Shown: positions 1 to 64,000 of the stretch, one piece after another
Numbering within the stretch: the stretch's first letter is position 1
Layout: each line of letters opens with the position of its first letter
The notes under the pieces: generated by a model
What the model was told of the DNA's origin: nothing
Seen by the model: only the letters and a program-made list of their open reading frames with translations
Database searches by the model: none
Translations under genes and position numbers: made by a program
Assembly (NCBI RefSeq): GCF_003353065.1
Contig: NZ_CP027806.1
Location: forward strand, 3,926,501 to 3,990,500
Source: Cyclonatronum proteinivorum
GTDB lineage: Bacteria; Bacteroidota; Rhodothermia; Balneolales; Cyclonatronaceae
Length of the DNA stretch: 64,000 nucleotides
Direction: 5' to 3'

Positions 1-62
1 ATCTTCTTTATAGCGATAATTTTCGGGTGATGGTCTTCCGGAAGCGAAATTAGCTCCGAAGC

Positions 63-893
63 CTACTCCGGCCTGAGCAGGCTGAAATACACGATACCCA
101 GCTTCCGGCTTTTTTCAACCCGAAACCCGTGATCGTTGAAGAGCTTGAGCGACTCGGTTTCTGACCAAAATGAAATACCACCCACTCCCGAAGCCTTCTG
201 TGCGAGACTGCCGGCAAACGTATCCGCGCGAAGCAGGTGCATCATAAAGAGGCGGCCGTCATCTTTTATGACGCGTCGCATCTGATGGAGGGCTGCCGCA
301 GGACTCCGAAACTCGTTAAGGCTTCCGCCACATACAAGCAGGTCCGCCGACTGCGCGTAAAACGGGAGGCGACTTACATCAGCTTTAAGGAGATAGAGGT
401 CCGTGCCTGCCGCAAGTGCACGGTTCCGGGTTTCATCAAGCATGGGAGCCGAAAAGTCTATCGCAACCACCTGTGCATTGGGGCTGTGGGCTTTAATACT
501 GCGCGCATAAAAGCCGGTCGAGCAGCCGAGATCAAGTACAAGCTCCCCCGCTTTGGGCTGAGCCCACTGCAGCAGCAGTTCGCGCTCGTCTTCGAAAGAA
601 AAATCTTCCCCGGATAAAATCCCGATGGAGCGCTTTCGCCAGCTGTCTTCGTAAAACTGCGCGGTAGCCGTCAGAAAATTGCTTTGCTGCGCAGGCGTAA
701 TGCCGGAAGGCTTGCCGGGCAGGTATTCGATGATGTTATCGCGAATGCCAATGGTGTCACCTGTTGCGCAGCCCGCATCTCCGTTGAGCCGTTCTTGCAG
801 CCGGGCCGCAGCGGCCGGAACGTGGTAAAAATGCCGTTCATCAAGCGGGTGTTTGAGTGTCAGGCCGTCGGTGTGTGAAGCGGGCTGTGTCAT
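63..893 (-). CDS. Class I SAM-dependent methyltransferase
   Basis: Methyltransferase that should transfer a methyl group from S-adenosylmethionine to an unknown substrate. The SAM-binding motif I (VLDLGCSTGFY) lies about residue 122, followed by a motif-II acidic strand (VVAIDFSAPML) and a post-I LPF...ADLLVCGGSLNEF segment typical of the Methyltransf_11/25 fold. About 120 residues precede the fold and may be a substrate-specific or family-specific N-terminal domain. I chose ATG at 893 (MTQPASH); an in-frame ATG at 956 would add 21 unlikely residues. It lies 140 bases downstream of the PLP decarboxylase on the same strand, so the two may be co-transcribed. The substrate cannot be deduced. Confidence 0.8.
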   Translation of the reverse strand: MTQPASHTDGLTLKHPLDERHFYHVPAAAARLQERLNGDAGCATGDTIGIRDNIIEYLPGKPSGITPAQQSNFLTATAQFYEDSWRKRSIGILSGEDFSFEDERELLLQWAQPKAGELVLDLGCSTGFYARSIKAHSPNAQVVAIDFSAPMLDETRNRALAAGTDLYLLKADVSRLPFYAQSADLLVCGGSLNEFRSPAAALHQMRRVIKDDGRLFMMHLLRADTFAGSLAQKASGVGGISFWSETESLKLFNDHGFRVEKSRKLGIVYFSLLRPE

Positions 894-1033
894 GGTGGCA
901 GGGTGAGATTTTTCAGATTCGTGAGAGGGCAGCAGATTGGCACAATATACGCGCAAGCCCTGCCCCTGCCCAAATCCAAGGGCTGTTACGAATATCCGTG
1001 TTCTGTCTGCAAGTACAAATGACGAAAGCCCCG

Positions 1034-2857
1034 CTATCGCAGGCGGGTGCTGATGATCTCCTTCAGCTTTTCCTTGAAGGCACCCGGATAATCGAGATTG
1101 TCTTTGGTGTCGAAGAACGGATTCATTACCGTCAACCGAATCAGGACAAGCTCCTGCGTATCGTGCACGGCCTGCCAGTTTTGGGTGAAGTCGTCAATCA
1201 GGCGGTCGTAGGCCGGACGCTTCAGCGTGGTTTTGGAGACGTAAAACTCGTGGTTTTCATCCGGACTGAAGGCTTCGTACACTTTCAGGGTGCGGGCGTT
1301 GCTTACGCCGAGCGCTTCGTTTTCGCGGGCAATACAGAAAGTGATGATGTTGGTTTCTGCGTGCGGAAAAATCCGGATCTGCGGATGGGCCGTGCGAAGC
1401 AGCCCTTCGAGTTTGATCCGCGATTCAATGGTGCGCTCCAGGATACGTCCGTAGCCTTCGGCGTTGAGGCCGATGGTGCGCGCGGTGAGCCAGGTCGAAA
1501 CGGCACCCGCGGCGGAGCGTGAACCTTCAATAGTCTGCGGACCCCGCTCGCTCACATTCACAAAGTTGATGTAGGGCGCGATGGATTTCCGGTAGAAGTA
1601 CTCGCGGCGGTTGCGGCACAGGAACGCGCCTGAGGCATAAGGCACATAGCCCAGCTTGTGCGGATCTATCGTGACCGAGTTGGCCCTGCGGATGGCGCCC
1701 AAAGCAAGGCGCATGTTTTCGGACACGACTTCCGCTTCCATATCGAGGGAGCACAAAAATCCGCCGTAGGCCGCATCCACATGGTGCCAGATGTGCCAGC
1801 CGCGCTCTTCGCGGTATTCGTCGAGCATCGCCTGTACTTCGTGTATGGGATCCATCTCGCCCAGCTCGGTCGTGCCCGCAACGGAGACGACCATAAGCGG
1901 CGGACGCTGTCGCTGACGACAGTTTTCCAGGGTTTGGCGCAGCGCAGGAATGCACATGCGGCCCTGTTTGTCCGTTTGCACCCCTACAAAGGCTTCTTCA
2001 CCCAGCCCCATGATATCGACCGCTTTGTTCCAGGAATAATGCTTGTTTTCCGGTACAAGCACGACCGGCCCGGCATAGTCCATATCAAAAACCTGATCGA
2101 GGTTGCGGTACACGTGCACCGGGTTGCCTTTCAGGATGTGGAAGGGATTCAGATCATCATCGTTGAGCTGATATTCGAAGCGGATGCGGTCATAGTTTTC
2201 CCAGCCCATGAGGCAGGAGTCGAACATGTTGAGGCGCTTGTCATTGTATCTGCGGCTGATGGCGCCCGCGGCCAGCCATTTCGCGAAGCGGTCGCGGGCA
2301 CGGAGCGCGCCTTCCAGGTTGGCGACTGTGCCGCCGGATGTAAAGTGCCCCGACCCGGTTTCGGTGCTGTAACCGACCATGCCGAGCAGGTCCCGCACGG
2401 CTTCATCTTCGATCAGAATGCCAACACGGGATGACTCCCCGGAGATGTTGTTGGGATTGTACAGCAAAGTCACAATATGCCCGATGAGGGCCGGCATGGA
2501 AACTTCTGTGACCATGTGTCCGATGTAGCGGGGCGAAAAGCTCGGCACTTCGTTTTGGAGGCGCCGCATGAGGGTGCCTACCTGTTTGCGGATGGTCTCC
2601 CGCCGCTGCATAAAATCCGGGGTTTGCATATCGCGCTCAGAAATAGCGCGGCCGTCGGAGCTGTACAGGGCTTTGCGCCAGGCAAACCAGGCATCAAAAA
2701 GATCATCGAGGATCTCGCGAACCCAGGGGCTGTTTTCTGCCTGCGGACCCAGGAAAAAGCTTTTAAGGGCGATATCACCGGGCTCGCAAAAAAGGTCGGA
2801 GGAAGAATCTGAGGTAGTATCCGCACTTTTGGCGGCTTCAGTCGGAGAAATAGTCAT
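1034..2857 (-). CDS. Group II pyridoxal-phosphate-dependent decarboxylase
   Basis: A 607-residue member of the group II PLP decarboxylases (glutamate/aspartate/aromatic amino-acid type, fold type I). HVDAAYGG near residue 361 supplies the aspartate that contacts the PLP ring nitrogen, and IDPHKLG near residue 399 carries the Schiff-base lysine. TGSGHFTSGGTVAN upstream is the usual phosphate-binding region. It is longer than the ~470-540 residues of classical glutamate decarboxylases, with an extended N-terminus containing a Ser/Thr/Asp-rich start. Substrate preference (Glu, Asp, Tyr) cannot be read from the sequence. A methyltransferase follows on the same strand. Confidence 0.88.
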   Translation of the reverse strand: MTISPTEAAKSADTTSDSSSDLFCEPGDIALKSFFLGPQAENSPWVREILDDLFDAWFAWRKALYSSDGRAISERDMQTPDFMQRRETIRKQVGTLMRRLQNEVPSFSPRYIGHMVTEVSMPALIGHIVTLLYNPNNISGESSRVGILIEDEAVRDLLGMVGYSTETGSGHFTSGGTVANLEGALRARDRFAKWLAAGAISRRYNDKRLNMFDSCLMGWENYDRIRFEYQLNDDDLNPFHILKGNPVHVYRNLDQVFDMDYAGPVVLVPENKHYSWNKAVDIMGLGEEAFVGVQTDKQGRMCIPALRQTLENCRQRQRPPLMVVSVAGTTELGEMDPIHEVQAMLDEYREERGWHIWHHVDAAYGGFLCSLDMEAEVVSENMRLALGAIRRANSVTIDPHKLGYVPYASGAFLCRNRREYFYRKSIAPYINFVNVSERGPQTIEGSRSAAGAVSTWLTARTIGLNAEGYGRILERTIESRIKLEGLLRTAHPQIRIFPHAETNIITFCIARENEALGVSNARTLKVYEAFSPDENHEFYVSKTTLKRPAYDRLIDDFTQNWQAVHDTQELVLIRLTVMNPFFDTKDNLDYPGAFKEKLKEIISTRLR

Positions 2858-3240
2858 GGAAAAATTCAGGAATCAAATAAGATCAGAAGGAAAAAAAGGA
2901 AGGGACAGCGTTCGGATATAAGCTTACAGACGGCTTTGGTGCTATCGAAGTGCATCAACCCTTTCTCATTGTTTATTGTTCAAACAAGTAATTTGCGCCA
3001 AAAATACGACATTAGTATTAGATTTGAAAGATGTTCGAACAAGCAAGTGCTGTTCCGTTGGAAAGCCGGATTTGGAAGAAACCGTCCCGTTTCGCTTACA
3101 GACACAGTTTTTCCAAAGAAAGAGAGATTGCTGCGGACTTTATTTTTCGCGGCAATCAGGCTTCAGACGGTGCCGCCTAAGCTATCCCCTTAGCAGCTGA
3201 AGTCTTTTTCCGACTCATGCTGAGATCCAAGGAGCACAAA
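2858..3240. other. Intergenic region without a recognised gene
   Basis: About 380 bases, noticeably A+T-richer than the flanks, between the start of the decarboxylase and the porin terminator. It should contain the decarboxylase promoter on the minus strand. The plus-strand open frames here start with cysteine/arginine-rich low-quality sequence and match nothing I recognise. Confidence 0.4.
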
Positions 3241-3302
3241 AAAAGGATTGAGCTTGTTCACGCAGGAAATCATCTGCGCAAATCCGGCTCAATCCCTTTT
3301 AA
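3241..3302 (-). terminator. Hairpin terminator of the porin gene
   Basis: The arms AAAAGGATTGAGC (3241-3253) and GCTCAATCCCTTTT (3287-3300) pair around a 33-base loop that can itself partly fold. Read on the minus strand the stem is followed by a T run (complement of the A run ending at 3244), placing it about 30 bases after the porin stop codon. Confidence 0.7.
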
Positions 3303-3334
3303 CCTAAATCCCCGGGCTATTCGAGTAATTGCTG

Positions 3335-4354
3335 TCAGAACTGAAACTGCATCAGTCCGGAAATACCGGAGAAGTTGTCTCCGAACTCGTTGAATTCCGC
3401 AGAGGCATTTACCTGAAAACTGAAGGTGCGGGTTGCCTGATAGTTCCAGCCGAGAATAAAGAGATCGGATTGGCGGTCAGTCAGGTCGTAGTCGAGATAA
3501 TCCCAGCGTACGAGCAGCTGCGTGTTGTCAGTCACCTGAAGGCCAAGGGTGATAAAGAAGCTCGTAATGGTTTCTTCATCTCCGCTTAGTTCGACGGCAT
3601 CGAAGCGCGTTTGGAGCAGTTCGAAGGAGCTGATGAACATACCGCGATCGAACTGCACGAATCCACCGTAGAGGTAGCGATCGCCTTCAGAGGTGAGTCC
3701 GCTGCGGCCAACGCGCGCATTTTCGGTCTGATTGAGAAAGCCGCTCACACCAACATTAAGCCTGCCGTCTTCAACGGGCACATGATACGCGAGCCGTCCG
3801 GTGTACATAAAGCGGTTGTCGTTATCCCGGGTGAGTCCGGTACCGTTATATACTCCGAAGCGGTAGTTCCAGTTGCCCGGACTTCCCAGGGCGGTGATCC
3901 CGATTTCGCGGGAGTTCATCATCGTACCAACCAAACGGGCACGGTTGATGAAGTCGGTAGCACCGGGATTCGGATCGAGATCAATAGATACAAACGGCTT
4001 GAAGGCACCGAACATCACGTGAAAGTCAGGGCTCACCCGGTAGCCGAGCTGCGCATCGAGAATAGTGGGCGAGTTGCGGAATTCAAGCTGAAACCGGTAC
4101 AGGAACTGACTATCGAGCTGCCCCCGCACATCAAGACGCTGTGCGCCGAGATCAAAGCCCCTGCCGCCGTTGTAGTTGTCATCATCCAAAGAAAAATTAA
4201 ACTCGCTTTGGTGCAGGAAGCTGATACTCATGAAATCCCGCTTGAGCAGGCTTCGCATTTCATCATACTTGGGGGTCGTTTGTGCCTGCAAATCAGCGGC
4301 AAAAAGGCCAGCGACGATAAACATCAACAGGCTGAAGCGTAACAGTTGTGTCAT
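3335..4354 (-). CDS. Outer-membrane porin, phosphate-selective O/P-like
   Basis: A 339-residue outer-membrane beta-barrel of the porin O/P type, expected to form a diffusion channel for anions or small solutes. It begins with a clear signal peptide (MTQLLRFSLLMFIVAGLFAADLQA, cleavage after AQA/DLQA). The rest alternates hydrophobic and polar residues in short strands, has FQLEFRN...DAQLGYRVSPDFHVMFG-type strand pairs, and ends in phenylalanine (LMQFQF), the usual outer-membrane insertion signal. The ion or solute selectivity is not visible. It is divergent from the TonB receptor at 4605, with about 250 bases for the two promoters, so a joint regulator is possible but no operator was recognised. 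Confidence 0.75.
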   Translation of the reverse strand: MTQLLRFSLLMFIVAGLFAADLQAQTTPKYDEMRSLLKRDFMSISFLHQSEFNFSLDDDNYNGGRGFDLGAQRLDVRGQLDSQFLYRFQLEFRNSPTILDAQLGYRVSPDFHVMFGAFKPFVSIDLDPNPGATDFINRARLVGTMMNSREIGITALGSPGNWNYRFGVYNGTGLTRDNDNRFMYTGRLAYHVPVEDGRLNVGVSGFLNQTENARVGRSGLTSEGDRYLYGGFVQFDRGMFISSFELLQTRFDAVELSGDEETITSFFITLGLQVTDNTQLLVRWDYLDYDLTDRQSDLFILGWNYQATRTFSFQVNASAEFNEFGDNFSGISGLMQFQF

Positions 4355-4604
4355 AAAGATATCCGGTTTATGGGGTTTGGAATTGCAAATAATAAGATAT
4401 TAAAATCTGAATATTTTCGTAGCTAATTTAGGACGGATACGGACCATTTTCAGCGACTTTTGTTACAAGACGTCACCTGTCTCTTACCCCTTGCATACGA
4501 ACGATTTAGTCAGATCAGCCGGTTTTATGCGTCACTATTCATTCGGCTTTTTATTCATCCAAAGCTGCACCTGACCTGATTATTTATCTCAACCCATTTG
4601 TCCC

Positions 4605-6986
4605 ATGCTGTATGCCCAAAGTCTGACACGCTTACCCCGAATCGTTTTGCTACTTGCACTAACGGTATTTTTTTCTTCTGAACTATTGCTTGCACAACAA
4701 ACCGGTACGCTCAACGGTCGGGTGACTGACGCCAGGACGGGCGAACCGCTGATTGGCGCGAATGTCGGCATCGAAGGCACCGCTATGGGAGCAAGTACCA
4801 ATCTTGAGGGTTTCTTCGAAATCCGGAATATTCCTGTTGGCAGCTACAACGTGGTTGCCACCTTTGTGGGCTATGAGCGCGAGCGGCGCATTAACATTCA
4901 GGTGCGCTCTACCGGAAACCGCGACATCAATTTTGAACTGCAGCCTACCGCTGATGAGCTTGATGAACTCGTCTTTACCGTGTCTGAACCTTTCAGGGCG
5001 CCGGTTGAAAACCCCACTTCGTTTAACCGCCTGTCGCCGGAAGAAATCGCAACGTACCCTGCCGGCAACAGCGATATTGCCAAGGTCGTGCAGTCGCTGC
5101 CGGGGGTCTCAGGTTCAGTGACCGGCTTCCGGAATGATGTCATAATCCGGGGCGGGGCGCCGAATGAGAACGTCTATTTTATTGACGGCATCGAAATTCC
5201 GACCATCAACCATTTTTCCACGCAGGGCAGCGCGGGCGGGCCTGTAGGTTTGCTGAATGTGACTTTTTTTGAAGGCGTTGACCTGAGTACGAGTGCGTTT
5301 GGCGCGCGCTATGCCAACGCGCTTTCAGGTGTGCTGCAGTTCAATCAGCGCAACGGCAACGACCGGGAATTCCGCACCAATTTCCGGGTCGGTGCAAGCG
5401 AGGCGGGCATTACCGCTGAAGGGCCGCTCTTTCGCGGTGGCGAGCCCACGTCTAACACCACCTTCATTGCGTCCGTACGCCGCTCTTACCTGCAGCTCCT
5501 TTTTCAGCTCATTGATCTCCCCTTCCTGCCCGACTATTGGGATTATCAGTACAAGGTCAATCACCGCATTGATTCCTTCAATGATGTGTATCTCACAGGT
5601 GTGGGTTCCATCAATGATTTCCGCATTAATGTACCGGGTGATCTCACGCCCGACCGGCAGGCCATTCTGGAGCAGGTACCGGTTATTCGTCAGCGAACCA
5701 ATACTACCGGAATCGCGTGGCGCAGCCGGCTGCAGAGCAGTAACGGCTTCTGGCTGAGCAGCCTGAGCAGCAGCTGGTTTTACAATGATTTCCGCCGTTT
5801 CCGCGACAATGAGAATCAGGAAGGGCTGTTTGCACAGAATACGGCAACGGAATGGCGTCATACCGCGAGAACGGAACTTCGGTACTTCACCGAAAAAAGC
5901 ACCTGGAACACAGGGCTGAGCTTTCGCGTGAATCAGTTCCGCAATGATTTCTTTGATGACAACACCGGTATTTCGTTCGACGACGGTCTCGATTTTGTTA
6001 GCTACGGGGCTTTCTTTCAGTGGTCACGGCCGGTTTGGGACGGGCGTCTCGACCTGACCGCGGGTTTCCGTTTCGATGGTAATACCTTCACCGATACCGG
6101 CAACGAAATTTACCGCACCTTCTCGCCCCGTGCCGCAGCAAGCCTGCGCCTCGACGAAAGCGGGCAATGGCGCATGACCGCTTCTGCAGGGCGCTACTTC
6201 AAAAAGCCCCCCATGAACCTTCTGGGTTTTCGTAAAGACGGCGATTTCGTGAACCGCTCGGCCCGCTACATCCGCAGCGATCACCTGACCTATGGCTTTG
6301 AGTTTTTCCCCCGAAACAGCACCCGTTTTGCCGTCGAAGGATTTTTGAAGCTGTATGATGATTACCCCGTTTCCGTAACCGAAGGCGTGAGTCTGGCCAA
6401 TCTCGGCGGGGGTTTTGACGTACTCGGAAATGACGCTGTTGAATCAGCCGGGCGGGGCCGCACCTATGGCGTTGAGTTTGTGTATCAGCAGAAGTTTGAG
6501 ACCAATTACTACGCCATTCTGGCTTATACGCTGTTCTGGAGCGAATTCACGGGATTCGACCGGGATGAGTTCCGCCCGTCGGCCTGGGACAGCCGTCATT
6601 TGCTGAGCTTTACCGGAGGATACCGCCTCGGTGCCAACTGGGAATTCAGCCTGCGCAGCCGCATCATTGGACGTACCCCCTTCGCCCCTATTGACGAAGC
6701 GGCTTCCATTGAGCGCTATCCGGCTTTTGTGTTCGATTTCGACCGCCTCGGTGACGAACGCCTTAGCTTGTTTAGCGTGACAGACATCCGCATTGACCGC
6801 AAATGGAATTTCAGCAGCTTCTCGCTTGATCTCTTCCTGGAGGTTCAAAACCTTTTCGGACAAAACACCCCGAGCGAACCAAGCTATTTGCTCCAAACTG
6901 AAAACGGTGAGTCCACGCTGAAGCGGGTCGATCAGCTCAGCGATTCATCTGTGCTGCCAACCATCGGTCTCATTATAGATTTCTGA
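4605..6986 (+). CDS. TonB-dependent outer-membrane receptor
   Basis: A 793-residue energy-dependent outer-membrane transporter. A signal peptide (residues 1-30, cleaved near LLLAQQ) is followed by a CarboxypepD_reg-like beta-sandwich (about 33-115; GRVTDARTGEPLIGANV is characteristic), then a plug domain (about 140-240; VVQSLPGVSG, IIRGGAPNENVYFIDGIEI) and a beta-barrel to the C-terminal IGLIIDF. This architecture is standard in Bacteroidota relatives; unlike SusC proteins it is short and has no adjacent SusD, so a siderophore, cobalamin or metal ligand is as likely as a glycan. Start chosen at the ATG preceding the signal peptide. The ligand is unknown. Confidence 0.9.
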   Translation: MLYAQSLTRLPRIVLLLALTVFFSSELLLAQQTGTLNGRVTDARTGEPLIGANVGIEGTAMGASTNLEGFFEIRNIPVGSYNVVATFVGYERERRINIQVRSTGNRDINFELQPTADELDELVFTVSEPFRAPVENPTSFNRLSPEEIATYPAGNSDIAKVVQSLPGVSGSVTGFRNDVIIRGGAPNENVYFIDGIEIPTINHFSTQGSAGGPVGLLNVTFFEGVDLSTSAFGARYANALSGVLQFNQRNGNDREFRTNFRVGASEAGITAEGPLFRGGEPTSNTTFIASVRRSYLQLLFQLIDLPFLPDYWDYQYKVNHRIDSFNDVYLTGVGSINDFRINVPGDLTPDRQAILEQVPVIRQRTNTTGIAWRSRLQSSNGFWLSSLSSSWFYNDFRRFRDNENQEGLFAQNTATEWRHTARTELRYFTEKSTWNTGLSFRVNQFRNDFFDDNTGISFDDGLDFVSYGAFFQWSRPVWDGRLDLTAGFRFDGNTFTDTGNEIYRTFSPRAAASLRLDESGQWRMTASAGRYFKKPPMNLLGFRKDGDFVNRSARYIRSDHLTYGFEFFPRNSTRFAVEGFLKLYDDYPVSVTEGVSLANLGGGFDVLGNDAVESAGRGRTYGVEFVYQQKFETNYYAILAYTLFWSEFTGFDRDEFRPSAWDSRHLLSFTGGYRLGANWEFSLRSRIIGRTPFAPIDEAASIERYPAFVFDFDRLGDERLSLFSVTDIRIDRKWNFSSFSLDLFLEVQNLFGQNTPSEPSYLLQTENGESTLKRVDQLSDSSVLPTIGLIIDF

Positions 6987-7295
6987 GCCGCAACACGGCT
7001 TGAGTCAGCCGGAAGTTTCCTTGCATAAAAGCCGTTTAACACCTTTGCACAGAGCAACGCTCTTTTAGGAACGTTGTTCATTGGCTTATAGTCGCAGGGC
7101 CGCGAGCGGAAATATTTCACTGCACGCTCATGGCATGTCCTAACGCAGGACTTTCCCCACGGACGAGCCGTTTTTTCTTATCGTTATGTTCGCTTAAGAC
7201 CGGTATCTCAATAGTGACCGTGCATTTTGGGGCATAACGGCGGATAAATCAGGGATGGGGCGTGTGCAGCCTGCTAAGCGGCTACAGTTTCAGCC
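6987..7295. other. Convergent intergenic region
   Basis: About 310 bases between the ends of the TonB receptor and the OmpA gene. I see no coding frame of quality; a TTTTTTC run at about 7171-7177 follows a weak G+C-rich stretch that could end receptor transcripts, but no strong stem was found. Confidence 0.35.
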
Positions 7296-7330
7296 ATAAA
7301 AAAAGCATCAGTCTGAAAACAGACTGATGC
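7296..7330 (-). terminator. Terminator of the OmpA-family gene
   Basis: Perfect 11-base stem GCATCAGTCTG (7305-7315) / CAGACTGATGC (7320-7330) with a 4-base A loop. On the minus strand the stem is followed by a run of seven T (complement of 7298-7304), a textbook intrinsic terminator 65 bases past the OmpA stop. Confidence 0.85.
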
Positions 7331-7394
7331 TCTGAAAAGTAAGTCTGACGCCCTTTATCGACGGCGGACTTAAAAACCATGTTATCGTTTCAGC

Positions 7395-8345
7395 TTAGTC
7401 GTTAAACTGTGGCTGGAAACGGAAGGGGTGAATCGGCTCGGAGGCTGCACGACGGTTTTCACGGCAGCCGCGGTCGCCCGGAATCGGATTCATACATGGA
7501 TTCGGATCTACACCCAGACCAACAACAGTCATGCGCTCGCTTGAGATACCTTCTGCACGGTAGAAATCAGCAACTGCATTCGCACGGCGAACAGACAGGC
7601 GAAGGTTGTACTGATCGGTACCTACAGGATCCGTGAAAGCTTCAATACGGATGGTGTAGTTCGGGTTGGTATTAAGTTTCTCAACATTCTCGGTCAGTAA
7701 ACCACGGGCTTCTCTGTCAATGTTAGAGCGGTCAAAATCGAAGTTGATTTGATTCAGCTCACGAATAACGACAGGATCATTAGGATCGAGGGGATCTGTA
7801 CCCATTTCGATTTCCTGTCCGTCGGTGAATCCGTCACCGTCAGTATCAGGATTGAGGGGGTCTGTGCCGTACACATAAATTTCGTCGTAGTCAGAGAGAC
7901 CGTCGCCATCTGTATCAGGATTCAGCGGGTCGGTGCCGTACACATAAATCTCATCGTAGTCAGAAAGGCCGTCACCGTCTGTATCAGGGTTCAGCGGGTC
8001 GGTACTATACACGTAGATTTCATCAAAATCAGAAAGGCCGTCGCCATCTGTATCAGGATTGAGCGGATCGGTGCCATACACATAAATTTCGTCATAATCA
8101 GAGAGGCCATCACCATCTGTATCAGGATTGAGCGGGTCAGTGCCATAAACAAAAATTTCGTCGTAATCTGACAGACCGTCGCCATCGGTATCCAGTGTTT
8201 TTAAAACTTCGGGATCAAGACTCATCAGGTAGTCAAGGGTCCGCTCACTGGGAGGCAGCAGTTCTTGGGATGAACGACATGCTGAGAACAACAGCACGGT
8301 AATAAAGAGAAAGAATATTGCTCTTACAGTCAGGTTCATAGTCAT
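7395..8345 (-). CDS. OmpA-family lipoprotein with TSP3-type calcium-binding repeats
   Basis: A 316-residue outer-membrane lipoprotein predicted to link the outer membrane to peptidoglycan. Lipobox LFSAC puts the acylated cysteine at residue 23. Residues 52-166 are five near-identical 23-residue thrombospondin type 3 units ([20 protein letters not shown]), plus a sixth diverged unit, each with Asp residues for calcium. Residues from about 205 form an OmpA C-like domain ([32 protein letters not shown]; final NRRA) that binds diaminopimelate-containing peptidoglycan. The tail after NRRA is short. It carries its own terminator and a long upstream gap, so it is probably monocistronic. Start: a second ATG lies two codons downstream (MTMN). 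Confidence 0.9.
7848..8192 (-). repeat. Tandem 69-base coding repeat (five units)
   Basis: Five consecutive 69-base units encoding the 23-residue TSP3 calcium-binding repeats of the OmpA-family lipoprotein. Units differ by scattered silent changes and a few replacements (Y/F, G/S), so they are similar enough for copy number to change by slippage or recombination without breaking the frame. Confidence 0.9.
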
Positions 8346-8881
8346 AGTTAAAACAGGCGTGGATTGTGAGTACGTGAAAAGTGAATATCGAATATATCAT
8401 TTTTTTGCCTCTTTACCCTGCATATTCATCAGTAAATTTTATGCCTGTTCAGGTTCAGTACCGCAGGCAGTGCAATATCGCAGCACTTCAATTTGACGCT
8501 TGAGCCAGGCTACCGACACATTTCTTAAAGTAAGTATCATATTGTACTTGCAGAAAATCATTTGCTACCCTGCGTTCGGCAGAGATGGATATCTGCTGAA
8601 TCCCCCCCTTTGGCTGCAAACTAATGCAGCTTTTGCCGCTCACAAAATAAAACCTACCGTTCACAAGGTGCATTTGTCCGCTGACTTATAATCTGATTAT
8701 ACTTGATACATAATTTTTTTTCTTATCTCCAGACGTCAACTCCCAAACATAAACCCTGCCGCATCATCTGCTGCGTACATGCTGAAGCATAACTAACATC
8801 AGGAGAAAAATGAGTCCTAACCGGAGTTGTTACAGGCAAGGCAACTCTGCAGCGAAGTACAGCAGTTGATGCGGCTTTTTT
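8346..8881. other. Intergenic region upstream of the OmpA gene
   Basis: About 535 bases. It must hold the minus-strand promoter of the OmpA gene (an A+T-rich stretch lies at 8380-8410). Near 8824-8847 GAGTTG and CAACTC can pair as a weak hairpin after the kinase gene. The two ~60-codon open frames here, one per strand, have no coding character. Confidence 0.4.
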
Positions 8882-11800
8882 TTAAATCGGTATCTCAAAC
8901 GATACCGATGTTCCCTCCCCTGCAGTGCTGCTGATGCTTAGCACTTCATCGGGTTTTATTTCCGGGCGCATGAGCTCCAGGCGTTGCCTTATGAGTGTCA
9001 GGGCTAATGACGTATGTTTCGAGTCCTTAGCAGGTTGAGCGGAAACCGAAGCCATTCCAACGCCATTATCCTGCAGTGTTACCTTCAGGCAGCTGTCCCC
9101 TGCTAAACTAAATACCAGTGTGACCAGGCCTGGTTTCGCACCAGGCTTTATGCCATGAAGCAGGGCATTTTCAAGAAACGGCTGAATGAGCATAGGAGGA
9201 ATTTCAATTTCATCAAGTTCATCCTGCAGCTCTGCATCTACAGAAATGCGAAACTGTACGGTTTGAGGGAGGCGTGCCATTTCCAGTTCTGCATACATTT
9301 CGAGCAGGCTTATTTCCTCCTTCAGCGTAATTTTTTTGCGGAAGGTGGCTTCAAGCTGCAGCCGGATGAGGCGGGCAAAGAGCTGCAGGTACGTATCGGC
9401 CTTGCCTTCCTGCTGTGTTGAAATATACTGTCGAATGGCATTGAGCACATTAAATATGAAGTGCGGGTTCATCATCGCGGTGAGTGCCTGCTGTTCAAGC
9501 TCCACTGTTTTTTTGTACTGCTCGAGCTTGATACGCTCCCGGCGCTCTATCCTCATAAGCTGTATGTTTATGCCAAGCATCACAAGGCCGATGAGACCCA
9601 TCATGGTGATGCCCAAAAACCATGATTTTTGCCAGAATGGTGCTTCTATTACAAAAGGAATGTGCAGTTCGGGAGAGGGCTGTGCTCCCGTTGCTTCCGC
9701 CCGAATACTGAGTTCGTAACTGCCGGGCCTGAGAATCCGGAATGAAAAATCAGGTACCGCTGTCGCCTGCCATGCCTGATCTGCCGGAAGAAGCCTGAAA
9801 TGATACTGTATGTTTCCTTCGGTTCTGAAATGTGGCACACTTGTTTCCAGCTGAAGCAGTCGCGTACGGTACGGAAGGGATGCCGTCTCATAGCTTAACA
9901 GCTTACCGTCCTGCGCAGCTGCTCCCGGCTGTGATGCCGGTATGAGCGGAATCAGGATATCGTCCGCAAGCAGGCGGGGAGGATTAAACTGCAGCGCAAT
10001 TTCCGGAAGCGGAAAGGAGGCCGCATCACTCATCACAGCTGAAGCACTCGTTAAGTATGCCAGCGAACCGCTGCGAACATCTAGCCGCCTGATATTACCG
10101 GTATCCCGCAAACTAAGCACTTCGGCTGCCGGATCGTAATGAAACAGACCCGATGAGCTTGCCAGCCACCAGTTACCATATTCATCAATTTTAAATTCCC
10201 TGATACTTAGCAGACGCTCATCTTCTTCGAACAAACGGATAAGACGGTTTTCGCTTAGGCTGAGCTTCCAAAGGCCAAAACCATTGGTAGCAATCAGCAG
10301 CGAATCCTGATTTAAAAGTTTGAGGTCTGTGATCTGTGATTTTTCAAGCGCGGGTTGATAAGGTAACAGCTCACCTTCTTCCAGCCGCCACAGGCCCTGT
10401 GCCCCCCCGGCGATCAGCCCTTTCTCCGGATGACTTGCCAGGGATGTAACCCGGCCTGTGTATAAAGGCTCCAACTTCACTTCACCGGATGCCCCTCTTT
10501 CAGCTTTTAAAATGCCCATACTTGCCCCTACATACATGAGGGTATCAGATACAATGACCAGCTGCTTTGGTCCTCCAAGATGAAGATACTGTCCGTTCTC
10601 AAAATCCACCGTACCATCTTCATGCCTGTTCCCGATAAAAAGTGTGCTTGATGATGCAAGCACGATATCCCCGCCCCACTCATCGATAATCAGGAGCTGG
10701 AAACCGTAACGCGAAGCAAATTTTTGCGGTAGCCGGTCTGTGGCGAGTCCTTCGCTGCCGTATCGCCCGAAAAATTCAGAAGCGGTCCCGTAGAAAACGG
10801 TTCCGTCGCCCATAATCCGCACGCTTCTGAGGGCGGGCAAACCTGCATCGGCTGCGTTAAATCCCCGAATTTTCCAGAAGCCGGCAGGAAACTTAAATAC
10901 GCCGCTTCCAAGTGTGGAAGCCCAGATGTTTCCTTCCTTATCCGTAAGAACACGGTTTACAAACATCCCGTCAAGAACTTCAGTAAGCGGTGCATCCGGG
11001 TCGGGCGGAATGAAAAACATGCCTTCGGTTGTACCGACCGCAATGTACCCGTCTGTGGTTTCGCTTGCGGAAAACATCTGACCCCTGATTTGCGGATAGG
11101 GAAAACGCATGCTTATAGCATCATCGCCCTGCCATGCCGCCGGAATGTTCAGACCCTGCGGATTTAACCGTTCGTCTGTAAGCATGCTTCGCCACTGCTG
11201 ACCGGCAGGTGCAAACGGAACACCTTTATAACTAAAGGGCCGCCCTGATGAAAAGCTTCGCTGTGTGGACGTTTCCATCTGAAGCTGTGGGGTGGGAACT
11301 GTGTAGAGCGAGTCAAGGGTGGCAAGCAACAAATTGCCGCGACCATCACTTGCCATGTGCCGCACCGAAACATCTTTGCTCCCTTTATTAAGCTGCATCA
11401 CATCTGCACGCGCAGGAGTAATGCGCATCACCTTGTTAAGTTCCCACGAAACCCAGACGGTATCAGCCTGTGTGTAGATGGAAGTAGGCACGAAATTTGG
11501 CACGACGGCATCCCTGAGGAGTGCTGAAGTTGTCGGGGTATGTACAACACCTCTGTGCACATAGGATACGCTGCCCGTGAAATCCAGCGCCCACACACGC
11601 CCCGATGCATCCGCTCCGAGCTGCAGGATGCTGTTGCCCGGAAGCCCGTCGGCGGTAGTATATCTTTTGAAGCTGTGCCCGTCGTACCTTGTTAGACCAC
11701 TTTCCGTGCCGAACCAGAGGTTTCCGCTGGTATCCTGCACCATATCGTACACAATAGTACCGGGCAGAATGTTGTCAGGGCTGGAGATTTGGGCGTTTGC

Positions 11801-11917
11801 AGGGGAAACTTCAAAAAAATGACCAGCGCCTGCCGCTACGGCATACAGCAACCAAACGATGACCGCACGGATAAGACAATGCAATATGGCTGAGGAGCTG
11901 ACCGATGGAAGCTTCAT
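8882..11917 (-). CDS. Two-component-type propeller sensor histidine kinase (LytS-like)
   Basis: A membrane sensor kinase of about 1011 residues. An N-terminal membrane anchor/signal is followed by a two-component-regulator (Reg_prop) beta-propeller, with the first blades showing IVYDMVQDTSGNLWFGTESG and DGLPGNSI, then a Y_Y_Y-like domain, a transmembrane helix (WFLGITMMGLIGLVMLGI), and a cytoplasmic LytS/YehU-type kinase: phospho-acceptor in MMNPHFIFNVLNAI and ATPase motifs PMLIQPFLENALLHG and DNGVGM. It probably senses an extracytoplasmic signal and phosphorylates the LytTR regulator encoded just upstream. I chose ATG at 11917, seven bases after the regulator stop; the open frame extends to 12019 but would overlap the regulator by about 95 bases. 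Confidence 0.9.
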   Translation of the reverse strand: MKLPSVSSSAILHCLIRAVIVWLLYAVAAGAGHFFEVSPANAQISSPDNILPGTIVYDMVQDTSGNLWFGTESGLTRYDGHSFKRYTTADGLPGNSILQLGADASGRVWALDFTGSVSYVHRGVVHTPTTSALLRDAVVPNFVPTSIYTQADTVWVSWELNKVMRITPARADVMQLNKGSKDVSVRHMASDGRGNLLLATLDSLYTVPTPQLQMETSTQRSFSSGRPFSYKGVPFAPAGQQWRSMLTDERLNPQGLNIPAAWQGDDAISMRFPYPQIRGQMFSASETTDGYIAVGTTEGMFFIPPDPDAPLTEVLDGMFVNRVLTDKEGNIWASTLGSGVFKFPAGFWKIRGFNAADAGLPALRSVRIMGDGTVFYGTASEFFGRYGSEGLATDRLPQKFASRYGFQLLIIDEWGGDIVLASSSTLFIGNRHEDGTVDFENGQYLHLGGPKQLVIVSDTLMYVGASMGILKAERGASGEVKLEPLYTGRVTSLASHPEKGLIAGGAQGLWRLEEGELLPYQPALEKSQITDLKLLNQDSLLIATNGFGLWKLSLSENRLIRLFEEDERLLSIREFKIDEYGNWWLASSSGLFHYDPAAEVLSLRDTGNIRRLDVRSGSLAYLTSASAVMSDAASFPLPEIALQFNPPRLLADDILIPLIPASQPGAAAQDGKLLSYETASLPYRTRLLQLETSVPHFRTEGNIQYHFRLLPADQAWQATAVPDFSFRILRPGSYELSIRAEATGAQPSPELHIPFVIEAPFWQKSWFLGITMMGLIGLVMLGINIQLMRIERRERIKLEQYKKTVELEQQALTAMMNPHFIFNVLNAIRQYISTQQEGKADTYLQLFARLIRLQLEATFRKKITLKEEISLLEMYAELEMARLPQTVQFRISVDAELQDELDEIEIPPMLIQPFLENALLHGIKPGAKPGLVTLVFSLAGDSCLKVTLQDNGVGMASVSAQPAKDSKHTSLALTLIRQRLELMRPEIKPDEVLSISSTAGEGTSVSFEIPI

Positions 11918-11924
11918 AGAAAGA

Positions 11925-12686
11925 TCAGCGGGCTGTAAAAGTCTCGCGAATAAAGCTGGAAAAAGCGGCGGCTTTTCTGCGAGAAACCGGCACCGTTTGC
12001 CCGCTGACAAGCTGTGCACAAGATTCGCGTGCCTGAAAACGCTTGAGATGCTTCACATTGATCAGGTAGGAACGGTGCACCCGAAAAAAGCGCTGATCGT
12101 CCAAGATTTCCTGAAACTCCAGCAGCGGCCGTGAAGCCGTAATCTTACTGCCATCCGCAAGGTACACCACAGAGTAGGTGTTATCGGCTTCGATAAAGCT
12201 GATATTGGATGAAGCAATCATTTCTTTGCCCTGTAAAGAGGAAATTACAATATTTTGAAGCGGCAGCTGATCCGCACGCTGCAGGGCCGCATTTTGTAGC
12301 GCTTTGCGATATAAGGGCTCGTCTTCTGTACGCGAATGCATTACCCGGGCAATGGCTTCCTCCAATTCAGCCGTGCCTACCGGTTTGAGCAGATAGTCGA
12401 TGGCATTGGCGCGGAATGCGCGTACGGCATAGCGTTCAAAGGCGGTAACAAAGATGACCCGTCCACTGAACTCCGGAACAGCCTCGAGCAGGTCAAAGCC
12501 GCTGCCGTCTCCCAGCTCAACATCAAGAAAAATTAGCCCGGGCTTGGCATATCCGATAAGGGCTATACCCGCGGCAACAGAGCCAGCTTCCCCGGTCAGT
12601 TCGATACGATCGGTATAATCAGCGAGCTGCGTGCGGAGGTAATCCCGGTTTTCAGGCTGATCGTCAATGATAACAGCTTTAATCAA
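11925..12686 (-). CDS. LytTR-family response regulator
   Basis: A 253-residue response regulator: N-terminal receiver domain (VIIDDQPENR acidic pocket, phospho-acceptor Asp in LIFLDVELGDGSGF about residue 55, switch TAFERYAVRAF, and Lys in YLLKPV) and a C-terminal LytTR DNA-binding domain (FIEADNTYSVVYLADGSK; FFRVHRSYLINVKHLKRF). It precedes the kinase gene by seven bases and is the probable phosphorylation partner. LytTR proteins bind two direct half-sites; no such operator was identified here. Confidence 0.93.
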   Translation of the reverse strand: MIKAVIIDDQPENRDYLRTQLADYTDRIELTGEAGSVAAGIALIGYAKPGLIFLDVELGDGSGFDLLEAVPEFSGRVIFVTAFERYAVRAFRANAIDYLLKPVGTAELEEAIARVMHSRTEDEPLYRKALQNAALQRADQLPLQNIVISSLQGKEMIASSNISFIEADNTYSVVYLADGSKITASRPLLEFQEILDDQRFFRVHRSYLINVKHLKRFQARESCAQLVSGQTVPVSRRKAAAFSSFIRETFTAR

Positions 12687-13153
12687 ATGAGTTTAATAAG
12701 GTGTGATTCCTGATGCTGATCCAGCCTGATATACCCTATCAGGTAAACTGAACCTTTAAGACTACCTGCAACAACAGCGGCAAGTAAAATTGAAGTACAA
12801 TAAATTTTGCAGGGCAATTTGCATATCAGGCTATTCGGCTGAAACCTGCAGGGAACAGCCATACGCCTTATGCAAGCCGGAGTTTCATCAAAAACTATTT
12901 TTTTTAGGCAAGATGTTTAAGATGTATTGATCTCAATTTAATAAAATTCAAATCAGTATACCGCTAAAAAATGCTGAACTCCCGACCATCCTTAAAACCC
13001 ATTTTGAGGACAGAGACTTGCGATATCCGTTCCTTACTAACATTTATGGTTGACATGCCCCGCCGCCTTGAGTGCGTCAAATAAGTAGCTCAAGAGAAAG
13101 CGCATGTCATGCAGCCTATGGACAACTCCATCAAATTTATCTTCAAAACAGAC
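12687..13153. other. Intergenic region with a long stem-loop (13051-13109)
   Basis: About 470 bases upstream of both the regulator gene (minus) and tRNA-Ala (plus), A+T-rich from 12890 to 12970. Near its right end TGACATGC (13051-13058) pairs with GCATGTCA (13102-13109), and inside that CTTGAG (13067-13072) pairs with CTCAAG (13089-13094), giving a two-stem hairpin with internal loop. Whether it is transcribed is unknown. Confidence 0.4.
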
Positions 13154-13185
13154 TTGCAATAGGGGCTGTTATTCGTGTATATTTG
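13154..13185 (+). promoter_or_regulatory. Bacteroidota-type promoter of tRNA-Ala
   Basis: TTGCAA (13154-13159) and TATATTTG (13178-13185) are separated by 18 bases and lie 12 bases before the tRNA. The second element fits the TAnnTTTG -7 consensus of Bacteroidota sigma-A promoters. The same pair with the same spacing precedes tRNA-Asp. Confidence 0.7.
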
Positions 13186-13197
13186 TAATCTTGATAA

Positions 13198-13271
13198 GGG
13201 GCTATAGCTCAGCTGGCTAGAGCGTCGCGCTGGCAGCGCGAAGGTCTGGGGTTCGAATCCCCATAGCTCCA
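13198..13271 (+). tRNA. tRNA-Ala (anticodon GGC)
   Basis: Seven-base acceptor stem GGGGCTA / TAGCTCC with the G3-U70 wobble pair that is the identity element of alanine tRNAs, D arm GCTC...GAGC, anticodon stem TCGCG/CGCGA with loop CTGGCAG (GGC at positions 34-36), and T arm CTGGGGTTCGAATCCCCAT. The CCA end is not complete in the DNA (discriminator A then CCC). Confidence 0.97.
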
Positions 13272-13275
13272 CCCT

Positions 13276-13313
13276 AAAAGCCTTGTGAACATTGTGTTTG
13301 CAAGGCTTTTTTT
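13276..13313 (+). terminator. Terminator of tRNA-Ala
   Basis: AAAAGCCTTG (13276-13285) pairs perfectly with CAAGGCTTTT (13301-13310), followed by further T residues, five bases after the tRNA. Confidence 0.9.
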
Positions 13314-13331
13314 ATAGTATCGGATGAGGCT

Positions 13332-13556
13332 TTGAAAGGCCTTAAAGACTTAATTACGGATTCGTACTTATCTGCATACCCTCATCGCAACCATAGGCAC
13401 TACATCCGCTGTTCTGACCAGGCGATTTATGCGCTTCACGAGCAAGGGCTGTGGTCGATTGAGGAAGTCATCATCATAACAACCAAAACCGAAGCTGCGA
13501 AAACGCGTCAGTTGCTTTTTGGGGGAGGCAGCGGTACCGAATGCCAATGGAGCTGA
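13332..13556 (+). CDS. Unrecognised short open frame (possible gene remnant)
   Basis: A 74-codon frame starting only at TTG, open further upstream through the tRNA terminator. The middle (YPHRNHRHYIRCSDQAIYALHEQGLW) looks more protein-like than most shadow frames, but I recognise no family. Its last third runs into the partial R1 repeat, so the C-terminus is repeat-derived. It may be the tail of a gene disrupted by repeat insertion downstream of the tRNA, or simply non-coding. Confidence 0.2.
   Translation: MKGLKDLITDSYLSAYPHRNHRHYIRCSDQAIYALHEQGLWSIEEVIIITTKTEAAKTRQLLFGGGSGTECQWS
13503..13534 (+). repeat. R1 interspersed repeat, partial copy f
   Basis: Only the 3' end of the R1 consensus is present: GCGTCAGTTGCTTTTTGGGGGAG matches the GCGTTGCTTTTTTTGGGGGAG end seen on the minus strand at 14572-14668, including the GGC that follows. 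Confidence 0.55.
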
Positions 13557-13703
13557 CTGTGCCGTGCCATGCGAATTGGGATGGGTTCAGCAAGATTAGA
13601 ATAGCTGGGCTAAACTCGTCTGAAAGATGCCTGATGTTTCATCTAATACAGAGCATGCAAGCTGGATTTAGTAGCTGTCAAAAAAAAACAGCTTTCACTA
13701 TTC

Positions 13704-14273
13704 TTAGTCGGGTTTAAACCATAAGCCCGCGCTCAGGCCGAACTGCGTGATAATCAGCCCCTGCCCAAATGAGGGCGTGAAGCCGGCACGGAGTATGCCG
13801 AAGTTCGTGCCGACAACCCGGATACCGAAATTGAGGGTAATAAATCCCCTTAGCTCCGCATCGACAAGGTAGACAGAAGGTCCTGCCCCAAATTCATAAG
13901 CCCAGCTTTGATATTCCTGTACCGAAAAAGGCTTGCTGTAATAGTATCCAATATGAAGCACAGGGCTGCAGTCTGATGCGGTTTTTGATCTGCCATCCCC
14001 AATAAAAAAAATCTCAGCCTGTTCACAGTCACCATAATTGTCATCGATCATGGCGGACTTCAGTAGCGGAAACCCCACACCGAGACGGAAGGCATGTCCC
14101 TGGCTGTTGCTTTGCTCGTAATTGATGGAAATTCCTGCGCTGTAGCCTAAAAACTCGAGATAAAAAGCATGTCTCACGTCTTCAGGTCCAAACTGCTGCG
14201 CCGATGCCGGGACAGTTGCCGCCGTTAGCATAAATGCGAGCACGAGTAAAGTTATCCTCCCGAGAAATGACAT
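13704..14273 (-). CDS. Secreted beta-barrel-like hypothetical protein
   Basis: A 189-residue exported protein. Signal peptide MSFLGRITLLVLAFMLTAAT...ASAQQ, then short alternating strands (SAGISINYEQ, HAFRLGVGFPLL, VLHIGYYYSKPF, FGAGPSVYLV, LNFGIRVVG, GILRAGFTPSFG, TQFGLSAGLWF) as in small outer-membrane barrels. Two cysteines (in GDCEQ and SDCSP) bracket an insertion and could form a disulfide. I do not recognise the family. Isolated between a repeat-bearing gap and the tRNA-Ala region. Confidence 0.65.
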   Translation of the reverse strand: MSFLGRITLLVLAFMLTAATVPASAQQFGPEDVRHAFYLEFLGYSAGISINYEQSNSQGHAFRLGVGFPLLKSAMIDDNYGDCEQAEIFFIGDGRSKTASDCSPVLHIGYYYSKPFSVQEYQSWAYEFGAGPSVYLVDAELRGFITLNFGIRVVGTNFGILRAGFTPSFGQGLIITQFGLSAGLWFKPD

Positions 14274-14571
14274 AATGTAAATGATTTCAGATTAAAGCAG
14301 GTTTTCACACGTAACAATGCCAAATATATACAATTTTTTGGGTTTATATATTTATTGCTGTAAATAATACAGCATTGCGTAACCTATACAAGCTGCTATG
14401 CTTTCAAAATATTTGTGATACCGTTTGCAGACTCATTTTTTTCTTCAAAATTTGATGCGAAAGTCCTGAACTAAAAAGCCTTCTGCGGATGAATAATGGA
14501 AATCAGACGCCTATTTGAATCCCTGCCCCGGAAAAATCAGGTGTGCCGCAATGGGATTAAGCTACCTATCG
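14274..14571. other. Intergenic region before repeat R1d
   Basis: About 300 bases, A+T-rich from 14320 to 14460, likely carrying the minus-strand promoter for the 189-residue secreted protein. No other feature recognised. Confidence 0.35.
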
Positions 14572-14668
14572 CCTCCCCCAAAAAAAGCAACGCATTTATC
14601 TTTGATTTGGGACTTCTGAACTATCACGAAAAACAGTGATCTTCACGAAATTTCACCCAAAAAAAACA
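14572..14668 (-). repeat. R1 interspersed repeat, copy d
   Basis: Reverse-orientation copy. In the sense direction it runs from TTTTTTTTGGGTGAAA to AAATGCGTTGCTTTTTTTGGGGG. Outer arms TTTGGG and CCCAAA can pair, and an inner GATCAC/GTGAT hairpin is present that differs in sequence from the inner part of copies b and c. Confidence 0.75.
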
Positions 14669-14734
14669 ATGCTGAAACAGCTTGCTTATGCCGGGTGCAG
14701 GGGATAAAAGCCTGACTTTGGGTCGGCCTCATGT

Positions 14735-16351
14735 TTATTTGAGCACGGTTATGGAGACGGTCTGGGTGAGACCGTTTTTGCTTTGGAAGCGCACAATGTA
14801 GGTACCGCTTGAAAGTGCGGAGGCATCAAAGCTAAGATGATGCTTGCCCGGTCCGTAGTGTGCCGAAGCAAGGCTGCGGACCAGGCGCCCGGCGGTGTCG
14901 TGCACGCTGACACGCACCTGATCGGGGCGGTTCATTTCCCAGCTCAGCCGGGTTTGGCTGTTGAAGGGGTTGGGATAAGGCCGCAACAGCTGAAAGGAGG
15001 CTGCAGGAGCGGATTCTGTTTCAGGCGGATGATTAAGAGATGTTTGCGCCATGCAGGGCGCTAAAATGTGGTGGGCGAAGGCTTCGAAGACGTCGGTTTC
15101 GATGGTGTAGAAAGATGATCGGGCATCAAAGCCGAGACCTGTTCCCACGCCGTTGGTGATAAAGAGAATGGCGGTATCCGGCCCTTCGCCGGTGCGGATA
15201 TAGAGGTTGGAAGCGAGACCGTACGCTGCGCCCGGATGTCCGGTAAAGAAGTGCCCGGGCACAACGACGTCTTCGTTGGGGCGGTTGGTTGTGTGATGGG
15301 CACCGGCGCCAAACGCGTAATACAGTCCGAAGTAAGGGTCGCCGTTGCTGCCGTTGAAGATCCACTGTGGTTCGAGCAGGAATGCCATGGTTTCGGGCTG
15401 AATGAGCTGCGCATTTCCGGTGTGCCCGTTGTGCTGAAGCAGGCGTACGAGCTTCATGAGGGAGCGGGCGGTAGTGCGCAGGCCTCCCTGCGGGGCAAAG
15501 AGCAGGCCGTTGCTGCCCGGTATGTAAGACGGGAGCTCGCGGTCAGGCGGTGCGACTCCTTCAAAGTGATCGAACTGCGGGGTCCATTCGCCGGAAAGTT
15601 TGCGGTAGAGCACGGCAAGCTGATCAATATCGGCAAGATCAGCAGGGTTAAAACTGCCTTCCATGTCAAGCAGGGGCAGGAATGTGGTGTGCATGTATCG
15701 GTCGAAGCGCTGCTGTGTTGCGGCTTCGATGATGCTGCCGAGGAGTCCGTAGTTGAGGTTGCTGTATGCGAAGAAGCTTCCCGGCGGTTCCTGACGCCAG
15801 TTGTTGGGGGCGTGCCACTGCGCGCCGGGTTGCAGTAAGTCTGAAATGGGCGGGGGATTTTCAGAAGTGTAGCTTTCCCAGAGAAAGTCCGCATAAGTCT
15901 CACCATCCTGAATGCTGCTTTGATGGGTGAGCAGGTCGATGATGCGGATGGGACTGAGTGGCCAGTCCGGGTTTTGCAGCGGGAAGCCGAGGAGCGCGCC
16001 CGCGGGCTGATGCAGGTCGAGCGCTCCCTCATCATGCAGGTGCAGTACCGCAAGGCCCGTCACAAGTTTACTGACCGATGCGATGCGGAAGTGCGTGTCT
16101 GAGGTAACGGGCAGGCTGCGGGCGATGTCGCGTTTTCCGAGCAAAACTTCGTGCTGCACATCCCCGCAGCTGCCGATGACAGCCATCCCGGCGGTATCGT
16201 GTGTTTCCGCAATGGCTGCGAGGGCGTTTTCAAATCCGCCATATCCGGGTTCGGGTGACTGAGCGGCTATGGGCAGCAGCTCCAGCTGAGCCGAAGCATG
16301 CAGCATGAAAACTGCAAGAAGGAGCATACTAAAGGCATTGTTTCGGCGCAT
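14735..16351 (-). CDS. Secreted serine hydrolase (beta-lactamase class C fold) with C-terminal sorting domain
   Basis: A class C beta-lactamase/D-aminopeptidase-fold esterase or peptidase. The catalytic SxxK is in IASVSKLVTG (Ser about residue 92 from the chosen start) and the second-motif tyrosine in FAYSNLNYG. After the ~420-residue hydrolase comes a FlgD/Por-secretion-type domain (RPYPNPFNSQTRLSWEM ... SSGTYIVRF ... ITVLK), the C-terminal signal used by type IX secretion in this group, so the protein is expected at the cell surface or outside. ATG at 16351 (MRRNNAFSML) places a normal signal peptide at the N-terminus; the frame extends to 16474 but the added segment lacks export features. 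Physiological substrate unknown. Confidence 0.88.
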   Translation of the reverse strand: MRRNNAFSMLLLAVFMLHASAQLELLPIAAQSPEPGYGGFENALAAIAETHDTAGMAVIGSCGDVQHEVLLGKRDIARSLPVTSDTHFRIASVSKLVTGLAVLHLHDEGALDLHQPAGALLGFPLQNPDWPLSPIRIIDLLTHQSSIQDGETYADFLWESYTSENPPPISDLLQPGAQWHAPNNWRQEPPGSFFAYSNLNYGLLGSIIEAATQQRFDRYMHTTFLPLLDMEGSFNPADLADIDQLAVLYRKLSGEWTPQFDHFEGVAPPDRELPSYIPGSNGLLFAPQGGLRTTARSLMKLVRLLQHNGHTGNAQLIQPETMAFLLEPQWIFNGSNGDPYFGLYYAFGAGAHHTTNRPNEDVVVPGHFFTGHPGAAYGLASNLYIRTGEGPDTAILFITNGVGTGLGFDARSSFYTIETDVFEAFAHHILAPCMAQTSLNHPPETESAPAASFQLLRPYPNPFNSQTRLSWEMNRPDQVRVSVHDTAGRLVRSLASAHYGPGKHHLSFDASALSSGTYIVRFQSKNGLTQTVSITVLK

Positions 16352-16571
16352 GGACGGAGATTGGGCTTGGTGACAGACTCGTGAGTGGCTTTTAAAATAA
16401 GACATGTTAATGCAAGCGTGCACCGGTATATGTGCCGTATTTTGTTGTTTTGAGTAAGTCGCAGGTGTCGGCAACCTGATAGCTGTAAATCTTTTTTTCT
16501 TTCATAAAAAAGCGCTTTTTTGTGGTGATAAAGCTGTTTCTGTTCCACTCTTTTCGTATATTGATATTAGG

Positions 16572-16590
16572 ATACAGCCATTGGCTGTAT
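16572..16590. promoter_or_regulatory. Perfect 9-base inverted repeat before the 48-aa gene
   Basis: ATACAGCCA and TGGCTGTAT flank a single central base, 27 bases before the small gene at 16618. The symmetry and position suit an operator for a dimeric repressor, or the stem of a 5' leader. Confidence 0.4.
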
Positions 16591-16617
16591 GTGTTTTAAA
16601 ACTCAAGGAGGCTTATC

Positions 16618-16764
16618 ATGAAAAAGCACGAAAACATCGGACGCCGCTTCTTTAACCTCACCATGACTATTTTTGCCAAAACCGTAATGGGCATCAGCAA
16701 AGGTATGCTGCAGCTTGTTCGCACGATTACCGGCACAAAAGACAAGAAGCAGTTTGCGCATTAA
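16618..16764 (+). CDS. Small basic 48-residue protein
   Basis: Too short for usual gene calling. ATG at 16618 is preceded by a strong Shine-Dalgarno-like AAGGAGG seven bases upstream, unusually good for this group, where such sites are weak. The product (starts MKKHENIGRRFFNLTMTIF, ends KDKKQFAH) has basic ends and a central stretch with Ile, Phe, Met and Val spaced as in an amphipathic helix, suggesting membrane-surface or nucleic-acid association. It sits alone between the serine hydrolase and tRNA-Asp, behind a perfect palindrome. No family recognised; function unknown. Confidence 0.6.
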   Translation: MKKHENIGRRFFNLTMTIFAKTVMGISKGMLQLVRTITGTKDKKQFAH

Positions 16765-16868
16765 GCCACTCAGGGCGAAGATGCGAAAGTGAAATGCATT
16801 GCATTGCAACAAAGATGGCTTAAGCGATAGCTTTCTGTCAGGTCGGATGCATTTTTTCACTTTAGCTG

Positions 16869-16900
16869 TTGACACAGGTGCACTTACTTGTGTATATTTG
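16869..16900 (+). promoter_or_regulatory. Bacteroidota-type promoter of tRNA-Asp
   Basis: TTGACA (16869-16874) and TATATTTG (16893-16900) with an 18-base spacer, 17 bases before the tRNA; identical arrangement to the tRNA-Ala promoter. Confidence 0.75.
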
Positions 16901-16917
16901 AGTCCTATCAAAAAAAT

Positions 16918-16991
16918 GGTCCGGTAGTTCAGTTGGTTAGAACGCCTGCCTGTCACGCAGGAGGTCGAGGGTTCGAGTCCCTTCCGGATCG
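16918..16991 (+). tRNA. tRNA-Asp (anticodon GTC)
   Basis: Acceptor stem GGTCCGG / CCGGATC with discriminator G73 (an aspartate identity base), D arm with AGTTGGTTA loop, anticodon stem CCTGC/GCAGG and loop CTGTCAC giving GTC, T arm GAGGGTTCGAGTCCCTT. CCA is not encoded. Confidence 0.97.
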
Positions 16992-16996
16992 CAATT

Positions 16997-17032
16997 AAAG
17001 CCCGATTATTACTTAATAGTCGGGCTTTTTTG
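16997..17032 (+). terminator. Terminator of tRNA-Asp
   Basis: AAAGCCCGATTATT (16997-17010) pairs with AATAGTCGGGCTTT (17015-17028, one G-T pair), followed by a T run. Confidence 0.9.
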
Positions 17033-17482
17033 TTTTGAGGACGCCCTGGGGACGCCCGTGATCCTTTTTGTTTCTAATAGCGATATGCATGATATATGGG
17101 TTTCATGTTTACTTTAGCGTGCATACAGGATTAGAATTGCTGAGCCGCATGTATGACCCGTTTAAAATTGGCCGTGTAAATTTGTCCTCAGCAACACAAA
17201 GCGAAACCTAAACAGCAAAAGGCTGCCACAATGCCATTGCTCGCATCTTAACCTTCAGGCTTCAGACATGCTAAAAGTGTATTTCGCATTTTCCTGAATG
17301 GATTTTTGCACAGTGCACAACGTTATCCCATCACACTTTTGGCCTTTTATCCCTCATCTCGTGCGTGATTCGTTTTAGGCGTTTATCCGCTTTTGTGCCT
17401 CCCCCCCCTGACATTCCTGCGCACCATCCCAATCCGCCAACAGGGGCACGATTTTTGCTCAAATTGCCCCAATCCGCTTTAA
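17033..17482. other. Intergenic region between tRNA-Asp and the MITE
   Basis: About 450 bases with no gene. GGACGCCC occurs twice close together at 17040-17060, directly after the tRNA terminator. A TAAATTTG promoter-like element occurs near 17177 with nothing obvious downstream. Confidence 0.35.
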
Positions 17483-17736
17483 CCCGCATTAATCACCAAG
17501 AAACTTTCTTGCTGGCAAGGCGAAACTGAAAACTCAACGGAAGGGTACCTAAGTACCCTGAGCATGAGTTTTCAGCTTCAGCGCCGCCAGCGGCCAAATT
17601 TCGCTGCGCGGGAATCGCTTCGCTCGGTGCGAAGTCTTAATACCACACGCAAATTTGGCCTGCCAGTGTTTTTCACTAAGCCAAATTTGTACCTACACTT
17701 AGAAAATAAATCCTGTTTAATTGTGAATAATCCGCT
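17483..17736. mobile_element. MITE-like element, copy 1
   Basis: A 254-base non-coding element. Left end CCCGCATTAATCAC and right end GTGAATAATCCGCT are terminal inverted repeats (a few mismatches), flanked by TTAA on both sides (17479-17482, 17737-17740), a 4-base target duplication. Inside are two long hairpins: CTGAAAACTCA/TGAGTTTTCAG enclosing GGGTAC/GTACCC, and GGCCAAATTT/AAATTTGGCC. No open frame, so it would need a transposase supplied elsewhere. It lies directly upstream of the DegP gene and could influence its transcription. Confidence 0.75.
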
Positions 17737-17896
17737 TTAAAATAAATCGGCCTTAGAAACGTGTTGTAAGCCGAACAACTTCCGGCAACAGTAGCGCCGG
17801 CAAAACTAATCTCTGAGCCTGAGGGGTTGTATTTACGCACAGCAAGCAGGCTTTTCACTACACAGAACCAACATTACAAAAAAAGACAAGCTCTTT

Positions 17897-19381
17897 ATGC
17901 CTACCATCACACCGAAATTTGCAGCCGCTTTTACTTTTGCGCTGGTCGTGCTGTTTGTCAGTTACTTCACAAACCATGATTCCGTATCTGAGCCGGCACC
18001 CTATATCTTCGCCGAAGAAGCCTGGACACCGCCACAGCGCACCGCGGACGACCCGCCCATTCAGTCCCTCCGCGATCTCAACAACGCCTTTGTAAGCCTG
18101 GCAGAAAACGCGGCGCCCGCTGTCGTTACCGTAAACACCGAGCGTACCGTACGTCAGCGTCAGGTCTCCCCCTTTGATATGTTTGATGAGTTTTTCGGTC
18201 GCCCGCGTCAGCAGCCCCGTGAGCGCTCCTTCCAGCAGCGCGGACAAGGCTCCGGCGTAATCGTCTCCAGCGACGGTATCGTCATGACCAACCACCACGT
18301 AATTGCCAATGCCGATACCATCATAGTACGGCTCAGCAACAACGACAACCTCGGCGCATCCGTCATTGGTACAGACCCCAGCACCGACATTGCCATCCTC
18401 CGCGTTCATGCCGAAAACCTGCCTTTCATGCCCATGGGCGACAGCGACGCCCTGCGCGTAGGCGAAATGGTGATGGCCATCGGAAGCCCGCTCAGCCAGA
18501 ACCTGGCCCAAACCGTAACACAGGGCATCGTGAGTGCCAAAGGCCGGTCAAACGTCAATCTTGTAGATTTTGAAGACTTCATCCAAACCGACGCCGCCAT
18601 CAACCCCGGCAATTCCGGCGGCCCCCTCATGAATATGGATGGCGAAGTAATTGGCATCAATACCGCCATTGCTTCCCGCTCCGGCGGATTTCAGGGCATC
18701 GGTTTCGCAGTACCTATTAACATGGCGCGCGCCGTGATGGACTCTATCCTCGAAACCGGACGCGTTGTGCGCGGCTTCATCGGAATCACCGGGCAGGAGC
18801 TCGATGACTCCCTCGCCCGCGCCTTCGGCCTCGAACGCACCAAAGGAGCCGTAATCACCAGCATTGGCGACGACAGCCCCGCCGAGCAGGCAGGTCTGCG
18901 CGTTGAAGACGTCATCATCGAATACGACGGACGTACCCTCACCAACTGGCGCACCTTCCAAAGCTACGTCGCCTCCCGCCCGCCCGGCACCCGCATCAAC
19001 CTCGTCGTAAACCGCGAAGGCGAAACCATGAACGTAACCGTCACCCTCGCCGAGCGCCCCGATGAAGAGCTCACCGAAGAAGAAACAGAAAGCATGTTCG
19101 AGCGCTTCGGCTTCTCCATCGATACCTTCACCCAAAGCCATGCCGAGCGCCACAACCTGCGGGCCGACCTCAACGGCGTCATCGTCACCGCTGTGCAGGA
19201 AGGCAGCGTCGCCTACCGCCGCGGACTCCGTGAAGGCGACCTCATCACCGCGGTCAACCGCCGCCGCGTGGCCAACCCGCAGGAGTTCAACAGCCACATT
19301 CAAAACGCACAGCCGGGCAGCACCCTCCTCCTGAACGTCGTCCGGCAAAACCAGCAGTTCTTCATGAGCATCGACGTATAA
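17897..19381 (+). CDS. degP: HtrA/DegP-family periplasmic serine protease
   Basis: A 494-residue envelope quality-control protease/chaperone. N-terminal signal anchor (FAAAFTFALVVLFVSYF), then a trypsin-like domain with catalytic His134 (TNHHVIAN), Asp164 (STDIAIL) and Ser240 (PGNSGGPL), and two PDZ domains (about 290-385 and 400-490; GFIGITGQEL and GVIVTAVQEGSVAYRRGLREGD) that bind substrate C-termini and control oligomer state. A Gln/Arg-rich linker loop lies at 100-117. Length and domain order match the family. Single gene with its own terminator. Confidence 0.95.
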   Translation: MPTITPKFAAAFTFALVVLFVSYFTNHDSVSEPAPYIFAEEAWTPPQRTADDPPIQSLRDLNNAFVSLAENAAPAVVTVNTERTVRQRQVSPFDMFDEFFGRPRQQPRERSFQQRGQGSGVIVSSDGIVMTNHHVIANADTIIVRLSNNDNLGASVIGTDPSTDIAILRVHAENLPFMPMGDSDALRVGEMVMAIGSPLSQNLAQTVTQGIVSAKGRSNVNLVDFEDFIQTDAAINPGNSGGPLMNMDGEVIGINTAIASRSGGFQGIGFAVPINMARAVMDSILETGRVVRGFIGITGQELDDSLARAFGLERTKGAVITSIGDDSPAEQAGLRVEDVIIEYDGRTLTNWRTFQSYVASRPPGTRINLVVNREGETMNVTVTLAERPDEELTEEETESMFERFGFSIDTFTQSHAERHNLRADLNGVIVTAVQEGSVAYRRGLREGDLITAVNRRRVANPQEFNSHIQNAQPGSTLLLNVVRQNQQFFMSIDV

Positions 19382-19427
19382 CCCGAGAGCTCACCCCCTT
19401 TTTCAAGCAAGAGACAACAAGAGCGCA

Positions 19428-19464
19428 GGCACCATCCGACACAAACCGGGTGGTGCCTTTTTTT
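19428..19464 (+). terminator. Terminator of degP
   Basis: AGGCACCA (19428-19435) pairs with TGGTGCCT (19451-19458); the stem is extended by CCG/CGG pairs and followed by seven T residues, about 45 bases past the stop codon. Confidence 0.88.
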
Positions 19465-19523
19465 ATGAAAGGCGGGCGGTAACACACTCCATCGCCCGAC
19501 ACCCGCCTTCACCCGGTTCCGTG

Positions 19524-19616
19524 CCTGTTTTTTTTGGGTAAAACTCCGTGAACATCAAGGTCTTGGGGAGAAGATCAGAAACCCCAAATCAAAGATAGAT
19601 CCCTTGCTTTTTTACC
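19524..19616 (+). repeat. R1 interspersed repeat, copy a
   Basis: Shares TTTTTTTGGGTAAAACTCCG and the following GTGAACATCAAGGTCT with copies b and c, then diverges inside and rejoins at CCCCAAATCAAAGATA and TTGCTTTTTT. TTTGGGT (19533-19539) can pair with ACCCCAAA (19581-19588). Confidence 0.75.
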
Positions 19617-19765
19617 ATAACGCCGCCAACCGCTGATTTCTACGAAGAGTGCACCGCTACACGGCTTGGCCTCCCGGCTGGTTCAAAATTTTGCCCCATT
19701 AAATGCATACGGGTTTTGCGGATAATTCGAAATTGATGCAGGTGTACGCGGATTTTTTTTCGTCT

Positions 19766-19975
19766 CCACGCGGGTTTGTCACGGGCTGTACGCCTAGCGC
19801 CGCAGGCGCGCCTGCGGCGCGCGCGGCTAATTGTGGGGGGGGCGTGCTAATTTCTACGAAGAATGCACCGCTACGCGGCTGCTCACTCGAATTGGCATTG
19901 AGGCGTGTTGATAAAGGAATGCCATCCTGCGATCATCCTGTCCATCCTGTAATCCTAAAAATCCTGTTCAAAAAA
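19766..19975 (+). repeat. R2 interspersed repeat, copy a
   Basis: Contains GGGTTTGTCACGGGCTGTACG, a perfect 24-base palindrome at 19797-19820 (half-site GCGCCGCAGGCG), a G run, and ends in AATCCTGTT as in the other copies. TTTCTACGAAGARTGCACCGC occurs both just before (19638) and inside (19851) this copy. Short frames here are repeat translations, not genes. Confidence 0.65.
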
Positions 19976-20026
19976 CGGGGCAGACGTGATTTGCGGATTC
20001 GGCAATTTAGAATTGGGGTGGTTTCC

Positions 20027-20275
20027 CCGCGGCGTAGAGACGCAATGCATTGCGTATCTACGCCGCGGCTGCATCGGGTTTGTCACGGGCTGTACGCCCG
20101 GCGCCGCAGGCGCGCCTGCGGCGCGCGCGGGTAATTATGGGGGGGGGCTGCCGATTGCTATAAACATGTAACTCCTTCGGAGTTGGAGTTGGTGACGGGG
20201 ACAATCGGGGTTAAGGTGTTTATTTCCAACATCATCTTGTTCATCTTGTGAATCTTACAAATCCTGTTAAAAAAT
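20027..20275 (+). repeat. R2 interspersed repeat, copy b
   Basis: Starts with a 42-base near-perfect palindrome (20028-20069) centred on GCAATGCATTGC, then GGGTTTGTCACGGGCTGTACG, the 24-base perfect palindrome (20101-20124), a G run, ATAAACATGTAACTCCTTCG and the CTTGTTCATCTTGTGAATCTT end. The reverse complement of this arrangement recurs three times at 32.8-34.6 kb. Confidence 0.7.
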
Positions 20276-20310
20276 GCGAGAATCCGCTTAATGGGCGGGC
20301 GTTGCGGGAT

Positions 20311-20358
20311 CAGCTTGGGTTTTAGCCTGGGTTTCGGCTTGGGGGTTCAGCCTGGGGG
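20311..20358. repeat. Short degenerate tandem repeat after the MFS gene
   Basis: Four imperfect 12-13-base units of the pattern CAGCCTGGGGGTT / CGGCTTGGGGG / TAGCCTGGGTTT / CAGCTTGGGTTT lie immediately after the MFS stop codon. No stem with a T run was seen. Confidence 0.45.
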
Positions 20359-21561
20359 TTAGTAGCGGCGGGCGATGATGAGGGCGGATATGATCAGGAG
20401 GCCGGCGGTGGCGAACATGGCGGTTTCTACCGTGAATCGGTCGGCGAGGAGGCCGGCGAAGAGGGCGCCGAAGGCGTAGCCGCTGTCGCGCCAGAGCCGG
20501 AAGATGCCCACGCTCTCGGCCCGCTCGTCGGGATGGACGAGGTCAGCGATGGCGGCCAGAAATACGGGGTACACCATGGCCGTGCCGATGCCAAGCATGG
20601 CGGCGGTGACCAAATAGCCGGCATAGCTGCCCGCTAAGGTGAAGGCGAGCAGGCTGATTCCCTGCACGAGCATGCCGCTGAAGAGCATGACGCGCCTTCC
20701 CGTGTAATCCGAGAGCTTACCGGTTGCCACCTGAAACAGGCCCCAGCATGCCGGGTACACGGCAATCACAAGCGCGGCTTCGGAGAGGCTGAGGTCCGCC
20801 GCGAGCAGAAAAATCGGAAAAACGCCCCAGGCCATGCCGTCTTTGAAGTTGGTGAGCAGGCCCGCCTGCGAAACGGACATCAGGCTGCGGTTGGCCCAGC
20901 TCACTTCCCAAAACAGCGGTCGGCGGCTTTGGGTGACCGTGCTTGCGCGGGCTTCGGTTTGGACGAAGCCTGCGGTGTCGCGCACGAAAAGGATGGTGAG
21001 CAGCAGGCCCAGTACCGACAGGCCGATGCCGAGATAGAAGGGGTACGGACGGAGGCCGGCTTCGGCGGCTATCCAGCCGGTGAGGAAGGCGACAATGGCG
21101 ACGGCAAGATAGCCGGCAAATTCGTTGAGGCCCATCGCCAGGCCGCGGTCTTTTTCGCCGGCGAGGTCGATTTTCATGATGACGTTGGCCGACCAGGCCA
21201 GTCCCTGATTGATGCCGAGCAAGACGTTGGCGGCGATAATCCAGTTCCAGTCCGGTGCGAACATGAGCACGAAGGGCACGGGGATGCCGAAGAGCCAGCC
21301 GGCAATCAGCATGTTTTTGCGGCCGTAGCGGGAGGCGAAGCGTCCGGCGACATAGTTCGCTGCGGCTTTGGTGAAGCCGAAGACGATGATGAAGGAGAAA
21401 ATCGCCGTGCGAGCAGCAATGCCGAATTCCGTTTCGGCAAGCTCGGGGAGGATAGTACGCTCGAGTCCCACCATGCCGCCAACGAAGGCGTTGATGAGTA
21501 CCAGTAGCGCAAACTGCGGCCAGTTGTGCTTAAGTCCGGTTTGGAAGCGGGGCTCGGTCAA
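20359..21561 (-). CDS. MFS transporter
   Basis: A 400-residue major facilitator superfamily secondary transporter with about 12 transmembrane helices in two halves. The loop 2-3 signature is visible as GRFASRYGRKNML, and the equivalent loop in the second half as GKLSDYTGRRVML. The acidic residue pattern near GLERTILPELAE in helix 1 resembles drug/organic solute exporters, but the substrate cannot be assigned. Same strand as the ferredoxin 110 bases upstream. Confidence 0.88.
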   Translation of the reverse strand: MTEPRFQTGLKHNWPQFALLVLINAFVGGMVGLERTILPELAETEFGIAARTAIFSFIIVFGFTKAAANYVAGRFASRYGRKNMLIAGWLFGIPVPFVLMFAPDWNWIIAANVLLGINQGLAWSANVIMKIDLAGEKDRGLAMGLNEFAGYLAVAIVAFLTGWIAAEAGLRPYPFYLGIGLSVLGLLLTILFVRDTAGFVQTEARASTVTQSRRPLFWEVSWANRSLMSVSQAGLLTNFKDGMAWGVFPIFLLAADLSLSEAALVIAVYPACWGLFQVATGKLSDYTGRRVMLFSGMLVQGISLLAFTLAGSYAGYLVTAAMLGIGTAMVYPVFLAAIADLVHPDERAESVGIFRLWRDSGYAFGALFAGLLADRFTVETAMFATAGLLIISALIIARRY

Positions 21562-21673
21562 GTCGCTTAATCTGTGTTAGTTCGCCTAATTGCGAAGCGC
21601 ATAATAGTACGGAATGCCGCGCACAGATTCATCCGCGGAAAGAAGTCGGGCGAGAAAAGCGACCGGAGGTAGG

Positions 21674-21904
21674 TCAGCCTTCGATGCGGATGATGCCTGC
21701 CGGGCAGTTGCGGGCGGCCTGTTCGTTGGCTTCGCGCTCGTCTTCGCCGACGCGGGCGATATAGAGCTGACCGCCGCGGCGGGATTCGCCTTCCACGAGG
21801 GTGCAGCGGCCGTCCTTGTGCGACACCCGCCAGCGGAAGGGCGCGGCTTCCACGCAGGCGTTGCAGCCGATGCATTTGTTGCGCTGAAAGAAGATGCGGA
21901 TCAA
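21674..21904 (-). CDS. Small single-cluster [4Fe-4S] ferredoxin
   Basis: A 76-residue ferredoxin, an electron carrier. Cys11, Cys14 and Cys17 (CIGCNAC) and Cys66 (NCPAGII) provide a single cubane cluster; Cys32 is extra. Length and motif spacing fit monocluster ferredoxins. It lies between a U32 protein, whose relatives use an iron-sulfur cluster, and an MFS transporter, all on the minus strand, so it might feed electrons to the U32 enzyme; this is inference from position. A conflicting longer frame (21567-21875) is an Arg-rich shadow. Confidence 0.85.
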   Translation of the reverse strand: MIRIFFQRNKCIGCNACVEAAPFRWRVSHKDGRCTLVEGESRRGGQLYIARVGEDEREANEQAARNCPAGIIRIEG

Positions 21905-21994
21905 AACGGGTTCAGGTAAGTGCGGGTAGGTTGATGGAGAATTTCGCAGGCCGGATGCAGCTCAGGTGCTTTGCTCAGGTGACGCGGTTTTTTG

Positions 21995-22086
21995 TGCCCC
22001 CAAAAAAGCAAGGGGTTCAAATTATGATTTAGGAGGGCTGATCTGCCACGAAAGACCGTGATGCTCTCGAAGTTTCCCCCAAAAAA
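21995..22086 (-). repeat. R1 interspersed repeat, copy e
   Basis: Reverse-orientation copy between the U32 gene and the ferredoxin. In the sense direction it has TTTTTTGGGGGAAACTTCG, a CACG/CGTG inner hairpin, CCTAAATCATAATTTG and a CTTGCTTTTTTGGGGGC end. It is the most diverged copy. Confidence 0.65.
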
Positions 22087-22129
22087 TAAAAAACAGGACG
22101 CGCGCTTGTAGCCGGGTGCAGGCTGCCCG

Positions 22130-23401
22130 TTACGCGGGTTGCAGCTTGTAGAGTTTGTCGCTTGCCCGGATTTTTTCGGGGAGGGCGACGGAGAAGTGGC
22201 TGCCTTTGTGTACTTCGGGTACGCTGCGGTCGGCTTCGCGGAGCTCGGTGACGGTGTGACGGAGCACGCCTGTGCCGGGTCCGGTTACGAGGATGGTGTC
22301 GCCCACGCGCAGGCTTCCGGTTTCGAGCTGAAACTCGCCCGCGCCGGCGCGTTCGTAGTATTTGACGCCCCGCCCGAGGAAGACTTTGCGCTCGGTTGCC
22401 TGCGAGCCGTAGGTATTGCTCCACTCGCCCATTTTGCGGCCGAGATAGTAGCCGTCCCAAAAACCGCGGTTGAAGACGGTCGAAAGCCGGGCTTTCCAGT
22501 CTTCCACTTTTTCGGGTGAAAAGCTGCCGTCGGCCACGGCTTCGGCGGCTTCGCGGTAACAGCGCACAGTTGTATCGACATAATCGGCGGAGCGGCCGCG
22601 GCCTTCAATTTTGAGGATGCGCACCCCGGCGTCGATGACTTTATCGAGGAAATCGATGGTGCACAGGTCTTTGGCGCTCATGATGTAGTCGTTGTCGATT
22701 TCGAGCTCGTAGCCGTCTTCCTTGTCGGTGACGATGTACTGATGGCGGCAGTTTTGGATGCAGGCCCCGCGGTTGGCGGAGGAGTTGTGGGAGTGCAGGC
22801 TGAGGTAGCATTTGCCCGAAACGGCCATGCAGAGGGCGCCATGCGCAAAAATTTCGATGCGGATCAGCTTGCCGGAGGGGCCGGTGATCTGCAGGCGCTC
22901 GATCTCGCGGGTGATGTGCTTCACCTGACTCAGGCTGAGCTCACGGGAAAGGACCATGACATCGGCGAAGGCGGCATAGAAGGCGACGGTTTCCACATTG
23001 GTGACGTTCGCCTGCGTGGAGATGTGCACGGGGAGTCCGGCCTGTTTGGCGTAGGCCATGGCGGCATGATCGGAAGCAATCACGGCGGTGATGCCCGCAG
23101 CTTTGGCCGTATCGATGATGCGGCGCATGAGGCGTAGGTCGTGATCGTAGAGGATGGTGTTGAGCGTGAGGTAGGTGCGTACCCCCGCCGCGCTGCAACG
23201 CTCAGCGATGGCTTCGAGGTCGTCGAGGGTGAAGTTGGTGGAGGATCGGGCGCGCATGTTGAGCTGCTCGATGCCAAAATACACCGCATGTGCGCCTGCG
23301 TTGAGCGCCGCCGTAAGGGACTCGGGGGAGCCCACAGGCGCCATAATTTCGACCGGCTGAACCATAATAAAATCAGGATAATACGTGGAAATGAGTGTCA
23401 A
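22130..23401 (-). CDS. U32-family protein (TrhP/RlhA-type RNA hydroxylase)
   Basis: A 423-residue member of peptidase family U32, whose characterised bacterial members TrhP and RlhA are iron-sulfur-dependent, prephenate-dependent RNA C5-hydroxylation enzymes rather than peptidases. The family signature EIFAHGALCMAVSGKCYLS lies about residues 182-200 and GACIQNCR about 213-220; these four cysteines are the expected cluster ligands. An N-terminal TIM-barrel is followed by a C-terminal beta domain (GRGVKYYERAGAGEFQLETG). An alternative start at 23365 (MVQPVEIM) would remove 12 residues and fits the family N-terminus better. Whether it acts on tRNA or 23S rRNA is undecided. Confidence 0.87.
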   Translation of the reverse strand: MTLISTYYPDFIMVQPVEIMAPVGSPESLTAALNAGAHAVYFGIEQLNMRARSSTNFTLDDLEAIAERCSAAGVRTYLTLNTILYDHDLRLMRRIIDTAKAAGITAVIASDHAAMAYAKQAGLPVHISTQANVTNVETVAFYAAFADVMVLSRELSLSQVKHITREIERLQITGPSGKLIRIEIFAHGALCMAVSGKCYLSLHSHNSSANRGACIQNCRHQYIVTDKEDGYELEIDNDYIMSAKDLCTIDFLDKVIDAGVRILKIEGRGRSADYVDTTVRCYREAAEAVADGSFSPEKVEDWKARLSTVFNRGFWDGYYLGRKMGEWSNTYGSQATERKVFLGRGVKYYERAGAGEFQLETGSLRVGDTILVTGPGTGVLRHTVTELREADRSVPEVHKGSHFSVALPEKIRASDKLYKLQPA

Positions 23402-23582
23402 ATCAGGGGCTCGGAAATGAGAGCCGCGTTTTTCGGGGCGGGAAAATTAACAAAAGTTGATTTTTAAATCTAATATTAAAATTATAATTTTAAAGTCAGG
23501 TGTTTATAGCTAAGCGTTAATCTGAACTGAAGGACGAGGCGCACCTGCAAACAAGCGAATCTAATCTTATCTGACGAACATC

Positions 23583-25403
23583 ATGCAATACCCCCTGCAC
23601 CACTTTCATATACCTGTAATGGGCCTCGGCTTTACCATCGACAGCCCGATACGGGTTGCTCATCTTGGTATCAGCTCAGTTGTTTCCATTGTAGATGACC
23701 TCCTGCTGGAGAAGGTGCGCAAGCATTACAGCTCCGTGTATCAGCTTCCCTATCAGAACATTGGCCGCACCGCAACTGACGGGCGCGCCCGACGGGTGAA
23801 GGCTTTCATGGAGATGACCGAGACTATTGTCCGCATGAAATTTGAGGCCGTGAAACAGCAGCGGCTTTTTACCGACTCTGATAAGGACCGTTATTTTGAG
23901 CTGCTGCCCAATGCGCACCCGCTGCGCAAGGCCTACAAGGATCTTTATTTCATGACGGATGATACGACCCGGAGCCTGCTCGAAGCCGAACTGACCGAAA
24001 AAATGGTGCCGGGTGAAATTCAGGTCAACATTATGTCGAAGGTTGATGTGCTCCGCAACGGAGAAGACGATCAGCCCCTGCCCAACGAGTACAGCGACGC
24101 CAACACAGCTCTGCGCGGCTTCGCGGAAAGTCCGGTTGAGGGCGCATTGGTGCTCTCTGCGGGCTTCAATCCGCGGCTGTACGGCTACCTGCCGGCTTTC
24201 GCCGATTTCTACCGCGAGAACGGGAAGGCACCGAAAAAGCGCGTCATTCTGAAAGTCAGCGATTTCCGCTCGGCCCTGATTCAGGGGAAATTCCTCGCCA
24301 AAAAAGGCATCGAAGTAGCGGAATTCCGGATTGAGTCGGGCATAAACTGCGGCGGTCACGCCTTTGCCTCCGACGGCATCCTGCTGCCGACCGTGCTCGA
24401 GGAGTTCGCGGAGAAAAAAGCCGAGCTGGCGAAAACTTTCCTCCCGATGATTGAGGCGTACTACGCCGAAAACAACATGGCCTGGCCCGGCCTTACGGAA
24501 GCCGACCTCACCCCGGCCGTCACGGTTCAGGGCGGTATCGGCACCAATGGTGAGATGCGCCGCCTGCTCGAGCACTACGGCGTTGACGGCACCGGCTGGG
24601 GCAGCCCGTTCCTGCTGGTACCCGAAGCCACCTGCGTAGATGTGGAAACCATGACGCTGCTCAGCGACTCGCGCGAGCAGGATTTTTTCCTGAGCAATGT
24701 TTCGCCCCTGGGGGTGCCCTTCAACAACGTGCGCAACTCAGGCGCCAACCGCTACAACCGCGAACAGATTGAAAAAGGCAAGCCCGGCTCGAAATGTCCG
24801 AAAGGCTTCCTCGCGTACAACACGGAATTCACCGAAAACCCGATTTGCACGGCCTCGGCGCAGTATCAGCTGATGAAGATTCAGTCCATCAAAGAGCAGC
24901 AAACCGACGAGACCGCGAAAGAAGCGCTCATCGAACAGGTGCTCGATAAGGACTGCCTGTGCAACAACCTCGGCTTCTCCGCCCTGATCCGCCTCGGTAT
25001 CGTGCCCGAGAAACACGGGCGTCAGTCCGTTTGTCCGGGTCCCAACCTTGCGTACTTCAGCCGGACCTACAGCCTTGACGAAATGGTCGATCACATCTAT
25101 GGCCGCAGCGGTCAGCACGACAGCGCCATCGTAAGCGCGGATCGTCCGCACATGTTCGCCAAAGAGCTGGTGATGTATGTGGATTATCTCGGGAAAATGC
25201 TCGCGCTCACCGGCGACGACAAAGCCGGTTACCGCAAATTGCTGAAGATGAAGGCGAATCTTGAGCGGGGCATGGACAGCTGCTACCTGCTTTCACAGGA
25301 GAAGCCGTTTGAAGGTGAAAACCTGGATTCGCTTTCCGAAACCGTGTATGAACAGCGCCATCGCCTCGACCGGCTGTTTGAACCGGCCGGCTCAGCGGTC
25401 TGA
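23583..25403 (+). CDS. Conserved cysteine-rich protein of unknown function
   Basis: A 606-residue cytoplasmic protein. The opening (HIPVMGLGFTIDSPIRVAHLGISSVVSIVDD) matches a conserved protein I have seen in Bacteroidota genomes, sometimes loosely annotated as related to nitronate-monooxygenase flavoproteins; the glycine-rich VTVQGGIGTNGEMRRLLEHYGVDGTGWG at 314-340 would fit a phosphate- or flavin-binding barrel loop. Cys405, Cys422, Cys458, Cys460 and Cys484 cluster in the C-terminal third (SKCPKG, PICTAS, KDCLCNN, SVCPGP) and look like iron-sulfur or zinc ligands. No signal peptide or membrane segment. Monocistronic, with tandem terminators. Function not assigned. Confidence 0.8.
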   Translation: MQYPLHHFHIPVMGLGFTIDSPIRVAHLGISSVVSIVDDLLLEKVRKHYSSVYQLPYQNIGRTATDGRARRVKAFMEMTETIVRMKFEAVKQQRLFTDSDKDRYFELLPNAHPLRKAYKDLYFMTDDTTRSLLEAELTEKMVPGEIQVNIMSKVDVLRNGEDDQPLPNEYSDANTALRGFAESPVEGALVLSAGFNPRLYGYLPAFADFYRENGKAPKKRVILKVSDFRSALIQGKFLAKKGIEVAEFRIESGINCGGHAFASDGILLPTVLEEFAEKKAELAKTFLPMIEAYYAENNMAWPGLTEADLTPAVTVQGGIGTNGEMRRLLEHYGVDGTGWGSPFLLVPEATCVDVETMTLLSDSREQDFFLSNVSPLGVPFNNVRNSGANRYNREQIEKGKPGSKCPKGFLAYNTEFTENPICTASAQYQLMKIQSIKEQQTDETAKEALIEQVLDKDCLCNNLGFSALIRLGIVPEKHGRQSVCPGPNLAYFSRTYSLDEMVDHIYGRSGQHDSAIVSADRPHMFAKELVMYVDYLGKMLALTGDDKAGYRKLLKMKANLERGMDSCYLLSQEKPFEGENLDSLSETVYEQRHRLDRLFEPAGSAV

Positions 25404-25426
25404 GCGTAAGCTTCCTTTGAAAAACC

Positions 25427-25468
25427 AAAAAGCGGCGCAGCTGTTACATGCTTGCGCCGCTTTTTTTA
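25427..25468. terminator. Bidirectional terminator between convergent genes
   Basis: AAAGCGGCGCA and TGCGCCGCTTT pair around an 11-15-base loop, with an A run to the left and seven T residues to the right, so it can end plus-strand transcripts of the cysteine-rich protein and minus-strand transcripts of leuS. Confidence 0.88.
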
Positions 25469-25516
25469 TTTAACAGGGCTCAATAAGCTCACATTTCTAA
25501 TATGTGAAGTGGCGTT

Positions 25517-25560
25517 GGGAGCGGCATTTACATAGCTGTAAATTGCCACTCCCTGTTTTT
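25517..25560 (+). terminator. Second hairpin with T run
   Basis: GGGAG, GGCA and TTTACA pair in order with TGTAAA, TTGCC and CTCCC around a TAGC loop, then TGTTTTT. A long stem with two small bulges, 115 bases after the first stop codon. Confidence 0.65.
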
Positions 25561-25622
25561 AGACACCATCTGTCTGCGCAATTATCTACTGAACAGCAGG
25601 CCGGGTTTCTGAAGACTACGTA

Positions 25623-28334
<2,712 letters not shown>

Positions 28335-28850
28335 AGCGAAAAATCAGACCGGCACGGCCTGTATTTAGAATTAACTTAGGTGATAATTTCAGGATGAAAT
28401 CGCCCGGCCCTGCATGCATTGCCGGACCGGATTGAGAATAAACTTCGAAATATAAGGATTCACCCGCTGCACTTCCGTACATAGCTGCATTATTCACAAC
28501 AAAGCGGGCTATGTGAAATAAATGGAAGTTTATATTTGGCTTAAGAAGTTAGAGAAGCCTGAAATCAGATGTATTTGAAAAGCTGTAGCTTTGTCCGCTG
28601 ATTGCATGGAAGCTTAAATCTTACCCTCAAGAGATTTGGATACCCTTCCACAGAATTGAAAACCTCACCCTGGCAGCGAATAAATTACCCGCTGAGCCAT
28701 GCAGGTCACTTCAGATCTGCCATTCTGTTTTTTTGAACGATGTGGTTATTTTCCGCTTTCCTATCGCGGTCACGCTCGCTTCTTCCTGCATAAGTTGGTG
28801 AAGATCGTACCGCTAACCATTTCCCTCCATCCCTGTTTTTCTGCCGCTGC
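28335..28850. other. Divergent intergenic region between leuS and the M20 peptidase
   Basis: About 515 bases. A TATATTTG promoter-like element sits near 28532 on the plus strand. The short frames here have no coding quality. It must contain promoters for both flanking genes. No T-box or other leader structure was recognised for leuS. Confidence 0.4.
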
Positions 28851-30302
28851 ATGCTTCTTTTCCTCCTGGGTTCGCTTGTCCTCCTTTTGGCCATCATGAT
28901 TTTCCGCACCGTTCAGCTTTCCGCACGCGAACCGGACGTCGAACCCTCCACACCCCTGCCTGTAAACCTCGACGAAGCCACGCAGCGCCTCAGCCGCGCC
29001 ATTCAGTTTAAAACTGTTTCGCAACAAGACGCGAGCATGATTGACGGGGATGAGTTTCATAAAATGCACCGCTTTCTGGCGAAGGCCTTCCCCCTCGTTC
29101 ACGAAAAGCTGTCGCGCGAAACTGTGAACCACTACAGCCTCCTCTACCGCTGGGAAGGCAAAAATCCGGACCTCAAGCCCATCATGCTCACCTGCCACCT
29201 CGATGTCGTGCCCGTTGAGCCCGGCACCGAAGCCGACTGGGATCACCCCCCTTTTGCAGGTGCCATCACCGACGAGCACATCTACGGACGCGGCACCATG
29301 GACGTGCAGTCCGGCGTCATGGCCATACTCGAAGCCACCGAAGCCCTCCTGCAGCAAGGGTACGAACCCGAGCGTACCGTTTATCTCGGCTTCGGTCACG
29401 ACGAAGAAATCGACGGCGAATTTGGGGCAAGTGAAATCGGCAAGCTCCTTCAGGAACGCGGCATAGAAATGGAATTTTTACTCGATGAAGGCCTTCCGGT
29501 TGTCGAAGAACTCATCGAAGGAATCAAAAGTCCGGTCGCGCTCGTCGCCGTTGCCGAAAAAGGCTACCTCAGCCTCGAGCTCAGCCTCACTGCGGAAGGC
29601 GGACACTCCTCCGTGCCACAGGGCACCACATCCATTGCGCGGCTCGGCAAAGCCCTGCACCGGCTCGAAAACACCCCCCTGCCCGCCAAATTCGACGCCC
29701 ATCTCACCGCCACCTTCGAAGCCATCGGCACCGGCATGCCCTTCTACCTGCGCTTCGTGATGGCCAACCTCTGGCTCTTCAAAGGCCTGTTGCGCCGCTT
29801 CCTCGCCACCATCCCCGCCACCAACGCCGCCATCCGCACCACCACCGCCACCACCATATTCGAATCGGGCGTCAAAGAAAACCTCATCCCCACCCTCGCC
29901 CGGGCCGTCGTCAACTTCCGCATCCACCCCAACGACTCCGTCGAAAGCGTCATCGCCCACGTCAAAAAAGCCATCGGAGACGACGCCATCAAAGTCGAAA
30001 AACTCTTCGGACACATCGAACCTTCCCCGGTTTCCTCCATCACCAACACGCCCTACCGGCAGCTCTCCCGCGCCATCCGCGAAATCTTCCCCGAAGTTGC
30101 CGTCGCCCCATCCCTCATGGTCGGCGCCACCGACGCCCGCCACTACACCGGCATAAGCCGCAACATCTACCGCTTCTTCCCCCTCCGCGCCGAACAAAGC
30201 GACCTCGACCGCGTGCACGGCACCAACGAACGCCTCTCCATCCAAAACTACGGCGAAATGATCCAATTCTACGCCCGCGTCATCCGCAACACCACCGGAT
30301 AA
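28851..30302 (+). CDS. M20 family metallopeptidase (PM20D1/carboxypeptidase S-like)
   Basis: A 483-residue zinc amidohydrolase anchored by an N-terminal membrane helix (LLFLLGSLVLLLAIMIF). Metal ligands are visible: His in LTCHLDVVP, bridging Asp in GRGTMDVQSG, catalytic Glu pair in GHDEEIDGEFG, later Asp in LLDEG, and a C-terminal His (VHGTNERL). A dimerisation domain is inserted between the two halves. The EADWDHPPF and GRGTMDVQSG segments match the carboxypeptidase S/PM20D1 subgroup, which cleaves or forms N-acyl amino acids and dipeptides. Third codon positions are very C-rich. Substrate not determined. Confidence 0.9.
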   Translation: MLLFLLGSLVLLLAIMIFRTVQLSAREPDVEPSTPLPVNLDEATQRLSRAIQFKTVSQQDASMIDGDEFHKMHRFLAKAFPLVHEKLSRETVNHYSLLYRWEGKNPDLKPIMLTCHLDVVPVEPGTEADWDHPPFAGAITDEHIYGRGTMDVQSGVMAILEATEALLQQGYEPERTVYLGFGHDEEIDGEFGASEIGKLLQERGIEMEFLLDEGLPVVEELIEGIKSPVALVAVAEKGYLSLELSLTAEGGHSSVPQGTTSIARLGKALHRLENTPLPAKFDAHLTATFEAIGTGMPFYLRFVMANLWLFKGLLRRFLATIPATNAAIRTTTATTIFESGVKENLIPTLARAVVNFRIHPNDSVESVIAHVKKAIGDDAIKVEKLFGHIEPSPVSSITNTPYRQLSRAIREIFPEVAVAPSLMVGATDARHYTGISRNIYRFFPLRAEQSDLDRVHGTNERLSIQNYGEMIQFYARVIRNTTG

Positions 30303-30349
30303 AAACCCGCTTCAGCCAGCCGCCACTTTATCTGTCCCCTACCCCAAGC

Positions 30350-30467
30350 CTCCCCGGCTAATCCGCTCTTCTTTTTTTTGGGTAAAACTCCGTGAACATC
30401 AAGGTCTCCTGAAGCATGTCCTATACCCCAAACCTACGGCAAATGCGTTGCTTTTTTTGGGCGGGGG
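30350..30467 (+). repeat. R1 interspersed repeat, copy b (left boundary of RloAB)
   Basis: About 118 bases from CTCCCCGGCTAATCC to TTTTTTTGGGCGGGG. It is nearly identical to copy c at 32652-32774, including the 20 bases upstream of the core, and in the same orientation. TTTGGGTA and TACCCCAAA close a stem. Confidence 0.85.
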
Positions 30468-30572
30468 AATCAGGTTTCGCTTTGAACCTTACCCGAGAAT
30501 CCCTGCACTCAGATATCCTGTGAATACAGAGACACCAATTACCTGAAAGAGTACAGCTGGGCGACATTTTCG

Positions 30573-31181
30573 CTAAGAGCGCACGATTCTTTTCACGAGC
30601 TGATAAACCCGGCTGCCGTTTTGTTGCGGCCACCTGTCAGACGCGGTATCACGCCGCTCAGCCCGATCAACGGCAGTCTGAAAGCGATCGATATAAATCG
30701 ACTCAAACCCCTCGCTCGTATCAATCCGATCAAGAGCTGCAGACAATACTGGTTTCACATCTCCGCATGATTGCAGATGCGCTTGCGGATCTTCAAGATG
30801 TAACAAAAGCCAATACTCAAAACAGGGGTTGCTCAAAGCCAGCCGGACATTCGCATCATTACATCTTCGCGCCACTTCCGGTAAATGGGATCCATACCTG
30901 TCTCTGTCAATTACCAGCCAAGCCTCATCACCCTCCTGAAGAATTTCCTCTTTCAGCTTGTTTTTCAGATGATCTAACACATGCAGGGGCGCCGATTTAT
31001 GTTCATCACAAGGATAAACCCGCACCTGAACATTTTTATTAAAGCCATGAAACATATCCAGATATTTGGCCTCCTTACTTGATGTTCTACTGCCACCTTC
31101 AATACCAACAAACAAGATATTCGTACTCCGGCGGGTCTGGACAATTCTGTCAAGCGACCGCTTTCTTCTATACTTCGACAT
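30573..31181 (-). CDS. rloB: RloB-family TOPRIM-like protein
   Basis: A 202-residue protein of the RloB family, first named in type I restriction-modification loci. TOPRIM-like features from the chosen start: Glu28 in FVGIEGG, Asp92/Asp94 in WLVIDRDRYG, and the family hallmark ALSNPCFEYWLLLH at 115-128. RloB is distantly related to the TOPRIM nucleases of OLD-type systems and to AriB of the PARIS antiphage system, so a nuclease or effector role is likely. ATG at 31181 (MSKYRRK) overlaps the end of the ATPase gene by 14 bases, implying translational coupling. The pair is framed by direct repeats. Confidence 0.85.
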   Translation of the reverse strand: MSKYRRKRSLDRIVQTRRSTNILFVGIEGGSRTSSKEAKYLDMFHGFNKNVQVRVYPCDEHKSAPLHVLDHLKNKLKEEILQEGDEAWLVIDRDRYGSHLPEVARRCNDANVRLALSNPCFEYWLLLHLEDPQAHLQSCGDVKPVLSAALDRIDTSEGFESIYIDRFQTAVDRAERRDTASDRWPQQNGSRVYQLVKRIVRS

Positions 31182-32535
31182 ACCGGTCTGACCCGTTGGT
31201 GAGATCGTATTTAATTTTCGGAATACCACCGAAACGCCCCTGCAGGTAATTCCTGGAAAGCTTTACATCATTGCGAATATCAAAATCAAGCAAGGAAACA
31301 AGTTGGGAAGCACCCCACTTATTTTTTTCCATGAGCCAGAGTTCATCCCTGCGCAGAAGGTCCTGATCAAACAAATGCGTGTCGTGCGTAGTAAAAATTA
31401 ACTGCGTATTGCTGTTGGTACTGCCCGTTTCATTGAACAACTCAACCAGCGCCCTACTCAGCATCGGGTGCAACCTGCGATCAAGCTCATCAATAAAGAC
31501 AACCTTATCCTGGTCAATTGCGTCAGCAAACAACGGGCTCAGATGTACCAGCCGCTGTGTGCCATCCGACTCCTCTTCAATTGGCAGACTCACCTCATTG
31601 CCATCCCTGTCTTTATGAATAGCCTGAAGATGATATTCCAGGATGGCGCCATCCTTCTTTTCATATATACGCTGCATTTGCTCCATCGACAGGATGATAC
31701 CCTGACCGTCCTTTAATTTAGAAAGGCTAAGCTGAACATCCTTCTTGATGTTAGGCGGAAAAAAAGATAAATCTCTCTTAATATCAATTTTTCTGCCCTC
31801 CAGCTCAACCCTTTCTATACCGGTACCCACGCGCTTAAGAAGCGTACTCAGAAAATCAGAGAACCTCCGGTCATCACGTGCTTTTAGCAAGAGCTGCCGT
31901 TGCTGCGCTACCGCGCTCACAACGGTCAGCGTTTTCCTGAACCAATCCACGACAGGAAGCACGCCTTTGTGATTATTATCGGCCAGGCTATACAAAAACA
32001 GCTGATTATTGCGTGTCGTTGTTTCAACCAAAGTGATCACTTTGCCCGAAAAACCGGGAGATTCAAGGGATTTACCATGATCAACAATGGCGCCGTCTTC
32101 ATCAGATTTCCGCTCGAACAACTTCCGCTCCGCTGCCCCGGGACGTTGCGCATACAGCCACTCTTCCTCTATCCTCCGCGCACTCACGGCAAAGCCATAC
32201 GTGTAAAGCTCATTGTCGATCCACAAAATGAACTCTATACAAGTAGGTTCCGCAGATCGGCTACCAGAAAAGCGGAAATAAGGCGGATTCAAAGGTTCAT
32301 CAGGTTCCCTACCGGAGCAAATCAAATCACGGGCAAACCGAACAGCCTCAATCAGATTGGTCTTACCGGAAGCATTCGCCCCGTATATGGCACCAAAGCG
32401 CAGCAACTTTTCCGGCGTACGGAAATTGGTTGAGATCTGATGGGAAGTATGCTCTCTGACTGAATCGGAAATCATCTTAAAAACAACCTCTTCTTCTATA
32501 GACCTGAAATTAGAAACCGAAAACTGAACAAGCAT
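31168..32535 (-). CDS. rloA: RloA-like AAA15/AAA21 ATPase
   Basis: A 455-residue SMC/ABC-like ATPase of the AAA_15 type. N-terminal FSVSNFRSI strand, Walker A GANASGKT (52-59), ABC-signature-like EESDGTQRL (321-329), Walker B VVFIDE (345-350), switch His in FTTHD (381-385) and the typical end YLQGRFGGIP. Paired with RloB it has the architecture of ATPase-plus-TOPRIM defence modules (OLD/Gabija/PARIS group), in which the ATPase senses a phage factor and controls the effector. Upstream gene of the pair. No recognised R-M genes adjoin, so it is a stand-alone cassette. Confidence 0.87.
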   Translation of the reverse strand: MLVQFSVSNFRSIEEEVVFKMISDSVREHTSHQISTNFRTPEKLLRFGAIYGANASGKTNLIEAVRFARDLICSGREPDEPLNPPYFRFSGSRSAEPTCIEFILWIDNELYTYGFAVSARRIEEEWLYAQRPGAAERKLFERKSDEDGAIVDHGKSLESPGFSGKVITLVETTTRNNQLFLYSLADNNHKGVLPVVDWFRKTLTVVSAVAQQRQLLLKARDDRRFSDFLSTLLKRVGTGIERVELEGRKIDIKRDLSFFPPNIKKDVQLSLSKLKDGQGIILSMEQMQRIYEKKDGAILEYHLQAIHKDRDGNEVSLPIEEESDGTQRLVHLSPLFADAIDQDKVVFIDELDRRLHPMLSRALVELFNETGSTNSNTQLIFTTHDTHLFDQDLLRRDELWLMEKNKWGASQLVSLLDFDIRNDVKLSRNYLQGRFGGIPKIKYDLTNGSDRYVEV

Positions 32536-32651
32536 TTTTTAATCCTAAAGCTGATTTGTGAGATTTTATCTCAATAATGTTACCATAATAACCAATTACT
32601 AAACATCAAAGAAGCTTTTCAGAAAATATCTTGATACGCCCGAAGACCAAA

Positions 32652-32774
32652 CTCCCCTGGCTAATCCCATCTTCTGTTATTTTTTGGGGAAAACTCCGTG
32701 AACATCAAGGTCTCCTGAAGCATGTCCTACCCCCCAAACCTACGGCAAACGCGTTGCTTTTTTTGGGTGGGGGT
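32652..32774 (+). repeat. R1 interspersed repeat, copy c (right boundary of RloAB)
   Basis: Direct repeat of copy b: CTCCCCTGGCTAATCC, then TTTTTTGGGGAAAACTCCG through TACCCCCCAAACC to GCGTTGCTTTTTTTGGG. Relative to b, GGGTA/TACCC becomes GGGGA with CCCC available, so the outer stem can still form. Confidence 0.85.
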
Positions 32775-32811
32775 GGGGTGAATTGCATAACATTACCCCA
32801 CCCCATCTTTC

Positions 32812-33022
32812 TGAACAGGATTTGCAAGATTCACAGCATGAACAACATGGGCGCCGCATTTCAACATCTGCCCTCTCAACTAACCCGGCACCCACTCCGA
32901 AGGAGTGACATGTTTATAACACCAACATAACGCCCCCCATATCTCCCCGCCAGCGCCGAAGGCGCGCACGCGGGGCCGGGCGTACAGCCCGTAACAAACC
33001 CGCACAGAGACGCAGGGTTTCC
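32812..33022 (-). repeat. R2 interspersed repeat, copy c
   Basis: Reverse-orientation R2: GAACAGGATTTGCAAGATTC, CACTCCGAAGGAGTGACATG, then CGCCAGCGCCGAAGGCGCGC and GTACAGCCCGTAACAAACCC, ending in the half-palindrome AGAGACGCAGGG. CACTCC/GGAGTG forms a small hairpin. Confidence 0.75.
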
Positions 33023-33152
33023 GCGGCCCTGAAACAACGGTTAGCCCTAATTTCTTCAATTGAGCTGATGTGGCACCCGAAAAAAACAGGACGTTCTAAA
33101 TAACCAACAATAGGGGTATCTTAAAATATCATTCAACAAACAAGGTGCCTCG

Positions 33153-33461
33153 ATGGAAAAAACCAAAACACGCAAAACGTACACAGCTGAATTTAAAAGA
33201 CAGGCTGTTGAACGCGCTTTAGAAAATAATGATGTAATGCAAACCGCCCGTGACCTGGGGGTGGATCATACCAGCATTCGTAAATGGATCAAAGACGTTC
33301 AACAGAACGCAGATCAGGCATTTCCGGGAAGCGGCAATCCCAGAAATAATGAGATTAAAGCCATAAAGCGCGAAATATCCAAGCTCCGGGAGGAGAACGA
33401 AATCTTAAAAAAGGCAGCAGGTATCTTTGCGCTCCGTTCCCGCAAAGATACCAGTTTATAA
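33153..33461 (+). CDS. IS3-family transposase OrfA
   Basis: A 102-residue DNA-binding subunit of an IS3-type transposase: N-terminal helix-turn-helix (RKTYTAEFKRQAVERAL ... QTARDLGVDHTSIRKWI) and a C-terminal leucine-zipper-like coiled coil (EIKAIKREISKLREENEILKKA). The sequence A-AAA-AAG at 33407-33413 is the classic -1 slippery site for making the OrfAB fusion, and the -1 frame indeed continues into the orfB remnant. Alone it cannot transpose. Confidence 0.9.
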   Translation: MEKTKTRKTYTAEFKRQAVERALENNDVMQTARDLGVDHTSIRKWIKDVQQNADQAFPGSGNPRNNEIKAIKREISKLREENEILKKAAGIFALRSRKDTSL

Positions 33462-33595
33462 ATGAGATGAGCGAAGACTACCCCGTCATTCTTTTATGTC
33501 GGGTAATGAAGGTGACGCGCAGTAGATTCTATAACTGGAAAGCTACCCGGCAACAGACTGCCAATGATACTGTCGCGCACTCTCCAAAAAGATAA
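33413..33595 (+). pseudogene. Truncated IS3 orfB (DDE transposase remnant)
   Basis: The -1 frame after the slippery site reads on through RYQFINEM and then SEDYPVILLCRVMKVTRSRF with YNW, matching the start of IS3 OrfB (YPVxxLCxxLxVSxSGYYxW), then stops at 33593. An internal ATG lies at 33467. The catalytic rve/DDE domain is absent. Confidence 0.8.
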
Positions 33596-33817
33596 AAACA
33601 AAAAAACACGTCTCTGCCACAAAAAGGAGACAACACTCTGATACAATGAGCATACCCAAAAGGCCAGCCCCGGCACGGGCCACACCTTTGTAGCATTAGA
33701 AACCCGCCCCCTTATTTCCCCGCACAGAGACGCAAAATTTTGTATCTCTGCCATGCTGCCCCCCCACCCCATAAAATCCCGTTTCCCGACAAAGCCCCAC
33801 AAGGGAATTTTTTTTGG
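33596..33817. other. Repeat-derived gap with a small palindrome
   Basis: No gene. At 33725-33750 CAGAGACGCAAAA is followed by TTTTGTATCTCTG, a near-perfect palindrome related to the GAGACGCAATGCATTGCGTC element found at 20.04 and 34.58 kb. Confidence 0.45.
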
Positions 33818-34050
33818 AAAAAGCCGATCATCGCCGACCCCGAATTTCCTGTTTTGTTGAACAGGATTTGAAAGATTCACAGCATGAACAACATGGGCTT
33901 CCCATTTCAACATCAGCGCTTTGAACTACCCCGGCACCCACTCCGAAGGAGTGACATGTTTATAGCACCGGCATGACGCCCCCATATTTCCCCGCCAGCG
34001 CCGAAGGCGCGCACGCGGGGCCAGGCGTACAGCCCGTAACAAACCCCGCA
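33818..34050 (-). repeat. R2 interspersed repeat, copy d
   Basis: Same order as copy c, with an additional left part (AAAAAGCCGATCATCGCCGAC) shared with copy e. Includes CACTCCGAAGGAGTGACATG and CCAGCGCCGAAGGCGCGCAC. Apparent short proteins here are repeat translations. Confidence 0.75.
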
Positions 34051-34330
34051 TGATACAACCGTCGGAGACCGCGATCCGGTGTTCCCTGTAATCCGCAAAC
34101 ACCGGCATACACATGGCGTACCTACGGCACGCTGATATGGGGATGCGTCCGGTCTTCTACCCACAGGCTGCCCCTACAGGGCAGGATCTGAGCGGAAATC
34201 GGCACATTACCCTGCGCAAATGTTTTGAGCGGATAACTGCGCACCAGACCCCTTCACCGAAGAGACGAGCGATTATTGGTCATCATGCTCGACCAAGCGA
34301 AAGGCCAGCCGCGTTGCGGTGACATCTTTG
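34051..34330. other. Gap between R2 copies
   Basis: About 280 bases without a credible gene. GGCTGCCCCTACAGGGCAGG at 34168-34187 can form a hairpin. Nothing else recognised. Confidence 0.35.
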
Positions 34331-34604
34331 TTGAAAAACCGGTCGTCGACGTTCCAGAATTTGCTGTTTTGTTGAACAGGATTTGCAAGATTCACAGCAT
34401 AAACAACATGGGCGTCGAATTTCAACATCAGCGCTCTGAACTACCCCGGCACCCACTCCGAAGGAGTGGCATGTTTATAGCACCGACATGACGCCCACCC
34501 ATATTTCCCCGCCAGCGCCGAAGGCGCGCACGAGGGGCCGGCGTACAGCCCGCAAAAAAACCGCGAGAAACCCAGCGTAGAGACGCAATGCATTGCGTCT
34601 CTAC
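34331..34604 (-). repeat. R2 interspersed repeat, copy e, with 28-base palindrome
   Basis: Full-length reverse copy, closing at 34577-34604 with a perfect 28-base palindrome (half-site GTAGAGACGCAATG). The equivalent palindrome closes copy b at 20.03 kb, showing it is part of the unit. Confidence 0.75.
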
Positions 34605-34720
34605 CAATGCCGGGATACGATCCCAATTTCCATAAATTGATCTCGCTGCAATGCCCAAACCAAAATCGTCCTTAAAGGGCCGCCATGCAGGTTAGCAATA
34701 ACGCCACCTTTCCGCTTTCC

Positions 34721-36355
34721 CTACATCCGTTCCGGTGCGGTGATGCCTAAGATGGTGAGGCCGTTTTTGAGGACGGTGCCTGTGGCGCGGAGGAGGGCGA
34801 CGCGGGCGATGGCGAGCTCAGGGGCTTCGCCCATGATGCGGCAGTCGTGGTAGAAGCGGTGGAAGCTTGCAGCTACGTCGTTGAGGTAGTTTATGAGGCG
34901 GTGCGGTTCGCGGTGCTGTGCGCCCTGCGCGACCATGTCGGGGAACTGCAGGAGCTCTTTGATGAGGGTGATCTCCGTCGGATGCGTGAGCTGACCAAGA
35001 GCGGCTTCGCTATCGAGCTTGTATTCTTCGGCGGCTTTGGCGAGGATGCTGTGGATGCGGGCATGCGCATACTGCAGATAGAAAACGGGGTTTTTCTCGC
35101 CCTGTTCGGTCGCCTGATCAAGGTCGAATTCGAGGTGCGTGCCAGGGGTGCGCATGAGGAAAAAGAAACGGGTGACGTCGCTGCCGACCATATCCATGAG
35201 CTCGTCGAGGGTGACGTAGTTGGCTTTGCGGGTGCTCATCTTGACCGGCTCGCCGTCTTTGACGATGGTGACAAACTGATACACCTGCACATCAATGCGG
35301 TCGCTGTCGTAGCCGAGGGCTTTCACGGCGGAGACGACGTCGGGATAGGTCGCAATGTGATCGGCGCCGAATATGTCGATGCAGGTATCGTAGCCGCGGT
35401 CGAGCTTGCTGATATGGTAGGCGATATCTGGCAGGCGATAGGTCGGCTCTCCGGTGCTCTTCACGAGCACGGTGTCTTTTTCCTTGCCGAATGTGGTGGT
35501 GCGGAACCAGACAGCTCCGTCGGCGTCGTAGGCGAGGTCAAGCTCGCGCAGCCGGCTTACAACCCGGTCAATGGCGCCGTCTTCGTAGAGCGTGTGCTCG
35601 TTGAAGAAGCTGTCCATGATGATGTTCATGCGCTCGAGGGTTTGGCGGATGTCCGCGAAGATGGCCTGTTCGGCGGCGTTTTTGAAAACAGGATCGGTCG
35701 CGGGGCAGCTTATGAGCGCTTCGTCATGTTCGTCGATCAGCGTTTGGGCAATGTCGCCGATGTAGCCGCCCTGATAGCCGTCTTCGGGGAGTTCGGCATC
35801 CTGACCGAGTTTTTGCAAGTAGCGGGCGCGCACGCTTTCACCGAGTACGCGCATTTGCCGCCCGGCATTGTTGAAGTAGTATTCGCGGTCAACCTTGGCG
35901 CCTGTCCATTCCAGCAAGCGGGCGATGGTATCGCCAAGTACGGCGTTGCGGCCGTGGCCTACCGTGAGCGGTCCGGTGGGGTTGGCGCTCACAAATTCGA
36001 TCTGCATGCGCTTGCCGGCGTTGGCGCTGCTTTTACCGTACGCTTCAGCACGCATTAAAATTTCCGCGAGTTGACCGTACAGCCAGCTTTCGGAGAAGCG
36101 GAAGTTGATGAAACCTGGTCCGGCGATTTCGACCGCGCTGAGGTAGCCGTCATCCATCGGGAGGGCGGCTTTGATGGCTTCGGCGATTTTGCGCGGGGGC
36201 ATTTTCAGTTTTTTGGTGAGGGTCATCGCGAGGTTGGTCGCGGCGTCGCCGTGTTCGGGGCTGCGGGGTTTCTCGATGATGATGTCGGCCTCGAGCGGCT
36301 GATCAGAAATGGTGGCGAGGGCTTCGGAAAGGATGCGAACCAGGTATGCTTTCAT
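34721..36355 (-). CDS. argS: Arginyl-tRNA synthetase
   Basis: Class Ia synthetase charging tRNA-Arg. From ATG at 36355 (MKAYLVRIL) it has 544 residues, matching the family; the frame runs 58 codons further upstream with Phe/Arg-rich sequence that is not family-like. N-terminal Add-1 domain (EKPRSPEHGDAATNLAM), HIGH-type motif in NPTGPLTVGHGRNAVLGD about residue 130, the degenerate KMS motif KMSTRKANYVTLDEL, and a C-terminal DALR anticodon-binding domain (FYHDCRIMG...ARVALLRATG). Monocistronic on the minus strand after the repeat region. Confidence 0.97.
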   Translation of the reverse strand: MKAYLVRILSEALATISDQPLEADIIIEKPRSPEHGDAATNLAMTLTKKLKMPPRKIAEAIKAALPMDDGYLSAVEIAGPGFINFRFSESWLYGQLAEILMRAEAYGKSSANAGKRMQIEFVSANPTGPLTVGHGRNAVLGDTIARLLEWTGAKVDREYYFNNAGRQMRVLGESVRARYLQKLGQDAELPEDGYQGGYIGDIAQTLIDEHDEALISCPATDPVFKNAAEQAIFADIRQTLERMNIIMDSFFNEHTLYEDGAIDRVVSRLRELDLAYDADGAVWFRTTTFGKEKDTVLVKSTGEPTYRLPDIAYHISKLDRGYDTCIDIFGADHIATYPDVVSAVKALGYDSDRIDVQVYQFVTIVKDGEPVKMSTRKANYVTLDELMDMVGSDVTRFFFLMRTPGTHLEFDLDQATEQGEKNPVFYLQYAHARIHSILAKAAEEYKLDSEAALGQLTHPTEITLIKELLQFPDMVAQGAQHREPHRLINYLNDVAASFHRFYHDCRIMGEAPELAIARVALLRATGTVLKNGLTILGITAPERM

Positions 36356-36539
36356 GCGGAAGTCAAAATTTTGCGGCAGCTTGTGGCGGTAGCCGCGGGG
36401 AATCAGAATAAAAAAAGGAGAACATGGCACCGGCAGTTGTGCAGGCTCAGTAGCCATCACCCGAAAAAAACGGAAAAAACGCGGCCTATTAGAGCACGGC
36501 AGCCGGTGTGTGAATTTCAGGAACGGCACGGCCCCATAA

Positions 36540-36568
36540 GCAAAAACCCGGCTTAACCGGGTCTTTTT
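36540..36568 (-). terminator. Terminator of the ileS-radC gene run
   Basis: ACCCGG (36546-36551) and CCGGGT (36557-36562) with a 5-base loop; T runs follow on both strands, so it may also act on plus-strand transcription. It lies about 40 bases after the radC stop. Confidence 0.75.
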
Positions 36569-36604
36569 GATGCTTGGAGCTAACTTACAAATATACGCAG
36601 AACT

Positions 36605-37339
36605 TTAGCCAATTATGCCGAGCTTTTTGAAGCTCGTCCACTCGTATCCGGCTACAATGATGTGATCTGCCACGTCAATGCCGAGCATTTTCGCGCCGCC
36701 TATGATGCGTTTGGTGAGCTGCACGTCCGCGCTCGATGGACGGGGGTTGCCGCTCGGGTGATTGTGCACGAGCATGATGTTATGTGCGCGGTTGATGATG
36801 GCGCGCCGGAGGACTTCGTTGGGATCCACAACCGTGGCGTTGGCCCCGCCAATGCTGATGCGGTCGTAGCCGGTGAGCTGTTTGGCCGAGTTGAGATGCC
36901 CCACGATGAAGACTTCTTTGTGGTTGTCGCGCAGCATGGGGCCAAAGTAGGAATACACTTGCTCGGGATACAGAAAGAAAATTTTCTCGTCTTCGCTGTC
37001 CTGATTGATACGCCGCGCGAGTTCAAAGACGGCTACGAGGGTGATGGCCTTCACTTTGCCGATGCCCTTAATACCGCCGATTTCTTCCCAGTCGTGGCGG
37101 GCCAGTTTGTGGAGGCTGCCGCTTTTTTCCAGCAAGGCCCGCGATACTTCCATCACGTTCATGCCTTGCGTGCCGGAGCGGAGCAAAATGGCGAGTAGCT
37201 CAGAGTCGGTGAGAACATCGGGCCCGTATTTCATGAGCTTTTCACGGGGTTGCTCTTCCGGCAGCATGTTCCGCACGCCTTTCTTCTTGTCAACTTTTTG
37301 GGCAGAATAATCCGCCGTTTTCAGATTAATTTCAGCCAT
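36605..37339 (-). CDS. radC: RadC-family JAB-domain protein
   Basis: A 244-residue RadC/DUF2466 protein. N-terminal helix-hairpin-helix-like segment (EKLMKYGPDVLTDSELLAILLRSGTQG, GGIKGIGKVKAITLVAVFELARR) and a C-terminal JAB/MPN metalloprotease-like domain with the zinc motif LVHNHPSGNPRPSSADVQLT. Despite the name, a role in DNA repair has not been confirmed for the family; JAB domains typically hydrolyse isopeptide bonds. Start at 37339 (MAEINLK) chosen; an ATG at 37372 would add 11 residues. Same strand as sufU, about 100 bases away. Confidence 0.92.
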   Translation of the reverse strand: MAEINLKTADYSAQKVDKKKGVRNMLPEEQPREKLMKYGPDVLTDSELLAILLRSGTQGMNVMEVSRALLEKSGSLHKLARHDWEEIGGIKGIGKVKAITLVAVFELARRINQDSEDEKIFFLYPEQVYSYFGPMLRDNHKEVFIVGHLNSAKQLTGYDRISIGGANATVVDPNEVLRRAIINRAHNIMLVHNHPSGNPRPSSADVQLTKRIIGGAKMLGIDVADHIIVAGYEWTSFKKLGIIG

Positions 37340-37440
37340 AGGTATGTTTCCGGTTCCTGATTTTTTTCTCAAGAGTACGGGAAGCCGAAAACCTTACACT
37401 AAAAAATACAGCGCTGCCGATTTTTTTGAGAGGTGCGGGG

Positions 37441-37884
37441 TTAAGCCGGAAACTGTTTCATGAGGGCGTCCCAGGCCATCATCACGCATTTGCGGCGGGC
37501 GGGGTAGTCACGAATTTGTGCGAGCGCAAGCCAGGGGGTGGTCGCAAGTTCTTCGGGGGAAGGATCAGGTCCGGTGTTTTGCGCGTCCGTAATGCGGCTG
37601 ATTTCAGCGTACAATTTTCGGAGCTGCGCCACAGATTTCCCCCGTGCAAAGGCAGCCAAAAAAGAAGCGGAGGCCTGCGACATGAGGCAGCCGTTGACTT
37701 CGTAGCGGATGTCAGCTACGCAGCCGTCATCCATCGTTACAAAAAACAAAACCCGGTCGCCGCAAACCGGGTTTATGCCTTCAATTTCGTAGTCGAATGC
37801 CGGGGGTCGCTCCCCTTCCGGCAGGCGGTAGGTGGTTTTGCGGGAGGCTTCAATAAGCTGTTTGGTGTAAAGGGAAGCCGACAT
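37441..37884 (-). CDS. sufU: SufU-type iron-sulfur cluster assembly protein
   Basis: A 147-residue IscU/SufU-fold protein. Three conserved cysteines are in NPVCGDR, VNGCLMSQASAS and RRKCVMMAWDAL, with the acidic partner in VCGDR. SufU relatives accept sulfur from the cysteine desulfurase SufS in a zinc-dependent way. ATG at 37884 is seven bases after the lspA stop; the frame upstream is an Arg/Lys-rich shadow of the lspA tail. No other suf genes are in the window. Confidence 0.87.
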   Translation of the reverse strand: MSASLYTKQLIEASRKTTYRLPEGERPPAFDYEIEGINPVCGDRVLFFVTMDDGCVADIRYEVNGCLMSQASASFLAAFARGKSVAQLRKLYAEISRITDAQNTGPDPSPEELATTPWLALAQIRDYPARRKCVMMAWDALMKQFPA

Positions 37885-37891
37885 CAGCGCC

Positions 37892-38671
37892 TCAGGATTT
37901 TTTCGCTGTTCCCGCGGGGTTTTCAGGGGCTTCATCCGCGGCGGATTGTCCGCGGATTGTTTCCGGCTCAGGGCCGGCGCCTGGCGATGAGTGAGGCGTT
38001 TCATCCGCGTCCCTGTTCCCGTCCGCTGCGCTTGCGGGTCCTTGTGCTTCGGTTGCTTCGGGAAGCGCGTCGTTTTCTTCCGGTTCCGGCTGTGCCGCTT
38101 CAGATGGGGGCGCGGGTTCCGCCTTGGGCGGATCATCGGGCAGCAACCATTTTGAGAATACGAGCATAATAATGATGGCCGATGAAATGGCTACATCGGC
38201 CACATTAAAGATGTAGGGGAAGGAGGGGTTTCCGCCCACCCAGGGCACCCAGTCGGGCCACACCCAGGTAAAATGAATGAAATCAACCACGGCACCTTCC
38301 AGCACGGTGCCGTAGCCTTTTATGACGGCCATGTAGAGCCGGTCTGCAATATTGCCGAGCGCCCCGCCTATGACCAGCCCCATGCAGATCACGAAGCCTT
38401 TCGGCGCCTGATCCATCACGCTGATGGTGTACCAGATGATGGCGATGGTCGCAATAATAGCAATGATGCTGATCACGAAGGTCGGCGCAAAGGAAATCCC
38501 CATGGCCATGCCGGGGTTGGTGGTGTAGTTGAACGCCAGCCAGCCATCAATGAGGGTGAGCCGGTGGAGTTCAGGGCTTGATCGCACAACGGTTTTAGAC
38601 CACTGATCGAGGATGACCACGATCGCGGCCATCACCACAAACCACGTGAGCTTTTCAGACCTGGGATTCAC
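37892..38671 (-). CDS. lspA: Lipoprotein signal peptidase II with long acidic tail
   Basis: Inner-membrane aspartyl protease that removes signal peptides from prolipoproteins. Four transmembrane helices; catalytic aspartates in GNIADRL and FNVADVAIS. The catalytic part ends about residue 180. The remaining ~80 residues are rich in Pro, Ala, Glu, Asp and Ser and look disordered, which is unusual since LspA is normally 150-200 residues. Placed after ileS and dksA, the common ileS-lspA association. Confidence 0.94.
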   Translation of the reverse strand: MNPRSEKLTWFVVMAAIVVILDQWSKTVVRSSPELHRLTLIDGWLAFNYTTNPGMAMGISFAPTFVISIIAIIATIAIIWYTISVMDQAPKGFVICMGLVIGGALGNIADRLYMAVIKGYGTVLEGAVVDFIHFTWVWPDWVPWVGGNPSFPYIFNVADVAISSAIIIMLVFSKWLLPDDPPKAEPAPPSEAAQPEPEENDALPEATEAQGPASAADGNRDADETPHSSPGAGPEPETIRGQSAADEAPENPAGTAKKS

Positions 38672-38686
38672 GCGTAAGCTGAGACC

Positions 38687-39079
38687 TTATTTTTGTTTGA
38701 GCTTTGCTTCAATGCTGATTTGGGTATGCGGCACCGCTTCGAGACGCCCCTTGGAGATTTTCTTTTTGGTAACCCGGCACACGCCATAGGTTTTGTTGTC
38801 GATGCGGGTGAGGGCGTCGTCGAGGTAGCGGATAAACTTCTTGGTGCGGTTAAACAGCATGTAGGTTTTTTCACGCTCCTGCGCGTCCGTACCGGCGTCG
38901 GCCATGTGGTAGGAGTAGGCAGATTCGTCGGATGAATTTTCAGTGCTCTCCCGTATTATAGCCTGCAGCATTTCCAGATCCTGCTCGGCTTCCGTTCTTT
39001 TTTTCAGGATGATGTTTCTGAAATATTCCAGCTCCTCATCGCTGTAGGGGGAAATTCGGGTATTGGTATCCTTGCTCAT
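38687..39079 (-). CDS. DksA/TraR-like transcription factor lacking the zinc finger cysteines
   Basis: A 130-residue RNA-polymerase secondary-channel-binding protein of the DksA/TraR type. The long coiled coil (ELEYFRNIILKKRTEAEQDL...) carries the DAGTDAQEREKTYM turn, where Asp residues at the coiled-coil tip would modulate polymerase with ppGpp. The C-terminal globule reads YGVCRVTKKKISKGRLEAVPHT: only one of the four zinc-binding cysteines remains, as seen in other Bacteroidota-type homologues. ATG at 39079 chosen; it begins 22 bases after the ileS stop. An ATG at 39127 would overlap ileS. Confidence 0.88.
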   Translation of the reverse strand: MSKDTNTRISPYSDEELEYFRNIILKKRTEAEQDLEMLQAIIRESTENSSDESAYSYHMADAGTDAQEREKTYMLFNRTKKFIRYLDDALTRIDNKTYGVCRVTKKKISKGRLEAVPHTQISIEAKLKQK

Positions 39080-39101
39080 GGTGGTTACCTCTTGGTGGAA
39101 A

Positions 39102-42100
39102 TCAGTTGGGTTTACGTTTAATGGCAATTAAAACTTTTTGGTCGGCAATTTCCCATTCTTTCTCGAAATCGTCAGTGCTGTCAGCAACTGAGTGTATTTC
39201 CTCAGACAGGGTTTCCTGCTTTATGTAGGCTTTCATGCTTTCGACCGCTTTGGCGGTTTGTTCGTCACCAACAATGGTCAGTCGAATCCGGTCGGTGACA
39301 TCATAGTCGGCCTCTTTGCGCATATTCTGTACGCGATTGATAATTTCGCGCGCCAATCCCTCACGGATCAAATCTTCGCTGAGGTTGGTATCGGCAGCAA
39401 CAGTTATACCTTCTTCTGTTTCTACCTCCCAACCTTTGAGACCATCTCTGATAATCAAAATATCATTTTTTTGGAAGGTAAGCTGTTCATTCTCAATCTC
39501 CAGCTCAATCGATCCTTTGGCTTCGTAAGCGTTTATTTCGTCGTTGGTTAAGGCGGATATACGCTTGGCGGCAGCCTTCATTTTCTTTCCGAGCCTTGCC
39601 CCTACTACGGGATAGTTCGGCTTAGCACTCTTGCTCACGATACCGGAGTCATCATCCACGTATTCGAGCTTTTTCACGTTCACCTCATCCAGGATGATGG
39701 CTTTCACGCGCTCAACTGCGTCCTGATGCGCGGCGCTCTGTGTCGGCAGGATGATGCGGGAGAGCGGCTGACGCACATTTACGGCAATCTTGTTACGGAT
39801 GCGCAGCACAAGCGAACTGATGAGGCGGGCCTGATGCATGCGATATTCGAGCGATTTATCGATGGACGTTTCCTCAACCGTCGGGTAGAAGGAAAGGTGC
39901 ACGGACTCCTCCTCCATTTTGTGCACTTTATACAGCTGACGATACAGCCACTCGCTGAAGAAAGGCGCAATCGGGCTCATGAGCTTGCTGAGGCTTGCCA
40001 GGCATTCAAACAGCGTTTGATAGGCCGCGGTTTTATCGAGGCTCTTGCCTTCTTTCCAAAACCGGCGGCGGTTGCGGCGGATGTACCAGTTGCTGAGGTC
40101 TTCCACAAACTGCTCGACTTCACGGGCTGCGCGGGTCGGGTCGTACTCATCAAAGTAGGTATCCACCTCTTTAATGGTCGTGTTCATGCGGGAGATAATC
40201 CAGCGATCCATCTCAGGCCGGTCGGCTACCGGGATGGGGGCGCCATTGTAGGTCCATTCATCGATGTTGGCGTACAGAGCCAGGAAAGAGTAGGTGTTCA
40301 TCACCGTGTTGAAGAGCTTACGCTGCGTTTCCTGTAACCCGGCCTCGGCAAACTTGAGGTTTTCCCAGGGCGGCGTGTTGCTCATCATGTACCAGCGGAC
40401 GGTATCCGCGCCGTATTTGCGGATGACTTCAAACGGATCAACAGCATTGCCTTTACTTTTAGCCATTTTCTCGCCGGCTTTATCAAGCACCAGACCGTTG
40501 GATACCACATTCTGATAGGCGGGCTTATCGAACAGCATGGTCGCGAGCGCGTGCAGGGTATAGAACCAGCCGCGGGTCTGATCCACGCCTTCGGCGATAA
40601 AGTCAGCGGGGAAGCTTTCTTTGAAGATGTGATTGTTCTCGAACGGGTAGTGCCACTGTGAGAAAGGCATGGCACCGGAGTCGAGCCAGACATCAACGAG
40701 GTCCGGAATGCGGCGATAGGTCCCGCCGTCTTCGGCATCCCAGGTAAACTCATCAATGAAGGGGCGGTGCAGATCGAGTTCCTGATCCTTGGGGATGCCT
40801 GCTTTTTCCCTCAGCATTTTGATGGAATCCACAAAAACGACATCTTCGGGATTGCGGTCGTTTACCCAGATGGGCAGGGGCGTGCCCCAGAACCGCTGCC
40901 GTGAAATCGCCCAGTCCACATTGTTTTCGAGCCAGCTTCCGAAACGCCCGGTTCCCGTGCTCGCAGGCTTCCAGTTGATGGTATTGTTCAGCTCAATCAT
41001 CCGGTCTTTGTAGGCCGTTGTGCGGATAAACCAAGATTCGACCGGATAGGAAATCAGCGGCGTACCTTTGCGCCAGTCGTGCGGGTAGTTGTGATCGTAG
41101 GTTTCCTGACGGTACAGGAAGCCGCGCTCTTTCAGGTCGCGGACGATGGTTTTGTCGGCGTCTTTAAACCACGCGCCGGCCACAATTTCGGCGGATTGAT
41201 CAAAGGCGCCGTCTTTGGTTACGGGGTTGAAAAGCGGGATGTCATGTTCTTTGCAGACGTTGAAGTCATCGGCACCGAAGGCGGGGGCAAGGTGCACAAT
41301 ACCGGTACCATCTTCGGTTGTCACAAAATCGGCTGAAACCACGCGCCAGGCGGCATCTTTCCCATATTTATTGAGGGCGTAGTCGTAAACCGGCTGATAG
41401 GTCTTGCCTACGAGCGCTGCGCCTTTCATTTCGCGCACTACTTCATACTCTTCTTTAATAACACTAAGGCGGTCTTTCACCAGCACTAGGAACTCGGGCT
41501 CGCCATCTTTTCCGGCAACGCGGATCTGCACATAGGTGAGGTCGTCCTTAACAGCGAGCAACATGTTGGAAATGAGCGTCCAGGGCGTTGTCGTCCAGGC
41601 CAGGAAGTAGGTATTGGCGTCCTCGTCGAGGCGGAATTTCACATAGGCTGAGGGGTCCTGCACCATTTTATAACCGAGACTCACTTCATGTGAACTCAGC
41701 ACGGTGCCGCTGCCCGGCGAGTACCATTGAATTTTGTAGCCTTTATAGAGCAAGCCTTTTTCGAACAGCTTGCCCAATGCCCACCAAACCGATTCAATGT
41801 ACTCGTTTTTAAAGGTGATGTACGGATCGCTGAGGTCAACCCAGTAGCCCATGCGGCGCGTGAGTTCATCCCATAAATCCTTGTATTCGAGTACGCTTTC
41901 GCGGCAGCGCGCATTGTATTCGGCAATTCCAAACGCTTCAACCTGTGCGCGGCCTTTGAGACCCAGCTTTTTCTCCACCTCAATTTCAACCGGTAAACCG
42001 TGCGTATCCCAGCCGGCTTTGCGGTTCACTTTGTAGCCTTTGATTGTCTTATAGCGGCAAAATAAATCTTTTACCGTCCGGGCCATCACGTGATGAATCC

Positions 42101-42269
42101 CGGGGCGCCCGTTGGCTGTAGGCGGTCCCTCATAGAATGTGAAGGGAATTCCGTCCTCACGGGTCGAAATGCTTTTCTCAAAAATGTTGCGCTTCTTCCA
42201 GAATTCGAGTACTTCGAGCTCCAGCTTTGGAAAATCGACGTTTTTTACTTCGGTGAATTTGGCACCCAT
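39102..42269 (-). CDS. ileS: Isoleucyl-tRNA synthetase
   Basis: Class Ia synthetase charging tRNA-Ile, 1055 residues. HIGH-type motif GRPGIHHVMARTVKD about residue 55, CP1 editing domain with AWTTTPWTLISN and the conserved GTGIVHLAPAFG, catalytic KMAKSKGNAVDP about residue 603, and a long C-terminal anticodon-binding region. The C-terminal zinc cysteines of the E. coli type are absent, consistent with the type 2-like (eukaryotic/DUF5915-containing) IleRS. First gene of the ileS-dksA-lspA-sufU-radC run. A short divergent region separates it from the TPR lipoprotein. Confidence 0.98.
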   Translation of the reverse strand: MGAKFTEVKNVDFPKLELEVLEFWKKRNIFEKSISTREDGIPFTFYEGPPTANGRPGIHHVMARTVKDLFCRYKTIKGYKVNRKAGWDTHGLPVEIEVEKKLGLKGRAQVEAFGIAEYNARCRESVLEYKDLWDELTRRMGYWVDLSDPYITFKNEYIESVWWALGKLFEKGLLYKGYKIQWYSPGSGTVLSSHEVSLGYKMVQDPSAYVKFRLDEDANTYFLAWTTTPWTLISNMLLAVKDDLTYVQIRVAGKDGEPEFLVLVKDRLSVIKEEYEVVREMKGAALVGKTYQPVYDYALNKYGKDAAWRVVSADFVTTEDGTGIVHLAPAFGADDFNVCKEHDIPLFNPVTKDGAFDQSAEIVAGAWFKDADKTIVRDLKERGFLYRQETYDHNYPHDWRKGTPLISYPVESWFIRTTAYKDRMIELNNTINWKPASTGTGRFGSWLENNVDWAISRQRFWGTPLPIWVNDRNPEDVVFVDSIKMLREKAGIPKDQELDLHRPFIDEFTWDAEDGGTYRRIPDLVDVWLDSGAMPFSQWHYPFENNHIFKESFPADFIAEGVDQTRGWFYTLHALATMLFDKPAYQNVVSNGLVLDKAGEKMAKSKGNAVDPFEVIRKYGADTVRWYMMSNTPPWENLKFAEAGLQETQRKLFNTVMNTYSFLALYANIDEWTYNGAPIPVADRPEMDRWIISRMNTTIKEVDTYFDEYDPTRAAREVEQFVEDLSNWYIRRNRRRFWKEGKSLDKTAAYQTLFECLASLSKLMSPIAPFFSEWLYRQLYKVHKMEEESVHLSFYPTVEETSIDKSLEYRMHQARLISSLVLRIRNKIAVNVRQPLSRIILPTQSAAHQDAVERVKAIILDEVNVKKLEYVDDDSGIVSKSAKPNYPVVGARLGKKMKAAAKRISALTNDEINAYEAKGSIELEIENEQLTFQKNDILIIRDGLKGWEVETEEGITVAADTNLSEDLIREGLAREIINRVQNMRKEADYDVTDRIRLTIVGDEQTAKAVESMKAYIKQETLSEEIHSVADSTDDFEKEWEIADQKVLIAIKRKPN

Positions 42270-42373
42270 GCGAGTGTTTGAGGCTTTTTTGGATAATTTT
42301 GATTAAGAGGGCAAATATACGGATTTTTAAAGCTTACCATGAATCCCAATTCTCACGCTATTTTCCGGCCTGT

Positions 42374-42952
42374 ATGAAGCACTTCTCTGCTGTTTTTCCG
42401 GCTTTATTTTTTAGTATGATGATGAGCCTGTTGCTCCTGTCGTGCAGTCGTGAAGCTGAACCCGGTACCGAACTTTCCTCAGAAGCCCTTCGGCTTGAAC
42501 AGATTGCGGTTGCCGAAAACCGCTTCAGAACGCTCATGCTTGAAAACCCGGACAGCCCGGAGTTTCGGCCGCAGGCCCGCTTTCTGGCCGAAGAGTACCG
42601 GATGTTCGCCTACCGCTACCCCGAGCACAGCATGGCACCGGAAATGCTGTTTCTGGCCGCCAACCTCTTTGCCGACGCCCTCGATGAGCCGGGTCAGGCT
42701 GTTGCACTGTTCCGGCAGCTTGCCCAGGAATGGCCCGATACGCCACAGGCCGAACGCAGCCTGTTTCTGGCCGGCTACACCTATCATCATCTGCTCGGTG
42801 AGCCCGATAATGCCCGCGAAATGTACGCCCGTCTGATCGAAGCCTTCCCCGAAAGCGATCTGCGCGAAGCTGCCCAAGACGATATGGCCCTTATCGGCAC
42901 AGATCCCATGGAACTGCTTCGCAATTTTCAGCAAGCCGAGGGCGAAAACTAA
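42374..42952 (+). CDS. TPR-type lipoprotein (BamD/YbgF-like)
   Basis: A 192-residue lipoprotein. Signal peptide with lipobox SLLLLSC gives an acylated cysteine near residue 22. Helical repeats follow (FRTLMLENPDSPEFRPQARFL, AVALFRQLAQEWPDTPQAERSLFLAGYTY, AREMYARLIEAFPESDLREAAQDD), like the tetratricopeptide lipoproteins of outer-membrane assembly or cell-division complexes. ATG at 42374 chosen because the upstream extension lacks export features. First gene of a plus-strand run. Confidence 0.82.
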   Translation: MKHFSAVFPALFFSMMMSLLLLSCSREAEPGTELSSEALRLEQIAVAENRFRTLMLENPDSPEFRPQARFLAEEYRMFAYRYPEHSMAPEMLFLAANLFADALDEPGQAVALFRQLAQEWPDTPQAERSLFLAGYTYHHLLGEPDNAREMYARLIEAFPESDLREAAQDDMALIGTDPMELLRNFQQAEGEN

Positions 42953-43027
42953 ACCCGTGGCTTTTCATTTTACCCGCAACACCATGCTAACTTTATCCCG
43001 ATACGTTCATCATTTTTCTTTATCGCT

Positions 43028-43552
43028 ATGTCATTAAAAGGATTTCCGCCCCTTCGCCCCATCACCCGAAAAGATCCCTACAAAATGGTGTTTGTCTGTC
43101 TTGGCAACATCTGCCGCAGCCCGACCGCTGAGGGGGTCATGCAGCACCTGGTAAATGAAGCCGGCTTTGGCAGCTATTTCGAAATTGATTCCGCCGGCAC
43201 GGCCGCCTATCATACCGGCGAGCCGGCCAACAGCAAGAGCCGCGCCATTGCCGAAAAACACGGCGTGCAGCTGCTGGGGCGGGCGCGTAAGTTCAAAAGC
43301 TTCGACCTGGATCACTTCGATCTGATTCTGGTGATGGATCACGAAAACCACGACAATGTGCTTCGCCTGTGCCGTACCGACGAACAGCGCGAAAAGGTAC
43401 AAATGCTGCGCGATTATGATCCGCAGCCCGGCGACGGACAGGTCCCCGACCCCTACTATGGCGGACTCGACGGCTTTGAAGAAGTCTTTCAGATCGTGAA
43501 GCGAAGCTGCGAACAGCTGCTGTTTAAACTCAAATCGCAGGTTTCTGTCTGA
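43028..43552 (+). CDS. Low-molecular-weight protein-tyrosine phosphatase
   Basis: A 174-residue LMW-PTP. P-loop CLGNICRS (Cys about residue 25, Arg about 31) and the general-acid Asp in VPDPYYGG. The N-terminal extension of about 18 residues precedes the usual start. Such enzymes dephosphorylate tyrosine kinases or arginine-phosphorylated proteins; some affect exopolysaccharide. Four bases separate it from the fructosamine-kinase gene, so they are co-translated. Confidence 0.93.
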   Translation: MSLKGFPPLRPITRKDPYKMVFVCLGNICRSPTAEGVMQHLVNEAGFGSYFEIDSAGTAAYHTGEPANSKSRAIAEKHGVQLLGRARKFKSFDLDHFDLILVMDHENHDNVLRLCRTDEQREKVQMLRDYDPQPGDGQVPDPYYGGLDGFEEVFQIVKRSCEQLLFKLKSQVSV

Positions 43553-43556
43553 TCTT

Positions 43557-44429
43557 ATGCTTCCTGCCGACCTCATCAAAGCCCTGCAAGCGCATACTGG
43601 CTTGAAGCCGCAGGGGGAGCGTATGCTGGGCGGGGGCTCCATCAATCAGGTTGCGCTCATCCTGCTCGGAAGCGAAAAACAGCGGGCCGTGCTGAAGTGG
43701 AACAGCGCAGCCCTGGCACCCATGTTCGAAGCGGAATCACGCGGACTGCAGCTGCTGCGCGCCAATGCCGGCAGCCTCATCATTCCGGAAGTGCTCGGCA
43801 CCGGCCTTACCGACGCCCGAAGCTGGCTGCTGCTGAGCTGGCACGAAGCGGGGCGCAGCACCAACGCTGCAATGGAGCGCCTGGGCGCAGGACTTGCCGC
43901 CATGCACCGCTGCACTGCACCAACCTTCGGCCTTGACCATGACAATTATATAGGACGGCTGCCGCAGCGCAACCAACCGGCTGCCGCCTGGCCGGAATTC
44001 TTTATGGGTCAGCGGATTCTGCCGCAGCTGGAACAGGCGGTGTCATCCGGGCTGCTTGCGCGCAGCTGGCTTTCCAAAACCGATACACTCGCCAAACAGG
44101 TCGAAGCGCTCTTTCCCGACGAGCCGCCGGCCCTGCTGCACGGCGACCTTTGGGGCGGCAACTATCTCATCAGCACCCGCGGCGAACCCGTGCTGATCGA
44201 TCCTGCGGTTCACTACGGTCATCGCGAAACGGAGTTGGCGTTTACACGGCTGTTCGGTGGTTTTTCCGCAGCCTTCTACCGCGCCTACTATGCGCACTAC
44301 CCGCCCGCTCCCGGCTATGAAAGCCGCACGGACCTGTGCAATCTCTACCCGCTGCTGGTGCACGTCAACCTTTTTGGCTCCAGCTATGCCGCACAGGCGC
44401 AGGCCATCCTGAAGCGCTACGCCGCATGA
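43557..44429 (+). CDS. Fructosamine kinase family protein
   Basis: A 290-residue aminoglycoside-phosphotransferase-fold kinase of the fructosamine-3-kinase family, which phosphorylates ketosamines formed by glycation so that they decompose and proteins are repaired. Nucleotide-loop LGGGSINQVALI, catalytic HGDLWGGNYLI, metal-binding LIDPAVHYGHRETELAFT. Bacterial members usually prefer ribulosamine/erythrulosamine and often neighbour LMW-PTP genes, as here, where the PTP may dephosphorylate pentose phosphates. Confidence 0.92.
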   Translation: MLPADLIKALQAHTGLKPQGERMLGGGSINQVALILLGSEKQRAVLKWNSAALAPMFEAESRGLQLLRANAGSLIIPEVLGTGLTDARSWLLLSWHEAGRSTNAAMERLGAGLAAMHRCTAPTFGLDHDNYIGRLPQRNQPAAAWPEFFMGQRILPQLEQAVSSGLLARSWLSKTDTLAKQVEALFPDEPPALLHGDLWGGNYLISTRGEPVLIDPAVHYGHRETELAFTRLFGGFSAAFYRAYYAHYPPAPGYESRTDLCNLYPLLVHVNLFGSSYAAQAQAILKRYAA

Positions 44430-44504
44430 GTTTGCGCTTTACAACAGCCATCTTTCATCACCCTTCACCAAATTATCCTTTAACCATTTTGTTTCTGAAT
44501 CAGC

Positions 44505-45248
44505 ATGCGCGTTGTTAGTCTTGTCCCCAGCCTTACGGAGCTTTTGTTCGACCTCGGTGGCGAAATCGAAGTCGTTGGCCGGACCCGCTTCTGCATTCAC
44601 CCCGCAGAGAAGATTTCGGAAGCGACCATTGTGGGCGGCACGAAAAATCCGCGGATAGACCGCATTCGCGCGCTGAAGCCGGATCTCGTTGTCCTCAACC
44701 GCGAAGAGAACCGCCGCGAAGACGCGGATGCCATCCGGGATTTTGCCCCGCTGCTGGTTACCGAAATCAGCACGGTTGAACAGGCGCTCGGCGCCATTCA
44801 GGAGATCGGCGCGGCAACCGGCACCGCGGAAGCTGCAACCCGGCTCTGCACTTCGATCCGGGCTGAGATGCCTTCCACCGAAACGTATACCCCCTTGCGC
44901 ACCGCCTACCTGATCTGGAAAAAGCCGCTCATGAGTGTGGGCGGGGATACGTATATTCATGATGTGATGCGGCTGTTTGGCTTTGAGAACGTGTTCGGAA
45001 ACGTGACCCGCTATCCGGAAACAAGCTATGATGAACTGGCAGCGCGGGGCACCGAACTCGTGCTGCTGAGTAGTGAACCCTATCCGTTCAAAACTTCAGA
45101 TGCCGATGAAGTCCGCGAAGCCCTGCCCGGCAGTCTGGCCCTGACCGCCGACGGAGAAGCTTTCAGCTGGTACGGCTCCCGTATGCGGCCCGCTTTTAAA
45201 GCGCTCCGGGCATTCCGTGCCCGAATTGACACCCTTTCCAACGCCTGA
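44505..45248 (+). CDS. Cobalamin-binding-like protein (BtuF fold, no signal peptide)
   Basis: A 247-residue protein with the helical-backbone metal receptor fold (VSLVPSLTELLFDLG, VVGGTKNPRIDRIRALKPDLVV, VGGDTYIHDVMRLFGFENVF). BtuF-type binding proteins normally act in the periplasm, but no signal peptide is present, so this is the cytoplasmic subgroup of unknown role. No btuCD neighbours. RFCIHP may hold a ligand-binding residue. Confidence 0.85.
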   Translation: MRVVSLVPSLTELLFDLGGEIEVVGRTRFCIHPAEKISEATIVGGTKNPRIDRIRALKPDLVVLNREENRREDADAIRDFAPLLVTEISTVEQALGAIQEIGAATGTAEAATRLCTSIRAEMPSTETYTPLRTAYLIWKKPLMSVGGDTYIHDVMRLFGFENVFGNVTRYPETSYDELAARGTELVLLSSEPYPFKTSDADEVREALPGSLALTADGEAFSWYGSRMRPAFKALRAFRARIDTLSNA

Positions 45249-45311
45249 ATACCAGTCCCGCTCAGGCTCCGTTGACCCACCCCTTTTCCGCGTAAAACCA
45301 GTACAACTCCT

Positions 45312-47054
45312 ATGAAATTTCCCGCTTTATTTTTCGCCTTCTCCCTTGTTCCGCTCGTTTTGATGGCTCCGGCTGATTCCGCCCTTGCACAGCGGACGCC
45401 GGCCGTTGCGCCGGTTGTGACCGATTCCGCGGCGGTACAGCAACAGAATGAATCCGAAGGCCGCCGGCTTTTTGTGCGGGGGATCACCGAGTTCGAGTTT
45501 GAAAACTATGAAGAAGCTGCCGCCCTGCTGGTTCAGGCCCGCGAAAAGCTGGGTCCCGCGCCCGCGCTTGACTACGCCATCGCGCAGAGCATGGTCGAAA
45601 TCGGCAATATGATCGACGCGCTCTACTACGCCGAAAGCGCGGTGGAACTGGCCCCGGATAACAAATGGTACCGCATGACCCTGGCAGAAATTTATCAGGA
45701 AAACGGGCGCCTTGCAGACAGCGTAGCGCAGCTGGAAATTATTCTGGAGACTTCGCCTTCAGATATTGACGTGCTGTACAGTATCGCACAACTATATATG
45801 ATGGAAGGCGAGCTGGTGCCGGCCAACGAGACCCTGGACCGCATTATGCAGATTACGGGGCCGGAAATGCAGCTGCTCTATCAGAAGTACCGCAACTATG
45901 TGGTGATGGGCGACCGTGAATCTGCGATGGATCAGCTGGAGCGCATGCTTGAGCTGGAGCCGGACAATGTGGCGGCCATGCAGATTTTGTCGCAGATTTA
46001 TATTGAAGAAGCACAGTTCAGCCGGGCGCTCGAGCTGATGGAACAGGCACAGGTGCTGGATCCGGCCAACGAAGAGACGCTGATCACCCTCACCGATTTG
46101 TACATCCGCGAAGAGCGGTGGGATGAAGCCGGGGCGCTGCTGGTGCGCATGATTCAAAACCCCGGCATTGAAACCATGGTGAAGGCTGAGCTGGTGCAGT
46201 ACCTGCTCGGGCAGGCCGACCGCGACCCTGAGAATGAATCTTTGATGGAAGCCGCCGGAACCCTGGTGCAGACTTTTGTAGCACACGATCCCGAACTGGG
46301 GATGGCACATGCGCTGGCAGCCGAGTACTACAATATGACGGGGGATGACGACCGGCTGCTCGAAAGCCTGACCCGCACCAACGAGCTGCTGCCCGAAAAC
46401 GAACCTGCCTGGCGTCAGCGTCTGCAGATACTGCTTTCCAACGACCGTTTTGATGAAGTCATCGTCGTAGCGCAGCAAGCCGACGAAGTGATACCCGACG
46501 ACGCTTTTGTGCTGTTTTTCAAGGGCCTGGCTCACTTGTTGCAGCAATCGTATGAAGAAGCAAGCACCATTTTGGAACGGGCGGCAGCGGCTCCGGCAAC
46601 CCGGCCTTTCCGCTCGATTGTGTACGGCAGCCTGGGCGACGCCCTCTCCTCCATGGATCAGCATGCCCGCTCCGACGAAGCCTACGAGCAATCGCTACGG
46701 CTTGACCCGGACAATCATACGGCCCTTAATAATTTTGCCTACAGCCTTTCACTGCGACAGCTGCGACTTGATGAAGCCCTTGAGATGTCGCAAAGAGCTG
46801 TAGAAGCCGAACCGGACAATGCTGCTTTCTTAGATACGCTGGGCTGGGTTTATTTCAAGCTGGGTGAGTATCAGAATGCCAAAACGTACATCCGGGCGTC
46901 GATTGATACCGGAGACGCAAGCGCGGTTGTGCTGGAGCACATGGGCGATGTGTACGAAAAACTCGAAGATCCCGCGAATGCCCGCTACTGGTGGCAGAAG
47001 GCCTTCGACAAAGATGAAACCAAAGAGCATTTGCTTGAAAAACTTGATTCCTGA
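45312..47054 (+). CDS. Exported TPR-repeat protein
   Basis: A 580-residue protein of stacked tetratricopeptide repeats behind a signal peptide (MKFPALFFAFSLVPLVLM...ALAQ). Many TPR units are visible, e.g. DALYYAESAVELAPDNKWYRM, RALELMEQAQVLDPANEETL, SDEAYEQSLRLDPDNHTALN, ALEMSQRAVEAEPDNAAFLD and LGWVYFKLGEYQNA. It should act as a periplasmic protein-protein scaffold. The following DUF4292 lipoprotein gene overlaps its 3' end, so the two are translationally coupled and may work together in envelope assembly. Confidence 0.88.
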   Translation: MKFPALFFAFSLVPLVLMAPADSALAQRTPAVAPVVTDSAAVQQQNESEGRRLFVRGITEFEFENYEEAAALLVQAREKLGPAPALDYAIAQSMVEIGNMIDALYYAESAVELAPDNKWYRMTLAEIYQENGRLADSVAQLEIILETSPSDIDVLYSIAQLYMMEGELVPANETLDRIMQITGPEMQLLYQKYRNYVVMGDRESAMDQLERMLELEPDNVAAMQILSQIYIEEAQFSRALELMEQAQVLDPANEETLITLTDLYIREERWDEAGALLVRMIQNPGIETMVKAELVQYLLGQADRDPENESLMEAAGTLVQTFVAHDPELGMAHALAAEYYNMTGDDDRLLESLTRTNELLPENEPAWRQRLQILLSNDRFDEVIVVAQQADEVIPDDAFVLFFKGLAHLLQQSYEEASTILERAAAAPATRPFRSIVYGSLGDALSSMDQHARSDEAYEQSLRLDPDNHTALNNFAYSLSLRQLRLDEALEMSQRAVEAEPDNAAFLDTLGWVYFKLGEYQNAKTYIRASIDTGDASAVVLEHMGDVYEKLEDPANARYWWQKAFDKDETKEHLLEKLDS

Positions 47055-47832
47055 CTTTCGGGCTCATCCCGGCCTTCACCGGGCAATTTGGCTTATTGGG
47101 GTCACGCTGCTTGCCGGGCTTGCCGCCTGCTCGCCGCGTATGGCGCCGCCGGAACTGCCTTCAGACTTCAGCCGCAGCACCGTTTCCGCGGATTCGCTGC
47201 TGCCCCTGCTCCAAACCGATTTTGCGGCCATTGAAGCCCTGAGCGGCAGGGCGAGCGCACGCATTAGTCAGCCCGGTCAGCAAGATCAGGCAACGGTGCA
47301 CTTCACGAGTAGCCGAAACGAGAGCCTGCTTACCCTGCGCAACAACCTCGGCATTGAAGGCGGACGCATTTACACAGATACCGATTCCGTAACCCTGTAC
47401 GACCGGATCGAGCGCACCGCCTGGCGCATGAGCGCAGAACAGGCCCGCTTAGCCCTGCTGCAGGGTTTCACGGCCTTCAACCTGCTGGAGTTTCTGCTGC
47501 CTGAGCTGACGCCTGATCAGATCACCGGCGTGTACGAAAGCACCTCGGAATGGGTGCTGCGTATGGCAGACGAGCGGTATTTTTTGTTCGATAAGAACAG
47601 CCTGTACCTCACCCGGCTGATTAAACCTGCGAGCTCCCCGCTTGCCTACAGTCAGTTTTCGTTTTCCCATCACGCTTCCATCGAAGGCTTCACGCTGCCG
47701 CGACGAATCGAAATCCTGAGTGAAGATGGCAAAGCCCGGATTTTTTTACTGATTCAGGCGCTTGAACTTAACCCGCCCAACCCTTCCTTCGATATCGGCC
47801 TGCCGGCTGACCTCCCTTTGGAAAGACGCTGA
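47014..47832 (+). CDS. DUF4292-type outer-membrane lipoprotein (LolB-like)
   Basis: About 272 residues. Lipobox GLAAC after a hydrophobic segment (IWLIGVTLLAGL) gives lipidation. The body (EALSGRASARIS..., LLTLRNNLGIEGGRIYTDTDSVTLYDR, LLEFLLPELTPDQI) matches the DUF4292/LolB-like fold found in Bacteroidota, thought to bind lipids or lipoproteins. Start uncertain: ATG at 47014 overlaps the upstream gene by 41 bases; TTG at 47044 overlaps by 11 and gives a more normal signal peptide. Confidence 0.8.
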   Translation: MKPKSICLKNLIPDFRAHPGLHRAIWLIGVTLLAGLAACSPRMAPPELPSDFSRSTVSADSLLPLLQTDFAAIEALSGRASARISQPGQQDQATVHFTSSRNESLLTLRNNLGIEGGRIYTDTDSVTLYDRIERTAWRMSAEQARLALLQGFTAFNLLEFLLPELTPDQITGVYESTSEWVLRMADERYFLFDKNSLYLTRLIKPASSPLAYSQFSFSHHASIEGFTLPRRIEILSEDGKARIFLLIQALELNPPNPSFDIGLPADLPLERR

Positions 47833-48156
47833 TTGCGCCTCTGATTGAAATAAACCGCGTTTTTTGCGTATTATGCCAAATTATAAATCTCTGTCATCCG
47901 CAACTTTGACCGCATTTTTCACCACGAGAACTTTATCCGGTACATTCACGTGAAAGCCGAAGCCGAAGCATAGTTGATAGGACAGATTTTTCGATTTTAT
48001 TTTCCGTCTCTCTTTCATTGAAGGTTATCCTTCTTCCTGTTTCTTATCCACTTTATGACTTCGTCTCTTGTTGATGTTCCCGTAAACCAAATCATGCGCT
48101 GCAGCACAAGCTGTGTCGCAGGCTGAATCTGACGGATCCATTCACGAAGCAAAACC
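47833..48156. other. Intergenic region before the EnvC-like gene
   Basis: About 320 bases. A 23-codon frame (48055-48126, MTSSLVDVPVNQ...) is present but has no recognised ribosome-binding site and no support beyond being open. Probably contains a promoter for the EnvC-like gene. Confidence 0.35.
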
Positions 48157-49626
48157 ATGTACAACAGTCCTGACCATATCACCGAATGCGGCAGTCCTTT
48201 TGGAACTGCAAGCCTACCGGAGCGGTCGCTTGAGCCGCATACCGGCACTTTCTTGTTTCGGTCCGTTTGGTGTAGGGTGATGGCTTTGGTGCTGACCCTC
48301 GGCCTGAGCTTGTGGGGACCGTCTGCCGCGGCGCAGGACTTCGATCGTTTACGGGCGGATGTGCGGCAACAGCAAACGGAAACGCGGGAGAACATCCGCT
48401 TCCTACAAAATCAGATCAGCCGGATTGAAGCGCAGGTTACAGAAGCGGCAACCGAGTACGAAGCAGTGTACCGGCAGTTCGAAGAACTGCAGCGCGAACT
48501 CAATATCCGCACCGCAATCGTGCAGGGCCTGCGGGAAGAACAGATTCAGATTGAACAGGAAGTCGAGTTGATTGATAAAGCCACGCAGGAAGCCGAGGCC
48601 GATCTCGAACGGCTTCAAACGAATTTTAAGCGCTTCATGCGACAGGTGTACATGCAGGGACAGCAGCAGGAAATCATCTTGTTGCTCACTTCCGGCTCGC
48701 TGAGTCAGGCACAGAGCCGGCGGTACTACCTGAGCCGCTTTGCTGCTTACCGCGAATCGCAGGCGCAGCAAATTCGGGAAACCAAGGCACGGCTGGCGCA
48801 GAACAGAATTGAAAAGGAAGAAGCCCTCAGCCGCAGTGAGGCAAGTCTGGCAGAAGCCCGCATTCAGCAGCGGCAGATGGAAAACCGGCGCAGCGAACAG
48901 CAACAGATCGTAAACCGCCTGCAGGATAACCGGCGCGCGCTCGAACAGCAGCTCCGGCAAAACCTGGAGGAAGTTGAGCAGCTGAATCAGGCGTTCAACG
49001 CCCTCATCGCACAGGAAGAGCAGCTTCGCAGGGATGAGGAAGCCCGCATTCAGCAGCTGGAAGCCGAACGGGAGCGCCGGCTTGCAGAAGCCCGTGAAAT
49101 TGAAGACAGCCGGGAGCGGGAGCGGGAAATCGCGCGGCTGTCGCAGCCCACCCGCCGTGCAGCCGGCATGATGAGTCCGGATGAGCTCGAAATCGTCAGC
49201 GGTACCTTTCAGGCTGCCCGCGGACAGCTGCCCTGGCCGGTTCGGGAAGGCGTCATCACCCGAAGGTTTGGCAATTACATTCACCCCGTGTACCGTACAA
49301 GCACGCCCAACCCCGGCATCCACATATCCACCGATCCGCGCTCTCCCGTCTATGCCGTACACGACGGCTACGTGCTCGAAATCATGGCGATCATGGGTTT
49401 CGATGAAACCGTGTTTGTCCACCACGGCACTTATGTAACCGCCTATGCAAACCTTTCCGAAATTTCAGTAAGCCGCAACGACCGGGTCGGCGCAGGCGAC
49501 ATCATCGGGCTTTCCGGTGATGAAAGCTCGACCAACGGCAGCACCCTGGTTTTCCTCATTGGTCAGGGCAACAATTTTGTGGACCCGCAACAGTGGCTCA
49601 GCCGAAATCCGCAGCCTATCCCGTAA
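48157..49626 (+). CDS. EnvC-like murein hydrolase activator (degenerate LytM domain)
   Basis: A 489-residue exported protein: hydrophobic export segment (VMALVLTLGLSLWGPSAAAQ), long coiled coil rich in Gln, Arg and Glu (about 50-345), and a C-terminal M23/LytM domain (WPVREGVITRRFGNYIHPVY; GIHISTDPRSPVYAVHDGYV). The first zinc pair HxxxD is kept, but YxHL has become YANLS and the HxH motif has become STLVF, so the domain cannot be a working endopeptidase. This is the pattern of EnvC, which activates cell-wall amidases at division. Start uncertain: ATG at 48280 is also possible but leaves a signal peptide without a basic N-terminus. Confidence 0.88.
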   Translation: MYNSPDHITECGSPFGTASLPERSLEPHTGTFLFRSVWCRVMALVLTLGLSLWGPSAAAQDFDRLRADVRQQQTETRENIRFLQNQISRIEAQVTEAATEYEAVYRQFEELQRELNIRTAIVQGLREEQIQIEQEVELIDKATQEAEADLERLQTNFKRFMRQVYMQGQQQEIILLLTSGSLSQAQSRRYYLSRFAAYRESQAQQIRETKARLAQNRIEKEEALSRSEASLAEARIQQRQMENRRSEQQQIVNRLQDNRRALEQQLRQNLEEVEQLNQAFNALIAQEEQLRRDEEARIQQLEAERERRLAEAREIEDSREREREIARLSQPTRRAAGMMSPDELEIVSGTFQAARGQLPWPVREGVITRRFGNYIHPVYRTSTPNPGIHISTDPRSPVYAVHDGYVLEIMAIMGFDETVFVHHGTYVTAYANLSEISVSRNDRVGAGDIIGLSGDESSTNGSTLVFLIGQGNNFVDPQQWLSRNPQPIP

Positions 49627-49678
49627 TCATCCCCCATCAGCACAAAAAATCTTCGCATTTTTCGCAAACTACTTCATT

Positions 49679-50125
49679 TTGAGATTCGAACAACCCGACC
49701 CCTTTCAGCAAACCATTGCCCGGACCTTTACCTATACAACCACTGCATTTCTGGTTGGCTCCGTCTTTTTTCTCTTTACGAGTAACCTCATCCCTGTAAC
49801 GCTGCGACCGGACTGGATTGGCACAGCCATGCTCCTTCTCTATGGTTTGGCCTACGGCAACATGACCTACTTCCTCACACGGCGCTATTTGCGGCGGGAA
49901 TTCACTTTCAACTTTTTTTCGTACCTGATTGGCTTCATTGTCCTGTTCCCGACCGTTTTGCTGGTCCGGCTTCAGGGTGATCTGTTTCCGGCATGGCAGA
50001 ATGAATTCTTTTTTCTGGCCGTCATATTCGCAGGCATGTTCGTCGGGATTTGGAAAGGGCGCATCAAAGGCGCTCAGATGTTCGAAGAGCTCATGGCCAA
50101 ACGCAGCGCTAACCCCCAAAGCTAA
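49679..50125 (+). CDS. Small four-helix membrane protein, unknown
   Basis: About 148 residues from TTG at 49679 (MRFEQPDPFQQTI), chosen because upstream codons overlap the EnvC gene and look non-coding. Four hydrophobic helices: TTTAFLVGSVFFLFTS, WIGTAMLLLYGLAYG, FSYLIGFIVLFPTVLLV and FFFLAVIFAGMFVGIW, with basic loops. I do not recognise the family. It is 14 bases upstream of the THI5-like gene and may be co-transcribed. Confidence 0.6.
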   Translation: MRFEQPDPFQQTIARTFTYTTTAFLVGSVFFLFTSNLIPVTLRPDWIGTAMLLLYGLAYGNMTYFLTRRYLRREFTFNFFSYLIGFIVLFPTVLLVRLQGDLFPAWQNEFFFLAVIFAGMFVGIWKGRIKGAQMFEELMAKRSANPQS

Positions 50126-50139
50126 GCTATACTTCCAAA

Positions 50140-51078
50140 ATGGAAACTATCCGGATTGCTCTGGACTGGACCCCCAACACCATTCATGCGGGCTTTTTCC
50201 TGGCCTGGCACAAAGGCTGGTACCGGGAAGCTGGTCTCGAGATTGCGTTTATTTCTCCCGAAACCGACAACTATCAGCTCACCCCGGCACGGCGGCTTTC
50301 GCAGCGCAAGGTTGATTTTGCGATTGCCCCCTCTGAGAGCGTGATTTCATACAACACTTCCCGCCGGCCTGCCGCTATCACCGCCGTAGCAAGCATCCTT
50401 CAGCGGGATACAAGCGCGATTGTGTGCCTGAGCAACAGCGGCATCACCCGACCGGCCATGCTTGACGGCAAAACCTATGCCTCCTACAATGCCCGCTATG
50501 AAGATGAAATTGTTCGTGCGATGATTCTGAATGATGGCGGAACGGGCGCTTTTAACCCGGTTGCCATCAGCCGGCTGGGCATTTGGGATATGCTCAAAAA
50601 AGGGGAAGCTGACGCGACCTGGGTTTTTATGCCCTGGGAAGGTGTCGAAGCACAGCACAACGGAATTGCGCTCAACGCTTTCCGCATGGAAGATTTCGGC
50701 ATCCCCTACGGATACACGCCGCTGTTGCTTGCACACCTTTCAGCGATTCCGCTGCGCGAAGCTGCCTACCGCAGCTTTCTCCGCATTACGGCACGCGCCT
50801 ATACAGAAGCTGCAGCTGCACCCGAGGAAACAGCCGCCTTCCTGAGTGAGCGGGTTGGACATCCTGACTTTGCCCGGAAAGACTTCATCCGTGATTCCAT
50901 GCGTGAACTTGCACCGGCAATCCTGAACGAGCAGGGACGCTGGGGCGAAATGCAGCCAAAGGTATGGGGCCGCTTCATCGACTGGCTGGTCGAACGCAAG
51001 CTCGCTGTCCCCCGTCAACCGATTGAAAGCTGGCATTTGTTCACGAACAAGCTTCTCGGAGAGCACTCCGGAAACTGA
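50140..51078 (+). CDS. THI5/NMT1-like binding-protein fold, no signal peptide
   Basis: A 312-residue type II periplasmic-binding-protein fold of the NMT1/THI5-like group (DWTPNTIHAGFFLAWHKGWYREAGLEI is typical). Members either capture pyrimidine precursors for ABC import or, in yeast Thi5, synthesise HMP-phosphate. No signal peptide precedes METIRIALDW, so it should stay in the cytoplasm. The Thi5 PLP lysine and suicidal histidine (KAMIH) are replaced by APSES here, and the CCCFC motif is absent, arguing against HMP-P synthase. No ABC permease or ATPase gene adjoins. Role undecided. Confidence 0.8.
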   Translation: METIRIALDWTPNTIHAGFFLAWHKGWYREAGLEIAFISPETDNYQLTPARRLSQRKVDFAIAPSESVISYNTSRRPAAITAVASILQRDTSAIVCLSNSGITRPAMLDGKTYASYNARYEDEIVRAMILNDGGTGAFNPVAISRLGIWDMLKKGEADATWVFMPWEGVEAQHNGIALNAFRMEDFGIPYGYTPLLLAHLSAIPLREAAYRSFLRITARAYTEAAAAPEETAAFLSERVGHPDFARKDFIRDSMRELAPAILNEQGRWGEMQPKVWGRFIDWLVERKLAVPRQPIESWHLFTNKLLGEHSGN

Positions 51079-51171
51079 CACCAAAGTTATCCGACTTCAG
51101 ATAGTTGCGTAGCGGCACCTCTTTTTTTGATATGGGAAGTCGGTGAATTTTTACTATATTCACTTTATAAA

Positions 51172-51280
51172 GAACATCGCTTTCCTCTTTTGGAAACGAT
51201 GTATCTACAGCAGCCCCGCTTAGTCCGGGGCTGCACTAAGGCTCAGGCCAACTGCCCTGAGCCTTAGTGCAGCTTTTTCT
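51172..51280 (+). ncRNA. Candidate structured small RNA with terminator
   Basis: Three consecutive hairpins: ACATCG/CGATGT with TTTCC/GGAAA inside (51174-51202), CAGCCCC/GGGGCTG (51211-51233), and a perfect 17-base stem beginning CTGCACTAAGG (51231-51247 with 51256-51272), followed by CTTTTTCTT. The second and third stems share CTG (51231-51233), so they partly compete. An A+T-rich TACTATATTCAC lies just upstream. Could also be only a long 3' UTR and terminator of the THI5-like gene, which ends 95 bases before. No known RNA family recognised. Confidence 0.5.
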
Positions 51281-51573
51281 TATCAGATCAGCACCTGTCT
51301 ATCACCCGGACTACAAGCCCTGAAAAGGCGACCCATTATCAAAGCGGGACATTTAGATTAGGCTTTACTTAACACCCTAAATATTCGGGCTTACAATGCT
51401 AACAACATTTGTGTTATTCAAAAAAGCTATAGCTGTCGCCCAATCTTTTATGATACGCTTTCCGGGGGGGTATAAAAATTAAACAGATAGCTCATTACTC
51501 CTTTCCTCCCGAAATAAAAGACCCCACTGAGCTTAACTTAATCAGCTACAAACATTTTTGAGTTTTCTTTAAA
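51281..51573. other. A+T-rich gap before the Abi gene
   Basis: About 290 bases with lower G+C than the flanks and no credible gene. It marks the left edge of an A+T-rich island that includes the Abi gene. Confidence 0.4.
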
Positions 51574-51603
51574 CAAAAAAAGGGAGTCCAAAATTGAACT
51601 CCC
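51574..51603 (-). terminator. Terminator-like hairpin facing the minus strand
   Basis: GGGAGT (51582-51587) and ACTCCC (51598-51603) pair; the A run at 51575-51581 gives a T run on the minus strand. There is no minus-strand gene immediately upstream of it, so its function is unclear. Confidence 0.5.
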
Positions 51604-51626
51604 TTCTAATCATTTACCTGATTACG

Positions 51627-51641
51627 TTCCAATAATTGGAA
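51627..51641. promoter_or_regulatory. Perfect palindrome upstream of the Abi gene
   Basis: TTCCAAT-A-ATTGGAA, 54 bases before the Abi start codon. A plausible operator; nothing shows which regulator would use it. Confidence 0.3.
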
Positions 51642-51695
51642 GAGGCTTTACCAAGTCTGTATGTCTAATATTAGCAAAAGTTTTGATATTAAGCA

Positions 51696-52382
51696 ATGTT
51701 TATACAGAATAAGCTGATTGAGAATTATATCTCCGCACCGCGTTTTGAAAGATACCTCAAGGCTGCAGATTATAACAAAACGAGAGCTGCAAAACTTTAC
51801 ATAGCGAATATTGAACTCGCTCAGGCTGCGCATCCATTAATTACCCAATTTGAAGTTGTGCTTAGAAACAGCCTAAACATGCAGCTCAGTAATTATTTTG
51901 ATAACCCAGATTGGATTATTCATGAGAAAGACGGGTTTATGAAAAATCCAAGCCTTAGGGAATCAGACTTTTTCCTCAGGCGCACAATAGAAAAAACTGA
52001 ATTATTACTGAGACGAAAGAGAATATCTATAACATGTGGAAAAATAGTTTCAGAACAATCGTTAGGATTTTGGGTTGCTTTGTTTTTATCGCACCATTAC
52101 CGATTAATTGACGGTCAACCTATCAAAATTTTTGATTACAAGCCGGTTTCAGAAAACAGATCACGCCTTTACTCAAAATTGTCTGCCATTAAAACACTCC
52201 GAAACCGGGTTAACCATTGTGACCCCCTTTGCTTCAAGAAAAACAAAATAGATTGTTCGCTCATATTGAGCATCAGACTTGATATGCTCCGGTTAATCGA
52301 ATGGATCGAGCCTGATTTACTACCTTTTTTTGAAAGTATCGACAAATTGACCAAAAAAGTGGACTACCTAATGAGTATTTAG
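51696..52382 (+). CDS. Abi_2/AbiD-F-type protein with HEPN ribonuclease motif
   Basis: A 228-residue member of the abortive-infection Abi_2 (AbiD/AbiF) group. The N-terminal part (YISAPRFERYL, AHPLITQFEVVLRNSLNMQL) and the C-terminal LRNRVNHCDP are characteristic; R169-NRVN-H174 is the R-x4-6-H motif of HEPN ribonucleases, so it probably cleaves RNA to stop growth on phage infection. The gene is clearly A+T-rich with AAA/AAT-type codons unlike its neighbours, indicating recent transfer. No antitoxin lies beside it on the same strand. Confidence 0.85.
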   Translation: MFIQNKLIENYISAPRFERYLKAADYNKTRAAKLYIANIELAQAAHPLITQFEVVLRNSLNMQLSNYFDNPDWIIHEKDGFMKNPSLRESDFFLRRTIEKTELLLRRKRISITCGKIVSEQSLGFWVALFLSHHYRLIDGQPIKIFDYKPVSENRSRLYSKLSAIKTLRNRVNHCDPLCFKKNKIDCSLILSIRLDMLRLIEWIEPDLLPFFESIDKLTKKVDYLMSI

Positions 52383-52400
52383 CGGCATCCATCGCACCAA

Positions 52401-53477
52401 CTACCCTCCCGCTTCTTCCTCCAGTTTTTGCTGCAGGCGGGCTTCATTTTCCTCCAGCTCCCGCGGATTCCAGCGGCGCTCTTTTACGCGATCCATCACA
52501 ATCCCCATGCTTTCGGAAAGCATTTCGGCTACCTGAATGTTGAGCATGCGCACCTGATCCGATCCGTTTTCGGTGTCTTCATCCAGCAGCAGTTCTGACA
52601 AATCTTCCACAAGAGCCTTGTTTCGGGATGAACCAAGATCCCGGATAATGCCGTGCACAACGCTGAACACAATATCGCGGATTGCCCCTTCAATTTGCGA
52701 AGCCGCAACGCGACCCACAAACGGAATGGCCTCCAGGTTTTGGATTTCGCGGTTTTTCTCGACCGCTTCATCTATGCGCTCATTCACATAGGCGCGTATA
52801 TCGTCTTCATGCAACGCATAGCCTTTGGAAGCGGCAAGCTGCAGCCGCATGGAAATCCAGTTGACCAGCACGACCTGTCGCGGACGCAGCACATCATCCA
52901 CAATACGATCGATAACCGGCGTACCCTCCCGCAGCTCACTCCTGACATTGGACAAAATGTTGAGCACAACCCGGTCGGTCAGCTCCTGCACTAAGAAGTT
53001 CAAATACCGCATCCCGAAGCGGAACAGCGCAAATTTGCGCATGTCGATATAGCCGATTCGCTGCAGGCGTACCATAATGGTGACTATGCGGAGCAACCGC
53101 AGGAAGCGGAAACCGCCAATCGGAATACAGCCTATGAGATCGTACCAGTACACGAAGGGGTAGTAGTACCATTTTGAAAACTCCCGCTCCCTGATTGAGT
53201 AAATCCACCTTACAAAGAATTCAGTAAGGAAAATGCTGATGAAGATGAGATCGTACAGAATGAAATCGACGTGTATGTTCGTCGCATAGAACTCAAAAAA
53301 GGCTGGAGAAAGCCACTCAATCCAGCCCTGAAACCGCCGACTTTGAAACAGCCAGTCGAAGCTGATCATCGCAAGGTTTACGAGCAGCAGAAAAAGCATG
53401 ATGAAGTCCCCGGCCAGATATCCGACCTTTCGGGGTGTTTCCTTGCTTTTTCCGGTGTTGTTCTTCCCCATCCCCAT
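52401..53477 (-). CDS. Voltage-sensor-like membrane protein without a pore
   Basis: A 358-residue inner-membrane protein with an ion-channel-type voltage sensor: S1 about 18-44, S2 73-95, S3 106-122 and a textbook S4 (FRFLRLLRIVTIMVRLQRI) with Arg124, 127, 130, 137 and 140. After S4 there are no S5/S6 helices and no selectivity filter; instead about 215 cytoplasmic, helical, charged residues follow, including a Glu-rich coiled coil at the C-terminus. The architecture recalls proton-channel (Hv1) or voltage-sensor-effector proteins rather than a potassium channel. It starts three bases after the stop of the winged-helix gene, so the two form an operon. Confidence 0.75.
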   Translation of the reverse strand: MGMGKNNTGKSKETPRKVGYLAGDFIMLFLLLVNLAMISFDWLFQSRRFQGWIEWLSPAFFEFYATNIHVDFILYDLIFISIFLTEFFVRWIYSIREREFSKWYYYPFVYWYDLIGCIPIGGFRFLRLLRIVTIMVRLQRIGYIDMRKFALFRFGMRYLNFLVQELTDRVVLNILSNVRSELREGTPVIDRIVDDVLRPRQVVLVNWISMRLQLAASKGYALHEDDIRAYVNERIDEAVEKNREIQNLEAIPFVGRVAASQIEGAIRDIVFSVVHGIIRDLGSSRNKALVEDLSELLLDEDTENGSDQVRMLNIQVAEMLSESMGIVMDRVKERRWNPRELEENEARLQQKLEEEAGG

Positions 53478-53480
53478 AAT

Positions 53481-54236
53481 TTATGCTCCGCCCGGAATTT
53501 TCAAAGACAGGTTGAGACTGTGCAGCAGCTCTTCAAGGCGGGTCAGCATCCCCCGGCGTGCAGCATAACGTCGCAGGGTGTTTCGGTTGATGACATTTTC
53601 CCCGAAAAAAGTTTTGAGCAGTTGCCGGTACACCTGCCCCCTGATCTCCGGAAAAAACTGCGGCTCCGACAAGGGATCAATGCAAAGTTTTTCGAGTGAA
53701 GGCAGTGTTCGGCCCTGCACGACTTCGAGCGGCGCTTCGGAAATAAGCGGCTTGATGATGGCCGGTTTCTCGTGCATGCTTGCGTACCGGCTCAGTACAA
53801 GCTCATCCGGATCAAGAAACACATCTTTACGAACCGTTCGCAGGACTTCAAAAACGGATTCACAGGCTTCCTTGTCGGTCTCCGCAAACAGATAGTTTTG
53901 AGTCGTTTCTGTCTGTACCAAATCAGCCAGATCGCTATACGCCCAAACGGCAAAACGGATATGTGGTAATTTTTCGGCAACCAAATCAACCAATGCCCCT
54001 TCATCGCTATGAACCAGCCGTTGCAGGGCCGGTCGACCGCCTACGGTGTACAAACCGCGTCCGCAGCTTGACAGTACGCCGCGTTTTTTCAGCAGGTAGA
54101 TCCGGGAGATAAGCGTGTTCCTGTTCAGATCCGTCTCTCCCTGCGCTACAAAAAAAGCGTGCAGCGCATCAGCCGTAAAGGAAGCCTGTCCTGCAAAGGC
54201 GGATTGTATCAGCTCGTCGTTCAGGTTTGCTGCCAT
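53481..54236 (-). CDS. Winged-helix protein, AbiEi/DUF6577-like
   Basis: A 251-residue protein. Residues 20-65 form a winged helix (FTADALHAFF, NRNTLISRIYLLKKRGVLSSCGRGLYTVG), as in AbiEi-type transcriptional antitoxins. The middle part (IRFAVWAYSDLADLVQTETTQNYLFAETDKEACESVFEVL) resembles the AbiEi/DUF6577 core, an inactive nucleotidyltransferase-like fold. No AbiEii toxin gene (nucleotidyltransferase) is next to it; the next gene, three bases on, is the voltage-sensor protein. It may regulate that gene or bind it. Family assignment is tentative. Confidence 0.6.
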   Translation of the reverse strand: MAANLNDELIQSAFAGQASFTADALHAFFVAQGETDLNRNTLISRIYLLKKRGVLSSCGRGLYTVGGRPALQRLVHSDEGALVDLVAEKLPHIRFAVWAYSDLADLVQTETTQNYLFAETDKEACESVFEVLRTVRKDVFLDPDELVLSRYASMHEKPAIIKPLISEAPLEVVQGRTLPSLEKLCIDPLSEPQFFPEIRGQVYRQLLKTFFGENVINRNTLRRYAARRGMLTRLEELLHSLNLSLKIPGGA

Positions 54237-54357
54237 AAGATGAAAAGCGTTGAAGTCTGTAAAACATGTTCATGGTCTCGCCTTCCAATAAAGCAAAACT
54301 AACGCTAAGGTGCAATAAAATGCCGATAATTTAATGTCTCAGTATTCTTCATCCCAT

Positions 54358-54969
54358 TCACCCCTTTTCTTTGCTGCGCCAGATATAGTAGCGGGCAAGG
54401 GCGGCAACGGCCAGCGCATGATGTACGCGCCCGGCTGTAATCATCTCCTCGTATTCGGTAAGTGTGAGCAGGTGAACGGAAATATCTTCATGCTCATCCA
54501 GGTTTTGGCCGGACACGAGCCGGCAGTTCCGGGCCAGATAGAAGTGACAGTAGTTATTGAACAGCGCCGGGTTTGCCGAAACATTTCCCAGGGATATCCA
54601 TTCGTCGGAGACATAGCCGGTCTCTTCCTGCAGCTCCCGCTTTGCTGTTTCCAAAGGCGTATCATTACCATCAATTACACCGCCGGGTACTTCAAGGGAA
54701 GTCGTATCAACTCCGTGCCGGTACTGATCTACGGTAATCAGCCGGCCATTGGTGTCAAATGCGAGCATAATGACCCAATCAGGAGCATTCAGGGTGTAGA
54801 AGTTGCCGGCATCGGTTCCGTCGGGCATGGACATGCGGTTCTCCATGAGCGTAAACACGCGGGTAACCTGAAGCGGGTGCGCATGCTGCAGCTTCCATTT
54901 GCGGATCTGACTTTGCATGACACCCGAGCCGGAGCCGGCTGTATCCCGGGTTGGTTTTGAATCAGACAT
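54358..54969 (-). CDS. Nudix hydrolase (ADP-ribose pyrophosphatase-like)
   Basis: A 203-residue Nudix enzyme hydrolysing nucleoside diphosphate derivatives. Nudix box GGVIDGNDTPLETAKRELQEETGY has the REUXEEXGU part intact; the first Glu of the canonical box is an Asp. YRHG and SLEVPGG are typical of ADP-ribose/ADP-sugar pyrophosphatases, as is the Pro-Gly before the box. ATG at 54969 (MSDSKPTRD) chosen; the frame reaches 55014. Confidence 0.9.
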   Translation of the reverse strand: MSDSKPTRDTAGSGSGVMQSQIRKWKLQHAHPLQVTRVFTLMENRMSMPDGTDAGNFYTLNAPDWVIMLAFDTNGRLITVDQYRHGVDTTSLEVPGGVIDGNDTPLETAKRELQEETGYVSDEWISLGNVSANPALFNNYCHFYLARNCRLVSGQNLDEHEDISVHLLTLTEYEEMITAGRVHHALAVAALARYYIWRSKEKG

Positions 54970-55066
54970 ATACGGTTGCGGATTTAATCGATTATAAATT
55001 GAAGGCGGCAGCAAACTACGCTATCTTTCATCCAAATTTAAAAAGAAATGCCAACCGGCTTACTAA

Positions 55067-55292
55067 CCCGCATTATTCACCAAGAAATTTTCTTGCTGGC
55101 AAGGCGAAGCTGAAAACTCAGCGGAAGGGTACCTAAATACCCTGAGCATGAGTTTTCAGCTTCAACGTAGCCAGCGGGGAAATTTCGCCGTCTTTACACC
55201 ACACTCAAATTTGGGCTACCGCTTTTTTTCGCTCAAACAAATTTAAACTAATACTTAGAAAAAAAATTCTGTTTAATCGTGAATAATGCGGG
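55067..55292. mobile_element. MITE-like element, copy 2 (best preserved)
   Basis: A 226-base element bounded by perfect 14-base inverted repeats CCCGCATTATTCAC (55067-55080) and GTGAATAATGCGGG (55279-55292), with a CTAA target duplication at 55063-55066 and 55293-55296. Internal hairpins as in copy 1: CTGAAAACTCA/TGAGTTTTCAG around GGGTAC/GTACCC-like arms. Non-coding. It sits 35 bases before the AMP nucleosidase start and may carry or disturb its promoter. Confidence 0.85.
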
Positions 55293-55326
55293 CTAATTTG
55301 ATTTAACTGACTTAAGGGAAAACTGC

Positions 55327-56517
55327 ATGAACAAAACATTTGAGTACAAAAAAAAGGACAACAGCACACCGGAAGAAATACGCGACGCGGTAAAAGCGAC
55401 CTGTGACTTTATGGAGCGCGCCTATGAAGAAGGCTACTACCCGAAACTGAGTATCATCCGGGACTGGTCTGAGCACAATCCCGAAATCACGGGTGAATTT
55501 GCCAAACCCAGAGTGTACCGCTGGTACCTGAACCGCGAGCTGAAAAAACTCATCAGCATGGGCGCTACCGTAAAAGTGGACTACTCGCGCAAGCTCATCC
55601 CGCTGAATGATCCCAGTCTTCTCACCTACCTTGATGAAGACGATATGGACTTCACCCTGAAAAAACTCTTTCTGTTCCGGCCTGAACGCATTGACCTCAG
55701 CCTTGACCGGCTTGAGCACTACACCGGAACCAAAGCCGAAGACTTTCAGCGCTACATTCTGTTCACCAACTACGATATGCACGTCGAAGTCTTCAAACAA
55801 AAATATCCGGACTGTGTCGTACCTTCGCGGGATGGCGTTCAAATGCCGGCATATCACCATAAACTTGACGAAAATTTAGGCATTAGCCTGGTGAACATAG
55901 GTGTTGGCCCTTCCAATGCCAAAACCTGCACCGACCACATTGCGGTGCTTCGTCCGGACGCCATGATCATGGTCGGGCATTGCGGCGGACTCCGAAACCA
56001 TCAGGAGATCGGCGACTTCGTACTGGCATCCGGCTACATGCGTGACGATAACGTACTCGATGACGACATCCCGCTCAGCGTGCCCATCATCCCGAATTAC
56101 GCCCTGAACCTGTTCCTGCAGCAGGCGCTTGAGAAATACGGCATGGAATACCGCATTGGCACCGTATTCACTACCGGCAACCGGAACTGGGAATTTTCGA
56201 TGAAGCGCACCGTCAGCTCCATTCACATCAGCCGCAGCATCGCCATTGACATGGAATCGGCAACCGTTGCAACCAACGGATTCCGCTACCGGATACCGAA
56301 TGCTACGCTCCTGTGTGTGAGCGATAAGCCGCTGCACGGCAAGCCCAAGCTCAGCGGAGCCGCCCAAAGTTTTTATCAGAACTCCAAAGAGAAGCACCTG
56401 GAAATAGTGATTGAAACCATTGAGCTAAGTAAAAAGCAAAATCCGCAGGGACTGCCTAACGCGAGTATCAGGGCGACCAACGAACCCCTCATGGGCGGCC
56501 CGGCAACCGAAGGCTGA
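55327..56517 (+). CDS. amn: AMP nucleosidase
   Basis: A 396-residue enzyme hydrolysing AMP to adenine and ribose 5-phosphate, regulating AMP levels. N-terminal Amn regulatory domain (IRDAVKATCDFMERAYEEGYYPKLSIIRDW), then a purine nucleoside phosphorylase fold (NIGVGPSNAKTCTDHIAVLRPDAMIMVGHCGGLR) with the conserved DMESATVATNGFRYRIP glutamate region and SDKPLHGKPKL. Shorter than the ~480-residue E. coli enzyme but normal for this group. Single gene behind the MITE. Confidence 0.95.
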   Translation: MNKTFEYKKKDNSTPEEIRDAVKATCDFMERAYEEGYYPKLSIIRDWSEHNPEITGEFAKPRVYRWYLNRELKKLISMGATVKVDYSRKLIPLNDPSLLTYLDEDDMDFTLKKLFLFRPERIDLSLDRLEHYTGTKAEDFQRYILFTNYDMHVEVFKQKYPDCVVPSRDGVQMPAYHHKLDENLGISLVNIGVGPSNAKTCTDHIAVLRPDAMIMVGHCGGLRNHQEIGDFVLASGYMRDDNVLDDDIPLSVPIIPNYALNLFLQQALEKYGMEYRIGTVFTTGNRNWEFSMKRTVSSIHISRSIAIDMESATVATNGFRYRIPNATLLCVSDKPLHGKPKLSGAAQSFYQNSKEKHLEIVIETIELSKKQNPQGLPNASIRATNEPLMGGPATEG

Positions 56518-56543
56518 TTAGGCCCGCACAGCGTTTTTCCGGA

Positions 56544-56578
56544 AAATCAGGGCGGGACTTAGCGTTTCGCCCTGATTT
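56544..56578 (-). terminator. Hairpin at the end of the Ppx/GppA gene
   Basis: AAATCAGGGCG (56544-56554) and CGCCCTGATTT (56568-56578) form a perfect 11-base stem with a 13-base loop. It overlaps the last codons of the minus-strand gene and sits between convergent genes; only a short T run follows on the minus strand. Confidence 0.6.
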
Positions 56579-58097
56579 CGATGGGCCGGCCCATCAGCTC
56601 GGCGAGCAGCTCACTTTTGCGGCCCGCCCCCCATACCTCGAGCTGCGGATCAGCAATGGTTGTCAGCAACAGGCTGACAACCTCTTTTACTTCCGTTTCA
56701 AAGGTGATCACATTCTGATAATGGCTCCGGTCAAGTCCGTCAGCCACTCTTAAAAATCCGGCAAGTGCCTTAATCTTTTGCCGCTGCGCCGGCTTCAGCG
56801 CCGCATACAGCTCATGCGATTGCTTGGGCACCGAACGCCTGTGATAGCGGGCCACGTGCGCCATCACCTCAATTTCATCCTGTGTGAAGCCCTTCAGGTT
56901 TGAATTTAGCACAATATACAGGGTGTGTTTGTGATGTTTCCGGCTCGAGATATAATAGCCGATATCATGCATAAGCGCGGCATATTCGAGCAGCTCGCGA
57001 TCGCGGTACGGCAGCTTGTGCCAGGTCTGCAGGTCATCAAACAGCTTGAGCGCCAGATTGGCCACGTGCTGCGAGTGCTTTTTTGCCCATCTGTATTTTT
57101 TGAGCAGCTCGTGTACCGAACGCCGGCGTGGCTCCGGATATTTATCGAGCATTTTCAGCGCCTTCATTTCATGGCGGATGAAGTCGATGATAATGCCCTC
57201 GCGCATGGCCTGAATAGATGTTTTCACGCGGCTTATCCCAAATTTTTCAAGCACAAACTTCACCAGTACCAGACCGGGCAGAATGAAGTCAACCCGCTTT
57301 TCATCAAGGCCTGTAACCTTGAGCCGCTGTTTACGGTCAAGCGTCATGAACCAGCTGTAGAAGGCCTCAAACTCGCTTTTGCTGTATTCAAACTCATTCA
57401 GGGTGAGACTGACATCCAGGTTCTGACGCGCCGCAATCATTGCCGCGATATTCTGCATGGTGCCCGATGAGCCAATCAGCAGCTGCGGTTTATTCGACTC
57501 AACCGGCCCGGTAAGCATGCTCAGCTCTTTGCGGTAATGCTTTTCCATGTCCGAAATTTCTTTCTTCTTCACCGGATCGGACTTCACAAAGTCAGAAGTC
57601 ATCCGGCTAACCCCAATTTTGCGGCTGACCATGTACCGGATCTCTTGCTGATTCAGAATCACAAACTCCGTACTTCCCCCGCCAATATCCATCACCAGGG
57701 ACGTCTTTTCGCCCAATGTCATCCCGTGCTGTACCGCAAGGCCAATCAGCTCCGCTTCTTTATAGCCGGGAATAGGGTGAATTTTAATCCCCAGCTCATC
57801 AATCACCAGCTGCACAAAATCACCGCCGTTGGGTGCTTCACGGATAGCGGATGTCGCGTATGCCATAATGCGCTCCACATTTCGGTGATCGCACAGCGTT
57901 TTAATCTTGCGCAGGGCTTCCAGGCCAAGCGCCATGTCCTCTTTGGTCATTTTTTTACCGACCCCGTTCCGGCCTAACCGGATCATTTCTTTGAGCGAGT
58001 CAATAGGCGTATAGCGTCCGTCTGACTGTATATCAACAATTACCGCGTGAAATGAATTGGTACCAAGATCGATTGCAGCTATTCTTTTGGTAGGCAT
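56559..58097 (-). CDS. Ppx/GppA phosphatase with HD domain
   Basis: A 512-residue exopolyphosphatase/guanosine pentaphosphatase. ASKHA-fold nucleotide-binding segments AAIDLGTNSFHAVIVD and LVMDIGGGSTEFVIL, then an HD-type helical domain (LMHDIGYYISSRKHHKHTLYIVLNS) about 330-470. It degrades polyphosphate and/or pppGpp in the stringent response; which activity dominates cannot be told. Monocistronic. Confidence 0.92.
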   Translation of the reverse strand: MPTKRIAAIDLGTNSFHAVIVDIQSDGRYTPIDSLKEMIRLGRNGVGKKMTKEDMALGLEALRKIKTLCDHRNVERIMAYATSAIREAPNGGDFVQLVIDELGIKIHPIPGYKEAELIGLAVQHGMTLGEKTSLVMDIGGGSTEFVILNQQEIRYMVSRKIGVSRMTSDFVKSDPVKKKEISDMEKHYRKELSMLTGPVESNKPQLLIGSSGTMQNIAAMIAARQNLDVSLTLNEFEYSKSEFEAFYSWFMTLDRKQRLKVTGLDEKRVDFILPGLVLVKFVLEKFGISRVKTSIQAMREGIIIDFIRHEMKALKMLDKYPEPRRRSVHELLKKYRWAKKHSQHVANLALKLFDDLQTWHKLPYRDRELLEYAALMHDIGYYISSRKHHKHTLYIVLNSNLKGFTQDEIEVMAHVARYHRRSVPKQSHELYAALKPAQRQKIKALAGFLRVADGLDRSHYQNVITFETEVKEVVSLLLTTIADPQLEVWGAGRKSELLAELMGRPIEIRAKR

Positions 58098-58557
58098 TGA
58101 GCGTATTTAGGACTTAAAATTTTAGGAAAACAAATACCATCCCTGCACAAAAGCGCGTGCGCCTGTCCGCAGAAATGTTCATGGCTCAATGTATTAATTC
58201 TTTGCGAGTATCCGAACCCGCATTATGCATCCGCAAATTTTATTGCTTACAAGGCGAAGCTGATAGCATTGGGCTTATCCCGCATTTTTCATCTTATCGT
58301 AACTATTTCGCGCCAGGTAGCGCATGCTGTTGAACTGCATCTTGCTTCATCAGGCTGTTTTTAAAGCGTCAGCGCAGCTGTTATATTAGGTGCAGCACAT
58401 TTTTCCGCCTGATTCCGACTTTCTGCGTTAGCTAAGTATTTGTTTCAGTTTTATTTAGCTATTCATCCCTTTCCCTAATCACGCCAATTTATAAAACCCG
58501 CCTGCCCGCTGGCAGCCTGCGGTTCTGTTCCCTCCTTTATTTCTTCTACTTCCCGCT
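58098..58557. other. Divergent intergenic region with a MITE fragment
   Basis: About 460 bases. At 58217-58263 the left end of the MITE family is recognisable (CCCGCATTATGCATCC, AAGGCGAAGCTGA) but no right end. Otherwise no gene; it should carry promoters for both flanking genes. Confidence 0.45.
58217..58263. repeat. Decayed MITE left end
   Basis: Matches the first ~47 bases of MITE copies 1 and 2 with several changes; the remainder is lost. Confidence 0.5.
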
Positions 58558-60153
58558 ATGAAACTCAATCCAGATAATTTCGACAATATTGAAGTCCGTC
58601 CGCTCACCATTGCAGACTATGAATCCCTCCTCAAACTGCAGCGCCGGTGTTTTAAGGATATGGATCCGACTTCCAGAGCTGAGTTTGAGAGTCAGCTGTA
58701 TCAGTTTCAGGAAGGACAGCTCGGCGTTTTTCTGAATGATGAGCTTGTTGGCTCCGCGAGCTCACTCGTGCTCGACCTCGATGAATATTCGGTCAACCAC
58801 ACCTGGAGCGAAATTGCCGACGACGGCTTTATCCGCAACCATGATGAAGAAGGCGACACCCTGTACGGCATCGAAGTGATGGTTGATCCCGCGCACCGGG
58901 GCATGAAAATCGGGCGCAGGCTCTACGAAGCGCGCAAGGAACTGTGCATCAAACTTAACCTCAAGCGCATCTTAGTGGGCGGACGCCTGCCCAACTACCA
59001 CAAGCATCAGGATGATATGCGGGTTTCCGAGTATGTAAACGCGGTGATGGATAAACAGCTCGAAGACCCCGTGCTCACCTTTCAGCTCAAAAACGGCTTC
59101 ACGGTTAAGCGTATCATCAAAAACTACCTGCCCGACGACCACGAATCCGCACACTATGCTACCCTGATGGAGTGGGTGAACCTCGATTACGAGCACACCG
59201 CGCCGAAGCAAAAAATTTCGTCTTCGCCCACCCGCATTTGCTGCGTACAGTACAAAATGCGCAAAATTGCCAGCTTCGACGATTTCGCGCAGCAGATCGA
59301 GTATTTCGTGGACGTAGCCTCCGAGTACAAAGCCGATTTCGTGCTTTTCCCCGAATTGCTGACCACACAGCTTCTGAGCTTCGTGGGAGAAAAGCGACCC
59401 GGTGCTGCAGCCCGTGAGCTATCCAAATTTACGGATCAGTACGTCGAGCTCTTTAACGAAATGGCCATCCGCTACAATGTAAACATCATCGGCGGCTCGC
59501 ATTTTACCCTGGAAAACGACCGGGTTTACAACGTTTCCTACCTCTTCCACCGGGACGGAAAAATTGATTCACAGTACAAAATCCACGTGACGCCCTCCGA
59601 GCGGCAATGGTGGGGCGTACAGCCGGGGTCCGAGCCCAAAGTCTTCGACACCGACCGCGGCCGCGTAGCCATCAACATCTGTTATGATGTGGAATTTCCC
59701 GAGCTTGCCCGCTATGCTGTGGATAACGGCGCGCAAATTCTGTTTGTCCCCTACTGCACCGACGAGCGGCACGGCTTCACCCGTGTGCGCATCACTTCGC
59801 AGGCCCGGGCCATTGAAAATCAGATTTATGTGGCCATAGCCGGCACTGTGGGCAACATTCCCTCCGTGCCTAACATGGACATTCAGTATGCGCAGTCGGC
59901 CATCTTCACCCCGTCCGACTTCTCCTTTTCGCGCGACGGTATCGTGGCGATCTCCGAAGAAAACACCGAGATGGTCGTAATTGCCGATGTCGATCTCGAA
60001 GTCCTCCGCCGCACCCGCTACAACGGCACCGTGACGCCCCTCAAAGACCGCCGCCGCGACCTCTACGAAATCAAATTCAACCACATCAGCGATGATGAAG
60101 TGATTCTCGAGATGGAAGAAGAAAGCCTGACTGAGCCGGAAGATCTCGAGTAA
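58558..60153 (+). CDS. GNAT acetyltransferase fused to a carbon-nitrogen hydrolase
   Basis: A 531-residue bifunctional protein. Residues ~10-215 are a GNAT domain (VRPLTIADYESLLKLQRRCF; acetyl-CoA loop VDPAHRGMKIGRRLYEARKEL). Residues ~223-505 are a nitrilase-superfamily domain with the complete triad: Glu in VLFPELLTTQ (about 266), Lys in SQYKIHVTP (about 341), Cys in NICYDVEFPE (about 376). The fused form is widespread in Bacteroidota and some other phyla; substrate unknown. The two domains may acylate and deacylate the same amine or amide. Confidence 0.95.
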   Translation: MKLNPDNFDNIEVRPLTIADYESLLKLQRRCFKDMDPTSRAEFESQLYQFQEGQLGVFLNDELVGSASSLVLDLDEYSVNHTWSEIADDGFIRNHDEEGDTLYGIEVMVDPAHRGMKIGRRLYEARKELCIKLNLKRILVGGRLPNYHKHQDDMRVSEYVNAVMDKQLEDPVLTFQLKNGFTVKRIIKNYLPDDHESAHYATLMEWVNLDYEHTAPKQKISSSPTRICCVQYKMRKIASFDDFAQQIEYFVDVASEYKADFVLFPELLTTQLLSFVGEKRPGAAARELSKFTDQYVELFNEMAIRYNVNIIGGSHFTLENDRVYNVSYLFHRDGKIDSQYKIHVTPSERQWWGVQPGSEPKVFDTDRGRVAINICYDVEFPELARYAVDNGAQILFVPYCTDERHGFTRVRITSQARAIENQIYVAIAGTVGNIPSVPNMDIQYAQSAIFTPSDFSFSRDGIVAISEENTEMVVIADVDLEVLRRTRYNGTVTPLKDRRRDLYEIKFNHISDDEVILEMEEESLTEPEDLE

Positions 60154-60158
60154 CCTAA

Positions 60159-60362
60159 CCCGCATTATTCACAATTAAAAAGAATTTATTTTCTAAATAC
60201 TTGTTTAAATTTGGTTTAGTTAAAAACATCAGTAGTCCAAATTTGAGTGCAGGTAAAGACTGCGCACCGAGCGAAGCGATTCCCGCGCAGCGAAATTTCC
60301 CCGCTGGCGGCGTTGAAGCTGAAAACGAATCCGGAGTTTCTGACGTCCGGTTTCGTTTTCTT
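60159..60362. mobile_element. MITE-like element, copy 3 (inverted, one end lost)
   Basis: Begins with CCCGCATTATTCAC (60159-60172) after CTAA (60155-60158), then follows the reverse complement of copies 1 and 2. Near 60320-60360 it changes to GAAAACGAATCCGG/CCGGTTTCGTTTTC, a hairpin that may terminate the GNAT-nitrilase and lipase transcripts; the far terminal repeat is not found. Confidence 0.65.
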
Positions 60363-60367
60363 CCGGG

Positions 60368-61642
60368 TCAGGACGCCATCCATTCTTCTAAAATCCGGCC
60401 CACCCGTTCATCGCTGAGCAGATCAAGGTGTCCGCACTGATACACCATTCGCGTATGCTGCGGTGCAAAATGCAGACTGCGTTCCGGATCCTTGTGTACA
60501 CCAAGGGCACTGTCCAGACCCACGAGCCCGTCGCCCGTCAGCTTGCTCAGCTTCAGCGCCGGTCCCCGTACCGCTTTACCTATCATGGCTGCCACGGTGA
60601 AACAGCGTACATTGGCAGGCAGCGGGATGTGCTGCCTTTGGTCGGCTGCCCTGGCGAAGCGGTCTTTTTCCTGCCAATCTTCATCGGTCAGGTTGCCGTA
60701 CCGCAAATCCGTGATTCCGGCACTTCTGATTTTCCCCAGGCGGGCCAGCGGCCTCGATAGCGCAAACGAAGCCAGCAGCACATCCGCCTGATTGCCCAGG
60801 CGCTCGAGCGGCGCGCCGTGGTGCGGACTGCCAAGAAAAAAGATTTTTTGAACGCGGCTCGTCCAGCTTTCCCCCAGCTCACTGCCATAATGGTATGCAC
60901 TCCGGGTAATGAGCCCGCCCATGCTATGGGTAAGGATGGTCAGTTCCCGCACTTCTACCGGCCAGTGCTGCACAAGTTCTTCGAGCAGTTCACTGAGTTT
61001 CCGGCCGTTTTGTGAAATATGAAGCCCGCTGTTGTAGCGCAGATACACTTCCGTGCTTCCGGATTGCCGCGCAAGCGCTTCGCCATGGTTGCGGCCCTTG
61101 CGGGTCCATTGCCGGTCGTTCATGCAGGATCCGTGCACCATCAGCAAAATTTTTCCCGTGCAGTTGGGAATGCGCGCCATCAGTTCATCCCGGTTCAGTT
61201 TCAGGCTTTCATTATTGAAGCGAAAGCCCATCTGAATCTCCAGCGAATTCCCGGTTTCGTGCAAATAGTCGCCAATCACGCCGTTCAGCACAGCCTGCAG
61301 GGCGTCGGCTTTTGTTCCCTTTTGAACGGGACCTGCATCGCGGCTGAGCCTTTCCAGCGCAAGGTCAGCGCCGCCGCCAATGAGACGCGTACTCCACCGA
61401 ATGTTCTGATAGGTGATGGCCGCAATGGCAGTGATGATGTGCTGAACCGGACCCGAAGGCAGGTAGGGCGCATGTACAATACGGTTGTGCATGGCCTCAA
61501 CCAAATCAACGACCCCGACTATGCCCGTTTTTACAAGCCGGACGCCCCCTTGCAACTGTCTGAATCTATTGGGTTTTTGGGTCATGATGGGGCTAACGCA
61601 ATTGGTGATGAAGTTCCGGTCAATGCCCCATAATATGCACAA
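60368..61642 (-). CDS. Lipase-like alpha/beta hydrolase
   Basis: A 424-residue cytoplasmic alpha/beta hydrolase of the PGAP1/DUF676-lipase type. The nucleophile elbow is LTHSMGGLITR (Ser about 243), the oxyanion strand LLMVHGSCMNDRQW, and a late His is in MVYQCGHLDLLSD. An N-terminal ~165 residues precede the fold and contain a helical segment. ATG at 61585 (MTQKPNRF) is an alternative start. Likely an esterase for lipids or short-chain esters; substrate unknown. Confidence 0.85.
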   Translation of the reverse strand: MCILWGIDRNFITNCVSPIMTQKPNRFRQLQGGVRLVKTGIVGVVDLVEAMHNRIVHAPYLPSGPVQHIITAIAAITYQNIRWSTRLIGGGADLALERLSRDAGPVQKGTKADALQAVLNGVIGDYLHETGNSLEIQMGFRFNNESLKLNRDELMARIPNCTGKILLMVHGSCMNDRQWTRKGRNHGEALARQSGSTEVYLRYNSGLHISQNGRKLSELLEELVQHWPVEVRELTILTHSMGGLITRSAYHYGSELGESWTSRVQKIFFLGSPHHGAPLERLGNQADVLLASFALSRPLARLGKIRSAGITDLRYGNLTDEDWQEKDRFARAADQRQHIPLPANVRCFTVAAMIGKAVRGPALKLSKLTGDGLVGLDSALGVHKDPERSLHFAPQHTRMVYQCGHLDLLSDERVGRILEEWMAS

Positions 61643-61739
61643 TCCTATTGGTTCTCCCCATACACGGGAAAGATCTGACTGATACAGGAAATCCGTCCCG
61701 GCAGGGACAGTTGTTGTGCTGCCCCTGCCGAAGCGCTGT

Positions 61740-64000
61740 TTACCGGCTCAGGTATAAATTCTTGAACTCAAACGGCTTGCGGAAATGCTCGTCGTTGAAG
61801 TTTTCCAGAAAGTAGATGGTTTCGCCAGTGGATTTCATCTCCGGACCCAGCTCTTTTTTTACCTCCGGAAATTTGTCGAAGGGGAAAACCGGCTCTTTGA
61901 TGGCGTAATGCTTCAAATGGCTCGTGAGGTCGAATTCGCTGAGTTTTCGGCCTAACATCACTTTTACCCCAATTTGGGCATCAGGGCGGTTCGTAGCTTT
62001 GGCAATGAACGGGATGGTGCGGGTTGCCCGGGGATTGGATTCGAGCACGAACACATCCTCCCCTTTTATAGCATACTGCACGTTGATGAAACCGCGCACC
62101 TGCAGCTCTTTGGCCAACCGCAGCTGATAGTCACGCATGGTGTTGATCACCGATTCACTCAGGGAATACGGCGGCAGCACCGCGGTCGAATCGCCGGAGT
62201 GCACCCCGGCCGGCTCGATGTGCTGCATGATGCCCGCCTCATGAAGCTGCTCGCCGTCATAGACGGAGTCGAAATCCACCTCGATGGCATTTTCGAGATA
62301 ATGATCAATCAGAAAGGCGTTTTCGGGATGGGTTTTGAGGATGGCGCCGACGTACTCTTCCAGCTCATCTTCCTTAATCGCAATCCGCATGCCCTGCCCC
62401 CCAAGCACATAGCTCGGGCGAATCAGCACGGGATAGCCGACCCGCTTCGCCACAACTTTGGCTTCTCCAAAGTTGGTGGCCATACCAAAATTCGGGAAAG
62501 GGATTTCGAGTTTGGTGAGCACTTCGGTGAATTTGCCGCGGTCTTCCGCAAGGTCCATCATCTCGAAGGGTGTGCCGAAAATCCGGTAGCCGCCCTCATG
62601 AAAGCGCCGCGCGAGTTTGAGTGCGGTTTGTCCGCCGACCTGCAAAATGACGCCCTCGGGCTTTTCGTGCTCCCAGATGTCAAGCACCCGCTCCCAGAAA
62701 ACCGGCTCGAAATAGAGTTTATCGGCCACATCAAAATCGGTCGAAACCGTTTCGGGGTTGCAGTTGATTATGATGGTTTCGTAACCCAGATCTTTGGCCG
62801 CGATCACGGCATGCACGCAGGAGTAGTCGAACTCGATGCCCTGACCAATGCGGTTCGGACCGCTTCCCAAAATCAGCACTTTGGGCCGGTCGCTTACGAT
62901 GCTCTCGTTTTCCTGCTCGTAGGTCGCGTAATAATAAGGCGTTTCGGCAGCGAACTCGCCCCCGCAGGTATCTACGACGCGGAAGACCGGCTTCAGGCCG
63001 AGCGCCAGCCGGCGGGCGCGGACCTCGTTTTCATGCACCGCTTCCCCGCTCTGACTCAGCAGCCAGGCAATTTGTTTGTCCGAGAAACCGGCCTGTTTCA
63101 GCTCGAGAAAATCCTCCCGGCTGATCTCCGTCAGGCTCTGCCCTTCGGTGCGGTTTTCGAGGCTGACCATATAGCGGATCTGCTGCAAAAACCAGGGATC
63201 AACATGCGTGATGTCGTGGATTTCATCCACGCTTGTGCCGAGCTTGAAAGCATTCCGGATTTGCAGGCTGCGGTCCCAGTAGGGCTTGAGCAGCCGGTCA
63301 CGCACGCTTTTCCGGGTGAAGCTCTCGTAGCCGTCCGCGCCCAGTCCGGCGTGACCGGTTTCCATGCCCTGCCAGGCTTTGTTCAGCGCCTCGGGGAAGG
63401 TCCGCCCGATCGCCATCACCTCGCCCACGGCCTTCATTTGCGTGGAAAGCTCCTCATCGCAGCCGGGGAATTTGTCGAAGTTGAAGCGCGGCACTTTCAC
63501 GACCACGTAATCGAGCGTAGGCTCGAAACAGGCGGAAGTCGTGCCGGTGATCTGATTTTTGAGTTCATCCAGTCGATAGCCGACAGCCAGCTTGCTCGCA
63601 ATTTTGGCAATCGGGTAGCCGGTCGCCTTGGATGCCAGGGCTGAAGAGCGGCTCACGCGGGGGTTGATTTCAATCGCCACGATCCGGAAGGTTTCCGGCT
63701 CTACCGCAAACTGCACGTTACAGCCCCCGGCGAAGGTGCCAATGGATCGCATCATTTTAATAGCGGCATTCCGCAGCCGCTGAAAGTGCTCATCCGGCAG
63801 GGTTTGGGTCGGCGCAACGGTGACCGAGTCGCCGGTGTGCACACCGCAGGGATCCATGTTTTCAATGGAGCAGATAATGACAACCGTGTCATTGGCGTCG
63901 CGCAGCAGTTCGAGCTCGAACTCCTTCCATCCGAAAATCGACTCCTCAATCAGCACCTCGTGCACCGGCGAAAGCTCGAGTCCGCGCAGGATTTTTCGCT
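61740..64000 (-). CDS. carB: Carbamoyl-phosphate synthase large subunit, 5' truncated by window
   Basis: The C-terminal ~752 residues of CarB; the gene continues beyond position 64000. The large subunit makes carbamoyl phosphate from bicarbonate, ammonia and two ATP for arginine and pyrimidine synthesis. Visible: end of the first ATP-grasp domain ([42 protein letters not shown]), oligomerisation domain, and the second ATP-grasp domain ([33 protein letters not shown]). The protein ends at EFKNLYLSR just after GPEMKSTGE, so the MGS-like allosteric domain of the E. coli enzyme is absent. Confidence 0.96.

What the first reader, a model, noticed from the sequence alone, without database searches (positions are those of the whole stretch)
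51172..51280. Candidate small RNA with three hairpins and competing stems
Between the THI5-like gene and the Abi gene lie three ordered hairpins ending in a 17-base perfect stem and T run. The middle and last stems share three bases, so the RNA could switch between two forms. The stems are far larger than needed for a terminator.
Basis: seen in the sequence. Interest (0 to 1): 0.5.

Follow-up and report, generated by a model that had tools for sequence, protein, structure and literature searches.

The report
Orphan RNA from a jumping gene
The three hairpins are a left-behind copy of a small RNA that related bacteria carry at one end of IS110 jumping genes, on the strand opposite the enzyme gene; here the jumping gene is gone and the hairpins probably just stop transcription of the gene in front of them.

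Summary
The hairpins are real and far beyond chance. Hairpins 1 and 2 with their linker match an RNA found antisense at the 3' end of IS110 transposase genes in other Balneolales. A related RNA lies at the right end of IS110 elements from many Bacteroidota: hairpin 1 with a bulged A, an AUC linker, and a terminator hairpin, usually GUAG...CUAC. Compensatory changes support the structure (147 cells against 44.6 in shuffles). G-U pairs put the RNA on the antisense strand. In 15 of 29 elements the Bacteroidota promoter box TAnnTTTG lies just upstream. The Rfam searches run found no match. In the window no transposase remains, and three of five congeners lack the insertion. Hairpin 3 is not part of the conserved RNA, and the proposed switch is a five-base overlap. 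Best reading: an IS110 right-end relic that now probably terminates the NMT1/THI5-like transcript; in intact elements, an antisense or insulating RNA (function inferred). The nearby Abi gene has a different conserved RNA of its own.

The parts
51137..51233 (+). Stretch with DNA similarity to the IS110-type RNA locus of G008: upstream part, hairpin 1, linker, hairpin 2
   Evidence: blastn 73% identity, E 5.7e-7
51155..51162 (+). TATATTCA, a poor -7 box at the place where IS110 copies have TAnnTTTG-like boxes
   Evidence: by position only; no TAnnTTTG within one mismatch in the window row
51169..51172 (+). AAAG, conserved start of the RNA in the alignments
51171..51206 (+). Hairpin 1 (AGA/TCT, bulged A, ACATCG/CGATGT, bulged C, TTTCC/GGAAA)
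   Evidence: helix 1
51203..51208 (+). ATCTAC linker; its ATC is invariant in 29 of 29 rows
51210..51234 (+). Hairpin 2 (terminator hairpin in the IS110 copies)
   Evidence: helix 2
51230..51273 (+). Hairpin 3, 18 perfect pairs; not part of the conserved RNA
51274..51278 (+). T run that completes the intrinsic terminator
50140..51078 (+). NMT1/THI5-like gene whose transcript the hairpins would end
   Evidence: PF09084, 138.2 bits

Best explanation
51169-51278 (+) is a transposase-less copy of the right-end antisense RNA of Bacteroidota IS110 elements. Shown by sequence: in intact elements a stretch of about 65-84 nt at the right end, on the strand opposite the transposase and running toward it, is conserved as hairpin 1, an AUC linker and a terminator hairpin, and outside Balneolales it often has a Bacteroidota -7 box in front. 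Inferred: it is transcribed as a separate short RNA that ends at hairpin 2. Inferred, less certain: it holds down transposase expression, by lying antisense to the end of the transposase message and by stopping outside transcription from entering the element. In the window the IS body is lost; the remaining hairpins, with hairpin 3 and its T run, most likely act as terminator of the NMT1/THI5-like gene (inferred).
For: G008 similarity, E 5.7e-7. Pattern hits in 7 genomes read as this RNA. Position opposite IS110 transposases, Pfam IS110 domains in the two transposases scanned. Compensatory changes. G-U asymmetry and folding energy by strand. TAnnTTTG in 15 of 29 against a shuffle mean of 1.05. 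Inward terminators in 24 of 27 Bacteroidota loci. Profiles built without the window and G008 still find the window: nhmmer E 4e-5, R3 32.2 bits as the only hit in 64 kb and best in the genome. Lineage-specific insertion: in G001, G002 and G004 the convergent gene follows the NMT1 gene within about 30-240 nt.
Against: No transcript data. The window copy lacks a good promoter box and any transposase remnant. R3 also scores four loci that look like ordinary terminators at 26.6-35.1 bits, so R3 alone does not prove membership. Hairpin 3 is not explained by the family. No pairing of the RNA with the left end or the transposase start or body beyond chance. The rows of A3 were partly chosen for a visible hairpin 2.
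Confidence: 0.6

Rival explanations
1. An ordinary intrinsic terminator of the NMT1/THI5-like gene without any IS history.
For: Hairpin 3 with T run is a strong terminator, downstream of the NMT1 stop in the same direction; R3 also matches ordinary terminators.
Against: Hairpin 1, linker and hairpin 2 match IS110 RNAs in sequence, and the insertion is absent in three of five congeners.
Confidence: 0.12
2. The window copy is an active, kept small RNA acting in trans, for example on IS110 elements or host mRNAs.
For: All pairs of hairpins 1 and 2 are intact although no transposase is present; solo copies of an IS110 sRNA are known for ISPpu9 (PMC8450116, passages); the own genome holds ten IS110-family matches.
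Against: Poor promoter box; the seven own IS110 copies closest to the family carry a different right end.
Confidence: 0.12
3. In intact elements the stretch is only an insulating terminator, not a regulatory RNA.
For: Inward terminators in 24 of 27 Bacteroidota loci.
Against: Hairpin 1 and the linker are also conserved, and a promoter box sits in front in many.
Confidence: 0.25
4. The RNA is the guide (bridge or seek) RNA of these elements.
For: IS1111-type elements carry a 70-100 nt guide RNA region downstream of the transposase gene (PMC11187229, passages; PMC11208160, passages).
Against: In the own-genome and G104 elements the left end has about 300 nt of non-coding DNA that repeats ACAGTACC of the right end (6 of 7 own copies and one G104 copy), as expected of a left-end bridge RNA. 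The RNA runs opposite to the transposase. Guide pairing to targets was not tested.
Confidence: 0.05
5. It is the antitoxin RNA of the neighbouring Abi_2-like gene.
For: It lies near a HEPN-type gene (RNRVNH); AbiF systems use an RNA antitoxin (PMC12373285, passages).
Against: In G008 this RNA and the Abi relative are on different contigs. Another RNA on the minus strand is conserved directly upstream of the Abi gene. No RF03085 match.
Confidence: 0.03

Closest known systems
Asr9 and Ssr9 of ISPpu9, IS110 family, Pseudomonas putida (PMC8450116, abstract and passages)
   Same: Small RNAs encoded in an IS110-family element, one antisense and one downstream of the transposase; solo copies of ssr9 exist away from the transposase gene
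   Different: Asr9 is antisense to the 5' untranslated region and stimulates expression; Ssr9 is on the transposase strand; both about 180 nt. The present RNA is antisense, at the 3' end, and shorter
IS110 bridge RNA and seekRNA (PMC11208160 and PMC11187229, passages)
   Same: Structured RNA from a non-coding end of an IS110-family element
   Different: Those guide recombination and lie in the left end of IS110-type or the right end of IS1111-type elements; this RNA runs opposite to the transposase and has a constant linker
Antisense RNAs of IS10, IS30 and IS200 (named in PMC8450116; details recalled)
   Same: IS-encoded RNA antisense to the transposase message
   Different: Reported to block transposase translation; the present RNA covers the 3' end or the region after it
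Intrinsic terminator
   Same: GC-rich hairpin followed by a T run
   Different: Preceded here by a conserved hairpin and linker

Membership tests
IS110 right-end antisense RNA of Bacteroidota (defined here) | Hairpin 1 with bulged A, AUC linker, terminator-type hairpin 2 | tested here: met
   Window fits the structure and is found by profiles built without it
IS110 right-end antisense RNA of Bacteroidota (defined here) | Next to an IS110 transposase gene on the opposite strand | tested here: not met
   No transposase in the window flanks; hence called a relic, not an intact member
IS110 right-end antisense RNA of Bacteroidota (defined here) | Promoter box TAnnTTTG in front | tested here: not met
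   None within one mismatch in the window; also not exact in any of the 9 Balneolales rows
IS110 right-end antisense RNA of Bacteroidota (defined here) | T run directly after hairpin 2 | tested here: not met
   In the window hairpin 3 lies between hairpin 2 and the T run
Any Rfam family | Score at or above the family's gathering score | tested here: not met
   Window: only two tRNAs elsewhere; permissive scan of 51080-51700 gave only matches below gathering
AbiF RNA (RF03085) | Rfam model match | tested here: not met
   Not in the list at E up to 5
Intrinsic terminator | Stable stem followed directly by a T run | tested here: met
   Hairpin 3 plus TTTTT
Intrinsic terminator | Stops transcription in the cell | not testable with these tools
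   No transcript data
IS110 bridge RNA | Loops complementary to target and donor DNA | not tested
   Only the position and the left-end ACAGTACC repeat were looked at

The most novel reading that the evidence does not exclude
IS110 elements of Bacteroidota carry a second non-coding RNA besides the bridge RNA, made from its own promoter at the right end, that takes part in or restrains RNA-guided transposition; the window copy is a host-kept solo version that could act in trans against such elements.
Probability: 0.1. Interest if true: 0.75.

Novelty: new variant of a known kind. Interest (0 to 1): 0.48.

Why it matters
IS110 elements matter because a bridge RNA programs their recombination. 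A second structured RNA, conserved at the right end of Bacteroidota IS110 elements and without a match in the Rfam searches run, would be a simple and testable addition to how these elements are controlled. The window shows how a fragment of such an element can end up as a likely terminator of a host gene.

Tried and rejected
Two-state switch: rejected; hairpins 2 and 3 overlap by five bases only. Rfam leads in the permissive scan (mir-9201, glmS, L20 leader and others) are all below gathering scores. Phage records: no match. Pairing of the RNA with the left end on either strand, the transposase start or the transposase body: mean z -0.29, 0.26, -0.52 and -0.01 over 16 elements, nothing beyond chance. 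AbiF antitoxin reading: set aside. Viral contigs: 41 IS110 relatives, of which 11 were searched with R2 without a match; the Abi protein had no relative there. Weak hits of R1 in nine genomes of the class (33.7 bits and below): only G071 has an IS110 transposase next to it among those tested. Weak R2 hits in four genomes of the phylum (G253, G366, G443, G447) have no IS110 transposase within the flanks and read like ordinary terminators.

Selection and dropped rows. A3 holds 29 rows partly chosen for a visible hairpin 2, so its pairing level is partly selected. Five rows (L136, L138, L149, L155, L156) have a shorter hairpin 1 and are misaligned there in A3; they were left out of A4 to A6. A5 came out misaligned in hairpin 1 and was not used. 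A6 also leaves out the window, G008, L134, L135 and L142. Of 13 Bacteroidota loci searched with R3 but not used to build it, 10 were found at the right place; L138 and L143 were missed and L154 was hit elsewhere. One of the 10, L153, is nearly the same as L151, which was used. R2 found L132, L140, L143, L153 and L154, which are not in A3. One search used 35 of the 52 loci; one near-duplicate and loci with partial matches were left out.

Left open: the second partial copy of the AAAGAAGGCTT...GATGTC stretch at the transposase stop of Bacteroidales elements, and the origin of hairpin 3.

Full report
Observation. 51164-51284 folds at -57.9 kcal/mol, z -8.15 against 200 dinucleotide shuffles, none as good. 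Hairpin 1 is 51171-51206 (14 pairs), hairpin 2 51210-51234 (9 pairs), hairpin 3 51230-51273 (18 perfect pairs), then TTTTT. Hairpins 2 and 3 share five bases; this is fraying at a junction rather than a switch.

First relatives. In 59 genomes of relatives, the own genome included, one match outside the own genome stood clear: G008:C190, 73% over window 51137-51233, E 5.7e-7, covering the upstream stretch and hairpins 1 and 2 but not hairpin 3. In G008 hairpin 2 is followed directly by CTTTTT, and a short frame on the other strand ends ...GEAVVDTSAPEYETVFFVDAR, which by eye resembles the tails of the IS110 transposases below. The pattern AAAGAACN{12,40}TGTATCTAC hit 12 of 128 genomes of the order at 24 places; the pattern read backwards hit 9 times. 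By eye, 18 places in 7 genomes are this RNA and 6 are chance.

What it belongs to. In G060, G104 and G113 the motif lies opposite the 3' end of a transposase gene; tblastn shows the same for G069 (2 of its 10 places tested), G082 and G074. The G104 protein and the own-genome relative carry the IS110 domains PF01548 and PF02371. Hairpin 2, linker and hairpin 1 are there the complement of the transposase tail (...GEATVDTS...). Model R1, built from eight sequences with the window among them, had matches in 18 of 244 genomes of the class at E up to 0.01; 23 matches above 60 bits lie in 9 genomes. In 7 of the 9 an IS110 transposase lies next to the RNA on the other strand, in G039 only by a 23-residue match at a contig edge (E 0.26); in the window and G008 none was found. 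In G074 the transposase has an internal deletion.

Wider family. A scan with four of these transposases gave 52 loci. In many Bacteroidota loci the right end carries, antisense to the transposase, a sequence like GAAAGAAGGCTTC...GAAGTCTATCTTGTGTAG-stem-CTACTTTTT. In the Bacteroidales elements it lies between the transposase stop and the right end, so coding sequence does not explain it there. Terminator hairpins of -12 kcal/mol or better point into the element in 24 of 27 Bacteroidota loci (in L154 at another place) and 1 of 8 proteobacterial loci, against 1 of 35 on the transposase strand (35 of the 52 loci).

RNA evidence. On 29 sequences (A3), 93.1% of cells pair and 147 cells are changed on both sides (shuffles 44.6, sd 5.9, 0 of 500 as high); sliding the partner by one to three columns drops pairing to 38-46%. 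On 19 sequences without window and G008 (A6): 96.3%, 94 cells against 30.2, sliding 38-48%. Rows were partly chosen for a visible hairpin 2; hairpin 1 was not a criterion. The tool warns that related sequences can exceed such shuffles. Strand: in hairpin 2, 26 G-U cells against 1 A-C; in hairpin 1, 24 against 14 (five rows are misaligned there); 26 of 29 sequences fold better on the antisense strand, the window not. Promoter: TAnnTTTG, the Bacteroides -7 consensus (PMC7366714, passage), occurs exactly in 15 of 29 just upstream, shuffles mean 1.05, at most 5 in 300 trials; with one mismatch 25 against 12.8. None of the 15 is among the 9 Balneolales rows. Rfam: no match to the RNA (window; 51080-51700; five and fourteen loci).

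Tests without the window. A sequence-only profile of seven Balneolales IS110 RNAs, without window and G008, finds G008 at E 7.4e-7 and the window at 4e-5, scaled to both strands of the genome; of four likely terminators the best reaches E 9, and eight own-genome IS110 loci give nothing. Model R3, built without both, has its only hit in the 64 kb at 51163-51237 (32.2 bits) and its best hit in the genome there (E 0.0015; the next 22.1 bits, E 0.38); it finds the G008 locus at 43.2 bits. R3 also scores the four likely terminators at 26.6-35.1 bits, so it is no proof alone. It found 10 of 13 unused Bacteroidota IS110 loci and none of 7 proteobacterial ones at the transposase end. In 394 genomes of the phylum R2 matched 13; outside Balneolales, G390, G414 and G519 lie opposite an IS110 transposase, and G253, G366, G443 and G447 have none within the flanks.

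The window copy. The gene in front is NMT1/THI5-like. In G001, G002 and G004 the convergent gene that here lies at 52401-53477 (no Pfam match) follows it within about 30-240 nt; in G005 about 1 kb lies between, with different sequence; in G003 the convergent gene is not within the 3.9 kb locus. So 51079-52400 looks like a lineage-specific insertion. No transposase remnant was found. G008 and the intact elements lack hairpin 3. Of the seven own-genome IS110 copies with a related transposase (50-52% identity), six have a 16-pair palindrome-type stretch with GCTCAGGCC after their hairpin 2, a string also in hairpin 3 (the pairing was computed for two); suggestive only. The simplest present role is terminator of the NMT1/THI5-like gene; this is inferred.

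Mechanism in intact elements. The left end of the own-genome and G104 elements has about 300 nt of non-coding DNA before the transposase and repeats ACAGTACC of the right end (6 of 7 own copies, one G104 copy), as expected of a left-end bridge RNA, so the right-end RNA is probably a second RNA. I infer that it is transcribed inward, stops at hairpin 2 and lies antisense to the end of the transposase message. No pairing to other parts of the element beyond chance was found. The words antisense and terminator do not occur in the main text of PMC11208160; antisense does not occur in PMC11187229, where terminator occurs three times, in the places shown for plasmid constructs. ISPpu9 has two sRNAs in other positions and solo copies of one (PMC8450116). 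The two Bacteroides transcriptome papers searched for transposase terms showed nothing on this RNA (passages). Searches of the open-access library showed no paper on it in their listings; that is a limited check.

The Abi gene. The gene at 51696-52382 is weakly Abi_2-like (20.5 bits, cut-off 25.6), has RNRVNH and matches PADLOC PD-T4-5 at E 1.9e-9. Directly upstream on the minus strand is another RNA-like element, shared closely by 4 of 7 relatives' loci, with looser hairpins in the other 3. It is separate from the finding.

Noticed in passing
window 51574-51657 (minus strand), upstream of the Abi_2-like gene 51696-52382: A likely structured RNA (CUUGGUAAAGCCUC..., inner stem, then CAAG-type closing stem and terminator), divergent to the Abi gene and shared closely by loci of G011, G008 and G357; G305, G312 and G365 have looser hairpins at the same place. 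No RF03085 match. Possible antitoxin-like RNA.
   Followed up: partly
L133, L137, L139, L141, L142, L144-L148, L150, L151, L157 (Bacteroidales-type IS110 right ends): In several of these a second partial copy of the AAAGAAGGCTT...GATGTC stretch sits at the transposase stop codon, after the first copy and its terminator (by eye).
   Followed up: no
L068-L070 (G104): Three nearly identical IS110 copies lie in a shared palindromic flank (TTTAGCG...CGCTAAA), which looks like a repeated target.
   Followed up: no
L107 (G074:C56): IS110 copy with an internal transposase deletion (query residues 1-145 and 313-364 matched) that keeps the right-end RNA.
   Followed up: no
L029, L075 (G005), between the NMT1-like gene and the convergent gene: A different insertion of about 1 kb at the same interval as in the window, so the interval may be an insertion hotspot.
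   Followed up: no
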